Shown piece by piece: positions 1 through 64,000 of a stretch of DNA of 64,000 nucleotides; positions within the stretch are counted from its first letter, which is position 1, and each line of letters opens with the position of its first letter. This DNA comes from an uncultured Coriobacteriaceae bacterium. GTDB taxonomy: Bacteria; Actinomycetota; Coriobacteriia; Coriobacteriales; Eggerthellaceae. The stretch is from positions 62,001 to 126,000 of the forward strand of contig CACXMZ010000008.1 in NCBI GenBank assembly GCA_902768975.1. Direction: 5' to 3'. The notes under the pieces are model-generated. The model was given only the letters and a program-made list of their open reading frames with translations. It was not told where the DNA came from and did not search any database. The translations under genes and the position numbers were made by a program.

Positions 1-202
1 CATGCATTCAAAGAATCGCTTCGCGATTAACAAGAGCAGTGTTCAGACAGTGCGTTTGGGAATCCCTGCTCGCACTACGTCAACCTAGAAGTACAAGGTC
101 GCGACATCGCAAAAGGCATTCCCTTCTTAGCCCTTACACCGACCTAAAAGTACAAGAGCAAAAAGGCAGCCCTTCTTTGCTGTCTGGTACAATTACGCGT
201 TC
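1..202. repeat. Intergenic leader with imperfect direct repeat
   Basis: No gene is seen before position 203. The 15-mer acctagaagtacaag at 83-97 recurs with one change at 142-156, and both copies are followed by a related stretch containing gcaaaa, ggca and cccttct. A small hairpin with a TTC loop (AATCGC/GCGATT) lies near 15-29. The repeat may be a regulator site or a decayed duplication; its function is unknown. Confidence 0.4.
185..193 (+). promoter_or_regulatory. Extended -10 promoter, probably leaderless
   Basis: TGG followed by TACAAT (188-193) is an extended -10 element. Position 203, the ATG of the metal exporter, lies only nine bases beyond it, so transcription probably begins one to three bases before the start codon. 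No Shine-Dalgarno is visible. No convincing -35 box is seen at the usual distance. Confidence 0.5.
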
Positions 203-1075
203 ATGGAATTAGTTCTAGACATATTGCTTGATGCATTCATCGACACGGCGAAGCTCGTTCCCTTCCTGTTCGTGACCTACCTGGCCATGGAGGCGCTCGA
301 GCGTGCAGCGGGCGATAAGACGGCCGAAGCGGTAGAACGCGCAGGGCACGCAGGGCCTTTCATTGGCGCCTTGCTCGGCGCCTTCCCCCAGTGCGGCTTT
401 TCGGCCGCGGCAGCAACGCTGTATGCAGGTCGCGTTATTACCCTGGGCACGCTCATTGCGGTCTTTTTGGCAACGTCCGACGAAATGCTTCCCATCATGA
501 TTGCCGAACAGGTGGAGCCTACGCTTATTCTCAAAATCCTTGGCATCAAAGTAATCGTTGGCATGCTTGCTGGTTTCGCCATCGATGCGGCGGCCTATAT
601 CTTGCGCCGCAATGCTTCGGGCGAACTGCACATCCATGAACTCTGTGAAGCCGACAACTGCCATTGCCACGACGAAGAAGGCGGCATTGTGCGCAGCGCC
701 TTTAACCATACCGTGCAAGTTACGGTCTTTATTTTCCTGGTTAGTCTGGCGCTCACGGCCATCGTGGAAGTGGTAGGGCAGGCGACGTTTTCGCTCTTCC
801 TGGTTTCAAACCCAGAGCTTTCCGTTGTGGCTTCTGCCCTTGTGGGCCTAATTCCTAACTGCGCGGCCAGCGTTATTATTACGGAATTGTATCTGGAAGG
901 AACGCTGGGCTTTGGGGCCACCATGGCTGGCCTGCTCGTTTCGGCGGGCATCGGTCTGCTTGTGCTGTTCCGCACCAATAGGCGCATGCACGAAAACCTT
1001 ATGGTGGTTGCCCTTTTGCTGGCGGTCGGTGTTTTCTTTGGACTTGTTTTCACGGCCTTGGGTTTCAGCTTGTAG
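203..1075 (+). CDS. 10-TM putative heavy-metal/manganese exporter (ArsP_2 type)
   Basis: The 290-residue integral membrane protein has two similar halves, each with an 'FPQCGFS' or 'LIPNCAAS' type motif between hydrophobic segments. This is the pattern of the ArsP_2 family of predicted 10-TM metal permeases. A central cytoplasmic or loop segment (about residues 135-175) is rich in His, Cys and acidic residues (HIHELCEADNCHCHDEE), a likely metal-binding patch. From family knowledge it probably exports a divalent metal such as manganese or a metalloid; the substrate cannot be told from sequence. Two small genes follow at short spacing (9-10 bp), suggesting co-transcription with the lipid kinase. 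The start is chosen because the protein is hydrophobic from the first residues and a -10 element lies just upstream. Confidence 0.8.
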   Translation: MELVLDILLDAFIDTAKLVPFLFVTYLAMEALERAAGDKTAEAVERAGHAGPFIGALLGAFPQCGFSAAAATLYAGRVITLGTLIAVFLATSDEMLPIMIAEQVEPTLILKILGIKVIVGMLAGFAIDAAAYILRRNASGELHIHELCEADNCHCHDEEGGIVRSAFNHTVQVTVFIFLVSLALTAIVEVVGQATFSLFLVSNPELSVVASALVGLIPNCAASVIITELYLEGTLGFGATMAGLLVSAGIGLLVLFRTNRRMHENLMVVALLLAVGVFFGLVFTALGFSL

Positions 1076-1084
1076 AATGGTTTT

Positions 1085-1336
1085 ATGGACGACCAAGGCC
1101 AACAAGAAAACGTATGGGAACAAACGGGCGAATCGCAAGAATACGGCAACTACCGTAAGCTGGGGCAACCGCCAGATACCATCAGCGGTGCTACGAAGGA
1201 CCTGCTCGAAGTGCGCCCTTCGGGGAATCCCGCGCAAAATGACACTAGTGCAACAACTTTCAAGATTATTGCAGTTATTGCTATCATTTCTGTTGTTGCA
1301 GGCATCGTTGCATCACAGTTCGGCGTGATGCCCTAA
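1085..1336 (+). CDS. Small single-pass membrane protein, unknown
   Basis: This 83-residue protein has a hydrophilic acidic N-terminal part (about residues 1-55) and one C-terminal transmembrane helix (IIAVIAIISVVAGIVAS). It sits nine bases after the metal exporter and nine bases before the lipid kinase, so it is probably in the same transcript. No family is recognised. The topology, with a soluble N-terminus and a terminal helix, suggests a tail-anchored accessory protein; a function cannot be assigned. Confidence 0.6.
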   Translation: MDDQGQQENVWEQTGESQEYGNYRKLGQPPDTISGATKDLLEVRPSGNPAQNDTSATTFKIIAVIAIISVVAGIVASQFGVMP

Positions 1337-1345
1337 AGTGAGAAT

Positions 1346-2263
1346 ATGGATATTCGTCAAGGGAAAATACTCGTTATTGTTAACCCTGCCGCCAAGCGTT
1401 GCGAAGCGGAGCGGGCGTCGTATCATGCGCGCCATATTTTGCGCGAAAAACTTGGTGCGGTGAACGTGGACGTGGTTCAAACGACCGCCCCTGGTCATGC
1501 GACTTTTTTGGCGTCTGGTGTGGCAGGTGAATATGCCAGTGTTATTACCATAGGCGGCGACGGTGCCGTCCATGAAGCCATTAACGGCCTTATGCAGATT
1601 GACGAAAAGAATCGCCCGGCATTTGGCCTTATTCCTGTCGGATCGGGCAACGACTATGCGCGCACCATTGGCATGCTTGAAGATGTTGAAGCAGCCTGCC
1701 ATCAGTTGCTTGTGGCCCAAACACGCCCGTACGATGTGGGTAAAGTGAACGATGAATACTTCGTTGAAACTTTGTCGTTTGGCCTGGATGCTGCCATTGC
1801 TTTGGGCACGGTTGAAGCACGTCATCATACGAAAAAGACGGGTGGGGCACTTTATTTTGAAGTGGGCATAGACCAGCTTTTACATCATCTGGACCATCAT
1901 CACGTTCAGGCTACGTTCGACGATGAGCGCAGTATCGATACCACGGCCATTATGTTTGCTGTCCAGATTGGGCCCACTTATGGTGGCGGGTTTAAAATTT
2001 GCCCCGATGCCGACCCTGCGGATGGCATGTTTGACATTTGCTACGCTGAAGGCAAATGGTCGGTCCCGCGCGCAGTTGCCGCCTTTGCTCGCGCGAAGAA
2101 TGGTAAACATACCAAGTTGCGCGGCGTAAAATTCGAACGTGCCTCGAAAATTAACATCAAGTTTGACGTGGAGCCGCCAGCCCAGTCTGAAGGCGAAAGA
2201 ATTACGGGCTCTGAATTTGACATCAGTATGTGCCCCCAAGCACTTCAGGTTTTTGTTCCCTAA
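1346..2263 (+). CDS. Diacylglycerol kinase-family lipid kinase (YegS/DagK-like)
   Basis: 305 residues. The N-terminal catalytic domain shows 'VIVNPAAK' near residue 11, the nucleotide-binding glycine motif 'TIGGDGAVHEAINGLM' near residue 70, and 'IPVGSGNDYAR' near residue 95, all diagnostic of the DAGK_cat family. The C-terminal beta-rich domain has the typical 'GPTYGGGFKICPDADPADG' type segment. It should phosphorylate diacylglycerol or a related lipid with ATP at the inner membrane face, recycling lipid precursors. It lacks a membrane domain, as expected for the soluble DgkB/YegS class. The last 37 bp of the gene are imperfectly duplicated immediately downstream. Confidence 0.87.
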   Translation: MDIRQGKILVIVNPAAKRCEAERASYHARHILREKLGAVNVDVVQTTAPGHATFLASGVAGEYASVITIGGDGAVHEAINGLMQIDEKNRPAFGLIPVGSGNDYARTIGMLEDVEAACHQLLVAQTRPYDVGKVNDEYFVETLSFGLDAAIALGTVEARHHTKKTGGALYFEVGIDQLLHHLDHHHVQATFDDERSIDTTAIMFAVQIGPTYGGGFKICPDADPADGMFDICYAEGKWSVPRAVAAFARAKNGKHTKLRGVKFERASKINIKFDVEPPAQSEGERITGSEFDISMCPQALQVFVP

Positions 2264-2300
2264 TATGTGCCCCCAAACACTGCGGGTTTTCGTTTCCTGA
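2227..2300 (+). repeat. 37-bp imperfect tandem duplication of gene 3' end
   Basis: The last 37 bases of the lipid kinase gene, starting TATGTGCCCCCAA at 2227, are followed directly by a diverged second copy starting at 2264. Because 37 is not a multiple of three and the first copy contains the stop codon, the second copy is untranslated. The rest of the gap to 2408 shows no gene. Confidence 0.7.
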
Positions 2301-2408
2301 CAATCAATTTCTTTACTAAGCTTGCTGCTACGGGAGTGCTCAACTACGCTTTTATGCTCCGCAATAATTTGATAAGAATTCGAAAAGAAAATGCACTTTT
2401 CCCCTTTA

Positions 2409-2437
2409 TTCACCTTATTTAGGGGAACACATATAAT
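2409..2437 (+). promoter_or_regulatory. Promoter of the DMSO-reductase-type operon
   Basis: TTCACC (2409-2414) and TATAAT (2432-2437) are separated by 17 bp. The predicted transcript would start near 2444, leaving a leader of about 43 bases that ends in the strong ribosome site GAAGGAGGG before the ATG at 2487. Confidence 0.6.
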
Positions 2438-2486
2438 CCAAAATCAGAGAGAAGTATCATCTTAAACTTCAAAGAAGGAGGGAAAA

Positions 2487-5186
2487 ATGCAGGAGAAGTC
2501 TATCCAGACAGCGGACGACTTGAAAGTTTCACGTCGTACGTTTGTCACTCTCGCGGGTGCTCTGGGTGCAGGTGCTGCTCTGAGTGCATGTAGCCAAGGA
2601 GGTGGAGCTGCCTCTTCAGCCGCATCTTCTGCCGCTGAAGCAAGTGCATCGGCGGCCGCAGAAGCTTCGAGTAGCGAACCGGCGGCTGAAGCTACTGTTA
2701 CCGTTGAAAGCAATCCGCTCGATTACGACACCATGACCTGGTCGGGTTGTCACGTAAACTGCGGAAGCCGTTGCCCATTGAAGGTGTACGTTAAGGACGG
2801 CACCGTCGTGCGCATCGACAACGACAACGACGGGACTGACGACTTTGGTCCTGGCGGCATCTATCAGATGCGCAGCTGCGTCCGTGGTCGCACCAATCGC
2901 CAGCGTATTTATGCGAATAGCCGTGTGCAGAAGCCGATGAAGCGCGTAGAAGGCACCAAGCGCGGCGAAGGCAAGTACGAGGAAATTTCCTGGGATCAGG
3001 CCATCAGCGAAATTGGCGAAATAATGAAGGGTATCAAGGAAGAATATGGCAACGACGCCTTCTATATCCAGTATGGCACGGGCGTGCTGGGCGGCAGCGT
3101 TTCCATTTCTTGGGCACCTGACAACACCATGTTTGCGCGCTTGATGAATTGCTACGGCGGTTATCTGCGCCACTACTGCGACTATTCCACAGGTCAGATT
3201 ACCTGGGAACTGCCGCTCTTTAATGGCGATGCATGGTCCAACAACGAAGTGACCGACCTCGTTAATTCCAAGAACATCTTCCTATGGGGCAACAACCCAG
3301 CCAATACTCGCATGAGTGGTTCGGCCATGGTGTGGCTCATCACGTGGGTGAAGCTGAACAACCCCAATGCAAAAATTATCGTGGTTGACCCGCAATTGAC
3401 CGACACGGCCGTGGGTGTAGCTACCGAATGGGTGCCCATCCGTCCTGGTACCGACATGGCACTGGTAACGGGCATGATTCATCATCTGTACACGGAAGGC
3501 AAGCTGGACGAAAAGCTTATCCGCGAAAAGTTCATTGGCTTCTATTCCGATACCTTCGAAGAAGATGTGAAGGCGGGTGAACCCACTTCGAGTGCATTCT
3601 TCGGTCTGGACAAGGCGGGCGCATGCACCATCGAAGGCGACCATTCCTATGAAGCCTACCTGAACGGCACCGGTGCTTACGAAGGTACAGGCGAAAAGAC
3701 TCCTGAATGGGCTGCGTCCATCTGCGGCGTTTCTGCCGACAAGATTCGCGAACTCGCTGAACTGTATGTCGATGGTCCTACGGCTTCCATCCAGGGTTGG
3801 GGCCTGCAGCGTCATGCGGCGGGCGGCAACAATACTCGTTCTATTGGTCTTATTGCTGCCATCACGGGTAACGTTGGTATTTCCGGTGGCGGTACGGGTG
3901 CACGCGAAGGCACGGGCGGCGTTCCGTATAGCATTCCCGTTTCTGCTCCGAACTTGGTTGAAAAGAATACCGTCGAACGCGTTATTAGCTTCTTCGACTG
4001 GTATCAAGCCATTGAAGACTACAAGTCCATGAACGATACCACCTGGGGCGTTCGTCATATCGACAATACGGGCGCTATGCGTTTTGCCGAAGAACCGGGC
4101 GAACTGGAACTGAAGGCTCCCATTAAGTTCATCTGGAACTATGGCTCCAATGTCATGGGTGGTCAGCACGGTGACATCAACGACTGCCTGCGTATTTACA
4201 ACCTCCCGGACGAAGCCGATTCTGGTTTGCGCTGCGTCGTAACCCTGGACCCGATGCTTACCCCTACCGCTCTTATGAGCGACTATATCTTGCCTTGCAC
4301 CACCAGTTTTGAAGAAATGGATATCTGCCAGGGTGGTACCGCTTGGACTGGCTTCGCACTGTGCGAAACCCCAGGCATCGATCCGCTGTTCGAATCCAAG
4401 AGCGTCTACGAAGTTTGCTCGCTGCTTTCTAAGGAACTGGGTGTCGAAGAAGACTTCACCGAAGGCCGTACTCAGGAAGATTGGGTTAAGTGGCTTTGGG
4501 AACAGGGCCAGGCTGCTGGCGACAAGACGGGCGCAAGCTTCGAAGAATTCAAAGAGACAGCTCTTTGGAAGCAGACCGACGAACATGAGCCCGGTGTGGC
4601 TGCGCATGATGCTATTGCAACGCCTTCTGGTAAGTACGAAGTGTTCAGCAAGCAGGCCTATAACCTGTCTAAGCAGTGGGACCTCACGAGCGGTGGCTAT
4701 GTGCCTGACGACGGAAAGGACCAGATTACTGGTCTGCCCATCTATTACGTGGCACCCGAAGGCTGGGGCGACGAAGAAGTAAGGGCGGAATATCCCTTCC
4801 AGCTTATTGGTCACCATACCAAGACCCGTACGCATTCCAGCTACGGCAATGTGGACTGGATGAAGAGCGTTGCCCCGCAGCAGCTGTGGATAAACACTCA
4901 AGACGCTGAAAGCTTGGGTATCACTGAAGGCGACGAAGTTATCGTGTCCACCAGGCGCGGCAAGAGCAAGATTCCCGCCAAGGTGACTAACCGTATTATG
5001 CCTGGTGTGGTGAGCCTGCCCCAGGGCGCATGGTACGACCCCGAAACTCGCGAAGCCGACAGGCTTGGCGACAAGGAAGTGCTCGACCGTGGCGGTTGTA
5101 TTGCCGTTCTCACCAGCCAGCGCCCAACGCCTATTTCAAAGGGCAACGGTGTCCATACCAACATGTGCAAAATCGAGAAGGCATAA
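2487..5186 (+). CDS. DMSO reductase-family molybdopterin oxidoreductase, catalytic subunit
   Basis: 899 residues. It begins with a twin-arginine signal (SRRTF at residues 15-19) running into a lipobox-like LSAC (Cys35), followed by an Ala/Ser/Glu-rich linker to about residue 80. The mature part opens with the FeS-binding pattern 'GCHVNCGSRCP' plus a fourth Cys in 'RSCVRGR', the DmsA-type FS0 cluster, and then the bis-MGD fold to the C-terminal 'GVVSLPQGAWYDP' type cofactor domain. 'HYCDYSTGQ' near residue 230 is a plausible Ser Mo ligand. It should reduce an S- or N-oxide or related acceptor outside the membrane. The FeS subunit and TorD gene follow. No NrfD/DmsC-type anchor gene is nearby, so the predicted Tat lipoprotein modification may tether the complex. 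The physiological substrate is unknown. Confidence 0.9.
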   Translation: MQEKSIQTADDLKVSRRTFVTLAGALGAGAALSACSQGGGAASSAASSAAEASASAAAEASSSEPAAEATVTVESNPLDYDTMTWSGCHVNCGSRCPLKVYVKDGTVVRIDNDNDGTDDFGPGGIYQMRSCVRGRTNRQRIYANSRVQKPMKRVEGTKRGEGKYEEISWDQAISEIGEIMKGIKEEYGNDAFYIQYGTGVLGGSVSISWAPDNTMFARLMNCYGGYLRHYCDYSTGQITWELPLFNGDAWSNNEVTDLVNSKNIFLWGNNPANTRMSGSAMVWLITWVKLNNPNAKIIVVDPQLTDTAVGVATEWVPIRPGTDMALVTGMIHHLYTEGKLDEKLIREKFIGFYSDTFEEDVKAGEPTSSAFFGLDKAGACTIEGDHSYEAYLNGTGAYEGTGEKTPEWAASICGVSADKIRELAELYVDGPTASIQGWGLQRHAAGGNNTRSIGLIAAITGNVGISGGGTGAREGTGGVPYSIPVSAPNLVEKNTVERVISFFDWYQAIEDYKSMNDTTWGVRHIDNTGAMRFAEEPGELELKAPIKFIWNYGSNVMGGQHGDINDCLRIYNLPDEADSGLRCVVTLDPMLTPTALMSDYILPCTTSFEEMDICQGGTAWTGFALCETPGIDPLFESKSVYEVCSLLSKELGVEEDFTEGRTQEDWVKWLWEQGQAAGDKTGASFEEFKETALWKQTDEHEPGVAAHDAIATPSGKYEVFSKQAYNLSKQWDLTSGGYVPDDGKDQITGLPIYYVAPEGWGDEEVRAEYPFQLIGHHTKTRTHSSYGNVDWMKSVAPQQLWINTQDAESLGITEGDEVIVSTRRGKSKIPAKVTNRIMPGVVSLPQGAWYDPETREADRLGDKEVLDRGGCIAVLTSQRPTPISKGNGVHTNMCKIEKA

Positions 5187-5198
5187 AGGAGGTGCATC

Positions 5199-5861
5199 AT
5201 GACTCAGTACGGATTTTATGTAAACACTGATATTTGTACTGGCTGCAAAGCCTGTATGACAGCGTGCTTCGACCGTAACAACCTTGAGGTACCTCAGAAG
5301 TTCCGCAAGGTATGGGAGTTCGGTGGTGGTGAATTTACGCCTGACGACAATGGTGCGTTCACCCATACGTCGTTCACCTATTACGCTTCGATGACCTGCG
5401 GCCATTGCGAAAATGCTGCCTGTGTTGCAAATTGCCCCACGGGTGCTATGCAGCGCGACGAAGAAACCGGCATTGTTAACAACGACAAGGAAGTCTGCAT
5501 TGGTTGCATGACCTGCGAGCAGTCTTGCCCCTACAATCATCCTACGCAGTTGGCAGACGGCCTTTCGCACAAGTGCTTGTTCTGCATGGACACGAGCGAC
5601 GACGGTCAGCCCGATCCAGCCTGCGCCAAGGCATGTCCCGTACGTGCTATCGAATTTGGGGTCTGGGATGAACTTAAGGCAGCCCATAGCGACGCCAAGA
5701 GTGAAATCGGAACCCTTGCCGACACCACTACGCCGCATGTGCTGTTTGGCTTGCATCGCGATGCTTCCAAGGGTGGGGAAATTATGAACCCGCTCGAGAT
5801 TACCAAGCAGGAAGCGGACAAGGAAGCGCTCCGTATTGGCACGGACGTGTATTCGCTTTAA
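5199..5861 (+). CDS. DmsB-type four-cluster ferredoxin subunit
   Basis: 220 residues with four Cys-rich cluster motifs: 'CTGCKACMTAC', 'CGHCENAACVANCP', 'CIGCMTCEQSCP', and 'CLFCMD' with a later 'CAKACPVRA'. This matches the electron-transfer subunit of DMSO reductase-type enzymes, which passes electrons from the membrane pool to the Mo subunit. It has no signal of its own, as expected for partners carried out by the Tat signal of the catalytic subunit. It starts 12 bases after the catalytic gene with an AAGGAGG ribosome site. A GC-rich hairpin follows the stop codon. Confidence 0.92.
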   Translation: MTQYGFYVNTDICTGCKACMTACFDRNNLEVPQKFRKVWEFGGGEFTPDDNGAFTHTSFTYYASMTCGHCENAACVANCPTGAMQRDEETGIVNNDKEVCIGCMTCEQSCPYNHPTQLADGLSHKCLFCMDTSDDGQPDPACAKACPVRAIEFGVWDELKAAHSDAKSEIGTLADTTTPHVLFGLHRDASKGGEIMNPLEITKQEADKEALRIGTDVYSL

Positions 5862-5892
5862 GAAGAGGCCATAACCTTTGACCTCTGCGCAA

Positions 5893-5917
5893 GGGGCCCC
5901 GTATTGTACGGGGCCCC
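5893..5917 (+). terminator. Perfect GC-rich hairpin after dmsB-like gene
   Basis: An 11-bp perfect inverted repeat, GGGGCCCCGTA / TACGGGGCCCC, with a TTG loop lies 32 bases after the FeS subunit stop. No T-run follows, so it is not a classical intrinsic terminator. It may instead stabilise the 3' end of the dmsAB message or cause partial termination before torD. Confidence 0.55.
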
Positions 5918-5955
5918 ATGCATAAGTTAAGGAAATAAATATCCAAATCAAAGCG

Positions 5956-5961
5956 TACAAT
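5956..5961 (+). promoter_or_regulatory. Possible -10 box before torD-like gene
   Basis: TACAAT at 5956-5961 lies 22 bases before the torD-like start and is followed by AAGGAGGGAGC, a strong ribosome site. The -35 region is not recognisable. It may let the chaperone and two-component genes be transcribed separately from the enzyme genes. Confidence 0.35.
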
Positions 5962-5983
5962 AGAGGTATAAGGAGGGAGCACT

Positions 5984-6655
5984 ATGAACACTGAATCAAT
6001 GCAAGCTGCGTCAGTCCTTATGGGTTTGTGCTCGCGGCTATTTTACGGATCTCTTTCTGAAGAGGACTTCATGGTACTGAAGGAACAGGCGGACCTCTTG
6101 CGTGAAGAACCTTTTGTAAGCGTTGCGCCTGGGGCTGCAACAGCTATGGCCGACATCTTAGAAGCCGCCCATACCCCAGAAGAAATAGATGCCCTTTACC
6201 ACGAACTCAAACAGGACTATACCTACCTGTTTTATCAAACAACTCTGTCTAAGTTGAGTCCCTTTGAATCGGTGTGGCGTACCGACGACCAAACATTATT
6301 TGGGCCTACTACCCTGGAGGTACGCGCTGCTTACAAGGACGCAGGTTTTGAACTGGCTGCAGACACGTCCCAGCCCGACGATCATATTGGTGCCGAACTA
6401 GATTTTCTTGGGCGTCTTTTTGCACGCGCTGCGCAGGACCCAGATTCAGGCCAGGCAAGACGCGATATCGAAGCAGCACGGGTTTTTACTTCCGACCACC
6501 TGCTTGTTTTTAGCCCCTATTATCTTAAAGACTTTATCGAAGCTGCCAACACGCCTTTTTATAAGGCGGCAGGGCAACTTGCCCAAGAAAGCATTGCAGC
6601 CGTAGCACGGCTTCTCGATGTAACGGCGTCAGCAGACATTTATCGCATTCCCTAA
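5984..6655 (+). CDS. TorD/DmsD-family molybdoenzyme chaperone
   Basis: 223 residues, all-alpha and soluble, with the family pattern 'YTYLFY' near residue 83 and 'PPFESVW'-like 'SPFESVW' just after it, an acidic 'DDHIGAELDFLGRLF' segment near residue 130, and a C-terminal 'FSPYYLKDFIE' helix. TorD-type proteins bind the Tat signal of the Mo subunit and hold it for cofactor loading. Its position directly after the catalytic and FeS genes makes that subunit the likely client. The ATG at 5984 is fixed by the AAGGAGGG site. Confidence 0.85.
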   Translation: MNTESMQAASVLMGLCSRLFYGSLSEEDFMVLKEQADLLREEPFVSVAPGAATAMADILEAAHTPEEIDALYHELKQDYTYLFYQTTLSKLSPFESVWRTDDQTLFGPTTLEVRAAYKDAGFELAADTSQPDDHIGAELDFLGRLFARAAQDPDSGQARRDIEAARVFTSDHLLVFSPYYLKDFIEAANTPFYKAAGQLAQESIAAVARLLDVTASADIYRIP

Positions 6656-6670
6656 GGTCTTGGACTTGCT

Positions 6671-8425
6671 ATGGCTAAGGGTGCCACCTCGTTTATTTCG
6701 CATATAAGCTTGCGTACCAAGATTATTGGTCTGTTTGCAGTGGTCTTTTTAGCCCTTATGGTCGTGTTTTCAATCTTTACCTTCTACCAGCAGTTGAACC
6801 GTATGGAAAGCGAAGTGCTGGAAAGAGCGCGCATGCTCGACCAGGAAATGATGGCAACCTGGGATTTCATTTCGCTCAATCAAAATACTATCAATTACGA
6901 TAGCGAAGGTTCGTTTGACTACAAGGGCCTTCACTGCGCCCTTGCTGGTAAGAGCGTGGCGGTGTTGTTTGGTAAAAGGTCTGACGACACGATACGCTTT
7001 ACCAAAATGGAACCACGTAACATCTACAATCGACCCGATGAATTTGAAACCCAGGCACTCCAGCTTTTTGGCGAGGACAAAAGTGTCCAGGAATACTATG
7101 AATTTACCGACTACCGTGGTGAACCAGCCTTTCGTTATGTGTCGGTTATGAAAGTGACCAAAGACTGCATAGAATGCCATGGTCACCCAAAAGGCCAGGT
7201 AGACATAACAGGTTATCCAAAAGAAGGATGGAGTATTGGCGATAACGGCGGCGCCATAAGCATTATTATTCCCACTAATCTTCATCTTTCTAATGCGCAG
7301 GAAGCTATCCGTGAAAATGTCTGCTTCTTTGCACTTGTTTTATTGGCGCTTATTGGCGTAATTGTATTTGCCATAAACAAGATGGTTACCCAGCCGCTTG
7401 ACGACCTCGGTTTGAACCTGCGTCGCGTTGACCAGGATCCTACCGATGCCATCCAGATGACCCATACCAAGCCCGCCTATAGAACGCGTGAAACCGAAGA
7501 ACTGTTTACGCGGTTTAATAGTATGTCGCAGGCCCTTTCTGGCCTCTACCGCGATTTGGAAAGCCAAGTGGAAGACCGTACTCAGCAGCTTGCGCAAGCA
7601 AATGAAGAACTCGAAGCCCAGCGCGCGCATGTTGAACTTGTCAATGAACAGCTCCAGCAAGAAAACCAGTACAAGAGCGATTTTCTTGCCATCGTCAGTC
7701 ATGAATTGCGAACGCCGCTCACGTCTATTTTGGCGTTCACGGACCTTATGGGGACCAGCATTCCCGAAGACGACGTTAAAGCTCGGCGGCAGCTTGACGA
7801 AGTTGAAACGAATGCGCAAACCCTCCTTGAAATGGTGAACAATATTCTTGAAACGGCACGCATTCAGGCAGGGTCTGAAAAGATTAATCTGGAAGTAGTC
7901 GATTTGGGCGACATAGTGAATATGGTGGAAGAAACCAACTGCGCTCTTGCTGAAAAGAAAGGCATAGAATTCAGGACCTATATCGACCCCGAGCTTCCGC
8001 TAATAACAAGTGACTGGGAAAAGGTACGGCGTATTTTAGTTAACCTTGTCAGTAACGCCATTAAATTTACCGAAGCGGGTGGCTTTGTTGAAGTACGTGC
8101 AGAAAAGGGCGAAGAAGGTTGGGTGTGTTTGTCGGTAATCGACAACGGCATTGGCATCCCTGCCGACAAGCAGGAATTAGTTTTCGAGCGTTTTACCCAG
8201 GAAAACATGTCTACTCAGCGTCGTTACGGGGGCAGTGGCCTCGGCCTTTCGCTCGTGCGAGAACTTGCCGAAATGTTCGGTGGTTCGGTGCAGTTGGAAA
8301 GCGTCCCAGGCGAAGGGTCAACCTTTAAGGTACTATTGCCCGTGGAATGTCCTACGTCCAAGATTGCAGACGTAAGCACGGAACATGCGGAAAGCGAAGA
8401 ACAAGGAGAAGCGCGTGGGAACTAA
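6671..8425 (+). CDS. Sensor histidine kinase with extracytoplasmic CxxCH haem motif
   Basis: 584 residues. A first TM helix (about 15-37) and a second (about 216-238) enclose an extracytoplasmic domain of the DUF3365/Tll0287-like type, carrying Cys166-Ile-Glu-Cys169-His170, a c-type haem attachment motif. A HAMP-like segment and a long coiled coil (about 295-335) lead to the HisKA motif 'SHELRTP' with His344 as the phosphorylation site, then N ('NLVSNAIKF'), G1 ('DNGIGIP') and G2 ('GGSGLGLSLV') boxes. The kinase probably senses redox state or an electron acceptor and signals to the response regulator whose start overlaps its end by 11 bp. Its place after torD suggests it controls the reductase operon; this is inference. 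Confidence 0.87.
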   Translation: MAKGATSFISHISLRTKIIGLFAVVFLALMVVFSIFTFYQQLNRMESEVLERARMLDQEMMATWDFISLNQNTINYDSEGSFDYKGLHCALAGKSVAVLFGKRSDDTIRFTKMEPRNIYNRPDEFETQALQLFGEDKSVQEYYEFTDYRGEPAFRYVSVMKVTKDCIECHGHPKGQVDITGYPKEGWSIGDNGGAISIIIPTNLHLSNAQEAIRENVCFFALVLLALIGVIVFAINKMVTQPLDDLGLNLRRVDQDPTDAIQMTHTKPAYRTRETEELFTRFNSMSQALSGLYRDLESQVEDRTQQLAQANEELEAQRAHVELVNEQLQQENQYKSDFLAIVSHELRTPLTSILAFTDLMGTSIPEDDVKARRQLDEVETNAQTLLEMVNNILETARIQAGSEKINLEVVDLGDIVNMVEETNCALAEKKGIEFRTYIDPELPLITSDWEKVRRILVNLVSNAIKFTEAGGFVEVRAEKGEEGWVCLSVIDNGIGIPADKQELVFERFTQENMSTQRRYGGSGLGLSLVRELAEMFGGSVQLESVPGEGSTFKVLLPVECPTSKIADVSTEHAESEEQGEARGN

Positions 8426-9125
8426 GATAATGCTCATAGATGACGATCCCAGCATGCAGTTGCTTATCCAGGAAATAATTGAACGTGAAGGCTGGGAGTT
8501 TTGCTGTGCAGGCAATGGCGCAGATGGTCTCGAAATACTTCGCAGGGAAAAGCCAAGCTTCCTTATCCTTGACGTTATGCTGCCCGATATGAACGGCTTC
8601 GATATCTGTCGTATTATTCGCGAAGAAGGTCGCCGTGTGCCTATCATGTTTCTTTCCGCCAAGGGCGACATTGTGGACAAGAGCGTGGGCTTTAATGCTG
8701 GTGCCGACGACTATCTGGTCAAACCTTTTCAGAATGAAGAATTGCTCTTACGCGTGAAGGCACATTTGCGTCGGCGCGACCGAGCTATTTCAGGGAGTGT
8801 AAAGGACAGGGCATCAGGTTCGTATAAAACTGGGGACCTGGAAGTGTTTTTCGGCAAGTATGAGGTTCAGCTTCATGGCGAAGTCGTGCAGCTTTCTTCG
8901 CGCGAGTTTGAACTTCTTGCCATACTTGCTGCCGATCCAGGGTCGGTGTTTACGCGGGAACAAATAATAGACGAGATGGGCGGTTCGGATGCCGTAACCG
9001 ACCCGAACACCATCACGGTGCTTGTGCGCAAAATTCGCGAAAAGATTGAAGAAGATCCGGCGCACCCTCGCTACCTCCAAACAGTTTGGCGGGTGGGTTA
9101 CAAGCTTGCCGACCATGTTATATAG
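8415..9125 (+). CDS. OmpR-family response regulator
   Basis: The receiver domain begins at 'IMLIDDDPSMQ', with phospho-acceptor Asp53 in 'LILDVMLPDMNG' and Lys in 'DDYLVKPF'. A winged-helix DNA-binding domain follows (about residues 140-236), including 'SSREFELLAIL' and 'RYLQTVWRVGYKL'. The GTG at 8415 is chosen because AAGGAG lies seven bases upstream and the receiver fold starts there; a longer reading from 8385 only adds kinase-frame sequence. Length is 236 residues, normal for the family. It overlaps the kinase gene by 11 bp, so the two are translationally coupled partners. Confidence 0.9.
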   Translation: MGTKIMLIDDDPSMQLLIQEIIEREGWEFCCAGNGADGLEILRREKPSFLILDVMLPDMNGFDICRIIREEGRRVPIMFLSAKGDIVDKSVGFNAGADDYLVKPFQNEELLLRVKAHLRRRDRAISGSVKDRASGSYKTGDLEVFFGKYEVQLHGEVVQLSSREFELLAILAADPGSVFTREQIIDEMGGSDAVTDPNTITVLVRKIREKIEEDPAHPRYLQTVWRVGYKLADHVI

Positions 9126-9224
9126 CTGCAGCAGGGTAACAAAAGCTGTTATAAAGGTCTTTTACGCTATACTGTTCCACGCAAAAAACTGTATACGAAC
9201 TGCAAAAACGTGAATGGAGAACGC

Positions 9225-10871
9225 ATGCCCATTACCGACTTTTTAGTACGCGACGCAAAACTTTTTCCTGCCGACATTGCGCTGGTGGAAGTTAACCCGC
9301 AAACCCGCGAAGAACACGGGCGCAGTTGGCGTGAATACGACTTGGTGGAGCCCGACCCTGCGAAGCGCTATCGCCGTGAAATGACCTGGCGCGACTTTAA
9401 CGACCTTTCAAATAGGTTTGCCCATATGCTGCTTAATGCAGGCGTTGTGCGCGAAGGCAAGGTAGGCATTTTGCTTATGAACTGCCTGGAATGGCTTCCC
9501 ATCTACATGGGCGTGCTCAAAACGGGCGCCATTGCCGTGCCGCTCAACTTCCGTTACACCGCTGAAGAAATCCAATATTGTGTGGACTTGGCCGACGTGG
9601 ACACGCTCATTTTTGGCCCTGAATTTGTTGAGCGCGTGGACGAAGTGCTCAACGACATGCCTAAGCTCGAACGCATCTATTTCGTGGGCGACGAATGCCC
9701 CGAATACGCCACGAGCTTCCACGAGCATGTGGGCCATTTCAGCCATGAAGAACCCGCCATCGAAGTGCTCGACGACGACCTGGGCGCCATTTATTTCAGC
9801 AGCGGTACGACTGGTTTCCCGAAGGCTATTTTGCATAAGCATTCAAGCCTCATGCGCGCTGCCATAACCGAACAGGTCCACCATGGCCAAACGCACGAAG
9901 ACAACTTCCTGTGCATTCCGCCCCTCTACCACGTGGGCGCCAAAATGCATTGGATGGGCGGCCTGACGGTGGGCGCTAAAACGGTGCTGCTGCGCGGCGT
10001 GAGCCCCGAATGGATCTTGCGCACCGCCAGCGAAGAACAGTGCACCATTGTGTGGCTGCTGGTGCCCTGGGCCCAGGACATTCTGGACGCCATTGATTCG
10101 CGCGAAGTGGACATTTCGGAACTCAAGCTGGACCAATGGCGCCTTATGCACATTGGCGCGCAGCCCGTTCCGCCTAGTCTTATCAAGCGCTGGCTCAAAC
10201 AGTTCCCTCACCATCAATACGACACGAACTATGGCCTTTCCGAAGGTATTGGGCCGGGTAGTGTGCACCTGGGTGTTGAAAACATCGACCACGTGGGTGC
10301 CATTGGTGTGGCCGGTCATGGTTGGGAAGCCGAAGTGCGCAAGGAAGATGGCAGTGTGGTCGAACCGGGGAGCGGGGAAGTGGGCGAACTGTGCCTGCGC
10401 GGCGAAGGTGGCGTCATGGAATGCTACTACAAGAACCCCGAAGCAACCGCCGAAACCCTGCGCGATGGCTGGCTCTACACCGGCGACATGGCCGAAGTCG
10501 ACAAAGACGGTTTCATTTACCTGGTCGACCGCAAGAAGGACGTCATTATTACGGGTGGCGAAAATATCTACCCGGTGCAAATCGAAGACTATATCCGCGG
10601 TAACGCCTGCGTGAAGGACGTTGCGGTTATTGGTATTCCCGACAGTCGCTTGGGCGAAATTGCTTTGGCAGTTGTTGAATTAAAGCCAGGCACCAATTGC
10701 ACCGAAGACGCCATGCGCCTGTTCTGCGAAGCACTGCCGCGCTACAAGCGCCCCCGCGCCTATGTCTTTGCGGAAGTGCCCCGCAATGCAACGGGCAAAA
10801 TCGAAAAGCCCAAGCTGCGCCAGATTTATGGCGGTAAAGAACAAGCTATTCATATCGAGGCGGAACAGTAG
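9225..10871 (+). CDS. Acyl-CoA synthetase (AMP-forming, class I adenylate-forming)
   Basis: About 548 residues. Motif A5/P-loop 'YFSSGTTGFPKA' is near residue 190. 'YGLSEG' precedes the ATP-binding 'LYTGDMAEVDKDGF' and the hinge 'VDRKKDVIITGGENIYP', and the catalytic C-terminal Lys lies in 'RNATGKIEKPKL'. These are the marks of AMP-forming acyl-CoA ligases that activate a carboxylic acid with ATP to acyl-AMP and then the CoA thioester. The substrate cannot be read from sequence; medium-chain, aryl or bile acids are options in gut Coriobacteria. ATG 9225 is preferred to GTG 9210 because GGAGA sits four bases upstream. The gene follows the response regulator in the same direction after 99 bp. 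Confidence 0.87.
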   Translation: MPITDFLVRDAKLFPADIALVEVNPQTREEHGRSWREYDLVEPDPAKRYRREMTWRDFNDLSNRFAHMLLNAGVVREGKVGILLMNCLEWLPIYMGVLKTGAIAVPLNFRYTAEEIQYCVDLADVDTLIFGPEFVERVDEVLNDMPKLERIYFVGDECPEYATSFHEHVGHFSHEEPAIEVLDDDLGAIYFSSGTTGFPKAILHKHSSLMRAAITEQVHHGQTHEDNFLCIPPLYHVGAKMHWMGGLTVGAKTVLLRGVSPEWILRTASEEQCTIVWLLVPWAQDILDAIDSREVDISELKLDQWRLMHIGAQPVPPSLIKRWLKQFPHHQYDTNYGLSEGIGPGSVHLGVENIDHVGAIGVAGHGWEAEVRKEDGSVVEPGSGEVGELCLRGEGGVMECYYKNPEATAETLRDGWLYTGDMAEVDKDGFIYLVDRKKDVIITGGENIYPVQIEDYIRGNACVKDVAVIGIPDSRLGEIALAVVELKPGTNCTEDAMRLFCEALPRYKRPRAYVFAEVPRNATGKIEKPKLRQIYGGKEQAIHIEAEQ

Positions 10872-11417
10872 TTGGTCGTTCCTGGTTCCAACAAAGAAGG
10901 TCAGCAGGACGAGCGTTCGCACGCGTCTGAACGAGCGGGCGACATGCTCAATGTGCGTGGTGGAGGCACCAACCCCCTCGACGGTATGAAGGAAGCAGCC
11001 GACGCTGCTAGCAAAACCGTGGTTGCCGCTGCGCTTGCTGGTGCGGTGGCGACAGGCGCCGCTGCCGTAACGCCCGACCAAATCCACTTGCCTGAACCGA
11101 CGCCCATCGTACAAACGGTGGACCAGCCCGTAGAAGAGCCCGACCAAACGGTGGACGACCAGGCGGAAAAGAAGGCAGCGGCCCGCAAAAACCTTCTTAA
11201 GATTTTGAAGTACGCCCTCCTTGCCCTGTTTTTTGCCGCGGCATTTCTCTTTGGCATACTGAAGGGCTGTGCGGCGTGCTCGGGTTCAATTGCAGCGCCC
11301 TTGCTGCAGGATTCATCAAGTTCTTCCCAGGCTGCTGAAGTTGCAAGTTCTATGGCAGATTCAAGTGCTGCTGCAGATGCTTCCGCAAGCCAGGAAGCAA
11401 GCACTTCCGCTGCTTAA
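10872..11417 (+). CDS. Membrane protein of unknown function, coupled to acyl-CoA synthetase
   Basis: 181 residues read from a TTG that directly abuts the synthetase stop codon; a later ATG at 10944 is an alternative start. The N-terminal part is hydrophilic and followed by an Ala-rich weakly hydrophobic stretch, a Pro/Asp/Gln-rich linker, one clear TM helix (LLALFFAAAFLFGILKG, near residue 120), a Cys pair just after it (CAAC), and a Ser/Ala tail like the linkers of exported proteins here. The topology suggests a cytosolic N-domain and an external low-complexity tail. No family is recognised. The zero spacing implies translational coupling with the synthetase. Confidence 0.6.
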   Translation: MVVPGSNKEGQQDERSHASERAGDMLNVRGGGTNPLDGMKEAADAASKTVVAAALAGAVATGAAAVTPDQIHLPEPTPIVQTVDQPVEEPDQTVDDQAEKKAAARKNLLKILKYALLALFFAAAFLFGILKGCAACSGSIAAPLLQDSSSSSQAAEVASSMADSSAAADASASQEASTSAA

Positions 11418-11450
11418 GCTGCTTGAGTCGTATAAAGCTTTTCTACGGAC

Positions 11451-13178
11451 CTAGTCTTCAAACAAGGTAGCGAGTGTCTCGCCATAGGGCGGGCGGCAGA
11501 TGCCCCGCTCGGTAATTATGGCGCTTACAAGGCCATGGTCACACACATCGAAGGCGGGGTTGTAACAGCTTACGCCCGCAGGTGCTATTGATTGGGCGAA
11601 ATGCAGGTCCGTTATTTCGCTTCCGTCGCGTTCTTCAATAACGATGTCTGCCCCCGTTGCGCAGCTCAGGTCTATGGTTGAAGTGGGCCCAAGCACGTAG
11701 AAAGGAATGCCGTAGTGCTTGGCTAAAATGGCCAGGCCGCTCGTGCCAATCTTGTTGGCAACATCACCATTGGCAGCCACGCGGTCGCAACCTACCATGC
11801 AGGCCTGAATGCGCCCCTCGCGCATAAGCTGGGCGCCCATGTTGTCGCAGACAAGTGTGGCGTCGATGCCAGCCTGCATAAGCTCATAGGCGGTTAGGCG
11901 CGTCCCTTGGAGCAAGGGCCGCGTTTCGTCCACATACACTTGAAGTTGCATGCCGTGGTCGTGGGCGTAATAGAAAGGCCCCTGGCCTGTGCCATAACCG
12001 AGGCAGGCGAGCGGTCCTGCATTGCAGTGGGTGATAATGCCCCAGCCGTCTTCAAGGAGGTCCGCACCCAAGCGCGCGATTTCATTTGATGCGCACACCG
12101 TTTCAAGGTGGATGGCTCGTGCCTCCGCTTCCAGAAGGATGAGCAGTTCTTCGGCTGAAGCCTGGGCGTGTTCTGCGGCCACCGCATTCATGCGCTCAAG
12201 TGCCCAGGAAAGGTTAACGGCCGTAGGCCGAGCGGAGTTAAGGAAGGCAGCATTTTTAGCAAGCTGCGCCTTGAAGTCGGAGCTGTCAGGATGTTGCTCT
12301 TGGGAACCAGAAGTACTGGTAAGTTGCTCTTGGGAGCCAGAAGTTGCGGGCGAGTCAGGCGCGCTGACCTTTTTGGCAGCTGCTGCGGCCTGCCGGGCAA
12401 GCACATAATAGCCCCACGCTGCTGCCACCCCAATGCTTGGCGCACCGCGCACTTTAAGCTGGAAAATGGCATCCCAAAGGTCTTGGGCACTGGCTAGGTC
12501 AATGGTTTTCAAGCTGGCCGGAAGCAAGGTCTGGTCGACTATACGAACTGCTTCTTTGCTTTCGCTTAAGCATACAGCTTCAGGCAAGTTGCTTGGGCGC
12601 ATACCGTTCGCCCAGTCCTGGGCTGCACGCTCGACCGCTTCCATATACGCCAAGGCCTGCTGGAGGTCTGTGCCCCAGGTTACCGCTCCGTGCTTGGCAA
12701 GCAACGCGGCATGGAAGTCCTGCACATAAGGCACGACGCTTTCTGCAAGTGCTCGGCTGGAAGGTGGGGCATAGGGGCAAACGGGGGCACCGCCAAAGCC
12801 CGTTCCTTCCAGGACTGCCACTGGCGCATCCTGGTCCTTGTCGGCAACGGGCCCCACCGAAAACCCGATGGCTTGTGGCGGGTGGGCATGCACGATGGCG
12901 GCCACGTCGGGCCGTTCCTGGTAAATGCGTACATGGAGGGCAATTTCGGAAGAAGGCCGAAAGCTTGAAGTGTCGTCTGCACAAACCGTACCATCGGCCA
13001 TGCAGCGCACCATCATGTGCGGCTCAAGATTACCCTTGCACACGCCCGAAGGGCTTATGAGTATCTCGCCGCTTTCAAGGCGCACCGAAATATTGCCTTC
13101 GCTTGCGGCTACCAATGTGGCTTCGAAAAGCCGTTTGCCAACTTCGCAAATATCTTGTCGAGCTTCTTGTTCCTGCAT
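11451..13178 (-). CDS. mtnA: Class II aldolase fused to methylthioribose-1-phosphate isomerase (MtnA)
   Basis: One 575-residue chain holds two enzymes. The N-terminal class II aldolase domain (about 5-205) has the zinc and catalytic pattern: 'ASEGNISVR', Glu in 'SSEIALHVR', His pair in 'VHAHPPQ', and a third His in 'LLAKHGAV'. The C-terminal domain (about 210-575) is MtnA, with 'VRGAPSIGVAAAWG', catalytic Cys in 'ITHCNAGPLA' and Asp in 'VGCDRVAANGDVANKIGT'. MtnA converts methylthioribose-1-P to methylthioribulose-1-P. Known class II aldolases (Ald2) then split this to dihydroxyacetone phosphate and methylthioacetaldehyde without oxygen. A low-complexity insert with a 10-residue tandem repeat sits inside the MtnA half. 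ATG 13178 is preferred; the reading extends to a TTG at 13196 with no better ribosome site. Confidence 0.88.
   Translation of the reverse strand: MQEQEARQDICEVGKRLFEATLVAASEGNISVRLESGEILISPSGVCKGNLEPHMMVRCMADGTVCADDTSSFRPSSEIALHVRIYQERPDVAAIVHAHPPQAIGFSVGPVADKDQDAPVAVLEGTGFGGAPVCPYAPPSSRALAESVVPYVQDFHAALLAKHGAVTWGTDLQQALAYMEAVERAAQDWANGMRPSNLPEAVCLSESKEAVRIVDQTLLPASLKTIDLASAQDLWDAIFQLKVRGAPSIGVAAAWGYYVLARQAAAAAKKVSAPDSPATSGSQEQLTSTSGSQEQHPDSSDFKAQLAKNAAFLNSARPTAVNLSWALERMNAVAAEHAQASAEELLILLEAEARAIHLETVCASNEIARLGADLLEDGWGIITHCNAGPLACLGYGTGQGPFYYAHDHGMQLQVYVDETRPLLQGTRLTAYELMQAGIDATLVCDNMGAQLMREGRIQACMVGCDRVAANGDVANKIGTSGLAILAKHYGIPFYVLGPTSTIDLSCATGADIVIEERDGSEITDLHFAQSIAPAGVSCYNPAFDVCDHGLVSAIITERGICRPPYGETLATLFED
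12293..12352 (-). repeat. 30-bp tandem repeat inside the MtnA domain
   Basis: Two imperfect 30-bp units (12293-12322 and 12323-12352) share the core gttgctcttggg. They encode the repeated peptide STSGSQEQ in an insert rich in Ser, Gln and Pro. The insert falls between the first helix region of MtnA and 'LNSARPTAVNLSWAL', a surface loop in known structures, so it is probably tolerated without loss of activity. Confidence 0.7.
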
Positions 13179-13274
13179 GGGAATTCTTTCTTCCAAAACT
13201 ACCTATATGTTACCGCTTACGCTGCGCTCTGAACACGGGGCCAGGCTGCAACAGGTCTGCCTGCGCCCTTCATT

Positions 13275-13280
13275 TATAAT
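13275..13280 (+). promoter_or_regulatory. -10 box overlapping the apparent MFS start
   Basis: TATAAT at 13275-13280 immediately precedes the ATG at 13281. If this is the real -10 box, transcription starts near 13287 and that ATG is not in the message. This argues for the in-frame ATG at 13332 as the true start. Confidence 0.45.
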
Positions 13281-13331
13281 ATGGGCACGATTTTTCGCAC
13301 ACAAGGGGGAAGCATCCAAAAGACGTCACAC

Positions 13332-14606
13332 ATGCGCCATTGGGCCGTGCTTATAGCCTGCTGTTTGTTGGTGGGTGCGGGCTTTACTATTCCCATGCTC
13401 AGTTTTAGCGTCTTTATTGCGCCCATGGTGGCCTATTTCGGCTGCAGTGTAACCGAAGTAAGCATCTACTTCACATTTACCGCCGCCGCTGCCGTTCTTT
13501 CAAGTGCCATTGGCGACCGGCTCTTGCGCAAGTCCATGCGCGTGACTGTCATCGTCTTTTCCTGTGCGATGGGCCTGGCTTATTTAGCCCTCGCAGCCTT
13601 CCCTTCAGTTCATATGGTGTGGGTCGCGGGTATCGTGTGCGGTCTCGGTTTCCCGTTTTGTTCAACGGTGCTTGTTCCCATCGCCATCAACAATTGGTTT
13701 GCCGTGCGTCAGGGAACCTATATTGGCATTGCCTTTGCCATGGTGGGCGTGTTCGGCATGCTCTATAGCCCCTTCTTTACGGCCATTATTGGCGCCGTGG
13801 GTTGGCGCGTGTGCTTGGTGGTTGCCGCCATCATCTTGGTTGCCATAGACTGCCTGGTGGCCGTATTTCTTTTGCGCCAGCATCCTTCGCTTTTGGGCTT
13901 GGAAGCGCTCGGTGCAGAAAGTGCACCTACCCAGCTGGCCGAAGAAGCGCCCGAAGCACAGGAGGCGCAAGAAGCTGAAGAAATTCACGTGGCTGAACCA
14001 GCCGCCGCCGCGCCCGTGCCAAAGGGCATTTTAACCAGGCGGGCATTCTGGCTTTGCGCCGTGGTAGCCCTCCTGGGTGGCATTTTTGGCACCTTCAATT
14101 CACAGCTCAATGCGGCAGCCCAGGCTTCGGGCTTCGACCCCATGGTGGCAGGCCTCGCGCTTTCAAGTGCGTCTGCCGGCCTTATGGTTGGTAAGATCTT
14201 TATGGGCTGGCTTAAGGACTTTAAAGGTTCCGCTGTCGCCATTGTTTTTGGCTGCACGATGGGAGTCATAGCCTTCGCCGTTACGTCCTTTGGCATAGCC
14301 ACGGGGAACAAGAGCATGCTCTACCTGGGTGCGGTGCTTGCCGGTTTCTGCACCTGTTTGGCTACGCTTTCGGCAGCCTTCCTTTCTTCCGCTGCCTTCG
14401 AACCGGCAGCCTACGCGCGCGCCGTTGCCTACCTCACGGCATTTTGCAATTTAGGCATGGCCATCGGGGTGCCTTTCTATAGCCTTTCCTACGACATTTT
14501 GGGCTCCTACCTGCCCATGTTCATTGCGTGCACGGTCTTGCCCATTGCCTGTGCCTTTGTCGCAATCATGGGTATTCGTGCGGGCAAGAGCGAACAAGTG
14601 GCATAG
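13332..14606 (+). CDS. Major facilitator superfamily transporter
   Basis: About 424 residues with twelve hydrophobic segments in two groups of six, split by an acidic Glu/Ala-rich cytoplasmic loop (about 195-230, with repeated EAQEA). Loop 2-3 has 'GDRLLRKSMR', the basic MFS signature position. The second half has 'GKIFMGWLKDFKG' at the equivalent place. The architecture resembles the oxalate/formate antiporter-like group, but the substrate is not readable. A longer ORF from 13281 exists; a -10 box ends at 13280 and a good purine-rich ribosome site (AAGGGGGAAG, 13303-13312) is oddly far from 13332, so the exact start is uncertain. Confidence 0.8.
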   Translation: MRHWAVLIACCLLVGAGFTIPMLSFSVFIAPMVAYFGCSVTEVSIYFTFTAAAAVLSSAIGDRLLRKSMRVTVIVFSCAMGLAYLALAAFPSVHMVWVAGIVCGLGFPFCSTVLVPIAINNWFAVRQGTYIGIAFAMVGVFGMLYSPFFTAIIGAVGWRVCLVVAAIILVAIDCLVAVFLLRQHPSLLGLEALGAESAPTQLAEEAPEAQEAQEAEEIHVAEPAAAAPVPKGILTRRAFWLCAVVALLGGIFGTFNSQLNAAAQASGFDPMVAGLALSSASAGLMVGKIFMGWLKDFKGSAVAIVFGCTMGVIAFAVTSFGIATGNKSMLYLGAVLAGFCTCLATLSAAFLSSAAFEPAAYARAVAYLTAFCNLGMAIGVPFYSLSYDILGSYLPMFIACTVLPIACAFVAIMGIRAGKSEQVA

Positions 14607-14679
14607 ATTTTTCCCATTCAACCATTCAGGGGCGCATAGGTATCAGCCGGCCTTCGCTGCCTCGTGCCGCTGGGCATAG

Positions 14680-14688
14680 TGGTATGAT
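14680..14688 (+). promoter_or_regulatory. Extended -10 promoter before hypC
   Basis: TGG-TATGAT (14680-14688) forms an extended -10 element 25 bases before the hypC ATG. A strong AAAGGAGAAG ribosome site lies between. No clear -35 is seen, as is common for extended -10 promoters. Confidence 0.45.
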
Positions 14689-14713
14689 TGCCAGGTTACA
14701 AAAGGAGAAGAGT

Positions 14714-15052
14714 ATGTGTTTAGCAATTCCTGGTAAAGTGACTGAAATAAGCGAAGACCGCATTGCCAACGTAGACATTCTGGGTGCGCAGCGCAGTGCG
14801 TCCCTGGACTTGGTGCCGCAGGCCCAGGTGGGGGACTATGTGCTGGTGCATGCAGGTTTTGCCATTGAAGTGGTCGACCCACAGTTTGCCGAAGAAACCA
14901 TCAGCCTTATTCGCGAATTCCCTGAACTGACTGACGAAAGTAGCCTGCTGGGCGTGCCCGGCGCAGCACAAAGTGGCACCTCCGAAGCAGGGCCTGTTGG
15001 GGCGCAAGACCTCTTTGCAAGCCTTGCCGCCAGCGAAGAGCCATTGGTATAA
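14714..15052 (+). CDS. hypC: Hydrogenase maturation chaperone HypC
   Basis: 112 residues beginning with the invariant 'MCLAIPGKV', whose Cys2 is the ligand that carries the Fe(CN)2CO unit. The OB-fold core continues to about residue 75 ('GDYVLVHAGFAIEVVD'). HypC works with HypD to assemble the Fe centre of NiFe hydrogenases. A C-terminal extension of about 35 residues, Ala/Ser/Gly-rich, makes this longer than most HypC proteins (about 75-95). The start is fixed by AAAGGAGAAG just upstream; an upstream in-frame reading to 14528 is not real because it loses the essential N-terminal Cys. hypD follows after two bases. Confidence 0.95.
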   Translation: MCLAIPGKVTEISEDRIANVDILGAQRSASLDLVPQAQVGDYVLVHAGFAIEVVDPQFAEETISLIREFPELTDESSLLGVPGAAQSGTSEAGPVGAQDLFASLAASEEPLV

Positions 15053-15054
15053 CC

Positions 15055-16143
15055 ATGACAGGCCTGGACCTTAATGCCTTTAAAGACCCCGCGCTTGCCC
15101 GTGGTTTGGTGGAGTCTATCCAAAAGTTGGCTCCCGCCAGCGTGCGCCTTATGGAAGTATGCGGCACGCACACGCAGGCCATTGGCCGCTATGGCATTCG
15201 CTCGCTCATGCCCGAAGGCGTGCAGCTGCTTTCTGGCCCGGGCTGCCCCGTGTGCGTGACGGCCAACCGCGACATCGACACCATCATTGCCCTGGCGCGC
15301 ATCCCTGAAGTGGCCATTACCACCTTTGGCGACATGACGCGCGTGCCAGGCTCCACGTCCAGCCTGCTCGCGGAAGCGGCAACGGGGCGCACAGTGGAAG
15401 TGGTGTATTCGCCGCTCGACGCCATCAGCTTTGCCCAGAATAATCCAGACCGTCAGGTGGTCTTCGTGGGTGTGGGTTTCGAAACAACCACGCCGGTGGT
15501 GGCGGCATCCATTAAGCGTGCAGCGGCCCTAGGTCTTGAGAATTTCAGTGTTTTTGTGGCGCACAAGAATATGCCAGGCGCCCTCGAAGCCATCGTGGCC
15601 GACCCAGCGCTTAAGGTGGACGCCCTTATCCTTCCGGGGCACGTGAGTACCATTATCGGGCCCGAACCTTACCGCTTCCTGGCCCAGAACTACGGCATCC
15701 CAGGTGTCATTACTGGTTTTGAACCAGTGGACGTATTGCAGGGCATTGCCATGCTCGTGCGCCAGCTGCATGAAGGGCGTGCCGAAATCGAAATTGCCTA
15801 CGCGCGCGGCGTGATGGAAGAAGGCAATCCTGCGGCGCGCGCCATCATCGACGAAGTCTTTGAAATCTGCGACGCCGACTGGCGTGGCCTAGGTGTTATT
15901 CCCAGCAGCGGTTACCGTCTGCGCCCCGCGTATGCCCACTTCGACGCCGTGGCGCGTTTCCAGCCTGAAGTTGAACCCACCCTCGACCATGCGGGCTGCC
16001 GTTGCGGCGATATTTTGCGCGGCTCCATTACTCCGCACGACTGTCCGCTGTTCGACAAGGTGTGTACTCCCGAAAACCCCGTCGGCCCTTGCATGGTTTC
16101 CAACGAAGGCACCTGCGCGGCCTACTACCGCTACTATCGTTAA
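15055..16143 (+). CDS. hypD: Hydrogenase formation protein HypD
   Basis: 362 residues with the classical HypD motifs 'MEVCGTHTQAIGRYG' (thiol-redox and Fe-binding Cys near residue 33), 'LLSGPGCPVCVT' near residue 60, 'FEPVDVLQGI' near residue 220, and the C-terminal FeS cluster pattern with Cys in 'HAGCRCGDILRG', 'DCPLFDKVCTPENPVGPCMVS'-like spacing and 'GTCAAYYRY'. HypD holds the Fe(CN)2CO intermediate together with HypC and has a 4Fe-4S cluster. It starts two bases after hypC, so the two are one operon. No hypE, hypF, hypA or hypB is seen within the window, so the rest of the pathway and the hydrogenase lie elsewhere. Confidence 0.95.
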   Translation: MTGLDLNAFKDPALARGLVESIQKLAPASVRLMEVCGTHTQAIGRYGIRSLMPEGVQLLSGPGCPVCVTANRDIDTIIALARIPEVAITTFGDMTRVPGSTSSLLAEAATGRTVEVVYSPLDAISFAQNNPDRQVVFVGVGFETTTPVVAASIKRAAALGLENFSVFVAHKNMPGALEAIVADPALKVDALILPGHVSTIIGPEPYRFLAQNYGIPGVITGFEPVDVLQGIAMLVRQLHEGRAEIEIAYARGVMEEGNPAARAIIDEVFEICDADWRGLGVIPSSGYRLRPAYAHFDAVARFQPEVEPTLDHAGCRCGDILRGSITPHDCPLFDKVCTPENPVGPCMVSNEGTCAAYYRYYR

Positions 16144-16234
16144 CCTACGACCACGCAAGGCAGTTCCGCACACGGCTCACGCACGCGCGTACGGGCAATG
16201 TGCATTACAATGAAAGGCGAAAGCGAGGTATACC

Positions 16235-17164
16235 ATGGCTTCTATCTATACGTCCGCAGAACAGCTCATAGGCAACACGCCGCTCCTTGAACTTGCCCAC
16301 ATTGAACAAGACTTAGGCCTGCAGGCAAAAGTCCTGGCGAAGCTCGAATACTTTAACGTGGCAGGTTCGGTGAAGGACCGCGTGGCGAAGGCCATGATCG
16401 AAGAAGCGGAAGCAAGCGGCAGACTGCAGCCAGGTGCCACCATTATTGAACCCACGTCGGGCAACACGGGTATCGCGCTTGCGGCGGTGGCGGCTGCCAA
16501 AGGCTACCACGTTATTCTTACCATGCCCGAAACCATGTCGATTGAACGCCGCACACTTGCAGCAGCTTATGGCGCTGAAATCGTATTGACCGAAGGTGCA
16601 GCGGGCATGAAGGGTGCCATTGCGCGTGCCGAAGAATTGGTGGAAGAAATCCCGGGGAGTATTATGGCGGGGCAATTCGTGAATCCTGCCAACCCGGCAG
16701 CCCATCGTGCGGGCACCGGCCCTGAAATCTGGGCCGACACCGAAGGCGCGGTCGACATATTCGTGGCAGGCGTTGGCACGGGCGGCACCATAACGGGTGT
16801 GGGCGAATTCTTGAAGTCCCAGAAGCCTGGCGTTCAGGTTGTGGCCGTTGAACCTGCTGACTCACCCGTGCTTTCTGCGGGTCAGGCAGGCCCCCATGCC
16901 ATCCAGGGCATAGGTGCCGGCTTTGTGCCCGAAGTGCTCAACACCGAAGTGTTCGATGAAGTTATACCCGTGGCAAAAGACGACGCTTTCGCCACTGCCC
17001 GCCTTATAGGCGCCAAGGAAGGGGTGCTCGTCGGCATTTCTTCTGGCGCAGCGGCATGGGCTGCCATCCAGTTGGCCCAGCGCCCCGAAAACGCTGGCAA
17101 GACCATCGTAGTACTCCTGCCCGACACGGGCGAACGCTACCTTTCCACGCCGCTTTTTCAGTAA
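16235..17164 (+). CDS. cysK: Cysteine synthase (O-acetylserine sulfhydrylase)
   Basis: 309 residues, PLP-dependent fold type II. The Schiff-base Lys is Lys47 in 'NVAGSVKDR'. '[10 protein letters not shown]' binds the substrate carboxylate, and the phosphate-binding glycine loop is '[14 protein letters not shown]'. It converts O-acetyl-L-serine and sulfide to cysteine. Length and motifs fit CysK rather than cystathionine beta-synthase, which would carry extra domains. It is a single gene after hypD (91-bp gap with a possible TACAAT -10 at 16206-16211), and its end meets the convergent acetyltransferase gene with no spacing. Confidence 0.93.
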
Positions 17165-17737
17165 TTAGTCGCTCGCGGGAAGAATCTTAAAGCGATACAA
17201 GCCACCGAAAAGTTTGCGGAGGGCGCGCGAAAAGGCGTCGGCATTAAAGGCGTCGCCCGTAGCTAGTACGGTATAGCGCACCTTGCCTTCAAAGAAGTCG
17301 TAACCCACGCGTTTAAAACCATTGCGCTCGTAAAAACCTAAGCGCGCCAGGCGCTGTTCATAGTTGCCTGCCGTCTTGTCGAGGGGCTCAATTTCGAGCA
17401 CCAATTGCTTGTGGGGGAACTGCTGTTTCAGGTAGTCCAGGATACGCGTACCCCAACCACCCCCGCGCAGTTCCTTGTTCACGGCAAGGTAGAGGATGTA
17501 AAGGTAGTCGCCCGCCGCGATGGTATAAGTCAAACCAATAAGCTGTTCGCCTTCTGCACTCGCGTCAAAATACGCAAGGAAATCCACTGCTTTTTTGCGC
17601 GCCACTGCACGCAGGGTAAGCAATGAAAAACGTTCCTTAAACGGGAAGGCTTCCTTATACAGGGCGGCCACTTGCGCATAGGCGGGGTCGCTTTTCAGCA
17701 CGGGGCGCACGGTAAATATGTTCGCTTCAGAAGTCAT
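17165..17737 (-). CDS. GNAT-family N-acetyltransferase
   Basis: 190 residues. The core GNAT fold shows 'YILYLAVNKELRGGGWGTRIL' region (about residues 85-105) with the R/Q-x-x-G-x-G/A acetyl-CoA loop in the form RGGGWG, then beta-5 and a C-terminal 'ERNGFKRVGYDFFEG' typical of the family. The acceptor substrate is unknown. The stop codons of this gene and cysK are back to back (17164/17165), leaving no room for a terminator between them. Confidence 0.8.
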   Translation of the reverse strand: MTSEANIFTVRPVLKSDPAYAQVAALYKEAFPFKERFSLLTLRAVARKKAVDFLAYFDASAEGEQLIGLTYTIAAGDYLYILYLAVNKELRGGGWGTRILDYLKQQFPHKQLVLEIEPLDKTAGNYEQRLARLGFYERNGFKRVGYDFFEGKVRYTVLATGDAFNADAFSRALRKLFGGLYRFKILPASD

Positions 17738-17783
17738 GCTTGCATTATAACGAACGGGAACCTACATTCGCGGAAGCCTTTCC

Positions 17784-18094
17784 ATGCTTCCCGTGGTCAT
17801 TAATTACCTATACATGCTTTTAGGTTCGTACGTGGCGCTTAAGTGCCGCAAGCAAGTTTTGCTTGAAGTTGAAAAACGCTGGCTTACGGCGGCCGCCTTC
17901 TTCCCGGTGCCGGTATTGCTGCTTTCGGGCGTACAGATGCTACTTCCGCCGGGCCTGCCTTCCATGCAGGCGGGCGCAATACCGTGAGTATATGCTTGGG
18001 CGTGGAAGAATACGACGGGGAAGCAGAACTCCGCACCTTTGTTGAACGCGTTGACCGAAACCTCTATGAAGCAAAGAGCAGGCTTATTGTTTAA
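17784..18094 (+). pseudogene. Remnant of a membrane GGDEF (diguanylate cyclase) gene
   Basis: Two reading frames carry pieces of one protein. From 17784, a hydrophobic stretch (INYLYMLLGSYVALKCRKQ... FFPVPVLLLSGVQMLLP) resembles the last TM helices of 7-TM GGDEF proteins. From about 17972, in another frame, 'GRNTVSICLGVEEYDG' and 'RVDRNLYEAKSRL' match the last strand and helix of a GGDEF domain, ending at TAA 18092-18094. The catalytic GGDEF motif and most of the domain are missing, so this is an internally deleted and frameshifted gene. An intact diguanylate cyclase of related design is at 47606-48769. Confidence 0.75.
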
Positions 18095-18110
18095 GGGCAA
18101 CGGGCGTGCT

Positions 18111-18127
18111 ATTGTTGATTCAACAAT
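18111..18127. promoter_or_regulatory. 17-bp palindrome, candidate Crp/Fnr-type operator
   Basis: ATTGTTGA-T-TCAACAAT is a perfect 8-bp inverted repeat around one base. It lies 25 bp before the CoA-disulfide reductase start. The Crp/Fnr-family regulator encoded as the next gene has the Glu-x-x-Ser-Arg recognition pattern (REAVSR), so this may be its own operator. Confidence 0.5.
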
Positions 18128-18152
18128 TGCTACAACAAAAAAGGGGTGGGGT

Positions 18153-19817
18153 ATGAAAGTTGTTATCGTTGGTGGCGTTGCTGGCGGAGCTTCGGCGGCA
18201 GCGCGTCTGCGCAGGCTCGATGAAAATGCTGAAATTGTTTTGATTGAACGTTCGGGTTTTGTATCGTACGCAAATTGCGGTTTGCCTTACTACATTGGCG
18301 GTACCATTGAAGAACGCGAAAAGCTTACCCTTCACACACCCGAAAGCTTGCATAGTCGTTTTGACATTGACGTGCGCGTGGCCACGGAAGCAACGGCCAT
18401 CGACCGTGCGGCCAAGCAGCTCAGCGTGCGCAATCTGGAAACGGGCGAAACATACACCGAATCCTACGACTACCTTATTCTTTCCCCGGGCGCCAAGGCT
18501 GCTGTGCCCAACATCCCTGGGGCAGACGCCGCGCGCTTGTTCACCCTGCGCACCGTGGAAGACACCTATGCCATAGCCGACTTCGTGCGTGGCTCCCGCC
18601 CCAAGACGGCCGCTGTTATTGGGGGCGGTTTCATTGGCGTGGAAATGGCCGACAATCTGGTGGACTGGGGCCTGAGCGTGGCTCTGTACCAACGCCCGAA
18701 CCATGTACTGCCCATCCTTGACGATGACATCGCCTGCTTCGTGCACAACCATATGCGTGAACATGGGGTGGACCTCTACCTGGGTGCAAGCGTGGACGCG
18801 CTTGTTGAAGAAGGCGAAACCATTACGGTGCAAAGCAGTGCGGGTGAACGCACTTTCGACATGGTGATTATGGCCGTGGGCGTTACGCCCGAAAGTAATC
18901 TGGCCGCCGAAGCAGGCCTCGAATTGGGCATAAAGGGTGCCATCGTGGTCGACGAACACATGCGCACGTCCGACCCGGCCATCTTCGCGGTGGGCGACGC
19001 CGTGCAGGTGAAGAACTTTGTCACGGCTGAAGACGCCCATATTCCGCTTGCGGGCCCTGCCAACAAGCAGGGGCGCATTGCCGCTGGTAATATCGCGGGC
19101 AAGGAAGAACGCTTCACGGGTTCCCTGGGTTCTTCCGTGCTGAAAGTTTTCGACCTCACGGTGGCGGCAACGGGCCTCAACGAAGCGGCCGCCCAGCGCG
19201 CCAGCATTGCCTACGATTGCCTGCGCTTAAGCCCCGCTTCGCACGCAACGTATTATCCCGACTCGAGCCCCGTGCGCATGAAGGTGCTCTTCGACCCCGC
19301 AACGGGGCGCATCTTGGGTGGCCAGGCGGTGAGCGGCGAAGGTGCCGAAAAGCGCATCGACGTTATTGCCACCGCCATCCACGGCAACATGACCGCGCGC
19401 GACTTGGCTGAACTCGACCTGTGCTATGCGCCGCCATATTCTTCAGCGAAGGACCCTGTGAACATGGCTGGTTTTGCCATTTGCAATCTGCTCGATGGCT
19501 TGGTGGAACAGGTGTCGTGGGAAGAAGCGCTTAATCGCCCTGAAAACACCCTGCTCATCGACGCGCGCGAACCCTGGGAAATTGAAAAGCGCGGCTCGAC
19601 CCCTGGCGCTGTGTTCTTCGAGCTGGACAAGTTGCGCGACCACTTGGACGAACTGCCGCGCGACAAGCGCCTCTACGTATATTGCCAAACAGGCGTGCGC
19701 AGCTATGTGGCCTGCCGCATCTTGAAGCAGCATGGCTTCGACTGCATTAATGTTTCGGGTGGTCATGCCTTCTATGCTGCCTGGGAAGCCGACCAAGCAG
19801 CCCGCGCCCAAGCGTAG
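18153..19817 (+). CDS. CoA-disulfide reductase-like flavoprotein with C-terminal rhodanese domain
   Basis: 554 residues. The N-terminal FAD Rossmann motif is 'VVIVGGVAGGASAAARLRR'. Cys42 in 'SYANCGLPYYIGG' is the redox Cys of the CoADR/NADH oxidase/persulfide reductase family. 'AVIGGGFIGVEMADNL' binds NAD(P)H and 'TSDPAIFAVGDAV' is the second FAD motif. After the dimerisation domain, a rhodanese domain (about 460-550) has 'LIDAREPWE' and active-site Cys511 in 'YCQTGVRS'. This two-domain layout is that of CoADR-Rhd proteins, which reduce CoA persulfide or polysulfide and disulfides. ATG 18153 is chosen for the flavin motif at residue 2 and the AAGGGGTGGG upstream. The Crp/Fnr gene follows after 28 bp. 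Confidence 0.9.
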   Translation: MKVVIVGGVAGGASAAARLRRLDENAEIVLIERSGFVSYANCGLPYYIGGTIEEREKLTLHTPESLHSRFDIDVRVATEATAIDRAAKQLSVRNLETGETYTESYDYLILSPGAKAAVPNIPGADAARLFTLRTVEDTYAIADFVRGSRPKTAAVIGGGFIGVEMADNLVDWGLSVALYQRPNHVLPILDDDIACFVHNHMREHGVDLYLGASVDALVEEGETITVQSSAGERTFDMVIMAVGVTPESNLAAEAGLELGIKGAIVVDEHMRTSDPAIFAVGDAVQVKNFVTAEDAHIPLAGPANKQGRIAAGNIAGKEERFTGSLGSSVLKVFDLTVAATGLNEAAAQRASIAYDCLRLSPASHATYYPDSSPVRMKVLFDPATGRILGGQAVSGEGAEKRIDVIATAIHGNMTARDLAELDLCYAPPYSSAKDPVNMAGFAICNLLDGLVEQVSWEEALNRPENTLLIDAREPWEIEKRGSTPGAVFFELDKLRDHLDELPRDKRLYVYCQTGVRSYVACRILKQHGFDCINVSGGHAFYAAWEADQAARAQA

Positions 19818-19845
19818 TGGACGTGCTTTTTCGACAGGAGTAATC

Positions 19846-20520
19846 ATGCCCGACCTTGAACAGCATCTCGCGAAGTTTTTACCTTTCTGGGAAAGCCTTA
19901 CCCAGGAACAACGCAATATGCTTGTTGCGGGTACGCGACTTGCGCAGTTTAAGGCGGGCGCTCATGTTCACAGTGGCGAAAACGACTGCATAGGCGTGTT
20001 GCTGGTAGTGGAAGGTGAACTGCGCGCCTACATGCTTTCAGTTTCGGGCCGCGAATGCACGCTGTTCCGCGTGGCAGAAAACGAAACCTGCGTTTTGGCG
20101 GCCACCTGCATCCTGAACATGATTACTTTCGACCTCTTCCTCGACGCTGAAAAAGACACGACCTTGCTCGCCATAGACCCCGACGCCTATGCCAAGGTCC
20201 TTGAAGACAACGTCGCCATGGAAGCCTACACCTACAAGCAAAGCGCCGACCGCTTTAGCGACGTTATGTGGGTTATGCAGCAGCAGCTTTTCATGGGGCT
20301 CGACGGGCGCTTGGCTGTTTTCTTGCTCGACGAAGTGGCACGCCAAAAAACCGACAAGCTCGAACTGACTCACGACGAAGTGGCGCGCCATATAGGCAGT
20401 GCGCGCGAAGCAGTTTCGCGCATGCTTAAGTCCTTTGCGGAAAGTGGTTTGGTGGTTCTTTCACGCGGCCATATTGAAATTCTTAACAAGGCTGCCCTCC
20501 ACGAGCTTATTAACGAATAG
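19846..20520 (+). CDS. Crp/Fnr-family transcriptional regulator
   Basis: 224 residues. A cyclic-nucleotide-binding-like beta-barrel (about 15-120) with several Cys residues (DCIG, RECTLF, ETCVLAATC), a long dimerisation helix, and a C-terminal winged helix with 'THDEVARHIGSAREAVSRML'. The recognition helix keeps Glu and Ser-Arg in the positions that read the FNR half-site. The FNR FeS Cys pattern is not present. The ligand is unknown; a thiol or sulfur signal is plausible because it sits in an operon with a persulfide-type reductase. ATG 19846 is set by ACAGGAG six bases upstream. Confidence 0.87.
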   Translation: MPDLEQHLAKFLPFWESLTQEQRNMLVAGTRLAQFKAGAHVHSGENDCIGVLLVVEGELRAYMLSVSGRECTLFRVAENETCVLAATCILNMITFDLFLDAEKDTTLLAIDPDAYAKVLEDNVAMEAYTYKQSADRFSDVMWVMQQQLFMGLDGRLAVFLLDEVARQKTDKLELTHDEVARHIGSAREAVSRMLKSFAESGLVVLSRGHIEILNKAALHELINE

Positions 20521-20605
20521 ATTTCAAATGCGCATACGTAGCACGGTGAACCTTTATGGTGCTACCATGGTAGGCGCAGAATAACCAAACACCAAGCAAG
20601 AAAGA

Positions 20606-21103
20606 ATGCCCATGAAAGCTTTACCCGCAAGCCAACTTGACCCGCGCGTAAAAAACGTCTGGCGCCTCAACGACGCCCTCTGGATTACGCTCATTATGCT
20701 GCCTCTGGCCATATGCTTTTTCATCATGACCTTCTTTGCCGACCTTGCGGGCATTGCGCGCCTCCTGTTTATCCTGGCCATTGTGCTATGGCTTGTTATG
20801 CTGGTGGTGTGGCTCGTGGTACTGCCGCCCATTCGCTATGCGCGCTGGCGTTATGAAATTACGCCAGAATACCTCGATATTGCGAAAGGCATCTTCTGGC
20901 GCAAGCGCTACATCATTCCCTTCATTCGCGTGCAGAATACCGACACGCGCCAAGGGCCCATTATGCGCGCCTTTGGTTTGGCAAGCGTAACGGTTTCAAC
21001 GGCAGCGCACGAACACGAAATTCCGGGGCTCGACGCGTCGATTGCTGAAGACTTGCGCGACCGCGCAGCAGAACTGGCCCGCATTGCGCGTGAGGACGTT
21101 TAA
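20606..21103 (+). CDS. Bacterial PH-domain membrane protein (YdbS-like)
   Basis: 165 residues with two adjacent TM helices (about 27-75) and a C-terminal bPH2 domain including 'RYEITPEYLDIAKGIFWRK' and 'FIRVQNTDTRQGPIMRAFG', the conserved signature of YdbS/YdbT proteins. The start could also be the ATG at 20612. The stop codon abuts the ATG of the larger PH-domain gene, so the two are coupled and probably form one membrane complex, as for YdbS-YdbT of Bacillus. The role in that family is resistance to membrane-active agents and is only partly known. Confidence 0.85.
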   Translation: MPMKALPASQLDPRVKNVWRLNDALWITLIMLPLAICFFIMTFFADLAGIARLLFILAIVLWLVMLVVWLVVLPPIRYARWRYEITPEYLDIAKGIFWRKRYIIPFIRVQNTDTRQGPIMRAFGLASVTVSTAAHEHEIPGLDASIAEDLRDRAAELARIAREDV

Positions 21104-23125
21104 ATGAACGAGCAACTGCCTCAAAACCTTGCGCCTGGTAACGCGGTGCCACCTGCGCCCGCGGTGCCACCTGCGCCCGCGGCGCCTGTCCCTAGCGCGC
21201 CTGTCGCCCAGCCGCCAGCTGGCGCTCCTGCCCCTGGCGCTCCTGCCTATGGCGCGCCTGTTGCCCAACCTGGGCCCGCGTTCGCATTTCCTACCGGTCA
21301 GCACAACAAGGTGCACCACAGCTATATCTGGCTGAGCCCCTTGCTTGGCTTGGGTGCCGCCGTCATCATTGGTTCGCTTTCAAGCATCGAAAGCATCGTC
21401 CAAGGTTTTATGTATGCCGGCGAAGTGGGCTTTTCCCTCCTACTTATCTTGCTATTTGTCATCCTCGGTTTTGCCGTGCTCTATGCCATCGTTGTGGGTA
21501 TTACCGCCTTGGCTTACAAGCACTTAAGCTTTGTGTTCGACGAAACCGAATTCAGCCTCTATTCAGGCATTCTGACGAAGCGCCGCGTTCATGTGCCCTA
21601 TGCGCGCGTGCAAAGCGTTAACCATAAACAGTCGATAGTGCAGCGCGTTGCGGGCGTGTGCACGGTTGAAATAGACACGGCAGGTGGCGCGTCCAACAAG
21701 GCCATTAAGGTGCCCTATGTGAAGCTGAACGTGGGCGAAGCTATTCGCGCCGACCTGTTCATGCGCAAAGCCTACAGCCTTGCCGCCGAAGCAGGCCAGC
21801 CTCTGCCGCAAGCTTACGCAACCGGGCAGGTGGCCCCTGGCATGGCACCGCAAGCTTTTGCCCCCGGCCAGGTGGCCCCCGGCATGGCACCGCAAACTGT
21901 GGCCCCCGGCCAGGCGTATGCGCCAGCCATGGCCACACCCAATCTGCTCGACGAAGCGGCACTCGGCGTGGGCGTAGACAACTTCCGTGGCTTGTATGGC
22001 GGCAACTTCGCGGGCCTCGAACCCATTTCCTTTGAACGCAGGCTCGACAACAAAGAGCTGTTGCTTGCAAGCGCTTCGAACGGTGGCATGAGCGCCGTGG
22101 CGGGCGTGGGCATTACCGTGGCCCTTATGACTGCCATCCTTGCGCCCCTAACGACCTTCCTGCCCATAGGCACAAAAGAAATCCTTATGTTCTTGCCTAT
22201 TATCATCATAAGCATCATTGGGCTTATAGTCTTCACCCTGCTTATGGGCATGCTCACTACCGCCCTTTCCTACGGAAGTTTTAGCGTGCGGCGTCGCGGA
22301 AGCCGCGTTGAAGTGGAACGCGGCATTTTGCAGCGCGACTTCAGCGGCATCGACGTCAACCGCATTCAGTCGGTGGTTATTCGCCAGTCGTTCATTCGCA
22401 AGCTCATGGGCTATTGTGAAGTTTCGCTCGGGCGCATTCGCGCGGGCAGTGGGGAAGAACAAAGCACCCAGGCAAACCTCAATGCAGGTGCCCTGGTCGT
22501 TCACCCCTTCCTCAAGCTCGACCAGGTGGACGGGCTGCTCAATGGCCTTCTGCCCGAATACGCTGACCGGCCCATCTCTACCCAGTTCAAGGGCCTGCCT
22601 GCCGTTGCCCTCCGCCGCGGTTTCCTGCGTCGCTGCCTCTGGCACAATGCCCTGTTTTGGGTCGTGCTCTGCTGCATAGTGACGCAAATTATCTTCAACG
22701 TATTCTTTGGGCAAATCCTGGCGGCAGCGGGGGCGGAAGCCGCGAGGGTGCTTCCGCTTGTCAATATGACCTGCGTGTTCATCTACCTGTGCTTTGTGGT
22801 GCAGGCAGCCCTCATTATCGTCGGCACCATTTGGTGGAAGCGGGGCAGCGGTTTTGCCATGACGGAAAAATACCTCGCCCTGTGCAACGACGGCCTTGGC
22901 ACCGAAACGGTTTATCTGCCACGCCAGAAGATCCAGGACGTATACACGCGCACGAACCCCTTCCAGCGCTCAGCCGGTGTTACTACCATTGGCGCGCTGA
23001 CGGCAGCTGGTGTGCAGGGCACCACGTCGTTTTTGTGGGACGTAAGCGAAGAAGACGGCGCTGCATGGCTTGACTGGCTCAAGCCGCGCACGCAGGCTAC
23101 CGCCCAAGCCCCCGAACGGGGCTAG
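21104..23125 (+). CDS. Large multi-PH-domain membrane protein (YdbT-like) with Pro/Ala repeats
   Basis: 673 residues. The cytosolic N-terminus (about 1-65) is a Pro/Ala-rich tract with six-residue repeats (VPPAPA). Then come two TM helices, a first bPH2 domain ('FVFDETEFSLYSGILTKRR... PYARVQSVNHKQS'), a second low-complexity Gly/Pro/Ala linker with 14-residue repeats (GQVAPGMAPQ), two more TM pairs, and two further bPH2 domains ('VERGILQRDFSGIDVNRIQSVV', 'TVYLPRQKIQDVYTRTNPFQRSAG'). This three-domain plan is that of YdbT. The two disordered linkers are unusual additions. It is coupled to the preceding PH-domain gene. Confidence 0.85.
   Translation: MNEQLPQNLAPGNAVPPAPAVPPAPAAPVPSAPVAQPPAGAPAPGAPAYGAPVAQPGPAFAFPTGQHNKVHHSYIWLSPLLGLGAAVIIGSLSSIESIVQGFMYAGEVGFSLLLILLFVILGFAVLYAIVVGITALAYKHLSFVFDETEFSLYSGILTKRRVHVPYARVQSVNHKQSIVQRVAGVCTVEIDTAGGASNKAIKVPYVKLNVGEAIRADLFMRKAYSLAAEAGQPLPQAYATGQVAPGMAPQAFAPGQVAPGMAPQTVAPGQAYAPAMATPNLLDEAALGVGVDNFRGLYGGNFAGLEPISFERRLDNKELLLASASNGGMSAVAGVGITVALMTAILAPLTTFLPIGTKEILMFLPIIIISIIGLIVFTLLMGMLTTALSYGSFSVRRRGSRVEVERGILQRDFSGIDVNRIQSVVIRQSFIRKLMGYCEVSLGRIRAGSGEEQSTQANLNAGALVVHPFLKLDQVDGLLNGLLPEYADRPISTQFKGLPAVALRRGFLRRCLWHNALFWVVLCCIVTQIIFNVFFGQILAAAGAEAARVLPLVNMTCVFIYLCFVVQAALIIVGTIWWKRGSGFAMTEKYLALCNDGLGTETVYLPRQKIQDVYTRTNPFQRSAGVTTIGALTAAGVQGTTSFLWDVSEEDGAAWLDWLKPRTQATAQAPERG
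21824..21907 (+). repeat. 42-bp tandem repeat in YdbT-like linker
   Basis: Two 42-bp units (21824-21865 and 21866-21907) encode the 14-residue repeat GQVAPGMAPQ plus four variable residues; a partial third unit follows. A shorter 18-bp repeat encoding VPPAPA lies near the gene start. Such repeats can change copy number by slippage without shifting frame. Confidence 0.7.
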
Positions 23126-23350
23126 CTTTAGGGCATCTTTCAGAAAGCCAACAGCTAGGAAACAAATCCCCCGGCAGGGCTAAGTCACCGTGTGTCCGTG
23201 CTTAAATAGGGGTGGCTTCGCACGAGTATTGCGCCCAGTAGCTTTCGCAAGAAGGCCTTTTGAATGGAAGGCTTGTGCAAAAGCATGTGGGTAATGAAGG
23301 TCCTTAGCGAAGCAAGGGAAGGGAAGGCCTTGGCGCAAGAAGGCACACAT
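23126..23350. other. Intergenic stretch, no feature recognised
   Basis: The 225 bases between the YdbT-like and PspC genes contain in-frame upstream ATGs (23264, 23285, 23294) but none with a better ribosome site than the one before 23351. No terminator hairpin with a T-run is seen, so read-through from the PH-domain genes is possible. Confidence 0.4.
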
Positions 23351-24067
23351 ATGTACCGCGGAAGCGACGCCGTGTTGGGCGGTGTTTGCAGCGGTATTGC
23401 CGAATACTTCGACTTCGACGTTGCCCTCATGCGCATACTCGTGCTCGTGCTTACGGTAATCAGCGCGGGCGCCTTCGCTTTCGTTTACTTGGCCGTGTGG
23501 CTTATCCTTCCCGCGCAAGCCGGCCAGGAAAACACGGTCGATGTTGACCCCACAACCTTCCGCTCTGAAGTGTACGAACAGGTCGTAAACTCTACCGCGC
23601 AGCCAAGCCAGAATGTATACACCGCCATCCCGCCCGTGCCTCCAGCTTCGGCGGCGGCCTATTATCAGAATTCAGCGCGTGCATCCTACGCTCACACCCA
23701 GGTTCCGCCCACTTCCATGGGCACGCACGCACCCAAGCCAGCCCAGGCGCCTTCGAAGCCGCTTTCCGTTGGCCTTGCGGCGGGCGTGCTTATTATTTGC
23801 GTAGCACTGATTGCCCTGAGTTCCGTGCTGGGCATTTTTACAGTCGACGTTAATGCGTGGGTAACCCAGGCAGGCCCCTTCCTCCTTATTGCGGTGGGCC
23901 TCTTTATTATGGGTCGCGCATCGAAGACCAACATCTTGCTGGTGTTTGCTGGCTTTGCCCTCGTGGTTTTCCTGGTAGTGGGTGCTTTCTTCAGCTTGCA
24001 AGAAGGCCCCACGGAACTGGGTGCTTCCTTGCCGTTTAACCCCGACAGCATCATGGAACGGCGCTAG
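23351..24067 (+). CDS. PspC-domain membrane protein
   Basis: 238 residues. The N-terminal PspC domain is 'LGGVCSGIAEYFDFDVALMRIL' (about 8-35) followed by a TM helix ending in 'VYLAVWLILPA'. A Pro/Ala/Tyr-rich linker leads to three more TM helices (about 138-220). PspC proteins belong to envelope-stress systems, where they act as membrane sensors or partners of PspA. ATG 23351 is preferred because AAGAAGG precedes it at the right distance and the PspC fold starts at once. A second PspC gene follows after seven bases, and two PH-domain proteins precede, making a membrane-homeostasis cluster. Confidence 0.82.
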   Translation: MYRGSDAVLGGVCSGIAEYFDFDVALMRILVLVLTVISAGAFAFVYLAVWLILPAQAGQENTVDVDPTTFRSEVYEQVVNSTAQPSQNVYTAIPPVPPASAAAYYQNSARASYAHTQVPPTSMGTHAPKPAQAPSKPLSVGLAAGVLIICVALIALSSVLGIFTVDVNAWVTQAGPFLLIAVGLFIMGRASKTNILLVFAGFALVVFLVVGAFFSLQEGPTELGASLPFNPDSIMERR

Positions 24068-24074
24068 GTGGCTT

Positions 24075-24509
24075 ATGCGGTTTCGTGAATGTTCCAAAAA
24101 TGAACAGGCGTGGATCGTCTTCGGCAGTATCCTTGTTGCCTTGGGCGCCGTGCTCCTTCTAGGCGGCTTTGCCACCTGGTGGACCCAAGCCTTCGCGTGG
24201 CTGCGGCAGCTTTCCCGCGTTATGGTGCCGCTCGCCCTGCTCGTGGTTGGCATCTATGTGGTATGGGCTTCGCGGAAAGGTAAATTCAGTTCCGTTTTCG
24301 ACCGCATGCAAGCAGGCCGCATGGGAGGCGAAGTCCTAGAACGGTCCAAAAGCGACACGCGCATTGCGGGGGTGTGTGGAGGAATTGCGCAGTATTTTGG
24401 TATCGACAGCACAATCGTGCGCGTCATTGCGGTGCTGCTTGGTTTTGCATCGCCCCTGCTCACGCTCCTAACGTATGCGATATTAGCCCTTGTGTTACGA
24501 AAACGTTAG
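24075..24509 (+). CDS. Second PspC-domain protein, domain at the C-terminus
   Basis: 144 residues in the reverse domain order of its neighbour: two TM helices (about 10-35 and 44-65), a short basic linker, then the PspC domain 'RIAGVCGGIAQYFGIDSTIV' with its TM helix ending 'YAILALVLRKR'. ATG 24075 begins seven bases after the upstream stop and is followed directly by the hydrophobic segment. The paired genes, one with the domain first and one with it last, suggest a hetero-complex with the PspC domains on the same side of the membrane. Confidence 0.8.
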   Translation: MRFRECSKNEQAWIVFGSILVALGAVLLLGGFATWWTQAFAWLRQLSRVMVPLALLVVGIYVVWASRKGKFSSVFDRMQAGRMGGEVLERSKSDTRIAGVCGGIAQYFGIDSTIVRVIAVLLGFASPLLTLLTYAILALVLRKR

Positions 24510-24544
24510 TTTTTAACACTCTGCCCAAAAGCCGGTAAGGCGCT

Positions 24545-24573
24545 TTGCGGCACCATAAAGAGGAAGGTATAAT
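24545..24573 (+). promoter_or_regulatory. Promoter TTGCGG-17-TATAAT
   Basis: TTGCGG (24545-24550) and TATAAT (24568-24573) are separated by 17 bp, upstream of the RlpA-like gene. The predicted start of transcription near 24580 leaves a very short leader if translation starts at 24586 or 24595. Confidence 0.6.
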
Positions 24574-24594
24574 ACACAGTTACGTTTGAAACGT

Positions 24595-25389
24595 ATGGCA
24601 GTATTTGCACTCTTTTATTACACTCCGCTGCCCGAACATGCGCACAAGCTGCGCACAGAAGAGGAAAAGGCAGGGGAAGTGGCCCGCACTCGCAGACATA
24701 TGGCAACTGGTAAGCCCGCTTTGGTTGGCTTCATGTTTGCCGTCCTTGCAGCAACCGCTCTCACCTTGGTGGTGGGCATCGGTATTGCTTCGGGTGCCAT
24801 TGAAGGCGACGCCTCCACGATTGGTATTGGCCAAGCCCGCGCGAGCCAAAGTTCAAGCGACCCGGGCTTCAATGCGTCTGAAAAACTGGGCGTTGCCCAG
24901 GGCGAAGCTTCCAGCCAGCTTACCCAGGCCACCCAGCGCTCCATTACCGTTACGGATCCAGAACCAGTCGTTGAACTGGCTGCGGTCGACCTCGACGACG
25001 CTAATACGGTAGCTGCCGCCGCAAAGATCGGCGTGCTTAACCCGCCAAATACAGCCAAACGCCTGCAAATAGACACCACGGGTGAAGGCTGGATGACGGG
25101 CCAGGCTTCGGGCTACGACGTGGCAACTTCTTCAACCCTTACGCGTTCCGGGCGCGAATTTAACGACGACTGCGTAACCGTGGCTGTTCCTGAAGGCCAG
25201 GAAGACCTTCTGGGGCACCCCGTCATTATTGTCTATGAAGACAAAGTGGTGGTAGCCACCGTTACCGACACGGGCGGCTTTGCGAAGTACGGCCGCGTGC
25301 TGGACCTGGGCGGCGGCGTTCACAAGGCCTTCGGCTTCGAAGACATTTGGGAATGGGGCGTCCGCGAAGTTCACTACAAATTCCTGTAG
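24595..25389 (+). CDS. Membrane-anchored RlpA/3D-like double-psi beta-barrel protein
   Basis: About 264 residues. A basic N-terminal segment is followed by one TM helix (ALVGFMFAVLAATALTLVVG), a low-complexity linker and a C-terminal domain (about 165-264) with 'ASGYDVATSSTLTRSGREF', 'LLGHPVIIVYEDKVVVATV', 'TDTGGFAKYGRVLDLGGG' and 'AFGF'. The order of Gly-rich entry, 'VTDTG' Asp and 'GRVLDL' resembles the RlpA/3D domains of cell-wall lytic or peptidoglycan-binding proteins. The domain should face outside the cell. The start is uncertain: TTG 24586, ATG 24595 or a later GTG/ATG near 24680-24700 are all possible. Confidence 0.68.
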   Translation: MAVFALFYYTPLPEHAHKLRTEEEKAGEVARTRRHMATGKPALVGFMFAVLAATALTLVVGIGIASGAIEGDASTIGIGQARASQSSSDPGFNASEKLGVAQGEASSQLTQATQRSITVTDPEPVVELAAVDLDDANTVAAAAKIGVLNPPNTAKRLQIDTTGEGWMTGQASGYDVATSSTLTRSGREFNDDCVTVAVPEGQEDLLGHPVIIVYEDKVVVATVTDTGGFAKYGRVLDLGGGVHKAFGFEDIWEWGVREVHYKFL

Positions 25390-25433
25390 GTTGAACTATA
25401 CTTTTCTTTTAACGTAATACGAAAGGAAGCGCG

Positions 25434-26096
25434 ATGGGTAGAAACATCATCGTTGTTGGTTGCGGGCGCGTGGGTTCGCAGTTGGCGAGCATGCTTTCTG
25501 AAAACGGCAATAATGTGTCTGTTATCGACGAAAACCCTGCGGCATTCGACAACCTAGGTGGTTCCTTCAACGGAACAACCATCGAAGGTGTCGGCTTCGA
25601 CGAAGACGTGCTTTTGCGTGCAGGCGTTGAAACGGCCGACTGCCTCGCGGCGGTAACCGCGCGCGACAACGCGAACCTCATGGCCGCCGAAGTTGCGAGC
25701 CGCATTTACAAGGTACCCCACGTTATTACGCGCCTTTACAACCCGGGCCATGAACGCACCTACGAACAGCTGGGCCTGGACTATGTATGTGGCACGTCGC
25801 TTGTGGCCGAAGAAGTCTTCGCCAAAATAAGTTCGGGCCACGGCAGCCATATCGACAGCTTCGGCGACTTCGAACTTTTGCGTTTTTCCCTGAACCTTAA
25901 GGGCAACAACCTCAAGCAAGTGCGCGTTTCTCAGCTTGAAAAAAGCCATGAAGTGCGCATTGTCGCCTTCGAACGCGACGACGGCCGCATGAGCTCCATC
26001 CCAACGAGCGAAAGCATTCTGTACCACGGCGACTCGGTGCTTGCCTGTGTGCGCCATTCGCGCGTTAATTCGTTTTCAAAATGGATACAGGACTAA
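25434..26096 (+). CDS. TrkA-type potassium-uptake regulatory protein (first copy)
   Basis: 220 residues: RCK-N Rossmann domain with 'IIVVGCGRVGSQLASMLSENG' and acidic 'SVIDEN' binding NAD/nucleotide, then an RCK-C (TrkA-C) domain (about 140-220). Such proteins gate Trk/Ktr potassium transporters in response to nucleotides. The start follows a GAAAGGAAGCGCG ribosome site. A second TrkA-like gene begins nine bases later and the pair may form a heteromeric gating ring. No TrkH/KtrB channel gene is adjacent. Confidence 0.88.
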   Translation: MGRNIIVVGCGRVGSQLASMLSENGNNVSVIDENPAAFDNLGGSFNGTTIEGVGFDEDVLLRAGVETADCLAAVTARDNANLMAAEVASRIYKVPHVITRLYNPGHERTYEQLGLDYVCGTSLVAEEVFAKISSGHGSHIDSFGDFELLRFSLNLKGNNLKQVRVSQLEKSHEVRIVAFERDDGRMSSIPTSESILYHGDSVLACVRHSRVNSFSKWIQD

Positions 26097-26105
26097 GGGG
26101 CGCGT

Positions 26106-26783
26106 ATGTATATCGTAATTAGCGGCGGCGGCAAGGTTGGCGAATACCTCGCTCAGCGCATGCTGAAGTCGGGCAACGAAGTGGCCATTATTGAAAAGGA
26201 CAGGCGCACGGCAGACATGCTTGCGCATACGCTTTCGGGCCCCTTCTTGGTGGTGTGCGGCGACGGCTGCATGAGCCGCTACCAGGAAGACGCGAACATC
26301 CGCAAGGCCGACGTGTTTGTGGCTACCACGGGGCAGGACGAAAGCAACCTTCTGTCCTGCGAAATTGCGAACCGCACCTTTAGTGTGCCCCGCGTAATCG
26401 CCCGCGTGAACAGCCCCAAAAACCTGCGCATCTTCCGCGAAGTGGGCATTGAAGCCATCAGTTCCACCACGCTTATTGCCAACATTATTGAAGAAGACGC
26501 CATGTTGGGCAGCATCCGCGTACTTTCAACCCTTACGCGCGGCAGCATTGCCCTTAACGAAGTGACAGTGCCCCATATGAAGCACCACAGCGACGAAGAA
26601 GGCGTTCTGGCCCTCGACGTTGAAATGCCCGACGGAGCCCTTATTGTGGCCGTTTCGGGCGACGAAGACGACGACATGGAAGTGGTGGGCGAAGAAACGC
26701 GCCTCTTCCCAGGCGACGTGGTGGTTGTTGCCGCCGACACTGAACTTGAACAGGAAGCCGTTTCAGCAATTAGGGAGCTATAG
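26106..26783 (+). CDS. TrkA-type potassium-uptake regulatory protein (second copy)
   Basis: 225 residues: 'YIVISGGGKVGEYLAQRMLKSG' nucleotide-binding loop, 'EVAIIEKDRR', 'VVCGDGCMSRYQEDANIRKADV' and a C-terminal TrkA-C-like part ending 'LFPGDVVVVAADTELE'. It is only distantly similar to the preceding copy, so the pair is more likely two specialised partners than a recent duplication. It ends two bases before purB, suggesting one operon. Confidence 0.87.
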   Translation: MYIVISGGGKVGEYLAQRMLKSGNEVAIIEKDRRTADMLAHTLSGPFLVVCGDGCMSRYQEDANIRKADVFVATTGQDESNLLSCEIANRTFSVPRVIARVNSPKNLRIFREVGIEAISSTTLIANIIEEDAMLGSIRVLSTLTRGSIALNEVTVPHMKHHSDEEGVLALDVEMPDGALIVAVSGDEDDDMEVVGEETRLFPGDVVVVAADTELEQEAVSAIREL

Positions 26784-26785
26784 CT

Positions 26786-28129
26786 ATGATTCCACGTTAC
26801 ACCCGCCCCGAAATGGGCAAGATCTGGACCAACGAAAACAAGTATGCGGTCTGGAAGGAAATCGAACTCCTCGCCTGTGAAGCGCAGGCCGAACTGGGCC
26901 AGGCAGGCATCACGCGGGAAGAAGCCGCCTGGATCCGCGAACACGCCGACTTCAACGCCGACCGCGTTGACGAAATCGAGCGCACCACCAACCACGACGT
27001 TATTGCCTTCCTCACCTGCATGGCTGAATACATCGACGCGGAAGTGCCCGAAGGCGAAGAAAAACCTTCGCGCTGGGTCCACTACGGCATGACCAGTTCC
27101 GACCTGGGCGACACCGCGCTTTCCTACCAGATAACCCAGGCCCTCGACATTATCTTGGCCGACGTGGCCGCCATTGGCGAAGTCTGCAAGCGCCGCGCCT
27201 TTGAATTCAAGGACGTGCTCTGCGTGGGCCGCACCCATGGCATCCATGCTGAACCCATGACCTTCGGCATGAAGTTTGGCAGCTGGGCCTGGGCCCTGAA
27301 GCGCGCCCAGGTGCGCCTGCAGCAAGCGCGCGAAGTGGCGGCAACGGGCGCCATTTCAGGTGCTGTGGGAACCTATTCGTCCATCGACCCCTTCGTGGAA
27401 CAATACGTCTGCGAACACATGGGCCTTACGCCCGACCCGCTTTCCACCCAGGTTCTGGCGCGCGACCGCCATGCCCAGGTGGCAAGTGCCCTGGCGGTAA
27501 CCGCTTCCACCTTCGAGTCCATCGCCATGCAGGTGCGCCTCATGCAGGAATCGGACCTCATTGAAGCGGAAGAGCCCTTCGCCAAAGGCCAGAAGGGCAG
27601 CAGCGCCATGCCCCATAAGCGCAACCCTATTACGGCCGAACGCGTCTGCGGCATGGCCCGCACCATCAAGGCAAATGCCCAGGTGGCATTCGACAACGTG
27701 GCCCTATGGTTTGAACGCGACATCAGCCATTCTTCGGCTGAACGCATCGCCTTGGCAGACAGCTTCATCGCCCTTGACTACATTGCTGAAAAGCTGCGTT
27801 GGATTCTGGACGGTCTGCAAACCTACCCAGAAGCCATGCAGGCAAATCTCAATAAAACGCGCGGCCTGATTTTTTCGAGTAAGGTGCTCCTGGCCTTGGT
27901 CGACACCGGTATAACGCGCGAAGACGCCTATGTCATCGTGCAACGCAATGCCATGGAAACCTGGCAAGACGTGCAGGAGGCAAAACCGGGCCCCACTTTC
28001 CGCGAACGCCTTGAAGACGACCAAGACTGCACGCTTGATGCCGTCACGCTCGACAAGATTTTTGACCCTTGGGAATTTCTTGGCCAGCTTGACACCGTCT
28101 TCGCGCGGCTGGAAGGCCTTGAGTTTTAA
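26786..28129 (+). CDS. purB: Adenylosuccinate lyase
   Basis: 447 residues of the fumarase/aspartase superfamily. Motifs seen: 'RWVHYGMTSSDLGDTALSYQ', 'CVGRTHGIHAEPMTFG' and the signature loop 'KGSSAMPHKRNPITAERVC' near residue 275. PurB acts twice in purine synthesis: it splits SAICAR to AICAR and adenylosuccinate to AMP, releasing fumarate. It follows the TrkA pair at two bases. purC, whose product makes SAICAR, is in the same window at 33840. Gene length is normal. Confidence 0.95.
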   Translation: MIPRYTRPEMGKIWTNENKYAVWKEIELLACEAQAELGQAGITREEAAWIREHADFNADRVDEIERTTNHDVIAFLTCMAEYIDAEVPEGEEKPSRWVHYGMTSSDLGDTALSYQITQALDIILADVAAIGEVCKRRAFEFKDVLCVGRTHGIHAEPMTFGMKFGSWAWALKRAQVRLQQAREVAATGAISGAVGTYSSIDPFVEQYVCEHMGLTPDPLSTQVLARDRHAQVASALAVTASTFESIAMQVRLMQESDLIEAEEPFAKGQKGSSAMPHKRNPITAERVCGMARTIKANAQVAFDNVALWFERDISHSSAERIALADSFIALDYIAEKLRWILDGLQTYPEAMQANLNKTRGLIFSSKVLLALVDTGITREDAYVIVQRNAMETWQDVQEAKPGPTFRERLEDDQDCTLDAVTLDKIFDPWEFLGQLDTVFARLEGLEF

Positions 28130-28155
28130 AGCTTCGGGATAGGGGACAGCCGCTT

Positions 28156-29979
28156 TTGAAGCACGCTCCTACATACCACGCACGCGTCCCGCGCATACCC
28201 ACTGCTTTACTTTCGCTCGCCCTCGCACTGGCCCTGCTTCCTGCTGCCACCCCGGCGGCATGGGCCGCGCCTCAGGCCCTTACCACGAACCCAACGGCCC
28301 CTTCGGCCGCCCAGCCAAGTTACGACTCGCGCGAATTGGGCTACATTACGCCAGTGCGCCTCCAGGAACCATGGGGTGCCTGCTGGGCTTTCGGTTCACT
28401 TGCTGCCATGGAAGCAAACTTGGTCAAGCAAGGGCTCATGAGCAACGAAACCCATCTTTCCACGCGCCATCTGGTGTACTTCGCGGGCACGCCCGTGGGA
28501 AGCGAAGTGGGCACCCAGGCAGGCGAAGGCCAGTACCCTACTGAAAAGCAGCAGGAGGAATACCCAGACAATCCCGTGTTTGAACTGGGTGGGCACGCCC
28601 TTGAAGTGGCTTCGACTATTTCTTCAGGTGAAGGCGTGGCCTTCGAAAGCGACTACCCGTTCCAGAATGACGAAGGCTATATCTACGACTACTACTACGC
28701 TCAAAACGGCACGTGGTCGCTGCCCGACTCGGAACGTTTTGTGAACGAATTCATGCTTAGGAACATGCACCGTCTGCCTAACTACACTTCGGAAGACGAC
28801 GCGGGCAACTTCACCATAGACGAAGACGCCATGGACAGTATTAAGGCGGCCATCGTTGAATACGGCGCTGCCTCCGTTTCCTATTGCTCGAAGTATTACG
28901 ACCCCGCTACCGCTGCGTCTTTTACTAACGAACCTAATCCGAACGACCGCGTTGTCGACCACGACGTGTGTGTTGTTGGTTGGATAGACGACTTCCCGCT
29001 TGAAAACTTTACCACCGGGTCCCAGGGCACGAAGCCTGAAGGCAATGGCGCCTGGATCGTGAAGAATAGCTGGGGTGCCGAAACCAACGAATTCCCCAAC
29101 AAGAACAACTGGGGCGAAAACGGGAGCGGCTACTTTTATCTTTCTTTTTACGATCGTTCCGTCACCGACTTTGTGGCCTGGGAAATGGCAGCGAGGGAAA
29201 CAAGCATCATCAATCAGTATGACTATATGGGGCAGCGCAGCAACGCCGAAACCCGTGTGACCGACTATGAACCCGTTTCCTATGCCAACATTTTTAAGGC
29301 GGACGAAAACCAAACGATCGAAGCGGTTTCCGTGAATACCTATGCACCAAATACCCAGGTCAAGGTCGATATTTACCTCCTGAAAGAACCCCTGGAACTT
29401 CCCGTTGACCCCACGGAAGGCACGCTCCTTGCAAGCCTTGAGGCCGCCCCCGAATGGTCGGGCTACCACTACCTCAACTTGCAAACTCCCGTCAAATTGA
29501 AGGAAGGGGACTGCTTTGCAGTGGTGGTTAGTGCCACAGAACCAGGGGGCATAGCTGTTGCTTCCATTGAAGCGGGAAACAACAAAGACGCTACGGCACG
29601 CTTCGGCCTCACTCATTACGACGTGGTTATTTGCAACGAAGGGGAAACCTGTGTCCTTGCTACGATTGACGGGGTCCAGCGTTGGGTTGACGGCACTGAA
29701 TTTGCCGCCCTCCTCCATGAAGGGGCCGAAGACGACGCGTGGTTTGGCAACGCCTGCATCAAGGTTTACGCCAACCCCTATATAGAACCCGACCCAGCCC
29801 CCCAGCCGGCGCCCGACCCTAAGCAGGACCCAAGCAACAAGGGTAAAAGCCCGTCAAGCACAAAGGCGCACGCCACTGCTAAAACAGCAGATGCGGCCCA
29901 GCCTGCGCTACTGGTCTTGATTTTGTTCTTGAGTGCTGGAACTGGCGTTTTCGCCCGGGTTAGACGGGGTGTTCGCTAG
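28156..29979 (+). CDS. Secreted papain-like (C1) cysteine protease with lectin-like domain
   Basis: 607 residues, TTG start. A signal peptide ends near residue 36 (PAAWAAPQ). The C1 peptidase domain has Gln70 and Cys76 in 'LQEPWGACWAFGSLAAME', His269 in 'VVDHDVCVVGW' and Asn304 in 'WIVKNSWGAE', so the catalytic triad is complete and no propeptide is evident. A beta-rich domain (about 345-530) of the type that follows C1 domains in many Gram-positive surface proteins comes next, then a Pro-rich linker and a C-terminal TM helix with Arg-rich tail preceded by 'AKTADAA', a possible non-LPXTG sorting signal. It probably acts on host or food proteins at the cell surface. Its 3' end overlaps the convergent gene by 72 bp. 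Confidence 0.86.
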   Translation: MKHAPTYHARVPRIPTALLSLALALALLPAATPAAWAAPQALTTNPTAPSAAQPSYDSRELGYITPVRLQEPWGACWAFGSLAAMEANLVKQGLMSNETHLSTRHLVYFAGTPVGSEVGTQAGEGQYPTEKQQEEYPDNPVFELGGHALEVASTISSGEGVAFESDYPFQNDEGYIYDYYYAQNGTWSLPDSERFVNEFMLRNMHRLPNYTSEDDAGNFTIDEDAMDSIKAAIVEYGAASVSYCSKYYDPATAASFTNEPNPNDRVVDHDVCVVGWIDDFPLENFTTGSQGTKPEGNGAWIVKNSWGAETNEFPNKNNWGENGSGYFYLSFYDRSVTDFVAWEMAARETSIINQYDYMGQRSNAETRVTDYEPVSYANIFKADENQTIEAVSVNTYAPNTQVKVDIYLLKEPLELPVDPTEGTLLASLEAAPEWSGYHYLNLQTPVKLKEGDCFAVVVSATEPGGIAVASIEAGNNKDATARFGLTHYDVVICNEGETCVLATIDGVQRWVDGTEFAALLHEGAEDDAWFGNACIKVYANPYIEPDPAPQPAPDPKQDPSNKGKSPSSTKAHATAKTADAAQPALLVLILFLSAGTGVFARVRRGVR

Positions 29980-31365
29980 CGGCTGCCACACGCGCACCTG
30001 CGTCATCTTCGTTTCTTTACCTTCGTTGTCCACCTGGTCAATTTGCGAAGCGGTTACCACGGTGTTGCGCATGCCGCTTGAAACCAAGAAGTCGCCCCAG
30101 TCCTGGCAGCCACTTTCTACGCCAAAGGAACAAAAAACTTTGTTGGCCAAATTAACCGCGCACACGCTCTGGTTGGACTTCACCATGAACCAATTGTCCG
30201 TGCACCAACAGGGTGCCGCTGTGGGCGTGCGGTTAAAGCGGAACCAGGGTAGGCTGTTGTAGTCGCCGTTCTTGGGTGCAGCCGCGGGCGTGTAGGTGCC
30301 CAGGTTTGCAATGCCCCCGCCATAGTCGTAGATGTTTTCAAAACAGAAGGCAAAACCCGTGGGGCCAAAGCCTACCTGGTGGGGCATCATGCCTGATGGA
30401 AGGGTAATTTGGTCTTGCACCTTACCCGACTTTGCTTCGATGCGTACCAGGTCGCAATAGCTGGTAGCTTCTTCGTGGCGCGGCGTAAATATGACGCTTT
30501 CACCATAGGGAACCGGCGGCGCCGACATGCGCCCCGTTGCTTCATAGACCGTCTGGGCCTTGCCACTTTTTACGCTTGCGCGCTTCAAGGCCGAAGGTTC
30601 GCGGCGGGCGTTTTCGTTGCTAATAGGGGCCATGGTTTGCCAGAAGGCATGTTCGCCCACAATGGTTATAGAAGGCACTTCTACGTCCGACGTGCCTTCT
30701 TCAACGAGCTGCGGTTCGCCCAGGCTCAAGTCGCCGCCGAGGGTGGCCACATAAATGCGCCAGAGCCCTTCCATAATGGCCGCTTCCAGCCATACTAGGC
30801 CTTCTGAACTGGCGCGCACGTCGTAGATTTCAAAACCTTCTTCGGCGCCTACGGCACTTTCGCGCAAAATGTAATACGAACCATTACCCAGGCTCAAAAT
30901 GCCCATGTACACCAAGGGGCTGGGTTCGTCAGTAGGGAACAGGCAGGCCGCCACATTTTCGTCATCGGCCCACACGAGGGTGCCAAAGGGAAGTTCGAAA
31001 TTGCCTATAAGTTCAAAGGCGTCACCCGCGTCCACTTCGGCGCAGGCTTCCAAGTCAAACACGGCGTCTTCAGACACTTCAATGGTAGTAATGTCTTCGC
31101 TCGTGCTTTCTTCGCGGTTGCTAAGCGCCCGCACACCGACGGCGCCCACGGCCGCAGCACCAATGCCTGCAGCCCCCAAAAGCAAGTTGCGGCGCGTAAT
31201 AAGCGTCTGGGCATTCGAAGCCCCTGCAGCGTTTGAGCGGCGCGAACGTACGCGCTTGCGCGCCGAAGCCTTTGCGACCGAAGACCCACCGGCTGGTTTC
31301 CCAAAACTGGTGGTGTCTACCTGGGGTACGCCCCGCTTCGTCTTTTTGTTGCCGTGTTGTGCCAT
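29908..31365 (-). CDS. Exported beta-propeller-like protein of unknown function
   Basis: 485 residues. A basic N-terminal region (about 1-58) precedes 'TRRNLLLGAAGIGAAAVGAVGV', a twin-arginine-like hydrophobic signal or anchor. The rest has repeated short beta motifs with Trp and Gly ('LVWADDENVAAC', 'GLVWLEAAIMEG', 'HAFWQTMAPI', 'SVIFTPRHEE'), the look of a beta-propeller. Several Cys occur late (APCWCTDNWF). No enzymatic motif is recognised. It is transcribed divergently from the PhoB-type two-component pair and its last 72 bp run under the end of the protease gene on the other strand. The tail is Gln/Ser/Asn-rich. Confidence 0.72.
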   Translation of the reverse strand: MAQHGNKKTKRGVPQVDTTSFGKPAGGSSVAKASARKRVRSRRSNAAGASNAQTLITRRNLLLGAAGIGAAAVGAVGVRALSNREESTSEDITTIEVSEDAVFDLEACAEVDAGDAFELIGNFELPFGTLVWADDENVAACLFPTDEPSPLVYMGILSLGNGSYYILRESAVGAEEGFEIYDVRASSEGLVWLEAAIMEGLWRIYVATLGGDLSLGEPQLVEEGTSDVEVPSITIVGEHAFWQTMAPISNENARREPSALKRASVKSGKAQTVYEATGRMSAPPVPYGESVIFTPRHEEATSYCDLVRIEAKSGKVQDQITLPSGMMPHQVGFGPTGFAFCFENIYDYGGGIANLGTYTPAAAPKNGDYNSLPWFRFNRTPTAAPCWCTDNWFMVKSNQSVCAVNLANKVFCSFGVESGCQDWGDFLVSSGMRNTVVTASQIDQVDNEGKETKMTQVRVWQPLANTPSNPGENASSSTQEQNQDQ

Positions 31366-31400
31366 GCGAAAAGTTTACTTGAAAGACTTTAATTTAAGGA

Positions 31401-31433
31401 AGATTTCAGCCAGATTTCAGTCAGATTGTTACA
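31401..31433 (+). promoter_or_regulatory. 11-bp direct repeats, candidate PhoB/OmpR-type box
   Basis: AGATTTCAGCC (31401-31411) and AGATTTCAGTC (31412-31422) are adjacent 11-bp direct repeats, and AGATTGTTACA (31423-31433) is a partial third. OmpR/PhoB-family regulators bind tandem 11-bp direct repeats. The site lies between the divergent beta-propeller gene and the response regulator gene, so either or both could be controlled. Confidence 0.6.
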
Positions 31434-31471
31434 ATTGCTTTACTGCATTTTCATCATTTGCATTTGCGCGG

Positions 31472-31477
31472 TATACT
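31472..31477 (+). promoter_or_regulatory. Possible -10 box of response regulator gene
   Basis: TATACT at 31472-31477 lies 39 bp downstream of the 11-bp repeats and 65 bp before the response regulator ATG. TTTCAT 17 bp upstream is a weak -35, which suits activation by a regulator bound further upstream. Confidence 0.45.
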
Positions 31478-31542
31478 AGATGTTCACAAATGCACGAATA
31501 AAATGTGTAGAAACGCGTACGAAAGGTGCGAGGAGGCTGATT

Positions 31543-32253
31543 ATGAGCAATGAAACACGGCGTATTTTATTGGTAGAAGACGAAAAGGCCATCCGCGACG
31601 CGGTTGCTGCCTACCTAGAACGCGAAAACTACTGGGTAACGGCCGTGGGCGACGGCCAGGAAGCCCTGGAAGAATTTAGCAAACATCATTTCGACCTGGT
31701 GGTTCTTGACCTTATGCTCCCGCGTGTGCCGGGCGAACGCGTTTGTCGTGCCATCCGCGACAATTCCGACGTGCCCATCATCATGCTTACCGCCAAGGGC
31801 GAAGTGGAAGACCGCATTATCGGCCTTGAACTGGGCGCAGACGACTACCTGGTCAAGCCCTTTAGCCCGCGCGAGTTGGTTGCGCGTGTGCGTGCGCTTT
31901 TGCGCCGCGTCCATCAAGACGTGGAACCCCAGCGCGAAGTACTCGAATTTGGCGAACTGACTATAGACGTTTCGGGCCACAAGGTCCTGGTCGACGGCAA
32001 CGAAGTGGACCTCACAGCCAGCGAATTCAAGCTGCTCACCACGCTTTCCCGCTACCCAGGCCGCGTGTATTCGCGCATGGAATTGGTGGAAAAGGTGCTC
32101 GGCTACGACTTCGAAGGTTACGAGCGCACCATCGACTCCCACGTGAAGAACCTGCGTGCCAAGATCGGCGACAACCCGCGCGACCCGAAGTGGCTGCACA
32201 CCGTGCATGGCGTGGGCTACCGTTTCGAAGACCCCACCAAGGCGCCGCAATAA
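31543..32253 (+). CDS. OmpR/PhoB-family response regulator
   Basis: 236 residues: receiver domain with 'LLVEDEKAIRDAV', phospho-acceptor Asp56 in 'VVLDLMLP', Lys in 'DDYLVKPFSPRELVARV', and a winged-helix domain with 'LTASEFKLLTTLSRYPGRVYSR' and 'KWLHTVHGVGYRFEDP'. ATG 31543 is preferred over the upstream in-frame ATG at 31480 because AGGAGG lies seven bases before it and the receiver starts at once. The kinase gene follows after 17 bp. Adjacent 11-bp direct repeats upstream suggest autoregulation. Confidence 0.92.
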   Translation: MSNETRRILLVEDEKAIRDAVAAYLERENYWVTAVGDGQEALEEFSKHHFDLVVLDLMLPRVPGERVCRAIRDNSDVPIIMLTAKGEVEDRIIGLELGADDYLVKPFSPRELVARVRALLRRVHQDVEPQREVLEFGELTIDVSGHKVLVDGNEVDLTASEFKLLTTLSRYPGRVYSRMELVEKVLGYDFEGYERTIDSHVKNLRAKIGDNPRDPKWLHTVHGVGYRFEDPTKAPQ

Positions 32254-32270
32254 TGTAAGGCGCGTGCCTT

Positions 32271-33788
32271 TTGAACAGGGTAGAAGAAAAGAAACAGAAA
32301 CCAGTCAATAATCCGAACCGGCGCTCAGACCAGCGCTGGTTCAACTTTTCATATGCCAACAAGGTAACCCTCGCCTTTGCCCTGGTTGCCGTCATGACGG
32401 CCCTTGTGGCCTTTGGCGTGGTTTCCTTTGTGTGGCAGGGGCACTTCCAAACCTATACGCGCGAAAACGTGCAGCGCCTCGCTGACAACACGGCTGCGCA
32501 AATCGCAACGCGCTATGCCGAAGACGAAAGTTGGTATAACGGTGCCCTGCGCCCCGCCGAAGAAGCCGTGCGCTTTTCGCCGACGGTTGGCGTGCAAGTG
32601 GTAAGCGTTGAAGAAGTCATGCTCTTCGACAGTACCCTGGACGAAGGCACGAGCAACATGTCCTTGGCCCCCCTCGACGCGGAAGCCATTGCGAGCGCGC
32701 CCATCATTGTGCGTGACGAAGTCGTCGGCAGCGTCCGCGTGTGGGTTAATGGCAGCAGTACCTTGCTTACCCAGGCCGACCAGGAGTTCCGCGACAAGAG
32801 CACCCAGGCCATGGGCTTCGCTACCTTGCTTGCCGTGCTTTTGGCAACGCTCGTTGGTACGCCTTTCGCGCGCACCCTCGTTAACCCCATCAACCGCATT
32901 GCGCGTACCGCCCAGGAATTTGGTGGCGGCGACTTAAGCGCGCGCACGAACCTGGAAGGCGAAGACGAAATCGCGCGTCTCGGGCAGACCTTCGACCGCA
33001 TGGCCGAGTCGGTCGAAAAGGACCGCGAACTGGAACACCGCCTCACCACCGACGTGGCCCATGAATTGCGCACACCGCTCATGGCCATTCAGTCGACGGT
33101 GGAAGCTATGATAGACGGCGTCTTTGAAGCAGACGAAGAACGGCTCGACACGGTGAATTCTGAAGTGCAGCGCCTTTCCCGTTTGGTGGACGCCATCCTG
33201 AAGCTTTCCCGCCTCGAAAACCGTTCCACGCCGCTGAAGCGCGAAATCCTCGACGTGGGTGAACTCATAGCGGGCCTCGTGGCAACCCATGAAGCCTTCG
33301 TGCACGACTCGGGGCTCGAACTACACCATTCCTTCGAGCGCGGCGTCTATGTGTACGGCGACCCCGACCTCATTCGCCAGGCAACGGCCAACCTCATTTC
33401 GAACGCCGTGCGCTACACACCCGAAGGCAGCATTAATATTTCGGTGCGCCACGACGACGAGTTGGCCTACATCGTGGTGACCGACACCGGCATTGGCCTT
33501 ACCGAAGAAGAAGCCAAGATGGTCTTCAGCCGCTTCTGGCGTGCCGACAGCGGCCGCAACCGCGAAGCGGGTGGCCTCGGCGTTGGCCTGGCGCTCGTTA
33601 AAGAAATCGTTGAACAGCACGGCGGCACGGTAACCGCAAAAGGTGTGGTGAACCAAGGTTCTACCTTTACCATGGCCCTGCCGCTATATAATGAAGAGTC
33701 CCGTCAGGCGGCCAGGCGTCGCACACGCAATGAAAGCCGCAAGGTTGAGTCGAGTTTCGACGAAGCCTGGGAAGAAGACAGCATCTAG
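32271..33788 (+). CDS. Sensor histidine kinase, partner of the preceding regulator
   Basis: 505 residues from a TTG start. TM helices near 33-53 and 178-200 flank an extracytoplasmic sensor loop of about 125 residues without recognisable cofactor motif. A HAMP domain ('PINRIARTAQEFGGGDLSAR') follows, then HisKA with His264 in 'TDVAHELRTPLMAI', and N ('NLISNAVRYT'), G1 ('DTGIGL') and G2 ('AGGLGVGLALVKE') boxes. It should phosphorylate the response regulator encoded just upstream. The C-terminus is Arg/Ser-rich. The signal is unknown. Confidence 0.9.
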   Translation: MNRVEEKKQKPVNNPNRRSDQRWFNFSYANKVTLAFALVAVMTALVAFGVVSFVWQGHFQTYTRENVQRLADNTAAQIATRYAEDESWYNGALRPAEEAVRFSPTVGVQVVSVEEVMLFDSTLDEGTSNMSLAPLDAEAIASAPIIVRDEVVGSVRVWVNGSSTLLTQADQEFRDKSTQAMGFATLLAVLLATLVGTPFARTLVNPINRIARTAQEFGGGDLSARTNLEGEDEIARLGQTFDRMAESVEKDRELEHRLTTDVAHELRTPLMAIQSTVEAMIDGVFEADEERLDTVNSEVQRLSRLVDAILKLSRLENRSTPLKREILDVGELIAGLVATHEAFVHDSGLELHHSFERGVYVYGDPDLIRQATANLISNAVRYTPEGSINISVRHDDELAYIVVTDTGIGLTEEEAKMVFSRFWRADSGRNREAGGLGVGLALVKEIVEQHGGTVTAKGVVNQGSTFTMALPLYNEESRQAARRRTRNESRKVESSFDEAWEEDSI

Positions 33789-33839
33789 GTGTGGCCCAGT
33801 TTCGCAAAAGCGAAGGGCGTCCTTAAGGAAGGAAGAATA

Positions 33840-34706
33840 ATGGCTGAAATGAATTTGCGCCCCACGGCACAGGGGAAAGTACGTGACTTGTACGACTTGG
33901 GCGACATGCTCCTGCTGGTTGCGACCGACCGCATTTCGGCATTCGACTATATTCTGGAAGACGAGATTCCCCACAAGGGTGAAGTGCTCACACGCCTTTC
34001 GTGCTTTTGGTTTGACCTCCTTTCCGACGTGGTAAACAACCACCTCATCAGCACAAATGTGGCGGACCTCCCGGAAGAGTTTGCTCCCTATGCCGACTAC
34101 CTGAACGGTCGCTTCATGCTCGTGCATAAGATGGAAATGCTGCCCGCTGAATGCATCGTGCGTGGCTACCTTACTGGCAGCGGCCTGGCTTCCTACCAGG
34201 AAACGGGCGAAGTCTGCGGCATTAAGTTGCCCGAAGGCTTGGTTGAATCTTCCAAGATCCCTGAAGCCATTTTCACGCCTTCGACCAAGGCCGAAATTGG
34301 CGACCACGACGAAAACATCAGCTATGAACAAACCGTTGAACTCATGGGCGAAGAAGACGCGAGCGAACTGCGCCGCCTTTCTTTGGCGGTCTACAACAAG
34401 GCCGCGGACTACGCAGCTTCGCGCGGCATCATTATTGCGGACACGAAGTTCGAATTTGGCAAGCTGAACGGCGAAATCCGCCTGGGCGACGAAGTGCTCA
34501 CGCCCGACAGCAGCCGCTTCTGGGCAGCCAGCAGCTACCAGGAAGGCCAAAGCCAGCCCAGCTTCGACAAGCAATTCGTCCGCGACTGGCTCAATGCCAA
34601 CTGGGACCGCACGGGCAATCCGCCGCGGCTCCCACAGGATATAATTGACGCTACCAGCGAAAAGTACATTCAAGCCTACGAGCTTATAACAGGAGAAAAG
34701 TTCTAA
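33840..34706 (+). CDS. purC: Phosphoribosylaminoimidazole-succinocarboxamide synthase
   Basis: 288 residues with the SAICAR synthetase motifs 'GKVRDLYDLGDMLLLVATDRISAFDY', 'LPAECIVRGYLTGSG' and 'ADTKFEFGKLNGEI' plus 'LTPDSSRFW'. It joins CAIR and aspartate with ATP to make SAICAR, the substrate of PurB. The ATG at 33840 is chosen for the AAGGAAGGAAG site just upstream; extension to 33789 adds only sequence abutting the kinase stop codon. The stop TAA shares one base with the ATG of the next gene. Confidence 0.94.
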   Translation: MAEMNLRPTAQGKVRDLYDLGDMLLLVATDRISAFDYILEDEIPHKGEVLTRLSCFWFDLLSDVVNNHLISTNVADLPEEFAPYADYLNGRFMLVHKMEMLPAECIVRGYLTGSGLASYQETGEVCGIKLPEGLVESSKIPEAIFTPSTKAEIGDHDENISYEQTVELMGEEDASELRRLSLAVYNKAADYAASRGIIIADTKFEFGKLNGEIRLGDEVLTPDSSRFWAASSYQEGQSQPSFDKQFVRDWLNANWDRTGNPPRLPQDIIDATSEKYIQAYELITGEKF

Positions 34707-35431
34707 TGTCACAACGCAACCCCCTCAACGACCGTTACCAAAACGCCGACGACCGCAAGGGCACTACGCGCAAGAGCGCGGCTTCTGCCAAGCCTGCCAC
34801 CAAGGCGGCTTCAAGCGTGCGCATCGAAGGCAAGGTGGAAGAACCCAAGGGCTTGTTTGCCCGCGCAAGTGCTCAGGCCAACAAAACGCAGGCCATGAAA
34901 AACAGCAGGGCCAAGCAGAACGACAAGGCCAGGGTGGAACGCCGCAAGGAACAGGCCATCCGTGCGAAGTATTACACGCCCGACACCCCTGAATACAAAA
35001 AATGGAAGCGCGTGTGGTGGGGCATGCTCGGTGGCGCCCTGGTTACCACGGCCCTTTCCTTCTGGATGAGTTCCCAGGAACAGTTCCTTCATTACTCATA
35101 CATTCTTATCGGCCTGAGCTACTTCCTGCTCATTATGGCCATCGTGTTTGACTTCGGTTACCTGCGCAAGCTGCGCAATGAATACCAAGACAGGATGGTT
35201 GCGGAAGAAAAGTCGAAGAAGAATTCCGCGAAACGCAAGGAACAAGCTGCCGAAGAACGCCGTCTTGCCAAGGAAGCTGAAGCTGCGGCGGAAGCCGGTG
35301 AAGAAGAAGAAAAGCGCGGCCTCTTCCGCGGGCTGTTCACCAAGAAGCGCGCAAGCGAAGCCGTTGCCACCGCCAAGGAAGCCCAGGTTCGCGCGGCGGC
35401 AGAAGAAGCCGAAGCAGTTGAAGCCAAATAG
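34706..35431 (+). CDS. Two-TM membrane protein with coiled-coil, charged tail, unknown
   Basis: 241 residues. The basic, low-complexity N-terminal region (about 1-95) precedes two TM helices (WWGMLGGALVTTALSFWM and YILIGLSYFLLIMAIVF, about 108-152). After these, 'GYLRKLRNEYQDRMVAEEKSKK' starts a long Lys/Glu/Ala-rich coiled coil to the end. No family is recognised; general design resembles small actinobacterial membrane proteins with cytosolic charged tails. The one-base overlap with purC means translational coupling. Confidence 0.65.
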   Translation: MSQRNPLNDRYQNADDRKGTTRKSAASAKPATKAASSVRIEGKVEEPKGLFARASAQANKTQAMKNSRAKQNDKARVERRKEQAIRAKYYTPDTPEYKKWKRVWWGMLGGALVTTALSFWMSSQEQFLHYSYILIGLSYFLLIMAIVFDFGYLRKLRNEYQDRMVAEEKSKKNSAKRKEQAAEERRLAKEAEAAAEAGEEEEKRGLFRGLFTKKRASEAVATAKEAQVRAAAEEAEAVEAK

Positions 35432-35452
35432 CGTGGCAGGGCGGGGCGAGTT

Positions 35453-36241
35453 ATGCGTTTAGTTTCTTGGAATGTTAACGGCCTGCGCGCTGTTCAGAAA
35501 AAAGGCTTCGAAGACATCTTTGCTGAACTGAATGCCGACGTCTTTGGTATTCAGGAAATCAAGCTGCAAGAAGGCCAGATCGACCTCGAATTCGAAGGTT
35601 ACACCAGCTACTGGAGCTATGCTGAACGCAAGGGTTATTCGGGCACGGCCGTGTATTCGAAGGTGGAACCCTTGCAGGTGGTGCACGAATTGGGCGTGCC
35701 GCACTTGGACACAGAAGGCCGCATCTGCGCGCTCGAATTCAAGAAGTTTTGGTTCGTGTGCGTCTATACTCCCAACGCCCAGGACGGCCTGGCGCGCATC
35801 GACCACCGCATGGAATGGGACGACGCCTTCCGCGCATTTTGCAAGGGCCTTGAAGAAGGCACGACGCCTGCGGGCCCCAATACCGCCAAGCCCAAGCCCG
35901 TTATTATGTGCGGCGACTTTAATGTGGCCCACAATGAAATTGACCTCAAGAACCCCGGCCCCAACCGCGGCAACGCCGGTTTTTCCGACGAAGAACGCGG
36001 CAAGTTCAACGAACTGCTCGACGCGGGTTTTATCGACACCTTCCGCATGCTTCACCCGGACTTGGAAGGCGCCTATTCCTGGTGGAGCTACCGCGGGAAC
36101 GCGCGTGCAAACAACACAGGGTGGCGCATCGACTATTTCCTGGCCAGCAAAAAGCTGAAGAAAAAGATCCAGCACGCGCATATATTTGCTGAAATTTTCG
36201 GGAGCGACCATTGCCCCGTTTCGGTGGAAGTGGACCTGTAA
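35453..36241 (+). CDS. xth: Exodeoxyribonuclease III family AP endonuclease
   Basis: 262 residues of the EEP nuclease fold. 'RLVSWNVNGLRAV' carries the N-terminal Asn, 'FGIQEIKLQE' the metal-binding Glu, 'VYTPNAQ' follows, 'CGDFNVAHNEIDL' has the catalytic Asp-Asn, and the C-terminus has 'GSDHCPVSV' with the Asp-His pair. All active-site positions are present. The enzyme cleaves DNA at abasic sites and trims 3' ends. It is the ExoA/Xth bacterial type. It stands between the coiled-coil membrane protein and folE in one direction. Confidence 0.93.
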   Translation: MRLVSWNVNGLRAVQKKGFEDIFAELNADVFGIQEIKLQEGQIDLEFEGYTSYWSYAERKGYSGTAVYSKVEPLQVVHELGVPHLDTEGRICALEFKKFWFVCVYTPNAQDGLARIDHRMEWDDAFRAFCKGLEEGTTPAGPNTAKPKPVIMCGDFNVAHNEIDLKNPGPNRGNAGFSDEERGKFNELLDAGFIDTFRMLHPDLEGAYSWWSYRGNARANNTGWRIDYFLASKKLKKKIQHAHIFAEIFGSDHCPVSVEVDL

Positions 36242-36271
36242 GACGGCATCGCTATTCGGTTGGGAGGCAGC

Positions 36272-36865
36272 ATGAGCAACGACTTAGACATCACTGGTTC
36301 AAACATGGATCTGGCCAAAATTGAAGAAGGCGTGCGCCTGATCCTGGAAGGCATAGGCGAAGACGTGGCGCGCGAAGGCCTGCAAAAAACCCCGGAACGC
36401 GTGGCAAAGATGTATGCCGAATGCTGCGCTGGCCTGCATGCAGACCCCGCCCAGTTCTTTGAAACCACCTTCGACGAAGACCATCAGGAAATGGTTATCG
36501 TGCGCGACATTCCTTTTTATTCCCTCTGCGAACACCACCTGGCGCCCTTCTTTGGCAAGGCCCACGTGGCCTATATTCCTTCGACCGAAGGGCGTATTTG
36601 CGGGCTTTCAAAGCTGGCGCGTTTAGTGGACCTGTATGCACGCAGGCCGCAGGTTCAAGAGCGTCTGACCAGTCAAGTTGCCGATGCTCTGGGAACATAC
36701 CTGGACCCAGAAGGCGTGTTGGTGGTGCTTGAAGCTGAACATTTGTGCATGAATATGCGCGGCGTGAAAAAGCCTGGTTCGCGTACAACGACAAGTGCGG
36801 TGCGCGGCATCTTTGAAAGCAATCACAAGACGCGCGACGAAGCCCTCACGCTTATTTTTAGGTAG
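36272..36865 (+). CDS. folE: GTP cyclohydrolase I
   Basis: 197 residues with '[12 protein letters not shown]', the zinc and catalytic motif '[20 protein letters not shown]' and '[22 protein letters not shown]', plus the distal Cys in '[11 protein letters not shown]'. It converts GTP to dihydroneopterin triphosphate, the first step of folate or queuosine precursor synthesis. ATG 36272 follows GGGAGG by four bases; an upstream in-frame reading begins at 36260. No other folate gene is adjacent. Confidence 0.94.
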
Positions 36866-36969
36866 GAACAAAGAGGGAGCAGTTTTTTAGGAAGCAACAC
36901 TTTGCGCTCCAGCATTTTGTTACGCAAACAATGGCAGGGGCGTGAAGAACACGGAAGCAAGGAGCCTAT
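36866..36969. other. Intergenic gap after folE
   Basis: No gene fits here. A weak inverted pair TTTGCG/CGCAAA lies in the middle, and AAGGAGCC precedes the ACT-domain gene. No promoter consensus was recognised. Confidence 0.3.
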
Positions 36970-37239
36970 ATGAAGTGCGTAGTTTCAGTTCTGGGTAAAG
37001 ACCAAAGCGGCATCGTGGCGGCCGTTGCCAATGTCATGGCCGACTGCAAGGCCAATATCGACGACATCAGCCAAACGCTTCTGGGCGAACTGTTTAGTAT
37101 GACCATGCTGGTAACGCTTTCGCCCGAAGTCGCCGACTTTAACACCGTGCAGGAACAGCTCACCGAAGTGGGGAAGCGCCTGGGCCTTCAAATTACCATT
37201 CAGCGCCAAGACGTTTTCGACTTCATGTACAACATCTAA
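36970..37239 (+). CDS. ACT-domain protein of the UPF0237 family
   Basis: 89 residues forming an ACT domain, beginning 'CVVSVLGKDQSGIVAAVANVMAD' and continuing 'NIDDISQTLLGELFSMTMLV'. This is the pattern of the UPF0237 proteins, which are small stand-alone ACT domains thought to bind amino acids or similar ligands; in some Gram-positives a homologue (GcvR-like) acts in regulation. No partner gene is adjacent. Downstream lies the candidate small RNA with its own promoter. Confidence 0.88.
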   Translation: MKCVVSVLGKDQSGIVAAVANVMADCKANIDDISQTLLGELFSMTMLVTLSPEVADFNTVQEQLTEVGKRLGLQITIQRQDVFDFMYNI

Positions 37240-37287
37240 AACCAATTCGCTTTTCGCTCCATTAGGAAAGGGTAGTGTCTATTATTC

Positions 37288-37316
37288 TTGACAGAGTATT
37301 ATCCTTTAGCTAGAAT
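37288..37316 (+). promoter_or_regulatory. Strong sigma70-type promoter with no ORF behind it
   Basis: A consensus -35 TTGACA (37288-37293) and -10 TAGAAT (37311-37316) are spaced by exactly 17 bp. This is the best-matching promoter noticed in the window. Nothing protein-coding follows on this strand; an intrinsic terminator lies about 42 bases past the -10. Confidence 0.75.
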
Positions 37317-37321
37317 AATAT

Positions 37322-37386
37322 CACTCCTCTGAAAGCAAAAGCTTTCTCGTCAAGAACACGGCAGCCATCGCTGCCGTTTTCTTTTG
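37322..37386 (+). ncRNA. Candidate small regulatory RNA, about 64 nt
   Basis: Between a consensus promoter and an intrinsic terminator lies a short stretch without any start codon and ribosome site. The predicted RNA starts near 37323. It has a single-stranded C/U-rich 5' segment (CACTCCTCT) complementary to Shine-Dalgarno sequences, a perfect hairpin GAAAGC-AAAA-GCTTTC (37331-37346), a short linker, and an 8-bp terminator hairpin followed by TTTTCTTTT. This is the classic layout of a trans-acting small RNA. It lies between the UPF0237 gene and a gene on the other strand. No known RNA family is recognised. Confidence 0.65.
37358..37386 (+). terminator. Intrinsic terminator of the small RNA
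   Basis: ACGGCAGC (37358-37365) and GCTGCCGT (37370-37377) form an 8-bp stem around a four-base loop (CATC), followed by a T-rich tract reaching 37386. On the other strand the hairpin is followed by a poorer T-tract, so it serves mainly the plus-strand transcript. Confidence 0.85.
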
Positions 37387-37424
37387 TCTTGAAATGGTTT
37401 TCCAAGCTGTGCGCGTGTGAAGTT

Positions 37425-37889
37425 TTATTGTTGGCCAGCGTGTGGGAGGCCGCGAAGGAGCGCCCATACGGTTTTCTTTCCCGCTTCGCTTTCCAGCAGG
37501 CCGCCAAGATTATTAAACGCGCAGGCGTCGCGTCCAAAAAGACGAAAGCGGCCTTGCGTGGGTACTTCACAGCGAAAGGCTTGGGCCACACATTCGCGTG
37601 CCGCCGTGCCCACCACGACCACGGAAAGTGGGTCAAGCGCTTCAACGATTTCGTAGACGTCTGCTTGCGTAAGCTGGGCACCCTCAGCATTGCGCATGCG
37701 CACGAAGGTAGCCCCTTCATTCCAACCGAGCGCTTCGGCAGACTTTTGCAAAGCTTCAGTTTCGGCCGCGCTCATTTCCGCTTCGGCAAGCACCAAGAAA
37801 AAGGCCGAAGTGGGCCCGGCAAGGTGCGCCCCAAAGCGCGCCACGCAGGCATTGCGCGTAAAGCTGTACATGTTTTCTTCTGGCGTCAT
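37425..37889 (-). CDS. Conserved-looking protein of unknown function, 154 aa
   Basis: The start at 37889 is supported by a TAGGAGT ribosome site directly upstream on the minus strand. The soluble alpha/beta protein has hydrophobic strands 'SAFFLVLAE' and 'LSVVVVGTAARECVAQAF', and 'DVYEIVEALDPL' between them. The strand-helix pattern 'DPLSVVVVGTAA' is reminiscent of uracil-DNA-glycosylase-like folds, but the catalytic motifs are not seen and this is not claimed. It contains four Cys residues. It stands alone and is divergent from the PpiC-type lipoprotein gene. Confidence 0.6.
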   Translation of the reverse strand: MTPEENMYSFTRNACVARFGAHLAGPTSAFFLVLAEAEMSAAETEALQKSAEALGWNEGATFVRMRNAEGAQLTQADVYEIVEALDPLSVVVVGTAARECVAQAFRCEVPTQGRFRLFGRDACAFNNLGGLLESEAGKKTVWALLRGLPHAGQQ

Positions 37890-38043
37890 ACTCCTATTGT
37901 ATCAAGCCTGTTTGGCGCCACACGTGCCCGCGACACGAATGTGTAGCGAACATGGGTAATTTGTGCAGCTAAAACCGCGTTTTTATGCCTGTGGCACAAT
38001 ACGCTTTGTTGTATTGAACAGCGCAAACGTAAAGGAATGACTT

Positions 38044-39312
38044 ATGAAAAAGAAGCTGGGCAATCTGCTTGGAATTACGGCGGTTTTCGGGCTGGTGGCA
38101 GCCTTCGGTTTGAGCGCGTGTAGCAGCGCCGGAGCATCGTCTTCGTCTGCCGCGGTTGAAGGCCTTACGGGTGGCGTTGCAGCCACGGTTAACGGCAAAG
38201 AAATCATGGAAGACGAAATCACCACCTACATTCAAACTTGGCGTGAAACCAACAACATGACCGACGAAGATTCATGGGGCAACTACCTGGTTTCCATCGG
38301 GGAAAACCCTGCGCAGCTTCGCGAATATATAATCGACGGCCACATTTCTGAAATCCTTACCGAACAGGCCGCTGGCGAAATGGGCATCGAAGTAACCGAC
38401 GCCGAAATCGACGAAGCGGTGGCAAGCATGCGGGCAAACTACCCGTCCGACGAAGCCTGGCAAACCGCGCTTGAACAGGCCGGCACGAACGAAGAAGACT
38501 ACCGCGAAAGCATTCGCAAGAGCCTCCTGGACCAGCGCGTACAGGAAAAGGTTTCTGAAGAAGCTGCCCCAGTGACCGACGAACAGCTTCTGGAAAACGC
38601 CCAGATGTACGCCGACATGGTGGACGGCATGCGCCGTTCGTCCCACATTCTGTTCAGCCTTGAAGACAAGGAAACGGCCGAAAAGGTGCTGGCTCAGCTG
38701 CAGGACGGCAGCCTGAACTTTGAAGACGCAGCCAAGGAATATTCCGTGGACTCTTCTGGTGCAAACGGCGGTGACGTGGGCTGGGACAAGATCAACAGCT
38801 TTGTTGCTGAATACCAGGAAGGTCTCGACGCGCTGCAGGTGGGCGAAATTAGTGGCCTGGTGGAAAGCCAGTACGGTTACCATATTATCAAGTGCACCGA
38901 CCTCTACACCCTTCCTGAAGGCGGTATTACGTCTGTTGACCAGATCCCCGAAGCTTTGCTGGACATGATCAAGAGCCAGCTGGAGTCCAGCGCGAAGACA
39001 ACGGCAGTGGGCGACTGGTACGCTAAGTACAAGGAAGAGGCCGACATCGTCATTAACGAAATGCCTGAAGGTCTGCCGTACAACATCGACATCACTCCGT
39101 ACCAGGAAGCTGCCAGCAGTGAAGCAGCCGAAGGCGAAGACGGCATGGTAGTTGAAGTGGAAGACGAAGCTGGTGCAAGTGCAGACGCTGAAGCTACCGC
39201 TGAAGGCGAAACCGCTACTGAAGATGCAGCGGCGGAAGGCGCAACTGCCGCAGGTGAAGCAACAGACACTACCACCGAACAGCCTGCAGAAATTAGCTCT
39301 TCAGCCGCGTAG
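38044..39312 (+). CDS. PpiC/SurA-type peptidyl-prolyl isomerase lipoprotein
   Basis: 422 residues. A lipoprotein signal has lipobox LSAC with Cys26. A SurA-N-like helical chaperone region (about 40-195) precedes the parvulin-type PpiC domain (about 196-290): 'RRSSHILFSLEDKETAEKVL', 'FEDAAKEYSVDSSGANGGDVGW' and 'SQYGYHIIKCTD'. A Glu/Ala-rich acidic tail of about 60 residues follows. By analogy to PrsA it folds exported proteins at the outer membrane face, which would suit the giant surface proteins here. A good intrinsic terminator lies downstream. Confidence 0.9.
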   Translation: MKKKLGNLLGITAVFGLVAAFGLSACSSAGASSSSAAVEGLTGGVAATVNGKEIMEDEITTYIQTWRETNNMTDEDSWGNYLVSIGENPAQLREYIIDGHISEILTEQAAGEMGIEVTDAEIDEAVASMRANYPSDEAWQTALEQAGTNEEDYRESIRKSLLDQRVQEKVSEEAAPVTDEQLLENAQMYADMVDGMRRSSHILFSLEDKETAEKVLAQLQDGSLNFEDAAKEYSVDSSGANGGDVGWDKINSFVAEYQEGLDALQVGEISGLVESQYGYHIIKCTDLYTLPEGGITSVDQIPEALLDMIKSQLESSAKTTAVGDWYAKYKEEADIVINEMPEGLPYNIDITPYQEAASSEAAEGEDGMVVEVEDEAGASADAEATAEGETATEDAAAEGATAAGEATDTTTEQPAEISSSAA

Positions 39313-39340
39313 TGTTTTGCGCTACATACTAGGAAGTAAC

Positions 39341-39376
39341 GACGCCCGCTCAGAAGAGTGGGCGTCTGCTTTTTTA
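39341..39376 (+). terminator. Intrinsic terminator of the PpiC-type gene
   Basis: GACGCCCGCTC (39341-39351) pairs with GAGTGGGCGTC (39356-39366), 11 bp with one G-T pair, loop AGAA, followed by TGCTTTTTTA. This is a typical rho-independent terminator. Confidence 0.9.
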
Positions 39377-39395
39377 TACCGTGTTAAGAGATATG

Positions 39396-39425
39396 TTTAC
39401 TGTTTCAAACCTAGTAATTTATACT
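39396..39425 (+). promoter_or_regulatory. Possible promoter of the Cys/His-repeat surface protein
   Basis: TTTACT (39396-39401) and TATACT (39420-39425) are separated by 18 bp. The ATG at 39467 follows 41 bases later, with a GGGGG ribosome site ten bases upstream. Confidence 0.4.
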
Positions 39426-39466
39426 TATAGAACTCGATGCATTTCCAGGACGGGGGCGTAGAAATT

Positions 39467-42286
39467 ATGAAAAGGGTTCTTACGAGTTTCTTCGTATCCA
39501 CTCTGTTGGCGCTAGCGATGGTATCGCTGTTTGCTTTAGAAGCATATGCCCAAACAGGGGTATACACCGGCACGGACATCCTTGGGCAGGGTTCCAATTC
39601 GCCATCTGCCAAGGTTGTTAATTATGGCGGAAGGTCATGGTATGTGGTTGGATATAACGGCACGGGATCGGCAAGCGCACAGGGCGAAATGGTCCTGTTT
39701 ATGAAGGGGATCGAAACAAACGCCCCCTACAATAATAATTTGGATCTAACTTATAAAGGCTGCACACTGCAGACTACCATCGACAATTTCGTCAACGATA
39801 ACTTTTCTGCCGAAGAAAAAGCAGCCATCATCCCCAAGACACTTAAAGGCATGAATGTAGATGCCTACGATGACTGGTGGTGGTATGACAACTTCCATAC
39901 GGTAGATGATGTGCCTTTTGAGGGCGTAACAGTACTGGCCTGGCCCCTCGGCGCAAATGAGGCGCGTACGGTAAATCAAGAACTTCGAAAAGCAGATTAT
40001 GAGTACTGGCTCAGATCTCTCGGCACCGTTGGGTATGTAGATTGGTCTGATTTATTGGAAGTTTCAGACTTAATGGCAATCGTATCGGCCAATGGTGATG
40101 TCGACGTGCAGTGGGATAACGAGAATATCACCTGGTGGAAAGGCGTACGCCTCGGATTTAAGATGAAGATGGACAGCGTATTAATGACTACTCTTACCTC
40201 AACCGGAGAGTATAAGCTGACTTTAAAAGATGAAGCACGTAAGATTTTCTCTGTCGATAACTGTGATAACTCCATAAATGCCAGTGGAGACCTGGTCGTT
40301 AAATATCAAAATGCAGTTGCCGGAGACAACGAATATATCTCTTACATCATCAAAGGTAGTGACGGCAGTATTAAGAGCTATAAGCGCTGCGACAAAGTAT
40401 CGTCAGCTTCCGGAACTGCTACGCTCACCGGGCTTCCCAAGGATGCAAGTGGCAAGATTTCTCTTGGAGCGGGTGACAAACTCTATGTCTTTAACGAACA
40501 AGTAAACGGCGACAAAAAAAGCAACCTTGCATCGGATCTTATCGAACTCAGTACAACACCTGGCCATGATTGGGATTTTTGGTATTTTAACTATCAAAAA
40601 TATGATGGTAAAAAAACTGCGCTTGCGGGCTATAAATGTCAGATAAACCCTATGCACATTCAGTATGTAGAGGCAGAAATAGATACCGGTGGCGTCACGG
40701 CAACATGTGAAGACTATATTGCCGTAAATCAGACAGTTTCTATCAGTGCAGATAAAGCACTTGATGGAATTGCACGACAAACGACTGAAAAAAGTATACT
40801 GATGCCCTTAGGCCACGACTGGGAAGAGCCAACATACGAGTGGTCCGCAGACAACAAGACCGTCACGGCTAAACGCGTCTGTAAACGCGATTCTTCGCAT
40901 ATAGAGACGGAGACCGTATCCACAACAAAGAGCATTACCGAGTGGCCCACCTGCAGTGCGACAGGACTTGCCACTTATACGTCGAATGCCTTTGCAAACA
41001 GCGCCTTTACGGTACAAACGAAGACCGGTGTTGAAGTGCCTGTTGACCCGGAAGCACATGACTGGGATTATGAAAACGCAGAAGAAATTGAGTCTACGGA
41101 TTTCTGTGGTGACAAAGCATTGTTGCTAACATGCACAATCTGTAAAGAAACAAAACTTGAGGCAACAAGTGATGCGCGTCACGAATGGGAAGACGAATGG
41201 ACTGTTTTTTCCGAGCCAACTTGCGAGGAAGATGGCGTTGAGTTTCATGAGTGCAAAAACTGTACTACCTTAGACCTTGAACATCCGCAGCTAATCAAAG
41301 CACATGGTCATGACTGGGGCGAAGGTGAAGTTTCTAAAAAGGCAACCTGTACAGAGGATGGCGTAAAGACATTTACCTGCGCCCATGATGCCAGCCATAT
41401 TAAGACAGAGGTTATCGAAAAAACAGGTCACATAGAGGCAGATCCTGTTCGTGAAAACGTAGCCCCGGCAAGCTGTGAAACAGAAGGAAGCTACGATGAA
41501 GTAGTATATTGCGCCACATGTAACGCTGAGCTAAGCCGTGAGAAAAAGACGGTAGATGCACTTGGCCACGACTGGAGTGAGTGGACCAGAACAAAGGAAC
41601 CTACTTGCACAGAAAGTACTACAGAAGAAAGAGTTTGTTCTCACAATGCCAAGCACAAAGAGAATAGAGTGGTGGACGCCCTGGGTCACGACTGGGGTGA
41701 GTGGGTTGTCACTAAGGAACGCAGCGAAACAGAAGAAGGTATTGAAACCAGAACCTGCAACCACGACAGCAGCCATACCGAAACAAGAACCATTCCTATA
41801 ATCCGACCGAAAGAGATAAGCTATCGCAACACGGAAGGCAACGGCACGCAGTGGACAAAGGGAAGCGGCAAAACAGCGGACTTCACCTTCGTACGGTCGG
41901 ACAGCGACGGCGAGACTTTCTCGCACTTCATAGGCATTCAGGTAGACGGGGTGGATGTCGCCGCTACTAACTACACGGCAGAGCCAGGTAGCGTTATCGT
42001 AAAGCTGAAGCCCGCCTATCTTGAGACACTGTCTGCGGGCGAACATACCCTGACGGCATTATTCGACGATGGAAATAATGTTACCGTGAACTTTAAGGTA
42101 CTCGTTCCTTCACCAGCGTCAGACGATAAGAAATCGAACACTTCGCCAACAGCTGCGCCTACCGCTGCAAAGACCACGGCAAACACAAGTGACAGCACGC
42201 ATGTTGGCGCTTATGTAACTGTGTTGGGCGTGTCACTCATAATGCTTTGCTTGCTTTATGCCACAAGAACACGTAGAAAAGAATAG
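39467..42286 (+). CDS. Surface protein with HDW-type Cys/His-rich repeats
   Basis: 939 residues. The signal peptide is cleaved near AYA/Q (residues 26-29). The N-terminal part (about 40-270) resembles DUF6273-like domains ('RSWYVVGYNG', 'TIDNFVNDNFSAEEKAAII'). From about residue 365 to 790 there are about eight degenerate repeats of 35-45 residues opening with G/A-HDW and holding a pair of Cys and a His-x3-4-His ('CTEDGVKTFTCAHDASHIKTE'), a likely metal-binding or stabilising unit. A beta-sandwich-like domain precedes a C-terminal anchor: 'TANTSDSTHVG', a hydrophobic helix and 'TRTRRKE'. The gene is AT-richer than its neighbours and uses AGA and GAG codons freely, suggesting transfer. It is bounded by a terminator and a tRNA locus. 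Function unknown; adhesion is plausible. Confidence 0.8.
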   Translation: MKRVLTSFFVSTLLALAMVSLFALEAYAQTGVYTGTDILGQGSNSPSAKVVNYGGRSWYVVGYNGTGSASAQGEMVLFMKGIETNAPYNNNLDLTYKGCTLQTTIDNFVNDNFSAEEKAAIIPKTLKGMNVDAYDDWWWYDNFHTVDDVPFEGVTVLAWPLGANEARTVNQELRKADYEYWLRSLGTVGYVDWSDLLEVSDLMAIVSANGDVDVQWDNENITWWKGVRLGFKMKMDSVLMTTLTSTGEYKLTLKDEARKIFSVDNCDNSINASGDLVVKYQNAVAGDNEYISYIIKGSDGSIKSYKRCDKVSSASGTATLTGLPKDASGKISLGAGDKLYVFNEQVNGDKKSNLASDLIELSTTPGHDWDFWYFNYQKYDGKKTALAGYKCQINPMHIQYVEAEIDTGGVTATCEDYIAVNQTVSISADKALDGIARQTTEKSILMPLGHDWEEPTYEWSADNKTVTAKRVCKRDSSHIETETVSTTKSITEWPTCSATGLATYTSNAFANSAFTVQTKTGVEVPVDPEAHDWDYENAEEIESTDFCGDKALLLTCTICKETKLEATSDARHEWEDEWTVFSEPTCEEDGVEFHECKNCTTLDLEHPQLIKAHGHDWGEGEVSKKATCTEDGVKTFTCAHDASHIKTEVIEKTGHIEADPVRENVAPASCETEGSYDEVVYCATCNAELSREKKTVDALGHDWSEWTRTKEPTCTESTTEERVCSHNAKHKENRVVDALGHDWGEWVVTKERSETEEGIETRTCNHDSSHTETRTIPIIRPKEISYRNTEGNGTQWTKGSGKTADFTFVRSDSDGETFSHFIGIQVDGVDVAATNYTAEPGSVIVKLKPAYLETLSAGEHTLTALFDDGNNVTVNFKVLVPSPASDDKKSNTSPTAAPTAAKTTANTSDSTHVGAYVTVLGVSLIMLCLLYATRTRRKE

Positions 42287-42300
42287 TGTCATAGCAACAA

Positions 42301-42331
42301 AAAACTGCAGGTCCGTTGTTGGACCTGCAGG
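42301..42331 (-). terminator. Intrinsic terminator of tRNA-Ser(CGA)
   Basis: On the minus strand the stem TGCAGGTCC / GGACCTGCA with a six-base loop is followed by TTTTTT, just past the tRNA 3' end. The same hairpin type recurs at 42463-42485 and 42631-42653. Confidence 0.85.
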
Positions 42332-42338
42332 CTCGTTC

Positions 42339-42431
42339 TGGCGGAGAGATAGGGATTCGAACCCTAGTCACCATTTAACATGGTGAAACGGTTTTCGAGA
42401 CCGCCGCATTCAACCGCTCTGCCATCTCTCC
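42339..42431 (-). tRNA. tRNA-Ser(CGA)
   Basis: A 93-nt serine tRNA with long variable arm, encoded CCA (TGG at 42339-42341 on the plus strand), acceptor GGAGAGA / TCTCTCC, T-loop GGTTCGAATCC, and anticodon loop CTCGAAA, giving anticodon CGA (reads UCG). The complete cloverleaf can be drawn. Confidence 0.93.
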
Positions 42432-42456
42432 ATAATGCAAGGAAGAATAATAGCAT

Positions 42457-42518
42457 AAAACAAAGCAGGTCCATGTTTGGACCTGCGAGTCTTTTCTGGC
42501 GGAGAGATGGGGATTCGA
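42457..42518 (-). repeat. 62-bp perfect direct repeat, copy 1 (truncated tRNA-Ser 3' end, att-like)
   Basis: These 62 bases are identical to 42625-42686. They contain a transcription-terminator hairpin and the last 22 or so bases of tRNA-Ser(GGA), including CCA, acceptor strand and part of the T-arm, without the rest of the tRNA. Duplication of a tRNA 3' end is what site-specific integrases leave at attachment sites. Confidence 0.8.
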
Positions 42519-42608
42519 CATTGCGCTTCGCGCAATGACCCGCTTCGCTTCGCTCGCGACAAACGTGCCAGAGGGCACGTTTGGCCCTCTCGGGGTTCGA
42601 ATCCCCAT
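42507..42608. repeat. Cruciform-forming palindromic segment
   Basis: Outer inverted repeat ATGGGGATTCGA (42507-42518) / TCGAATCCCCAT (42597-42608) encloses two further hairpins: CATTGCGC/GCGCAATG (42519-42537, TTC loop) and AAACGTGCC/GGCACGTTT (42561-42582). The second is mutually exclusive with AGAGGGC/GCCCTCT (42570-42590). The whole can fold into a branched, tRNA-like cruciform. No ORF is carried. Confidence 0.65.
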
Positions 42609-42624
42609 AGCGAACATGCGAAGA

Positions 42625-42686
42625 AAAACAAAGCAGGTCCATGTTTGGACCTGCGAGTCTTTTCTGGCGGAGAGATGGGGATTCGA
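42625..42686 (-). repeat. 62-bp perfect direct repeat, copy 2 (in intact tRNA-Ser)
   Basis: This copy of the 62-bp repeat includes the terminator and the 3' end of intact tRNA-Ser(GGA). It lies 168 bp from copy 1, so a segment of 106 bp separates the two copies. Confidence 0.8.
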
Positions 42687-42756
42687 ACCCCAGATACCCT
42701 TTTGAGGTATACACGATTTCCAATCGTGCTCCTTCGGCCAGCTCGGACATCTCTCC
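42665..42756 (-). tRNA. tRNA-Ser(GGA)
   Basis: A 92-nt serine tRNA with encoded CCA, acceptor GGAGAGA / TCTCTCC, a long variable arm (TACCTC... GGGTA type), and anticodon loop TTGGAAA, giving anticodon GGA (reads UCC/UCU). Its terminator is the hairpin at 42631-42653. Confidence 0.93.
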
Positions 42757-42799
42757 GTTTATAAGCGGCACCCAATTCAGGCATCGCATAATTACTGTT

Positions 42800-42844
42800 G
42801 GACATTGCAGGATTTGAACCTGCGACCCACTGTTTGTAAGGCAG
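42800..42844 (-). pseudogene. 3' fragment of a tRNA-Val(TAC)-like gene
   Basis: Forty-five bases match the 3' part of the intact tRNA-Val at 44700-44744 in 39 positions, from the acceptor through the T-arm to the anticodon arm (anticodon TAC kept). Two of the differences are compensatory in the T-stem (C-G for T-A), so the fragment descends from a once functional, different tRNA. The D-arm and 5' acceptor strand are absent and CCA is lost. It lies just before the hipBA module. Confidence 0.75.
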
Positions 42845-43017
42845 TCCTGATAGTATATCAGAACGTTTCAGGATTCTTGCCATTTTTGCGCGTGTTGCTG
42901 TTTTCACCGTGGTACCACATAACCGCATTGAAGAGTTGTACTGCGTCGTCAAAGGCCTTTTCATGCATGCTATTGCAGTATGCCAAAAAGTTACCTAGGA
43001 AACGAGGGACGAGATAA
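42845..43017. other. Intergenic stretch between tRNA fragment and hip operators
   Basis: About 170 AT-rich bases without a supported gene. The minus strand can be read as a short peptide (FLGNFLAYCNSMHEKAFDD and onward, stop near 42858) that looks protein-like but lacks a proper start region. It could be the end of a gene cut by insertion. Confidence 0.35.
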
Positions 43018-43105
43018 ATGCGAACGCATAAATGTAGCATTATTCTCCTTGAATTATGCGTACGCATTAGTTATAGTTATTTCAACAATATTTATGCGAA
43101 CGCAT
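43018..43105. promoter_or_regulatory. Three equally spaced palindromic operators of hipBA
   Basis: ATGCGAACGCAT at 43018-43029, ATGCGTACGCAT at 43056-43067 and ATGCGAACGCAT at 43094-43105 share the form TTATGCG(a/t)(a/t)CGCATAA and are exactly 38 bp apart. The last ends 16 bp before the hipB start. HipB-type antitoxins repress their own operon through such repeated palindromes. Confidence 0.85.
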
Positions 43106-43121
43106 AACAGAAAGGATCGCG

Positions 43122-43334
43122 ATGCAAGTCTTTACTCCATCGGATATTGGCATAGCAATACGTCTGCGCCGTCAAGAACTTGGCCTGACTCAAATTGAAT
43201 TAGCTGAACGTGTGGGCGTAGGTATTACGTACTTATCGAACATCGAAAACGGCAAGGAAACGGCTGAAATTGGCAAGGCGCTGCATATTCTTTCGATGCT
43301 CGGCTTGAATATGTACGTGGAGGAGCGCGTATGA
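43122..43334 (+). CDS. hipB: HipB-family antitoxin / HTH repressor
   Basis: 70 residues, a Cro/C1-type helix-turn-helix: 'IGIAIRLRRQELGLTQIELAERVGVGITYLSNIENGK'. In the HipBA systems this protein dimerises on operator palindromes and holds the HipA kinase inactive. The gene overlaps hipA by four bases (ATGA), so the two are coupled. Three palindromic operators lie upstream. The start follows an AAAGGA ribosome site. Confidence 0.92.
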   Translation: MQVFTPSDIGIAIRLRRQELGLTQIELAERVGVGITYLSNIENGKETAEIGKALHILSMLGLNMYVEERV

Positions 43335-44635
43335 AAACGCGACTGGACGTATTCCGCGTTATTGGCAACGAACTTGTACACGTTGGTGTAATCGAACGTG
43401 CCCAACGCGGTGGCGACGAATCTTTTTCGTACGCAGATTCTTATCTAGAGCGAGGCAATGTTGCGCCGCTTTCGTTGTCCTTGCCCCTTACGTCGAAAAA
43501 GTATTCCGCACGGGAAGCGCGTCCTTATTTTGCTGGTTTGCTTCCAGAAGGGCCTACCCGCGAAGCTCTTGTAAATAGCCTCGGGATTCCCAACGACGAC
43601 TATCTCGCTATTTTGGAAGCAGTTGGCCTTGAGTGTATAGGCGACGTTGTTGTGCGCCCAGCCCAGGAAAACTCGAATCTACCAAGCGTGCCTTGGGATA
43701 CAGGCACATACGAATCTTTGAACAAGGCAAGCTTGCGCGAAACCCTTTCGACCCTTTCCTCGCTTTCAAAGTCGAATGAACAGTCGCGGCTTTCGCTTGC
43801 TGGAACACAGGGCAAAGTTGGGCTTGCACACATACCGGGCGCTGATATGGGCGATGGATGGTTGCGCCCATTGAGTGGGGCTGCATCGACCCATATTCTT
43901 AAGACAAGCAATTTTTCGCGCATTGCTGACTTTGAAATAATTTGCATGGGCGCGGCAGCTGTATGTGGCATTCGTTCAGCTCGTGTTGACGTCCTTTCAC
44001 TTGGTGGCACGGTTGCATGCGTTGAGCGTTTTGATCGCGCGGTGGATGTGCAAGGAAGCGATTTGCGTGTCGAGCGTCTTCATCAGGAAGACTTGGCTCA
44101 GGCTTTTGGCATGACTTCAGGCGCAAAGTATGCCGAACTAGAAGGCGGGTCGTATGCCGCTATTGCGCGCTTGCTTGAAACGCGTTCGACGGCTCCGTTG
44201 GAAGATGTTGACCAGCTTGCGCGTATAGCTGTTTTAAATTACCTGGTTGGCAATTGCGACAACCATTTGAAGAACCTTTCAATCACGCATTCAGGGTCAA
44301 CGATTAGGCTTGCACCAGCATATGACCTTGTGTGCACAACGTTCTTCGAGCGCTTTTCGCGCGAAATGGGTATGCGGATTGGCTCGACGCGCATGATTGA
44401 CGATGTTACGCCTCCCGATTTTGCCTTGCTGGCAAAGGACCTTGGCATTGGCGTGAAGCGTATGCAGAGTATCTGTTCCGATTTGGTAGATGCGCTTCCT
44501 GCAGCCCTTTCAGGGGTTGGCGAAAAGGATTCTTCAATAAACGATAGCCTTCCTTATTCAGCCGACAACATAATCGAGGACATGCACCCTCGTATTGGCG
44601 TGGCTAGGTCGTTTGTACAGGGCGTTTTTAGGTGA
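43331..44635 (+). CDS. hipA: HipA-family serine/threonine kinase toxin
   Basis: 434 residues with the HipA N-terminal subdomain ('YFAGLLPEGPTREAL'), the autophosphorylation/P-loop segment 'LSLAGTQGKVGL' with Ser155 matching Ser150 of E. coli HipA, the catalytic Asp310 in 'VGNCDNHLKNLS' and metal-binding Asp332 in 'APAYDLV'. E. coli HipA phosphorylates glutamyl-tRNA synthetase and induces dormancy; the target here is unknown. Codon use includes many Glu GAA but AT-richer third positions than core genes. The gene ends 60 bp before a tRNA-Val, and a tRNA-Val fragment lies before the module. Confidence 0.92.
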   Translation: MKTRLDVFRVIGNELVHVGVIERAQRGGDESFSYADSYLERGNVAPLSLSLPLTSKKYSAREARPYFAGLLPEGPTREALVNSLGIPNDDYLAILEAVGLECIGDVVVRPAQENSNLPSVPWDTGTYESLNKASLRETLSTLSSLSKSNEQSRLSLAGTQGKVGLAHIPGADMGDGWLRPLSGAASTHILKTSNFSRIADFEIICMGAAAVCGIRSARVDVLSLGGTVACVERFDRAVDVQGSDLRVERLHQEDLAQAFGMTSGAKYAELEGGSYAAIARLLETRSTAPLEDVDQLARIAVLNYLVGNCDNHLKNLSITHSGSTIRLAPAYDLVCTTFFERFSREMGMRIGSTRMIDDVTPPDFALLAKDLGIGVKRMQSICSDLVDALPAALSGVGEKDSSINDSLPYSADNIIEDMHPRIGVARSFVQGVFR

Positions 44636-44658
44636 AGCGCAAGTTGAGGCAAGTAAAC

Positions 44659-44685
44659 AGGCCAGCCGCACGATGCGACTGGCCT
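44659..44685. terminator. Hairpin between hipA and tRNA-Val
   Basis: AGGCCAG-C-CGCA / TGCG-A-CTGGCCT (44659-44685, three-base loop) with one mismatch lies between the convergent ends of hipA and tRNA-Val. A T-rich stretch follows on the plus side (ATGTTTTA). It may terminate both transcripts. Confidence 0.65.
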
Positions 44686-44695
44686 ACATGTTTTA

Positions 44696-44770
44696 TGGTG
44701 GGCGTTGTAGGATTTGAACCTACGACCTACTGCTTGTAAGGCAGTTGCGCTCCCGCTGCGCCAAACGCCC
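44696..44770 (-). tRNA. tRNA-Val(TAC)
   Basis: A 75-nt tRNA including encoded CCA; acceptor GGGCGTT / AACGCCC, T-loop GGTTCAAATCC, anticodon loop CTTACAA giving anticodon TAC (reads GUA/GUG). It is the intact gene at the hip island border. Confidence 0.94.
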
Positions 44771-44799
44771 AAGGCTTGGATATTATGCCCTAAGTAACC

Positions 44800-45516
44800 T
44801 TACAAGGCAAGAAGTTGCTCGATAAGTTGTGAACCGCTCGCCACGTCCAGCGTGCCACTGAAGGCGGTAAGTAGGTGGCCTTCCGAGTCCAGCACGTACA
44901 TGGTGGGCAGGTAATAGACTTCGGTTTCGCGGGCAGCTTCACCCGTATCGTCGTAGTAGACAGGGTAGCTATACGAACCTTGCTCCATCCATTCCTTAAT
45001 GCTTTCGGGCGTGTCGCGCCCGCTTGCAACTGAAGAGTCCACCATCACAAAATTAACCTGGTCACCATAGCGTTCCCAAAGCTTTTGGATTTCGGGGGCT
45101 TCGGCATTGCAGGGCGGGCACCAGGTGGCCCAAAAGCCCAACAGCGTCGGCTTGCCATAGAAGCTCGAAAGGCTCACCTCGGTGCCGTCGATCGCTTTGA
45201 TACTGAAGTCGTCGAAGATGAGGTATTCGCCAGCCGCGCCCGAAGAATCGCTTCCGCTTGAGGTACTGCCTTCAGCGCCCGCGCTGCTCGTAGCATCGGC
45301 CGAATTGCTAGCCGCTGCACCCGCGCTGGCACCCGCGTTCGCATTGGCACCCTCACCTTCAGCCGTACTGCTCGCAGCACTCGCACTGCTAAGGTTCGGA
45401 ATTGCCGTGCCCTGCCCAGCCGTGAGCGCGCCATAGCCAAGGCCAGCAACGACCATGACGGCAACGATGGCCACCAGGCTTACAATCAGTCCCTTTTTGC
45501 TGTTTCCGTTTTCCAT
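44800..45516 (-). CDS. Membrane-anchored TlpA/ResA-type thioredoxin
   Basis: 238 residues. One N-terminal TM helix (about 8-29) is followed by a long Ala/Ser/Gly linker (about 35-95) and a redoxin domain with the active site 'WATWCPPCNAEAPE' (Cys133, Cys136), a conserved 'SSFYGKPTLLGF' and the cis-Pro loop 'YYLPTMYVLD'. The domain faces outside and should reduce disulfides or haem-binding apo-proteins. It follows ccdA by seven bases on the same strand, so CcdA probably supplies the electrons. Confidence 0.9.
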   Translation of the reverse strand: MENGNSKKGLIVSLVAIVAVMVVAGLGYGALTAGQGTAIPNLSSASAASSTAEGEGANANAGASAGAAASNSADATSSAGAEGSTSSGSDSSGAAGEYLIFDDFSIKAIDGTEVSLSSFYGKPTLLGFWATWCPPCNAEAPEIQKLWERYGDQVNFVMVDSSVASGRDTPESIKEWMEQGSYSYPVYYDDTGEAARETEVYYLPTMYVLDSEGHLLTAFSGTLDVASGSQLIEQLLAL

Positions 45517-45523
45517 ATTTCAC

Positions 45524-46216
45524 CTATCCGGCAAGCACAGAAAGCCACCGGCTCATCTGCCCGCTTGCCATAAGAATGCCAACAATAATCAAAAGCACGC
45601 CGCACACCTTATTAACCACGGTGTAGTGCTGTTTAACCCAGGTGAACGCCCCTTCAAGCCGGTCTATAAGCACCGCTGTTAGAACGAAGGGAACGCCCAA
45701 ACCGAGCGAATAACACAAAAGCAAGAGTACGCCCTGGGCTGCAGAACCTGTACTGGCTGCAAGCGAAAGGGCGGACCCCAAAAAAGCACCCACGCAAGGT
45801 GTCCAGCCTATGGCGAACACTATGCCGAACAGCGCCGAAGAAAGAAAACCACGCGGCGGTTTGTTCACGTTGGGGCGTAAAGTTTTCTGGAGGGCGTCAA
45901 TGCGGATGATGCCCATAAAGTGCAGGCCAAAGAAGATAACCACCAGCCCGCAGACCACATTCAAAACGGCTTGGTTTGCGGTGAAAAAACTCCCTACGCT
46001 TCCAGCGAAAGCACCCATAAGTGTGAAGAGCAAGGTAAAGCCAAGAACAAAGCCCAGGGCCGAAACGAATGTATTGCGCAAGCTTGAAGCAGCGCTGGAA
46101 GCTTCACCAGCCCCCACGCCGCCTGCAAAGTAGGCCACATACACAGGCAGCAGCGGCAGCAGGCAGGGTGAAATAAAGGTAATCACCCCTTCGAGAAATG
46201 TAATCAAATACGTCAC
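45524..46216 (-). CDS. ccdA: Cytochrome c biogenesis protein CcdA
   Basis: 230 residues with six TM helices and the two redox Cys regions 'GVITFISPCLLPLLPVYVAYF' and 'FAIGWTPCVGAFLG'. CcdA passes electrons from cytosolic thioredoxin across the membrane to extracytoplasmic TlpA-type thioredoxins. The partner gene follows at seven bases. In this organism the pair could serve haem attachment to the CxxCH sensor at 7166, but no cytochrome c synthase is visible. Confidence 0.93.
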   Translation of the reverse strand: MTYLITFLEGVITFISPCLLPLLPVYVAYFAGGVGAGEASSAASSLRNTFVSALGFVLGFTLLFTLMGAFAGSVGSFFTANQAVLNVVCGLVVIFFGLHFMGIIRIDALQKTLRPNVNKPPRGFLSSALFGIVFAIGWTPCVGAFLGSALSLAASTGSAAQGVLLLLCYSLGLGVPFVLTAVLIDRLEGAFTWVKQHYTVVNKVCGVLLIIVGILMASGQMSRWLSVLAG

Positions 46217-46339
46217 GGCATCTCCTGCTGTTTGCTTCCCCTGTTACGTGTTATTCTAACAACTTGTTGTGCACGAATATGTGATTCTGTCACTCCTGCA
46301 TACGGCAGACTATACGGCGCCGCTTGAAGGAAAGAACGA
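46217..46339. other. Divergent promoter region between ccdA and mntP
   Basis: This 123-bp gap serves two divergent genes. A Mn-sensing yybP-ykoY riboswitch was looked for before mntP and not seen; the gap lacks the needed helices. No clear operator was recognised. Confidence 0.35.
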
Positions 46340-46897
46340 GTGGGTATTCTAGAAGTCATACTTATTGGTATAGCGCTTTCGGCCGACGCCATGAGCGTAA
46401 CCATCTGCAACCTGGTGGCAAACCCCAGGCTTTCGCACGCCCGCGCCTTCCTCATGCCGCTGTTCTTCGGGCTCTTCCAGGGCCTTATGCCCGTGCTGGG
46501 CTACTACGCAGGTTCCCTCGCGGGTGATTTCGTCGAAACCTATTCGGGTATCATCGCGCTGGTCATCCTTGGCTTCGTGGGCGGCAAAATGCTGTGGGAC
46601 GGCATCCACGACAGCGGGGAAGACGAACTGGAAGCCGCGCGCGACCACGTAAGCATTGCGTCCATCCTTGCCCAGGCGGTCGCCACGAGCATCGACGCCT
46701 TTGCGGTGGGTATTACCCTTGCCGCCACAAGCGAACCTATCTTTGTGGACGCGGGAATCATCGCCCTGTGCACCTTCCTGCTCTGCCTTGTTATGGTGGC
46801 GCTCGGCCGCAAACTGGGCGAACACTTTGGCGCCCGCGCGCAAATCGCTGGCGGCATCATTCTTATTCTCATTGGCATTAAAGCCTGCTTCTTTTAA
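46340..46897 (+). CDS. mntP: Manganese efflux pump MntP
   Basis: 185 residues with six TM helices and the MntP pattern: 'ILIGIALSADAMSVTICNLV' (key Asp in TM1), 'ALVILGFVGGKMLWDGI', 'AQAVATSIDAFAVGITLA' (second Asp) and the final 'GGIILILIGIKAC'. It exports Mn(II). The GTG at 46340 has an AAGGAAAG site upstream. No regulatory RNA was seen. Together with the ArsP_2-type exporter at 203, the window has two probable metal exporters. Confidence 0.93.
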   Translation: MGILEVILIGIALSADAMSVTICNLVANPRLSHARAFLMPLFFGLFQGLMPVLGYYAGSLAGDFVETYSGIIALVILGFVGGKMLWDGIHDSGEDELEAARDHVSIASILAQAVATSIDAFAVGITLAATSEPIFVDAGIIALCTFLLCLVMVALGRKLGEHFGARAQIAGGIILILIGIKACFF

Positions 46898-47049
46898 GCC
46901 GTGAAAAGCGCCTGGGAAAAGGGCGCAGGGGACTTTCCCTAGCGGAGGGTTTCTTCCCAGTTTGAAATAATTCCCCTTGTGTGCGCACCCTACTAGGGGT
47001 AGACTTGTCCGTTGGAATTAAGCCATATATGTAGTAGAAAGGACTCGAA

Positions 47050-47460
47050 ATGGCTGACGCAGCAAAATCGTTCACAGAAGAATTTAAGGAATTCATCGCC
47101 AAGGGTAATGTCATGAATTTGGCAGTTGGTATTATCATCGGCGGTGCATTTCAGGCAATCGTAGGCGCCCTGGTAGACAACATCATTATGCCTATCGTTG
47201 GCGCTGCCATGGGTGGCGTTGACTTTTCTGGCCTGGCCGTTACGGTGGGCTCTGCCCAGATCGGCTACGGCGCATTCATCCAGGCTGTCATCGACTTCAT
47301 CCTTATCGCCCTCGTGGTGTTCTGGATCGTGAAGGCCTACAACAAGGCAACTGCGCCGGAAGAAGAAGCCCCTGCGCGTACCTGCCCCTATTGCAAGGAA
47401 GAAGTTGCCGAAGACGCAACCAAGTGCCCGCACTGCGCAAGCGACATCGCTGCTGCTTAA
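47050..47460 (+). CDS. mscL: Large-conductance mechanosensitive channel MscL with C-terminal zinc ribbon
   Basis: 136 residues. The MscL core has 'FKEFIAKGNVMNLAVGIIIGGAFQAIV' for TM1 and pore, 'DNIIMPIVG' and a shortened periplasmic loop ('MGGVDFSGLAVTVG'), then TM2 'AFIQAVIDFILIALVVFWIVKA'. In place of the usual charged C-terminal helical bundle the tail has two CxxC knuckles, 'CPYC' (112-115) and 'CPHC' (126-129), a zinc ribbon. MscL opens under membrane tension to save cells from osmotic downshock. The zinc ribbon may assemble the cytosolic pentamer or bind a partner. A terminator follows. Confidence 0.94.
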   Translation: MADAAKSFTEEFKEFIAKGNVMNLAVGIIIGGAFQAIVGALVDNIIMPIVGAAMGGVDFSGLAVTVGSAQIGYGAFIQAVIDFILIALVVFWIVKAYNKATAPEEEAPARTCPYCKEEVAEDATKCPHCASDIAAA

Positions 47461-47485
47461 TCGCGCGCAACTACGGCAAACAAAA

Positions 47486-47510
47486 AGGCGTCCTGCGGGG
47501 CGCCTTTTTT
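47486..47510 (+). terminator. Intrinsic terminator of mscL
   Basis: AGGCGTCC / GGGCGCCT (47486-47493 and 47498-47505) form an 8-bp stem with one T-G pair and a TGCG loop, followed by TTTTT. Confidence 0.9.
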
Positions 47511-47605
47511 CACATGAAGTTTGAACTGCGTGCTTAAGATTGGGTGCGCTGCGTGGTGGGAAAGCCGCGTGCCTAAACTGGGGGACCCGTGTGGCAACCA
47601 GGTGT

Positions 47606-48769
47606 TTAAGCCGTGGCGCGCCGCGCCGAAGCAATGCTCTTCTGTTCGTAAAGCATCTTGTCGGCCTTGGCAATAAGGTCGCTCATCTTGCTTTGCGGCG
47701 TGGTGCATTTCACAAAGCCCACGCTTGCTTCAAGCGGGTAGCTGATACCAGTTTCTTCGGCCGACTGGCTAATGCGGTTCTTAAGCGTAGACATAACGCT
47801 TTGTGCAAAGCTTTCGTCCGCCCCACTTGCAACGACCACAAATTCGTCGCCACCCCAGCGGGAAGCGAAGCCATGATATTCGTCGGCAGCATTCGCAATA
47901 CCTTTGGCCACCGCGCGCAGGGCACGGTCGCCTTCCAGGTGGCCCCGCGTGTCGTTAATCTGCTTGAAGTTGTCCACGTCGAGCACGAACAGGTACAGGG
48001 GCGCATCTTCGGAAGCCGTAGGAATGCTTTCCAAAATGTATTCGTCGGCACGACGGCGGTTGTTCAGGCCCGTCAATGCATCGTTGTAGATTTGTGTTTC
48101 CTGAAGGTTGGAAAACAGGAAGATAAATGCGAAGGCATTAGCCAGCGGCATAACAGGCGTGTTCTGTACCACGGCGTCGATAATGCCGCCTGTGGTACAC
48201 ATCAAAATAAAGACAATCATGGTGAGGTAGGTGCGCCTGCGGTAAGGCACCTTTTCGTTTACGAGCAGAACAATCGCGTGGCCAATAATGGCAATACCAT
48301 AGATGTTGTCCACTATGCCGGTAAGGCCTACCAGCGGCCCAGGCACCAGTTCACCTTCAGGCCCAATACTGAAGACCATGCCATTAAAAATGGAAACAAT
48401 GTAGCAAACCACCAGGATAGCAAACGGTATGAGCGTCATAATGCGTGCCAGCATATTGCCTACCAGTTTTGACTGGAATTTAATTTCCGCAAACCAGAAC
48501 CAGTGGTACACCATAAAGGGAATAAGCATGGTGTCTACAATTTTGAAGAAGCTGCCAAGCGCACGCGGGGCGGCAATAATGCCACCTTCAATGAGCACCC
48601 AGAGAAGTTCAAGGATCACAAAGCCAAGGAAACACAAGGTCATGCCACGGAAATAGCGGTTTTCGTGTTCGGAACCTACGTTATATGAAATCTTGGACAA
48701 AATGACCAAAGCCGTAAGAATGCAGAACACGTTAACTGCGGCATATACAAATACGTACCGTGCGTCCAT
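47606..48769 (-). CDS. Membrane diguanylate cyclase (GGDEF)
   Basis: 387 residues: about seven TM helices (residues 1-220), a short coiled linker and a C-terminal GGDEF domain with 'LFVLDVDNFKQINDTRGHLEGD' and the active site 'FASRWGGDEFVVVA' (near residue 305). The motif is intact, so it should make cyclic di-GMP. No I-site RxxD is obvious five residues upstream. The signal sensed by the TM part is unknown. It is not obviously co-transcribed with neighbours. A decayed relative lies at 17784-18094. Confidence 0.88.
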   Translation of the reverse strand: MDARYVFVYAAVNVFCILTALVILSKISYNVGSEHENRYFRGMTLCFLGFVILELLWVLIEGGIIAAPRALGSFFKIVDTMLIPFMVYHWFWFAEIKFQSKLVGNMLARIMTLIPFAILVVCYIVSIFNGMVFSIGPEGELVPGPLVGLTGIVDNIYGIAIIGHAIVLLVNEKVPYRRRTYLTMIVFILMCTTGGIIDAVVQNTPVMPLANAFAFIFLFSNLQETQIYNDALTGLNNRRRADEYILESIPTASEDAPLYLFVLDVDNFKQINDTRGHLEGDRALRAVAKGIANAADEYHGFASRWGGDEFVVVASGADESFAQSVMSTLKNRISQSAEETGISYPLEASVGFVKCTTPQSKMSDLIAKADKMLYEQKSIASARRATA

Positions 48770-48975
48770 TGGGTCCCTTCTACGTCCTTCATGCGCTTTT
48801 ACGAAAAGCTACTTGTCGTGTATATGATACCATTCCTCGCCCTGTCCAAGTAAGGACAACCGCTCTTGTTCTTGTCTCATTGGGGGGAAGAAGAGCAATG
48901 CGAGCGAGCCGTTTTAAGGCTGGATTACGCTTACCGTAACGGTTGATTCGCAGGTAGTCGAAAAGTCAGCGAGGT
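48770..48975. other. Intergenic gap between GGDEF and rlmB genes
   Basis: About 206 bp between two minus-strand genes. A short inverted pair GTCC/GGAC (near 48848-48861) lies on the upstream side of the GGDEF gene. No gene or RNA was recognised. Confidence 0.3.
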
Positions 48976-49722
48976 TTAGTAGTTCTGGCGAAGCCATTCG
49001 TACATGCAGGCTGTTGCCGACTGCGCCACATTAAGCGAAGCCACTTCGCCCATCTGCGGCAGGGCCACCAAAAAGTCGCAGGCTTCAAGCGTGAGGCGCG
49101 CCAGACCTTCGCCTTCGTTACCCATAATAAGCACCATCTTGCCCTTCAGGTTGGCTTCCCAAGTGGTAGTTTCGGCCTTTTCGGAAGCGCCCGCCACCCA
49201 GAAGCCTTCTTCTTTCAGGCGCTCGCAAGTCTGCTTGATGTTCGCCACCTGGGCCAGGGGCACGCGCACCACCGCACCGGCGCTGCTTTTATAGGTGGCA
49301 GCCGTAACATGGGCACTGCGCTTGTTGGGAATTACCACGCCAGCCGCACCCACGCCTTCGGCGGAACGCAGGATGGCACCAAGGTTGCCCGCGTCCGTAA
49401 TATGGTCAAGGATAACCACGAGTGCATGCCCGCCGTTTTCTTCAGCCTGGCGGTTTGCGCGTTCAACAATGTCTTGCAAATTGGCATAAGCGAAAGGCTT
49501 GGCCTGCGCCATAACACCTTGGTGGCTGCCACGTTCAGACTTAGCGTCCAAGTCGGCGCGGCGCGTTTCTTCCACGGGCACACCCGCCTGCTTCGCCTTG
49601 CGCAAAATATCTTGCACGAGGCTGTCGCGCTTCAAGTTGTCGGCAATAAGCAGCCGCTCCACCGGCACACCGGTGCGCAGCGCTTCAATTACGGGGCGTT
49701 TTCCTTCAATGTATTCAGCCAT
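48976..49722 (-). CDS. rlmB: 23S rRNA 2'-O-methyltransferase RlmB (TrmH/SpoU family)
   Basis: 248 residues. N-terminal substrate-binding domain 'IEGKRPVIEALRTGVPVERLLI' and SpoU methylase core with 'VILDHITDAGNLGAILRSAEGVGAAGVVIPNKRS', 'LIMGNEGEGLARLTLEACD' and 'VASLNVAQSATACMYEW', the trefoil-knot SAM-binding motifs. RlmB methylates G2251 (E. coli numbering) of 23S rRNA. The ATG at 49722 is chosen because the domain begins there; a longer reading to 50073 overlaps the divergent gene. A TATAAT sits six bases before the ATG, so the message may be leaderless. Confidence 0.9.
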   Translation of the reverse strand: MAEYIEGKRPVIEALRTGVPVERLLIADNLKRDSLVQDILRKAKQAGVPVEETRRADLDAKSERGSHQGVMAQAKPFAYANLQDIVERANRQAEENGGHALVVILDHITDAGNLGAILRSAEGVGAAGVVIPNKRSAHVTAATYKSSAGAVVRVPLAQVANIKQTCERLKEEGFWVAGASEKAETTTWEANLKGKMVLIMGNEGEGLARLTLEACDFLVALPQMGEVASLNVAQSATACMYEWLRQNY

Positions 49723-49728
49723 AGGGCT

Positions 49729-49734
49729 ATTATA
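49729..49734 (-). promoter_or_regulatory. -10 box next to rlmB start, divergent region
   Basis: On the minus strand TATAAT (49734-49729) ends six bases before the rlmB ATG. The overlapping plus-strand sequence TATTATAGT could be the -10 of the phosphoesterase gene. The two promoters would share almost the same bases. Confidence 0.45.
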
Positions 49735-49756
49735 GTTTATGAAGAAAGGACCCTGC

Positions 49757-50194
49757 GTGAAGATAGGCATCGTTTCAGACTTACATCGCCACCTACCCGT
49801 GTTTGTGGAGCGCGCTTTTGCGGGCTGCGAACGTATTCTGTGCGCGGGCGACACTGAAGACGAATGCCTGCTCTGGCAGCTGCAAACCATAGCACCAGTA
49901 GTGAATGTGCGCGGCAATAACGACTGGAACATTGAAGCGCCTTTTTCAATTACCACCGAAATTGAAGGAGTCACGTTTTTCATGGTGCACCGTCCGCACG
50001 ACATTGGCACCCCTGCGCCAGGCGTGCAGGTGGTCGTGCACGGGCATACGCACACGCCGCGCGACGAAACCATTGCGGGCGTGCGCTACCTCAACCCTGG
50101 TAGCCCTACCTACCCACGCAATAGCGAAGCAAGTTGTATGGTGGTGGAGCTGGAGAACGGGCAGCTTGTAAGTGTTAAAGTAGTAGAAGCATGA
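49757..50194 (+). CDS. YfcE/MJ0936-type metallophosphoesterase
   Basis: 145 residues with the calcineurin-like metal motifs 'IGIVSDLHRH', 'CAGDTED', 'VRGNNDW' and 'VHGHTHTPRDE'. Members hydrolyse phosphodiesters; natural substrates are mostly unknown. The GTG at 49757 is preferred because GAAAGGA lies eight bases upstream and the fold starts there; an ATG at 49739 would add six residues. It overlaps the NYN-domain gene by four bases. Confidence 0.85.
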   Translation: MKIGIVSDLHRHLPVFVERAFAGCERILCAGDTEDECLLWQLQTIAPVVNVRGNNDWNIEAPFSITTEIEGVTFFMVHRPHDIGTPAPGVQVVVHGHTHTPRDETIAGVRYLNPGSPTYPRNSEASCMVVELENGQLVSVKVVEA

Positions 50195-50733
50195 CCAAAG
50201 CGCGTAAAAAACTTCTTATCGTGGATGGCTATAACGCCCTGCGTTCGGGTAGCCGCTACACGCATTTGCACGACAACCCCGACTACACCGATGACGTGCT
50301 CAACAAGTCGCGCGAAGCCCTGCTTAACGACATCATTGCCTACATGGGCCACGACTTTGCGGAAGGCATCATAGTCTACGACGGTGGCGCTAACGAACTA
50401 TCTGAAGGTTCCGACGAACGCATAGGCGCAGTGCGCGTGGTGTTCACGCCAGCGGGCGTTTCCGCAGATAAAACCATAGAAAAGTTTGCTCACGATGCGC
50501 GCAATCGCGGTTGGGAAGTGCTCGTGGTAACCAGCGACGCCGGCATTCAGGACACCGTTTTTGGCGGCGGGGTAGACCGCATGAGCGCTGAAGGTTTTTC
50601 GCGCGAAGCTGAACATATGGCGCGCGAATCCATGCTCGACGCTGCGCCCAAAGTAGCCGAAAAACGCACGGTTGAAGGCCGCATAGACCCTGCGGTAGCC
50701 GAAGCCCTCAAGGCCCTCCGCGACTCGCTCTGA
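50191..50733 (+). CDS. NYN-domain ribonuclease, YacP/Rae1 type
   Basis: 180 residues with the PIN-like NYN pattern 'LLIVDGYNALRSG', 'IIVYDGGANELS' and 'VLVVTSDAGIQDTVFGGGVDRMSAEGF'. Rae1/YacP of Bacillus cuts mRNA on the ribosome. In Firmicutes the gene stands next to rlmB; here the two are near neighbours, divergent, separated by the phosphoesterase, which keeps the ribosome link. The ATG overlaps the previous gene's stop (ATGA). Confidence 0.85.
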   Translation: MTKARKKLLIVDGYNALRSGSRYTHLHDNPDYTDDVLNKSREALLNDIIAYMGHDFAEGIIVYDGGANELSEGSDERIGAVRVVFTPAGVSADKTIEKFAHDARNRGWEVLVVTSDAGIQDTVFGGGVDRMSAEGFSREAEHMARESMLDAAPKVAEKRTVEGRIDPAVAEALKALRDSL

Positions 50734-50792
50734 AGGATGAAAAAGGATTGAACGACAGGGCAATATTGAACCCCCAAGGCCTCTGAATCCCC

Positions 50793-50798
50793 TATAAT
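50793..50798 (+). promoter_or_regulatory. -10 box before the HerA-like gene
   Basis: TATAAT (50793-50798) lies 33 bases before the ATG at 50832. The nearest -35-like sequence TTGAAC (50766-50771) is 21 bp away, longer than usual. Confidence 0.45.
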
Positions 50799-50831
50799 GT
50801 GCTCGTACGTTTCCGCGCGAAAGGAACTTGC

Positions 50832-52520
50832 ATGCTCGTCCGTAACGAAAACAACACTCCTGTCAAAATTTGGATGGCTTCCAGCAACGGTTATCAGGAC
50901 CGTTCGTACTTGCTGCTGAACCAGGCCAACCGCCATGGCCTTATCACCGGTGCTTCGGGCACGGGCAAGACGGTAACCATCAAGGTAATGATAGAAGGCT
51001 TTTCGCAGGCGGGCGTACCCGTGTTCATGGCCGACGTTAAAGGCGACGTGGGCGGCATGGTCCAGGCGGGCGAAAACTCCGAAAACATCCAGAAGCGCCT
51101 CGGCAAGTTTGGCATCGTGGAAGGCTACGAAGGCAAAGACTACGACACTATGCCCGCCGAAGACTGGGCGCCGCTGAAGCAATATGCCGAAGGCTGGCTG
51201 CAGGGCTGCCCCTGCCGTTTCTGGAAGATGGCCGGCGTGAACGCAGCAGGTGCCGAAGGCAAGGGCATTCCCGTGCGCGTGAAAGTTTCCGACATGGGCC
51301 CGACCATGTTGGCGCGCCTGCTCGACCTTACCGACACGCAGGAAGGCGTGCTCAATATTGTCTTCCGCATTGCCGACGACCGCCAACTCGAACTTATCGA
51401 CCTCAAGGACCTGCGCTCCATGCTCACCTACGTGGCCGACCATGCCGACGATTTCAAGATGGACTACGGCAACGTGGCCAAGCAGTCGGTGGCTTCCATC
51501 CTGCGTTCGCTCATTGCGGTTGAAGACCAGGGCGGCACCGAATTCTTCGGCGAACCGGAACTGGACCTCAACGACTGGTTTGCCTGCGACTCCAACGGCC
51601 ACGGTTACGTGAACATCCTAAACGCCACCACGCTTATCAACCAGCCGCAGCTCTACGCCATGTTCCTGCTGTGGATGCTTTCCGAGCTGTTCGAAACCCT
51701 GCCCGAAGTGGGCGACCCCGAAAAGCCCAAGTTCGTGTTCGTGTTCGACGAAGCCCACTTGCTGTTCAACAATATGCCGGCCGAACTGCTGGACAAAATC
51801 GTGCAGGTGGTTAAGCTCGTGCGTTCCAAGGGCGTGGGTGTGTACTTCTGTAGCCAAAGCCCGAGCGACATTCCCAACGACGTACTGGCCCAGCTTTCCA
51901 ACAAGGTCCAGCATGCCCTGCGTGCCTACACGCCTGCCGAACAAAAGGCCGTGCGCGCCGCCGCAGCCAGCTTCCGCGAAAACCCGGCGTTCAAGGCTGA
52001 AGACGTTATTACCGAACTGGGTACCGGCGAAGCCCTGGTAAGTTTCCTGGACGAAGAAGGCGTGCCCACCATGGTGCAGCAGTCCAAGATTTTGCCGCCG
52101 CAGTGCCTTATGGCTGCGCCCGACGAAGCCCTTATTGAAGCGGCGATCGCCAATTCTGGCAACTTGAACACGAAGTATGCTGAAGCGGTGGACAACGAGT
52201 CGGCTTATGAAAAACTCCAGGTAGAAGCCGAAGAACAGGCCAAGCAGGAAGAAGAAAACGCCCGCATTGCTGAACTTGAAGCACAAATTGCTGAAATGGA
52301 AAAGCAAAAGGCCAAGGAAGAAGAAAAGCTGGCCCGCGAAGCCGAAAAAGCGGCAGAACGGGCGGCCCGGGCGGCTGAAAAAGAAGCGGAACGCCAGCGC
52401 ATTGCGGCTGAACGTGCCGAACAAAAGCGCCACGACGAAACCATGAAGACCATCAACCAGGTGGGGCGCACGGTGCTCACGCAGATTGCGCGCAACTTCC
52501 TGGGGGGACGCAAGCGCTAG
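50832..52520 (+). CDS. HerA-like DNA-translocase ATPase (DUF853)
   Basis: 562 residues. Walker A 'ITGASGTGKTVTIK' (Lys46), 'FMADVKGDVGGM' motif of the DUF853 family, Walker B 'FVFVFDEAHLLF' and a sensor-like 'VYFCSQSPSDIPNDVLAQL'. The C-terminal part (about 455-540) is a Glu/Lys/Ala/Arg-rich coiled coil, ending in 'VLTQIARNFLGG'. DUF853 proteins are related to HerA/FtsK translocases; some act in defence or repair, but most are uncharacterised. No nuclease partner is adjacent, so a defence role is not supported here. An AAAGGAA ribosome site sets the start. Confidence 0.86.
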   Translation: MLVRNENNTPVKIWMASSNGYQDRSYLLLNQANRHGLITGASGTGKTVTIKVMIEGFSQAGVPVFMADVKGDVGGMVQAGENSENIQKRLGKFGIVEGYEGKDYDTMPAEDWAPLKQYAEGWLQGCPCRFWKMAGVNAAGAEGKGIPVRVKVSDMGPTMLARLLDLTDTQEGVLNIVFRIADDRQLELIDLKDLRSMLTYVADHADDFKMDYGNVAKQSVASILRSLIAVEDQGGTEFFGEPELDLNDWFACDSNGHGYVNILNATTLINQPQLYAMFLLWMLSELFETLPEVGDPEKPKFVFVFDEAHLLFNNMPAELLDKIVQVVKLVRSKGVGVYFCSQSPSDIPNDVLAQLSNKVQHALRAYTPAEQKAVRAAAASFRENPAFKAEDVITELGTGEALVSFLDEEGVPTMVQQSKILPPQCLMAAPDEALIEAAIANSGNLNTKYAEAVDNESAYEKLQVEAEEQAKQEEENARIAELEAQIAEMEKQKAKEEEKLAREAEKAAERAARAAEKEAERQRIAAERAEQKRHDETMKTINQVGRTVLTQIARNFLGGRKR

Positions 52521-52550
52521 ATGTAGGCTTTTATTCAGGCAAAACGCCCA

Positions 52551-52582
52551 AAATGAAGTATAATTTTATCGTTTAGGCGCAT
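52551..52582 (+). promoter_or_regulatory. Conserved promoter element, first giant surface gene
   Basis: Thirty-two bases contain TATAAT (52559-52564) and match the element at 59472-59503 in 26 positions, continuing past the -10 with TTAGGCG. AAAACGCCCAAAAT just upstream (52541-52554) also matches a segment upstream of the second giant gene. This points to shared regulation. The leader to the ATG at 52733 is about 160 bases. Confidence 0.6.
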
Positions 52583-52732
52583 GCAGGCCTTGCATGCCCA
52601 TGCCTTGTGCTGGGCAGGCTTTGCTTTGCAGCACTAAACACTACAGCGCTGCCGGCCACCAAAGCCACGCAGTAAGTAGTCATTTGAAAAACGAAGTACC
52701 TAGTAGAAAACAGTCAATCAAAGGGAGCAAAC
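52583..52732 (+). other. Long structured leader of the first giant gene
   Basis: About 150 untranslated bases hold overlapping palindromic pieces (GCATGC, TGCCCATG, CTGGGCA) and end with AAAGGGAGC before the ATG. No known riboswitch or leader peptide with good ribosome site was recognised. Confidence 0.35.
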
Positions 52733-55700
52733 ATGGGTACAAACAAGCAGGCACGTAAGGCACGTAAGACCTTCAACTTTGGCGCAAGCGCTGCATTGGC
52801 AGTCCTTGCAGCTGCGGTAGCGCTCACCATTTCGTTTACCGCTTTCGCGGACGAAACCCAGAGCAGCGCAAGTGCTTCGGCTGAAGCGCAAACCAGTTCG
52901 CAGCCAGCCACGCAAGAAGGCACGGGTGAAGCAAGCGCGAGCGCAAGTGCGGCCGAAGAAGCGGCGGCAAGTGCGAGCGCAGCAGAAGAAGCGTCTTCTT
53001 CGGCAGCTTCCGAAGAAGGGGCGGCTGCTTCGGCAAGTGCTTCGTCTTCGGCAGGCGAAGAAGCTGCTAGCCAGGCCCAACCAGCTACAACGGCTTCCAA
53101 GGCAGGTTCCCTTTCTGCCAAGGGTAAGGGCTATGCGGTTACGCTGAACTACGCCGCTGAAGCAAACATTCCTGAAGGCGCCACGCTTTCCGTGAAAGAA
53201 CTGGCAAGCAGTTCCTCTGAATACAAGACCTACGCCAACCTGGCTGCAACCGAAGTCTACGAAGAAGAAGTGGGCGAGCTCCCTTATGCGCGCTTCTTCG
53301 ACATTACCATTCTGGACGCCAAGGGCGCAGCGGTTGAACCTGCAGTTCCCGTTACAGTGCAGATTGACCTTAAAGACGCCGACCTCGAAAACGAAGACGT
53401 TGAAGTTGCGGCTGTTCACATTGCGGACAACGCAAAGTCGGCCGACGTGGTGCCCCTGGACGTAAACACACAGGGCGCAAGCCAAGTGGCAACCATCGAA
53501 GCGAATAGCTTTAGCATCTATGGCGTTATTTCCTACTACACGGTGGACTTCTATTACACTGCCGAAGGCGCAGGTGAACCCGCTGAATACCACATGGCTG
53601 GTGGCTCCAATATGATGCTTTCCGACCTGTTCGACAAGCTGGGCATCACCAGAAGCTCATCCGACATCCAATCAGTCGACTTTACCGACACCTCCCTCGT
53701 AACCTTCACTAAGGAAGGAAGCGACTGGAAAATCAATTCCCTTAAGCCGTTTACAACAAGCGAGATGCTGACCATTACCTTTACAGACGGTCAGGTGATC
53801 TTCATCGGCGTGGAAGACGACGCCGGTCCCGGCTGGTTCGCCGGCGGTGACATCTATTGGAGGATACAATCAGGCAAGCTGATCATCCGCCCGAAGGACA
53901 GCCTTGGAGGGGCAGAGGGAACAGGATACCTCAGGAAATGGAACGGAAATAACTATACCGCTCTGACAAGCTGGCCGTGGAATGCATACCGCAGTGAGAT
54001 CACAGAGGTGGAGGTTCAGGGAACAGTTATCGTGGACACCGGCATAAGGCTTGAGTATATGTTCGCCAACTGCCCTAACCTTGTAAGCGTTAATCTGGCC
54101 GGCCTTGATACTGAGTACGCCGAATCCTTCAAGCGCATGTTCCAGAATTGCAGCGCTCTTACGGAACTTGACCTCAGCAACTTTACAAACGCTAAAAAAG
54201 TCTATGATATGCAGGACATGGTTGCCGGATGCTCAAGCCTGGAAACATTTATCCTGAACAATGAATCATTTATAACCCGTACAAGTACTGCAAGTGAAAC
54301 GGCTATCACATCAGGCGGTGTACAGCTTACCAATATGTTCCAGGGCTGCACAAGTCTTAAAACTGTAGATATGTCCAACATCACGATTTACGGGCGAGAC
54401 AGTGACGGCTGGAACCAGGCCAGAAGGCTTTTCTACAATCGCTCAAGTCTTGAGAGCGTAAATTTATCAAATACCCAGTTCATCAATGTAAAAGATTTCA
54501 CCGAAATGTTTTACGGGTGTTCCTCACTTACAGATCTGAACATGGAAGAGATTTATGTTGAAGATGCAGTAAGCATGAACAATATGTTCCAAAACTGCAG
54601 CTCGCTGGAAACCCTGGATGTATCCGGTTTTGGCAAGCTTGAACATATCGAGAACATGGATGGTTTTGTGAACGGATGTACCGGGCTCAAGGTGTTGAAT
54701 ATCGACAATCTGGACAATTCGCGTATCGGCCCGACAAACAATAGACACCATACGAGCGAAGCAATTGCCGGCAGTACCGGTGCTGCGGAATACGGTCGCA
54801 TGCTGGATATTCACACCTGTACTGCACTAGAGACCCTTTCGGCCAAGAAATCCAATGTTTGGATGTGCTATAACAACCGCGGTGTTCCGGGGAGCGAATA
54901 CTACAATGCGGCTTTTGAAAACGACGTCTATTACTTCACCGATAAAGAGATGGAGTTTGCATCCGATGTGGGACCTACGGTAACCATTGATAGCGACCGC
55001 GACTACATCGACCTCATAACAGACCGCGACGGAACCAATGTACCAACAACAAATCCGGTGCAGAGTCCGCTTCCGGACGCATCGACAAATATCAACATTG
55101 CAAACGGAGACCTTAACAAAATAGGCACTACCACTAACCGCGCGGGAATGTTGGCACCGGGTGTATATACTCTTAAAACCACAGGCCGTACGGAACCTGC
55201 TGGTGCGCCTATGTGTGACACCTATTACCGCATTGCCTATATCGGCAAGGTGCCTTATAAGGTTGAAGGTATCGAAGATGGCGATCCTGACCTTGTCAAG
55301 GTTGACGGCACAGATAACACCTATATCAGCACTACGAAAAGAGTATGGCCTGACAGCGGGGATGTTGTCATAGACCGCACAAGTAGTCCTATCAAGGTTA
55401 CCTACGAAAAAGCTGCTGTTGACATGAATGGCAGAAAATATGACGTCGTTATTACCATTACCAAGATTACCTTCAAGGATGTGGGAAATGTTCCAACAGA
55501 TCCGGGTAGTGCAAGACGTAAGCATGACGGAAACAACTATGTTCCGACTAACCGCGAGTACTATAGGCCAATTCTGCAGGCCCATAAGAGTGAGGGCTTG
55601 CAATTCCATAACTATGTTTGGACTGGGGAACCTACCGAGCCATGGAGCAAAACCAACTGCCTGAGCAAAGGTTCCGGAACCGACATAGAATTTAGCATTT

Positions 55701-58700
55701 CGATTGACGGCGCGCCGGACGACACATCCTTTGTATTCAAAGGAGAAGATCTTGACGTAGCCTATAGCCAGAATTGGCATAATGATCCTACTGACGCATG
55801 TCTCGATAAGCTCCCTGTAGGGGACAATACATACGGTATCGGCGGAGAAGGCTTTGTACTGGGAGACGGAAATGTGCTTGGAACGGTAGAATTTGCTGAG
55901 CATACCGGCCTTGCCTTGGTGGAGGGCAACAAAGTTATTACGACCGGCTCCGACCCGGATACCACGTGGTCAGAGTTCACTGTAAAGGCAGATGCGAAGG
56001 GCGCAAATTACACATGGACCAGCGGTGTATCCTGTACATCCTATGCGCTCCGCAACACCAAGGCGCAGAATGCAGGTACCACAAAGCTGCAGCCTAAGGT
56101 TTTGAAAGAACTCGTAAACGGCACTTTGAAGGCCGATCAGTTTGAATTTGAGTTGAAAGAAGTCAGCACGGATCCTAGCGGCATTCCTGGTCCGTTTAAG
56201 CCGGGAGTAGATCCTTTGGAAAAGGCAGTACCGCAGGAAAAGAAGAATGATGCCGACGGAAACGTCGTCTTCGACACCATGGAATTCAAGTCGGACGAAG
56301 ATGATGGCTACTTCCCGGGTACAGCAACTGACAATACGCACAACACTTACACCTACACGTATAAGGTATCTGAGAAAATACCTACCGACGCCAAGGACGT
56401 AGAAGGCTATAAGGTCAAGGACGGCGTCGTCTATGACACGTCCGAACATACCGTTACGATTGTAATAACCACCCCGGAAAATGAAACGGAGATGCTGCGC
56501 GGCATTAAGGCGGCAGTCTACGTGGACAAGACGCCTGGCGCCGGAGTCGAGCCTGACAAAGTCTATTGGCATCAGGAGAAGACCTGCGTGGACTGCAGCA
56601 ACGGCACTCCGACAACTATTCCTGCGGAGAAATGGTATGACGAAGATGGCAACGAAATAGACGACCCGAACCCATTCCTGCTTACCGGCGTGAAATTCAA
56701 GAACCAGGAAGTAAAGACCACCCTTAATATTCCCGTGCAAAAGATTCTTCAAGGCCGTCCCTGGAAGGACACAGACGAATTTGCTGCCGGCCTGGTGTTG
56801 GTAAGCGCGGACGCCCCTATGCCTGAGAATACTCAGACTATCGGCGCGGGTGAAAAGGTTTCCGAAGTAATTATCGATAGCCAAGGCACTCCAGTTAAAA
56901 AAGGAGAAAAAGTAATTGGTTATAAAACCGCGTTCGATACCATTACCTACAACATCGACGATGTAGGTACGCATGAATACAATGTACGCGAGCTTATGCC
57001 TGCTGAATCCAGTGTAGATGCCATTCCTGGCGTTACCTATGACGCGGAAAAATACGCCGTTGAGGTAAAGGTTGAACTGGACGATACAGACCCGGATGAC
57101 CTGAAGCTCGTTGCAACAGCAACATACAAGAATGCTCAAGGTGAAACGGTAACGCTTTCCAGCTTCACCAACGTCTATGACGCGGAAGAAACCTCTTATA
57201 AGATGGAAGCCGTCAAGGACTACTTTGATGTTACCGAGGGCAAAGAAATCAAGCTAACCGGCAACGAATTCTTATTTGCCGTGCGCCCCATTGGTGAAAA
57301 TGCAGCCATCGCACCTATGCCGGAAGACACAGAAGGAACCGGAGCCGACCGTGTGTTCTATAAGGGTAACGAAGACGACGGCGACATTGAATTCGAACGA
57401 AACCCGGACGGCATAAAGGACGGCATGGTCTTCAACTACAAGGCTCTCCTTGAGGCAGGCGTGGACGACGCAGCCCTTCATTCCGACAAAGGCGTGGACT
57501 TCGAATACGTGCTCTATGAAATCATTCCGGGCACGCCGGAAGGTATTGCCAAGGGCAAGACGCTTACAGGCGACGAAACCCTGGTCAACAACGAAGACGG
57601 CACCTATTCCGTAATCGGCGACGATCAGGAAACTGTATATGACGGCGTTCATCATACGCGTAAGATCACCGTAAAGGTTATCCAGGGCGACGCCACCGAA
57701 ACAGGTGAAACGGTTACGGTAGAAGGTCAGCAATACGACGTCTATAAAGACTTCAATGAAGTGGAATTCTACGAAAAAGACGGTAAAGCTTATAAGAAGG
57801 CAGATAACACACTATTTACCCCTGACCTTGAAACCCTTGATGTAGAAGGCCATGCAGACGACCACAATGCCTGCTACTACGTAAGCGAAAAGGGCGGCAA
57901 GACCACAGAAGTCCCGATGAGCGATGTTGAAGGATATGATCCTGAAAGACACCACTTCAAGGTGGACGAACACGGCGACGAAGTTTTGGGAGCCCCAATA
58001 TTTATTAACTACCGTTTCGACCAAAAGTACGTTGCCCTTAAGGCGACTAAGGTTTGGGACGACGCCGACGACCAGGACAAGATCCGCCCCGCTTCCATTA
58101 CGCTCAACATTAAGAGTGACGAAGGCGACTACGAACCAACCGCTCTTGTGGTTAAGGGCGACTCCTGGACGGCTTCTGAAAAGCTGCCGGTTTATGAATT
58201 CGACATCAAGGAAGAAAAGGTGAAGGAAATCACCTATTCCGTCGTGGAAAAGGTCCCGGCAGGGTATACCGTAAGCTACGACCCAAATCCTTCCGCAATT
58301 AAGTTCGACCCAGCCACGACCGAATTTGCCCTTACGGTAACGAACAAGCACACCCCTGGCGAAGGCGCCATTGAAGGCGACGAAACATGGGGGTTGAAGG
58401 GCGAACCACAAACGGGCACGCCGAAGTACGACGTGAACCCGCAGAACCCTGTTACTCCAACGGGCCTGGTAAAGCCCGATAAACCGGGTGCAAGCATCAG
58501 CGACGACGGCAAGACGGTAACCATTCCTGGCGAAGGCATCTACGTGCTCAATGCCGACGGCACCATTACCTTCAGACCGGAACCAGACTTCCTGGGCGAC
58601 CCAACGCCGGTCGACGTGCAGGGCGTAGACAAGCAGGGCAACGTTATAACGGCTACCTACACGCCGCACGTAATCGATCCCACCGACTCGTTCATAGTGT

Positions 58701-59227
58701 CGCGTACTATCCACTTCACCTACGAAACAAAGGATGGTAAGCAAGTTACGGACATGCTCGTCCAAACAGGTACCATCACGCGCAAGGCGACGAAGGTAGA
58801 CCCGAAGACGGGCGAAGTCTTGGAATGGGGTCCCTGGGGCTCATACACCTTCCCAGCGGTTAAGAACCCCGACAAGGAAGCCGGGCCGGAATGGGCAACG
58901 AAGGACATAGCGGGCGAGCTAACGGTTTACGGACCGGAGCCAGTTGCAGACGTTTATATCGTGTACCACAAGAAGACGCCGGCGCCGACGCCAGCCCCGA
59001 AGACGAATCCTGCTGGCACGGGCGACGCAGCACCGCTTGGGCCGCTGGCAGCACTTGCGCTTGCGGGCGTAGCGGGTATTGGCCTGGCGCTCGGTATGCG
59101 CCGTCGCAACGCCACGGCAGCGGCTACGGCAGTGCGTGGGCGTAATGCAACGGCAACGGCAGCACGCGGCAGCAATCGCACACAAGCACGCAGCAGCGCA
59201 CCGCGCGGAAGGCACGTGCGCAAGTAG
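52733..59227 (+). CDS. Giant mosaic surface adhesin with BspA-like repeats and isopeptide-type domains
   Basis: 2164 residues. The signal peptide ends near residue 40 (TAFAD); an Ala/Ser/Glu-rich spacer follows to about 125, then a beta domain to about 265. Residues 290-700 hold DUF285/BspA-like leucine-rich repeats ('MFANCPNLVSVNL', 'MFQNCSALTELDLSNF'). Residues about 1115-1600 have three pilin-type (Spy0128/FctA) domains ('TLNIPVQKILQGRPW', 'ITYNIDDVGTHEYNVRE'), and about 1760-1870 a CNA-B domain ('KATKVWDDADDQDKIRP'). Near 1905-2080 are CshA-like domains. The end has 'NPAGTGDAAP', a TM helix, 'MRRRN' and a long Arg-rich tail. Codon use changes from host-like to AGA/GAG-rich around 53560 and back near 57000-58000. 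A terminator follows. Confidence 0.88.
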   Translation: MGTNKQARKARKTFNFGASAALAVLAAAVALTISFTAFADETQSSASASAEAQTSSQPATQEGTGEASASASAAEEAAASASAAEEASSSAASEEGAAASASASSSAGEEAASQAQPATTASKAGSLSAKGKGYAVTLNYAAEANIPEGATLSVKELASSSSEYKTYANLAATEVYEEEVGELPYARFFDITILDAKGAAVEPAVPVTVQIDLKDADLENEDVEVAAVHIADNAKSADVVPLDVNTQGASQVATIEANSFSIYGVISYYTVDFYYTAEGAGEPAEYHMAGGSNMMLSDLFDKLGITRSSSDIQSVDFTDTSLVTFTKEGSDWKINSLKPFTTSEMLTITFTDGQVIFIGVEDDAGPGWFAGGDIYWRIQSGKLIIRPKDSLGGAEGTGYLRKWNGNNYTALTSWPWNAYRSEITEVEVQGTVIVDTGIRLEYMFANCPNLVSVNLAGLDTEYAESFKRMFQNCSALTELDLSNFTNAKKVYDMQDMVAGCSSLETFILNNESFITRTSTASETAITSGGVQLTNMFQGCTSLKTVDMSNITIYGRDSDGWNQARRLFYNRSSLESVNLSNTQFINVKDFTEMFYGCSSLTDLNMEEIYVEDAVSMNNMFQNCSSLETLDVSGFGKLEHIENMDGFVNGCTGLKVLNIDNLDNSRIGPTNNRHHTSEAIAGSTGAAEYGRMLDIHTCTALETLSAKKSNVWMCYNNRGVPGSEYYNAAFENDVYYFTDKEMEFASDVGPTVTIDSDRDYIDLITDRDGTNVPTTNPVQSPLPDASTNINIANGDLNKIGTTTNRAGMLAPGVYTLKTTGRTEPAGAPMCDTYYRIAYIGKVPYKVEGIEDGDPDLVKVDGTDNTYISTTKRVWPDSGDVVIDRTSSPIKVTYEKAAVDMNGRKYDVVITITKITFKDVGNVPTDPGSARRKHDGNNYVPTNREYYRPILQAHKSEGLQFHNYVWTGEPTEPWSKTNCLSKGSGTDIEFSISIDGAPDDTSFVFKGEDLDVAYSQNWHNDPTDACLDKLPVGDNTYGIGGEGFVLGDGNVLGTVEFAEHTGLALVEGNKVITTGSDPDTTWSEFTVKADAKGANYTWTSGVSCTSYALRNTKAQNAGTTKLQPKVLKELVNGTLKADQFEFELKEVSTDPSGIPGPFKPGVDPLEKAVPQEKKNDADGNVVFDTMEFKSDEDDGYFPGTATDNTHNTYTYTYKVSEKIPTDAKDVEGYKVKDGVVYDTSEHTVTIVITTPENETEMLRGIKAAVYVDKTPGAGVEPDKVYWHQEKTCVDCSNGTPTTIPAEKWYDEDGNEIDDPNPFLLTGVKFKNQEVKTTLNIPVQKILQGRPWKDTDEFAAGLVLVSADAPMPENTQTIGAGEKVSEVIIDSQGTPVKKGEKVIGYKTAFDTITYNIDDVGTHEYNVRELMPAESSVDAIPGVTYDAEKYAVEVKVELDDTDPDDLKLVATATYKNAQGETVTLSSFTNVYDAEETSYKMEAVKDYFDVTEGKEIKLTGNEFLFAVRPIGENAAIAPMPEDTEGTGADRVFYKGNEDDGDIEFERNPDGIKDGMVFNYKALLEAGVDDAALHSDKGVDFEYVLYEIIPGTPEGIAKGKTLTGDETLVNNEDGTYSVIGDDQETVYDGVHHTRKITVKVIQGDATETGETVTVEGQQYDVYKDFNEVEFYEKDGKAYKKADNTLFTPDLETLDVEGHADDHNACYYVSEKGGKTTEVPMSDVEGYDPERHHFKVDEHGDEVLGAPIFINYRFDQKYVALKATKVWDDADDQDKIRPASITLNIKSDEGDYEPTALVVKGDSWTASEKLPVYEFDIKEEKVKEITYSVVEKVPAGYTVSYDPNPSAIKFDPATTEFALTVTNKHTPGEGAIEGDETWGLKGEPQTGTPKYDVNPQNPVTPTGLVKPDKPGASISDDGKTVTIPGEGIYVLNADGTITFRPEPDFLGDPTPVDVQGVDKQGNVITATYTPHVIDPTDSFIVSRTIHFTYETKDGKQVTDMLVQTGTITRKATKVDPKTGEVLEWGPWGSYTFPAVKNPDKEAGPEWATKDIAGELTVYGPEPVADVYIVYHKKTPAPTPAPKTNPAGTGDAAPLGPLAALALAGVAGIGLALGMRRRNATAAATAVRGRNATATAARGSNRTQARSSAPRGRHVRK

Positions 59228-59266
59228 TGCGGCGCTAGATTAAAGCCCTGCGGGGCAAAACCAATC

Positions 59267-59296
59267 AAGGCGGTTCTTCGGAACCGCCTTCTTTTT
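59267..59296 (+). terminator. Intrinsic terminator of the first giant gene
   Basis: AAGGCGGTTC-TTCG-GAACCGCCTT is a perfect 10-bp stem with a stable TTCG tetraloop, followed by CTTTTTG. Confidence 0.95.
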
Positions 59297-59471
59297 GTAG
59301 CTCTCATACTCTAAAATTGCTTGCAGCATATATATTAGAAACTTAGTATCAAAATGTATGTACTGACGATTAGTAAACTGGCTCTTTTGCGACAATAATG
59401 CACATTTGAAAACCCAATAATTCTTTGCGTGAACTGGGAAAAACGTCCAAAATAGTTTGGTTTTCGTCTAT

Positions 59472-59503
59472 AAATGCAGTATAATTTGTACGATTAGGCG
59501 GAT
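59472..59503 (+). promoter_or_regulatory. Conserved promoter element, second giant surface gene
   Basis: This element contains TATAAT (59480-59485) and TTAGGCG, matching 52551-52582 in 26 of 32 bases. TTGGTT (59457-59462) is a possible -35 at 17 bp. AAAACGTCCAAAAT lies about 20 bp further upstream, displaced compared with the first gene. Confidence 0.6.
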
Positions 59504-59537
59504 TTCGCTCGCGTGAGCGTGCGCAAACCCGCCTAGC
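59494..59537 (+). promoter_or_regulatory. Long hairpin at the 5' end of the leader RNA
   Basis: TTAGGCGG near 59494-59501 can pair with CCCGCCTA at 59528-59535, enclosing a smaller stem around CTCGCGTGAG. It would form at the very start of the transcript and could protect it or act in attenuation. Confidence 0.45.
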
Positions 59538-59543
59538 GTAAGC

Positions 59544-59651
59544 ATGGTAACAGGAAAGAAACGAACTAGAAACGTAGGAGGAACCGTGCAAGAAATGCGC
59601 CAAATATGCGGACCAAAATCCGTGATAATTCGTATCAGGTATGTAGCGTAG
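59544..59651 (+). CDS. Small leader ORF before the second giant gene
   Basis: A GTG at 59586 has an excellent ribosome site (TAGGAGGAACC) and opens a 21-codon ORF ending TAG 59649-59651. An in-frame ATG at 59544 would make a 35-residue basic peptide starting MVTGKKRTRNVGG. There is no signal peptide. It may be a regulatory leader peptide or a fortuitous ORF; it lies about 178 bases before the adhesin start. Confidence 0.4.
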   Translation: MVTGKKRTRNVGGTVQEMRQICGPKSVIIRIRYVA

Positions 59652-59828
59652 AGCAGGGGAGATGACGTATAGGCGCGGCAAGCAAACAGAGCTTTTTTCA
59701 GGCGGCAAACATGCTGGTACGTTCCTATAATTTCAGCCCTTTTACCTGGACTTTTACGTGGCTGTGCAGCCCTTTGGCAGCACCCACCTTACGCGTAAAA
59801 AAGTGCTAACGGAAACAGGAGACTTTCT
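59652..59828. other. Remainder of second leader region
   Basis: About 177 bases between the leader ORF and the adhesin. A T6 run (near 59692) and a second CTATAAT (near 59728) are seen; the latter could be another promoter. ACAGGAGAC lies before the ATG at 59829. Confidence 0.4.
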
Positions 59829-62800
59829 ATGAGCACTCACGACAAAAACTTTGCAAGCACGCCGGACAAGAAGGGTCGCTGGTCCCGCTTGTTCGGAAGA
59901 AGCGAAGCTGCGCCTGACGCTGCAGTAGGCAGCGGCGCGCATGCCCCCGCGGAGGGCCGCGCCACCCGCTCTTGTGTCAACATATCGGTGTGTGCTGAAA
60001 ACAGCCGCGCCCAGGAACGTGCCGAGCGTGCCAGCTCGGCTCAAACCGTTTCTAAGGCCAGGGTAAGTTCTGCCGCTTCGAAGCATGTTGTGGGCGTCTC
60101 CTCCGCAGCTGCTGTGGCAAGCAAGCCAGTCTCCAAGCGCAGCATCCTTGCCGCCATTTTCGCTGCTATGATGGCCGTCATGCTGGCCTTCTCCATGTCG
60201 CCCGCACCAGCCATCGCCGACGACCTTACGAACACCGTGCCGAGCAACGAAGGCTACAGCGGAACAGTTAATACTATCCACGGAAGAACGTTTGATAATG
60301 TTCCCGGAGTTTATCAGTCGAACAGTGATGATTCTATTACGAGCTTTGGTTCTGCTCTTCCGCTTTCTACGATCTACATCAATCAGGATAAAATTTGGGC
60401 CGACCAGGGAAGAGCAACTCCACACGGCGACGTCATATTTACGCCGTTATCAACAGACCCAGGAATTCAACACGATACAACTACTCATCGTGTAGAATAC
60501 AATCCAACCGTGGGAAATGTCGAACTTAAAGCCGGCCAGAAGAATGAAATATCCGGACCGTTGTTCTCTTTTACCTTCCCTAATGCGGCCGAATATACCG
60601 ATGCAGACGGCAACCTAAAATACGGGGACGTTGTTTTTACGTACTCAAACGCGGTAGCGTTAATAGACCAAAGATATATTGGCGATTTGGGTGGAAAACT
60701 CCAAGGAAATTATTTCCTTGCGACCGGAGCCAAGCCTACGTGGGGCACCACTGACAATACCAATTTGTCTTCGAAAAATAGTGAAGTCAATAAAGTTGTT
60801 AAAAGCATAAAAGACGGGGAGTCAACGTATGTAGACCAAAATGACACGATAGGCAAAGATTACTATGCCAATATTGGCAATATAAACACGAATCTACCGC
60901 AAGTTGGCGGTAGCATAGATATTACCATCAGCGTTATAGACAAAGAAAAAGTTCCAGTTCCGGGAACTTTTGCCATTGCAACCACCGGAATCAATTTGGA
61001 CAGAAGCCCAAGGAGAGGCGCTCATAACACTAGTAAGGCATTGTGGTATTACTACAAAGATTATCCAGAATATTACTATTGTTCCGAAGCCATGAGCGTA
61101 AATAGTGGTCAATACGCGGAAAACATTTACGTCAGAAACAACGATACAACCTTGTCCGATGCGAAAGGCCTCAACGGCTTTTATCCCAACGTGATTAAAG
61201 ACGAAAATAACCACGTTAAGTTTATAGGTGATGCCACAGGTAACAAAGCGAGTTCAGACGGCAGTTACACCTCCGGCTTTGTAACACTTGGAAACGCCGC
61301 AACAGGTCTCACGGTAACGTCCACGGGGCACGGAAACACAACCGACCATATGAACTCGCCGTTCTTTAACTCTAGTTCATTCTGGTACAAGTACAAGTCT
61401 AGCACCGGCCCTAATGGCAATATTCAGACTACTCAGGAAGGTAACTACGAAGGAAAGCTCACCCTCACAGGGTCAAAGCAGGATTCAGTCCTTGGTCAGG
61501 GTACCTATGTTGTCATGGAAGGCAAAACAATCAAGTACACCATGACCCCGGACTACGGTTATAAAATCCGCACCCTTGAGATCGCTAAGGCTGACGGCAC
61601 TCTCGACACGGTCACGTTTAACGGCGAGCTTGTCTCAAAGATGAAAAAAGGCGACGAGCTTGATTGGCCTACGGCGGCTGGAGCAACCGGCAAGCTGAAG
61701 TATGAATACGACGGAACCTACACCTTTGAATTCCCGTATGCACTCCATAACGAGGAAATCCACGTCGAATGGGAACCCACCACGGCAGACATCCTGGCTC
61801 ACAAGGCATGGTCCGACTCTAACGACAAAGACGGAATGAGAAAGGGCGCAGATGGAACAGCTGATTGGCCTAAACTCAAGCTTCAGTTCTCCACAGACGG
61901 CGGTGTCACATGGGATGACGTAACCGAGAACTATTATGGCAAAACAATCGATAGACAGGATGTTCCTACCGGTTTAGATTCTGGTGTGTATAAGGACGGC
62001 ATTTACGCCGTTGGTGCGGATACGACAGTTGGAAACGGCACCGCAAAGCACCCGTATACTTGGGAATACCTGCCTATCTACGAATACGACTCCAATGGTA
62101 AAACTGCAGGGGAAATACTGTATCGAATTGTGGAAGGCACGGAAGCCGAACTTAATAATTCGAGTTACTCCGGCAACAACCCGGCCTTGGAAGGCTACCA
62201 TGCTCCGGATTATCGTGACGTGCAGCAGTTCAACCTTCTTTCCAACGAAACCAAGACTATCGACGGTCTTCAGATATATAAAGACGGATCCAACAAAGAA
62301 TACGTGCGCAAGTCGGACAACAAGTATTATCCGGTGACTAATTGGGTTGCAGGAACGACAGCCGCAGAACCGCAGCCGACCGGAACGATGACTCCGCTCA
62401 AGACGGGTGACCCGAAATCGATAGAGATAAGCGGAACGGAGTATCAGGTTCAAATTAATAAATCCAACAACGCGAAGTATCGTAATCAGGAATTTGTTCA
62501 AATCGGTACTAATTGGTATAGGGTTGTCTATAACGAGAAGAGCGATGTTATAGTCAAGGTTCCGACAGATCCTGACGAACTTACAGATTTCAACAAAATG
62601 CAGCCGTCCACCTTGAATGGCTTTAACACTGCAGACAAGGCCGACCCCTATAAGTCGGTAGCCGTAAGGAATGAACACCTTGTGTCGGATATCGACGTTG
62701 AAGTGACCAAGGAATGGAACGACTCAGCTCTCTATGACGCTGCTGCGCATAAGCCTATAAAACCAGAAGGCGGCGTTCTTGCTGACAACGAATATGACAG

Positions 62801-64000
62801 GAAGGACATTACGTTCGTCCTCCATGGAACCATCAATGATGGCGCGACGGTTGTTGATCTGAATCCGAACGATCCGGACAGCGATGACCTCGAAATCACC
62901 CTGAGCAAAGACGAACTCAACAGCAGAGCGCTCACAGCTAATAGCGCGACTGTCTATCGCGACAAAACCGATGGCAAGTTATATACAAGAACAGGGGAAG
63001 GCACTGCGGGCAGCCCCTATGTTTACTATGATGTAATTGCAGTTGATGATAAAAATACCTCTACAACAGGAAGCTCCTCCAGCACGCAAGCGGCCTTGCA
63101 GCCTAAGGATGATAACGTGGAGGAAGCGTTTAACAGCAATGGCTACAAGATAGACGGCTCGAATTATGGCGTTATCTTTGAAGGCCTTCAGGCATACTGC
63201 GACGGTCAGCTTATTGCATACACCGTCACAGAGAAGATGGATAAAGCTGATTCCTTTACCGTTACGGGTGGCACGATTACTACTGAAAAAGACGCCTCCG
63301 ATAAGGTAACTGGTTTCACTATGTCCAACCTGGATAAGGTGGAGAAGAATCAGGACCTATTGGGCTATAAGGCCAACTTTACCAACACGCCAATTATTGA
63401 GGACAAATACGAGCCGCTTCCCGTTAAGATAAAGAAGCTTGACTCATACACGGGCCAGCCGCTTGCAAATGCCGAGTTTACTATTTATTCAGACTATGCG
63501 ACTAAAGAGCCGCCTAGGAACAGCACGTATAAGCAGATTGACGGGCTGACTGTCCTTGTTGACGGTAGTGACAATCAGTACGTTAAGAAGGCAGATGGAA
63601 AGTACTATGTCGTAACTGGTGACACGATTGGCGCTGAGGCAAATCCGCAGCCTTCCGCTGCAGACCTTAATAAGCTCGAAAACGAAAACTACAAGAGGGT
63701 TTATGAGAGCGATACAGACAGGGTAGGGCTTGAAGTCTGGACCGACAAGAACGGCCACGAATACGTCCTGAAGAGTGGTAAGTACTACACAGTTGACCTC
63801 GAAGGCAAAGTTGCATCTACGGAGGCTAATCCACAGCCAGATGCCAGCAAGCTTAGCAAAATAAAAGTTCCCGGTGAAGTAGACGAAATCGTAGTCGTAA
63901 CCGATGCAAACGGCGAAGTTACTATCAATTTCAACAGGTCGGGTATATATACCATAGAGGAAACAACAGCTCCCGATGGATATAAGGGCGACACTAAGAC
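59829..64000 (+). CDS. Second giant surface protein with long N-terminal extension, cut by window end
   Basis: An uninterrupted reading of 1390 codons reaches the window edge without a stop. The first 105 residues are hydrophilic and basic, and only then comes the hydrophobic signal core 'SILAAIFAAMMAVMLAF' with 'PAPAIADD' cleavage region near residue 133, an unusually long signal. The body is beta-rich and Tyr/Asn/Gly-rich, with 'LAHKAWSDSNDKDG', a CNA-B-like start, around residue 657. Three copies of a 37-38 residue module end in 'A-E/N-PQP' (62265-62377, 63543-63653, 63726-63839). 'LPVKIKKLDSYTGQPLANAEF' near residue 1197 to 'IYTIEETTAPDGYKGD' at the edge is a SpaA-type prealbumin domain. 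The first 400 bases are host-like in codons; the rest is AT-richer. Confidence 0.85.
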   Translation, partial: MSTHDKNFASTPDKKGRWSRLFGRSEAAPDAAVGSGAHAPAEGRATRSCVNISVCAENSRAQERAERASSAQTVSKARVSSAASKHVVGVSSAAAVASKPVSKRSILAAIFAAMMAVMLAFSMSPAPAIADDLTNTVPSNEGYSGTVNTIHGRTFDNVPGVYQSNSDDSITSFGSALPLSTIYINQDKIWADQGRATPHGDVIFTPLSTDPGIQHDTTTHRVEYNPTVGNVELKAGQKNEISGPLFSFTFPNAAEYTDADGNLKYGDVVFTYSNAVALIDQRYIGDLGGKLQGNYFLATGAKPTWGTTDNTNLSSKNSEVNKVVKSIKDGESTYVDQNDTIGKDYYANIGNINTNLPQVGGSIDITISVIDKEKVPVPGTFAIATTGINLDRSPRRGAHNTSKALWYYYKDYPEYYYCSEAMSVNSGQYAENIYVRNNDTTLSDAKGLNGFYPNVIKDENNHVKFIGDATGNKASSDGSYTSGFVTLGNAATGLTVTSTGHGNTTDHMNSPFFNSSSFWYKYKSSTGPNGNIQTTQEGNYEGKLTLTGSKQDSVLGQGTYVVMEGKTIKYTMTPDYGYKIRTLEIAKADGTLDTVTFNGELVSKMKKGDELDWPTAAGATGKLKYEYDGTYTFEFPYALHNEEIHVEWEPTTADILAHKAWSDSNDKDGMRKGADGTADWPKLKLQFSTDGGVTWDDVTENYYGKTIDRQDVPTGLDSGVYKDGIYAVGADTTVGNGTAKHPYTWEYLPIYEYDSNGKTAGEILYRIVEGTEAELNNSSYSGNNPALEGYHAPDYRDVQQFNLLSNETKTIDGLQIYKDGSNKEYVRKSDNKYYPVTNWVAGTTAAEPQPTGTMTPLKTGDPKSIEISGTEYQVQINKSNNAKYRNQEFVQIGTNWYRVVYNEKSDVIVKVPTDPDELTDFNKMQPSTLNGFNTADKADPYKSVAVRNEHLVSDIDVEVTKEWNDSALYDAAAHKPIKPEGGVLADNEYDRKDITFVLHGTINDGATVVDLNPNDPDSDDLEITLSKDELNSRALTANSATVYRDKTDGKLYTRTGEGTAGSPYVYYDVIAVDDKNTSTTGSSSSTQAALQPKDDNVEEAFNSNGYKIDGSNYGVIFEGLQAYCDGQLIAYTVTEKMDKADSFTVTGGTITTEKDASDKVTGFTMSNLDKVEKNQDLLGYKANFTNTPIIEDKYEPLPVKIKKLDSYTGQPLANAEFTIYSDYATKEPPRNSTYKQIDGLTVLVDGSDNQYVKKADGKYYVVTGDTIGAEANPQPSAADLNKLENENYKRVYESDTDRVGLEVWTDKNGHEYVLKSGKYYTVDLEGKVASTEANPQPDASKLSKIKVPGEVDEIVVVTDANGEVTINFNRSGIYTIEETTAPDGYKGDTK
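62265..63839 (+). repeat. Three dispersed copies of a Tyr-rich 37-residue module
   Basis: Protein-level repeats at 62265-62377, 63543-63653 and 63726-63839 share the plan G-L-x-V/I-x-x-D-G-x-x-x-x-Y-V-x-K-x-x-x-K-Y-Y-x-V followed by a variable part and PQP. The second and third lie inside the SpaA-type domain, as insertions between its expected strands. Confidence 0.65.

Follow-up and report, generated by a model that had tools for sequence, protein, structure and literature searches.

A predicted small RNA gene of Eggerthellaceae with an operator common to modA and complementarity to molybdoenzyme ribosome sites

The window, the whole 64,000-nt stretch of DNA analyzed here, contains a conserved autonomous RNA gene. 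Its operator is common to modA, the gene for molybdate uptake, and complementarity to the RNA is enriched at the ribosome sites of molybdoenzyme genes. The RNA is probably an anti-Shine-Dalgarno (anti-SD) sRNA, repressed by molybdate, that would spare molybdenum in Eggerthellaceae. In what follows, G labels denote genomes and L labels denote loci of the analysis; G000 is the genome that holds the window and five others, G001 and G003 among them, are its genus mates.

The gene is situated between an ACT-domain gene (36970–37239, + strand) and a convergent gene (37425–37889, - strand) that encodes a 154-aa protein without a Pfam match. A first-pass annotation had proposed a free-standing sRNA with an anti-SD seed at this location, and the promoter, hairpin and terminator it described are each found where it placed them. 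The two promoter hexamers are separated by a 17-bp spacer and match the consensus at 11 of 12 positions; this is the sole site of that quality, and thus the best, within the 19 kb scanned. The features are as follows.

37281–37302, + strand: operator 1, ATTATTCTTGACAGAGTATTAT, palindromic, includes the -35 box (dyad search)
37288–37293, + strand: -35 hexamer TTGACA (promoter scan)
37298–37319, + strand: operator 2, ATTATCCTTTAGCTAGAATAAT, offset by 17 bp, includes the -10 box (dyad search)
37311–37316, + strand: -10 hexamer TAGAAT (promoter scan)
37322–37386, + strand: predicted sRNA, 64–65 nt (start placed from the promoter and the onset of conservation)
37322–37330, + strand: seed A, unpaired 5' CACUCCUCU, partner AGAGGAGUG (folding, target complementarity)
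37331–37346, + strand: internal hairpin GAAAGC-AAAA-GCUUUC (folding, genus alignment)
37344–37351, + strand: seed B, UUCUCGUC, partner GACGAGAA, its first 3 nt inside the hairpin arm (target complementarity)
37352–37383, + strand: intrinsic terminator hairpin, core stem 37358–37377, T-rich tail to 37386 (folding; the stem covaries)

The core of the terminator is an 8-bp stem, ACGGCAGC-CATC-GCTGCCGT, which folding lengthens by AAGAA/UUCUU to the limits given above. The predicted 64-nt RNA has a delta G of -25.7 kcal/mol (z = -5.6), and none of 200 shuffled sequences is equally stable. No ORF is present on the + strand within the predicted sRNA interval, as the annotation had also concluded. Its statement that no known family is represented agrees with a comparison with the Rfam covariance models at gathering score, where neither the sRNA in the window nor 12 family loci showed a match.

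Elsewhere in the window one terminator hairpin, GCAGGTCCAAACATGGACCTGC on the - strand, occurs twice in identical form (42465–42486 and 42633–42654), each copy beside a tRNA gene (42342–42431 and 42668–42756). This arrangement suggests a duplicated tRNA-terminator unit. Positions 39437–42286 (+ strand) encode a secreted-looking protein of 949 aa in which cysteine/histidine motifs (C..C ... HDSSH) recur many times and whose only match, to CBM_X2, is weak.

The sRNA block is present in a single copy in its genome. In four of the five genus mates the promoter, the 5' CACUCCUCU, the hairpin, the UCUCGUC linker and the terminator are all kept 3' of the same ACT gene, which implies more than chance; in the fifth, G003 (76% complete), nothing was found at the ACT-gene locus. 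Across five genomes of the genus CACTCCTCTG, AAGC and GCTTTCTCGTC are invariant and the hairpin loop is variable. The promoter and the seeds are the best conserved parts, the linker UCUCGUC being conserved as well as the 5' seed. The terminator stem has been rebuilt among the five genomes, with four pairs altered on both sides and the pairing maintained. Covariation, which the first-pass annotation had suggested looking for in both stems, is thus seen in the terminator stem but not in the internal hairpin, which is nearly invariant in the genus. With the promoter and both hairpins retained in relatives, this comparative evidence supports the proposal of a free-standing, trans-acting sRNA with an anti-SD seed. 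The operator dyads, a second seed in the linker and the connection to molybdenum described below go beyond that proposal.

When the family, genome contigs and viral contigs were searched for the exact combination of seed and hairpin, matches came from the genus only. The compact form is therefore restricted to the genus, and the wider family was reached through a covariance model and the operator. The model, built from five genus sequences, has matches near the ACT gene in other genera of the family (G045, G047 and G050), where CACTCTTCC...AAGC..GCTTTCTCGTCTGG is retained, and in G046 a related RNA is about 2 kb from the ACT gene. Weak matches at L060, L061, L066, L069 and L071 were rejected, as they consist of the terminator only or lie in another context. 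The promoters of the RNAs found by the model display a clear 22-bp dyad, ATTATTCTTnACnAAGAATAAT, over the -35 box. When up to 3 mismatches are tolerated, this dyad is found in 87 of 138 family genomes and 36 of 48 genera, mostly at one or two sites each, and a reversed-pattern control gave almost no matches; across 299 genomes of the order, an exact operator pattern proved too stringent to be informative beyond the family. Most of the dyad matches read are followed by a -10 box and then by a C/U-rich stretch of 60–130 nt with a terminator. Forty-five dyad promoters were examined: an automatic test called a terminator in 43, where some calls could reflect a hairpin further on, a C/U run of anti-SD type is present in 43, and CTCGTC (CUCGUC in the RNA) in 35. 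The operator was what led to these promoters; the terminator and CTCGTC are independent of it. The loop CCUCCCCC is present in many terminators of these RNAs. These RNAs therefore make up a larger family of C-rich sRNAs, among which the window RNA is a short one. Some genomes carry two copies with different seeds, i.e., L126 and L127, about 10 kb apart in G034, L149 and L150 in G087, and L138 and L139 in G065.

In the window the sRNA promoter is overlain by two overlapping dyads, with the -35 box under the first and the -10 box under the second, and this placement suggests that the control is repression. Where dyad matches are not at sRNAs, the next gene encodes a ModA-like protein in G019 and G077, and the dyad is directly upstream of modA in G000, G019, G077, G084 and G103. 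The modA promoter of G000 has TATATCCTCAAACGAGAATATA, overlapped by AATATACTTGAATAAGTACTAT, shortly 5' of the ATG. At 45 of 51 modA loci the top site of the 450-bp upstream region scores above all the flanking DNA; shuffle p values for these sites are optimistic because promoters are AT-rich. Tandem dyads 16–17 bp apart are found in the sRNA promoters of G000, G001, G002 and G004 and in the modA promoters of G000, G084 and G103. The co-occurrence of operator and modA across genomes is suggestive only, there being just four good genomes that lack modA. An iron (Fur-type) operator was the first idea and was given up once the dyad matches fell on modA. Since its operators are common to modA, the sRNA should be silenced by a molybdate-responsive repressor when molybdate is plentiful.

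The dyad is also found near molybdate-regulator genes, some molybdoenzyme genes and a few unrelated genes. It precedes a formate dehydrogenase and molybdopterin oxidoreductases (L249, L255, L266); with some molybdoenzyme genes thus carrying the operator themselves, the control is not a simple split. At L260 (G045:C1:228565) the dyad is right at a gene for a FecCD-type ABC permease, possibly an alternative importer of molybdate or tungstate.

Another gene preceded by the dyad, L253, encodes an HTH_17-PBP_like protein, with an HTH at 9–57 aa and a periplasmic-binding-type domain. Such proteins (PF12727) have the same operator or an sRNA neighbor in several genera (further instances are L157, G007:C1:482577-483269 and G011:C33:3485-4171) and are candidate one-component molybdate sensors. 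In G127 the regulator gene and a mop-modA operon are divergently oriented, with dyads in the region between the two, and in G128 a predicted sRNA-like transcript, identified by eye, occupies the place divergent from mop-modA. In G007 and G011 the sRNA adjoins a PBP_like regulator gene. G000 itself has no HTH_17-PBP_like match, and this protein is thereby ruled out as the universal regulator. A ModE-like HTH is present in all 26 genomes tested, G000 included, in each case below the TIGR00637 cut-off and as a single-domain protein. The presence of this HTH and the absence of an HTH_17-PBP_like match make a ModE-type winged-helix protein the most likely predicted regulator of the sRNA in G000. 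The G000 protein shows a DNA-binding domain only (Pfam HTH_1), so that molybdate would have to be sensed through a partner.

The starts of molybdoenzyme genes in five genus genomes have a recurrent CAGAGGAG, complementary to the 5' end of the sRNA, and a recurrent GACGAGAAGGAG or GACGAGAG, complementary to the linker. For G000 the test set consisted of genes called with automatic start choice in 464 kb, i.e., the window and 20 further stretches, four of which were picked because they hold molybdoenzymes. With the G000 seeds, matches of at least 7 nt (a threshold fixed after a first look at the data) are found at 4 of 7 molybdoenzymes and at 17 of 365 other genes, or 21 of 372 in total (p = 2.4e-4). 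The longest match among the 372 genes (10 nt, -18 kcal/mol) is to a molybdoenzyme. The remaining three molybdoenzymes have no strong match, and that of the window, a molybdopterin oxidoreductase of 899 aa (2487–5186, + strand, end approximate), is one of these; in its start region, caaagaaggagggaaaaATG, the match to the sRNA is limited to the core AGGAG. With the genus consensus linker and the same 7-nt minimum, 20 of 27 molybdoenzyme starts from the five genomes match, compared with 13 of 365 other genes; the starts in genus mates were selected by eye among candidates with an SD, and the orthologues do not count as independent. The samples from other genera are small, and replication there is weak: 2 of 3 molybdoenzymes match in G045 (p = 0.015) and 1 of 2 in G051 (p = 0.19). 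In three genera, 2 of 12 molybdoenzymes and 1 of 966 other genes have GACGAGA upstream. The single other gene, L379_12829, resembles aldehyde ferredoxin oxidoreductase by sequence, and aldehyde ferredoxin oxidoreductase is a tungsten/molybdenum enzyme.

The sRNA could be real and its operator belong to another regulator, e.g., one for global anaerobic respiration or oxyanions, with modA merely included and anaerobic respiration tuned in general. The molybdoenzyme and unrelated genes under the operator would fit this explanation, as would the good seed matches at a DmsB-like operon partner (L345_11321) and a hydrogenase small subunit (L340_16122). The dyad is also unlike classical ModE boxes. 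The proteobacterial ModE site is ATCGNTATATA-N6-TATATANCGAT, and a single-domain ModE with a divergent site has been predicted in Desulfovibrio (PMC545781). In Eggerthellaceae a dyad is likewise upstream of modA, but it has the form ATTATTCTT-N4-AAGAATAAT and is in tandem at 16–17 bp in several promoters; it does not match the classical E. coli consensus (PMC545781) and is not claimed to be of that class. However, modA and the HTH_17-PBP_like gene have the operator in its strongest and most regular form, a pointer to molybdate sensing, and a different regulator is considered unlikely.

Complementarity to SD regions would also be expected of a constitutive or stress-type C-rich sRNA directed at any AGGAG site, the molybdoenzyme signal then reflecting strong SDs only. 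The anti-SD core is indeed within seed A, and the SDs of molybdoenzymes are stronger than average. The enrichment nevertheless holds among strong-SD genes, where 5 of 71 non-molybdoenzymes match compared with 20 of 27 molybdoenzymes, and the SD-matched test in G000 gives p = 7.6e-4. Seeds shuffled with their composition preserved fail as well: 1.3 of the 27 molybdoenzyme starts are expected to match, and no shuffle of 2000 reaches 20. Seed B (GACGAG in the target) falls outside the SD core. A general anti-SD RNA is thus quite improbable. It is more improbable still that the block simply belongs to the ACT-domain gene, as its 3' UTR and terminator, and that the promoter is there by chance. In G000 no other strong terminator is listed between the ACT stop codon (37239) and the hairpin, so read-through transcripts may end there. 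In G001, however, the ACT gene ends at a terminator of its own with the sRNA promoter more than 100 bp further on, which makes the sRNA an independent unit; in G047 and G050 the sRNA and the ACT gene are on opposite strands, in other genera the sRNA is elsewhere, and it is the promoter and seeds that are best conserved.

The mechanism proposed for the molybdate-repressed sRNA is the following. With plentiful molybdate, a molybdate-responsive repressor on the tandem operators would silence the sigma-70-type sRNA promoter. When molybdate is scarce, repression would be lifted and the 64-nt RNA would be made along with the transporter. The 5' CACUCCUCU and the linker UUCUCGUC would then pair with the SD regions of molybdopterin-oxidoreductase mRNAs; such pairing would block translation of the molybdoenzymes and save molybdenum and its cofactor. 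On present sequence evidence it is fairly likely that this applies family-wide, with a molybdate-type operator and two seeds that would repress molybdoenzymes, possibly including catechol- or drug-transforming reductases.

Iron-sparing sRNAs are known from many bacteria. FsrA of B. subtilis and RyhB of E. coli are under a metal-responsive repressor, are made in starvation and lower the translation of metal enzymes. The logic proposed here is similar, but the Eggerthellaceae sRNA has no Rfam match and its metal would be molybdenum. IsrR of staphylococci is a Fur-repressed iron-sparing sRNA of 174 nt (PMC9410917). Both RNAs have a promoter with a pair of repressor boxes, single-stranded segments rich in C and a poorly conserved terminator sequence, and the lowered translation of scarce-metal enzymes found with IsrR (PMC9410917) is what is proposed in Eggerthellaceae. 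In contrast to IsrR, the Eggerthellaceae sRNA is about 64 nt, is from Actinomycetota, has an operator common to modA and no Fur box, has molybdoenzymes as predicted targets, and has a second seed, UCUCGUC, beyond the SD core. By analogy it may work like IsrR, yet no known RNA family includes it. HrrF of Haemophilus influenzae is a Fur-regulated sRNA that lowers modABC (PMC4144887) and is thus likewise an sRNA under metal control with a connection to molybdate genes, as proposed here; the Eggerthellaceae sRNA differs in that its operator is common to modA and its predicted targets are enzymes. A search of the open-access literature turned up no sRNA that belongs to a ModE regulon, is controlled by a molybdate-type operator or spares molybdenum; nor was a paper describing an sRNA in Eggerthella found.

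Eggerthella and its relatives transform dopamine and dietary catechols by means of molybdoenzymes, and tungstate blocks these reactions (PMC7028382). With genetic tools now available for E. lenta (PMC9734109), the molybdenum-sparing idea is open to test. If it is true, a layer of RNA control over molybdoenzymes would tie the supply of a trace metal to the metabolism of drugs and diet in the gut.
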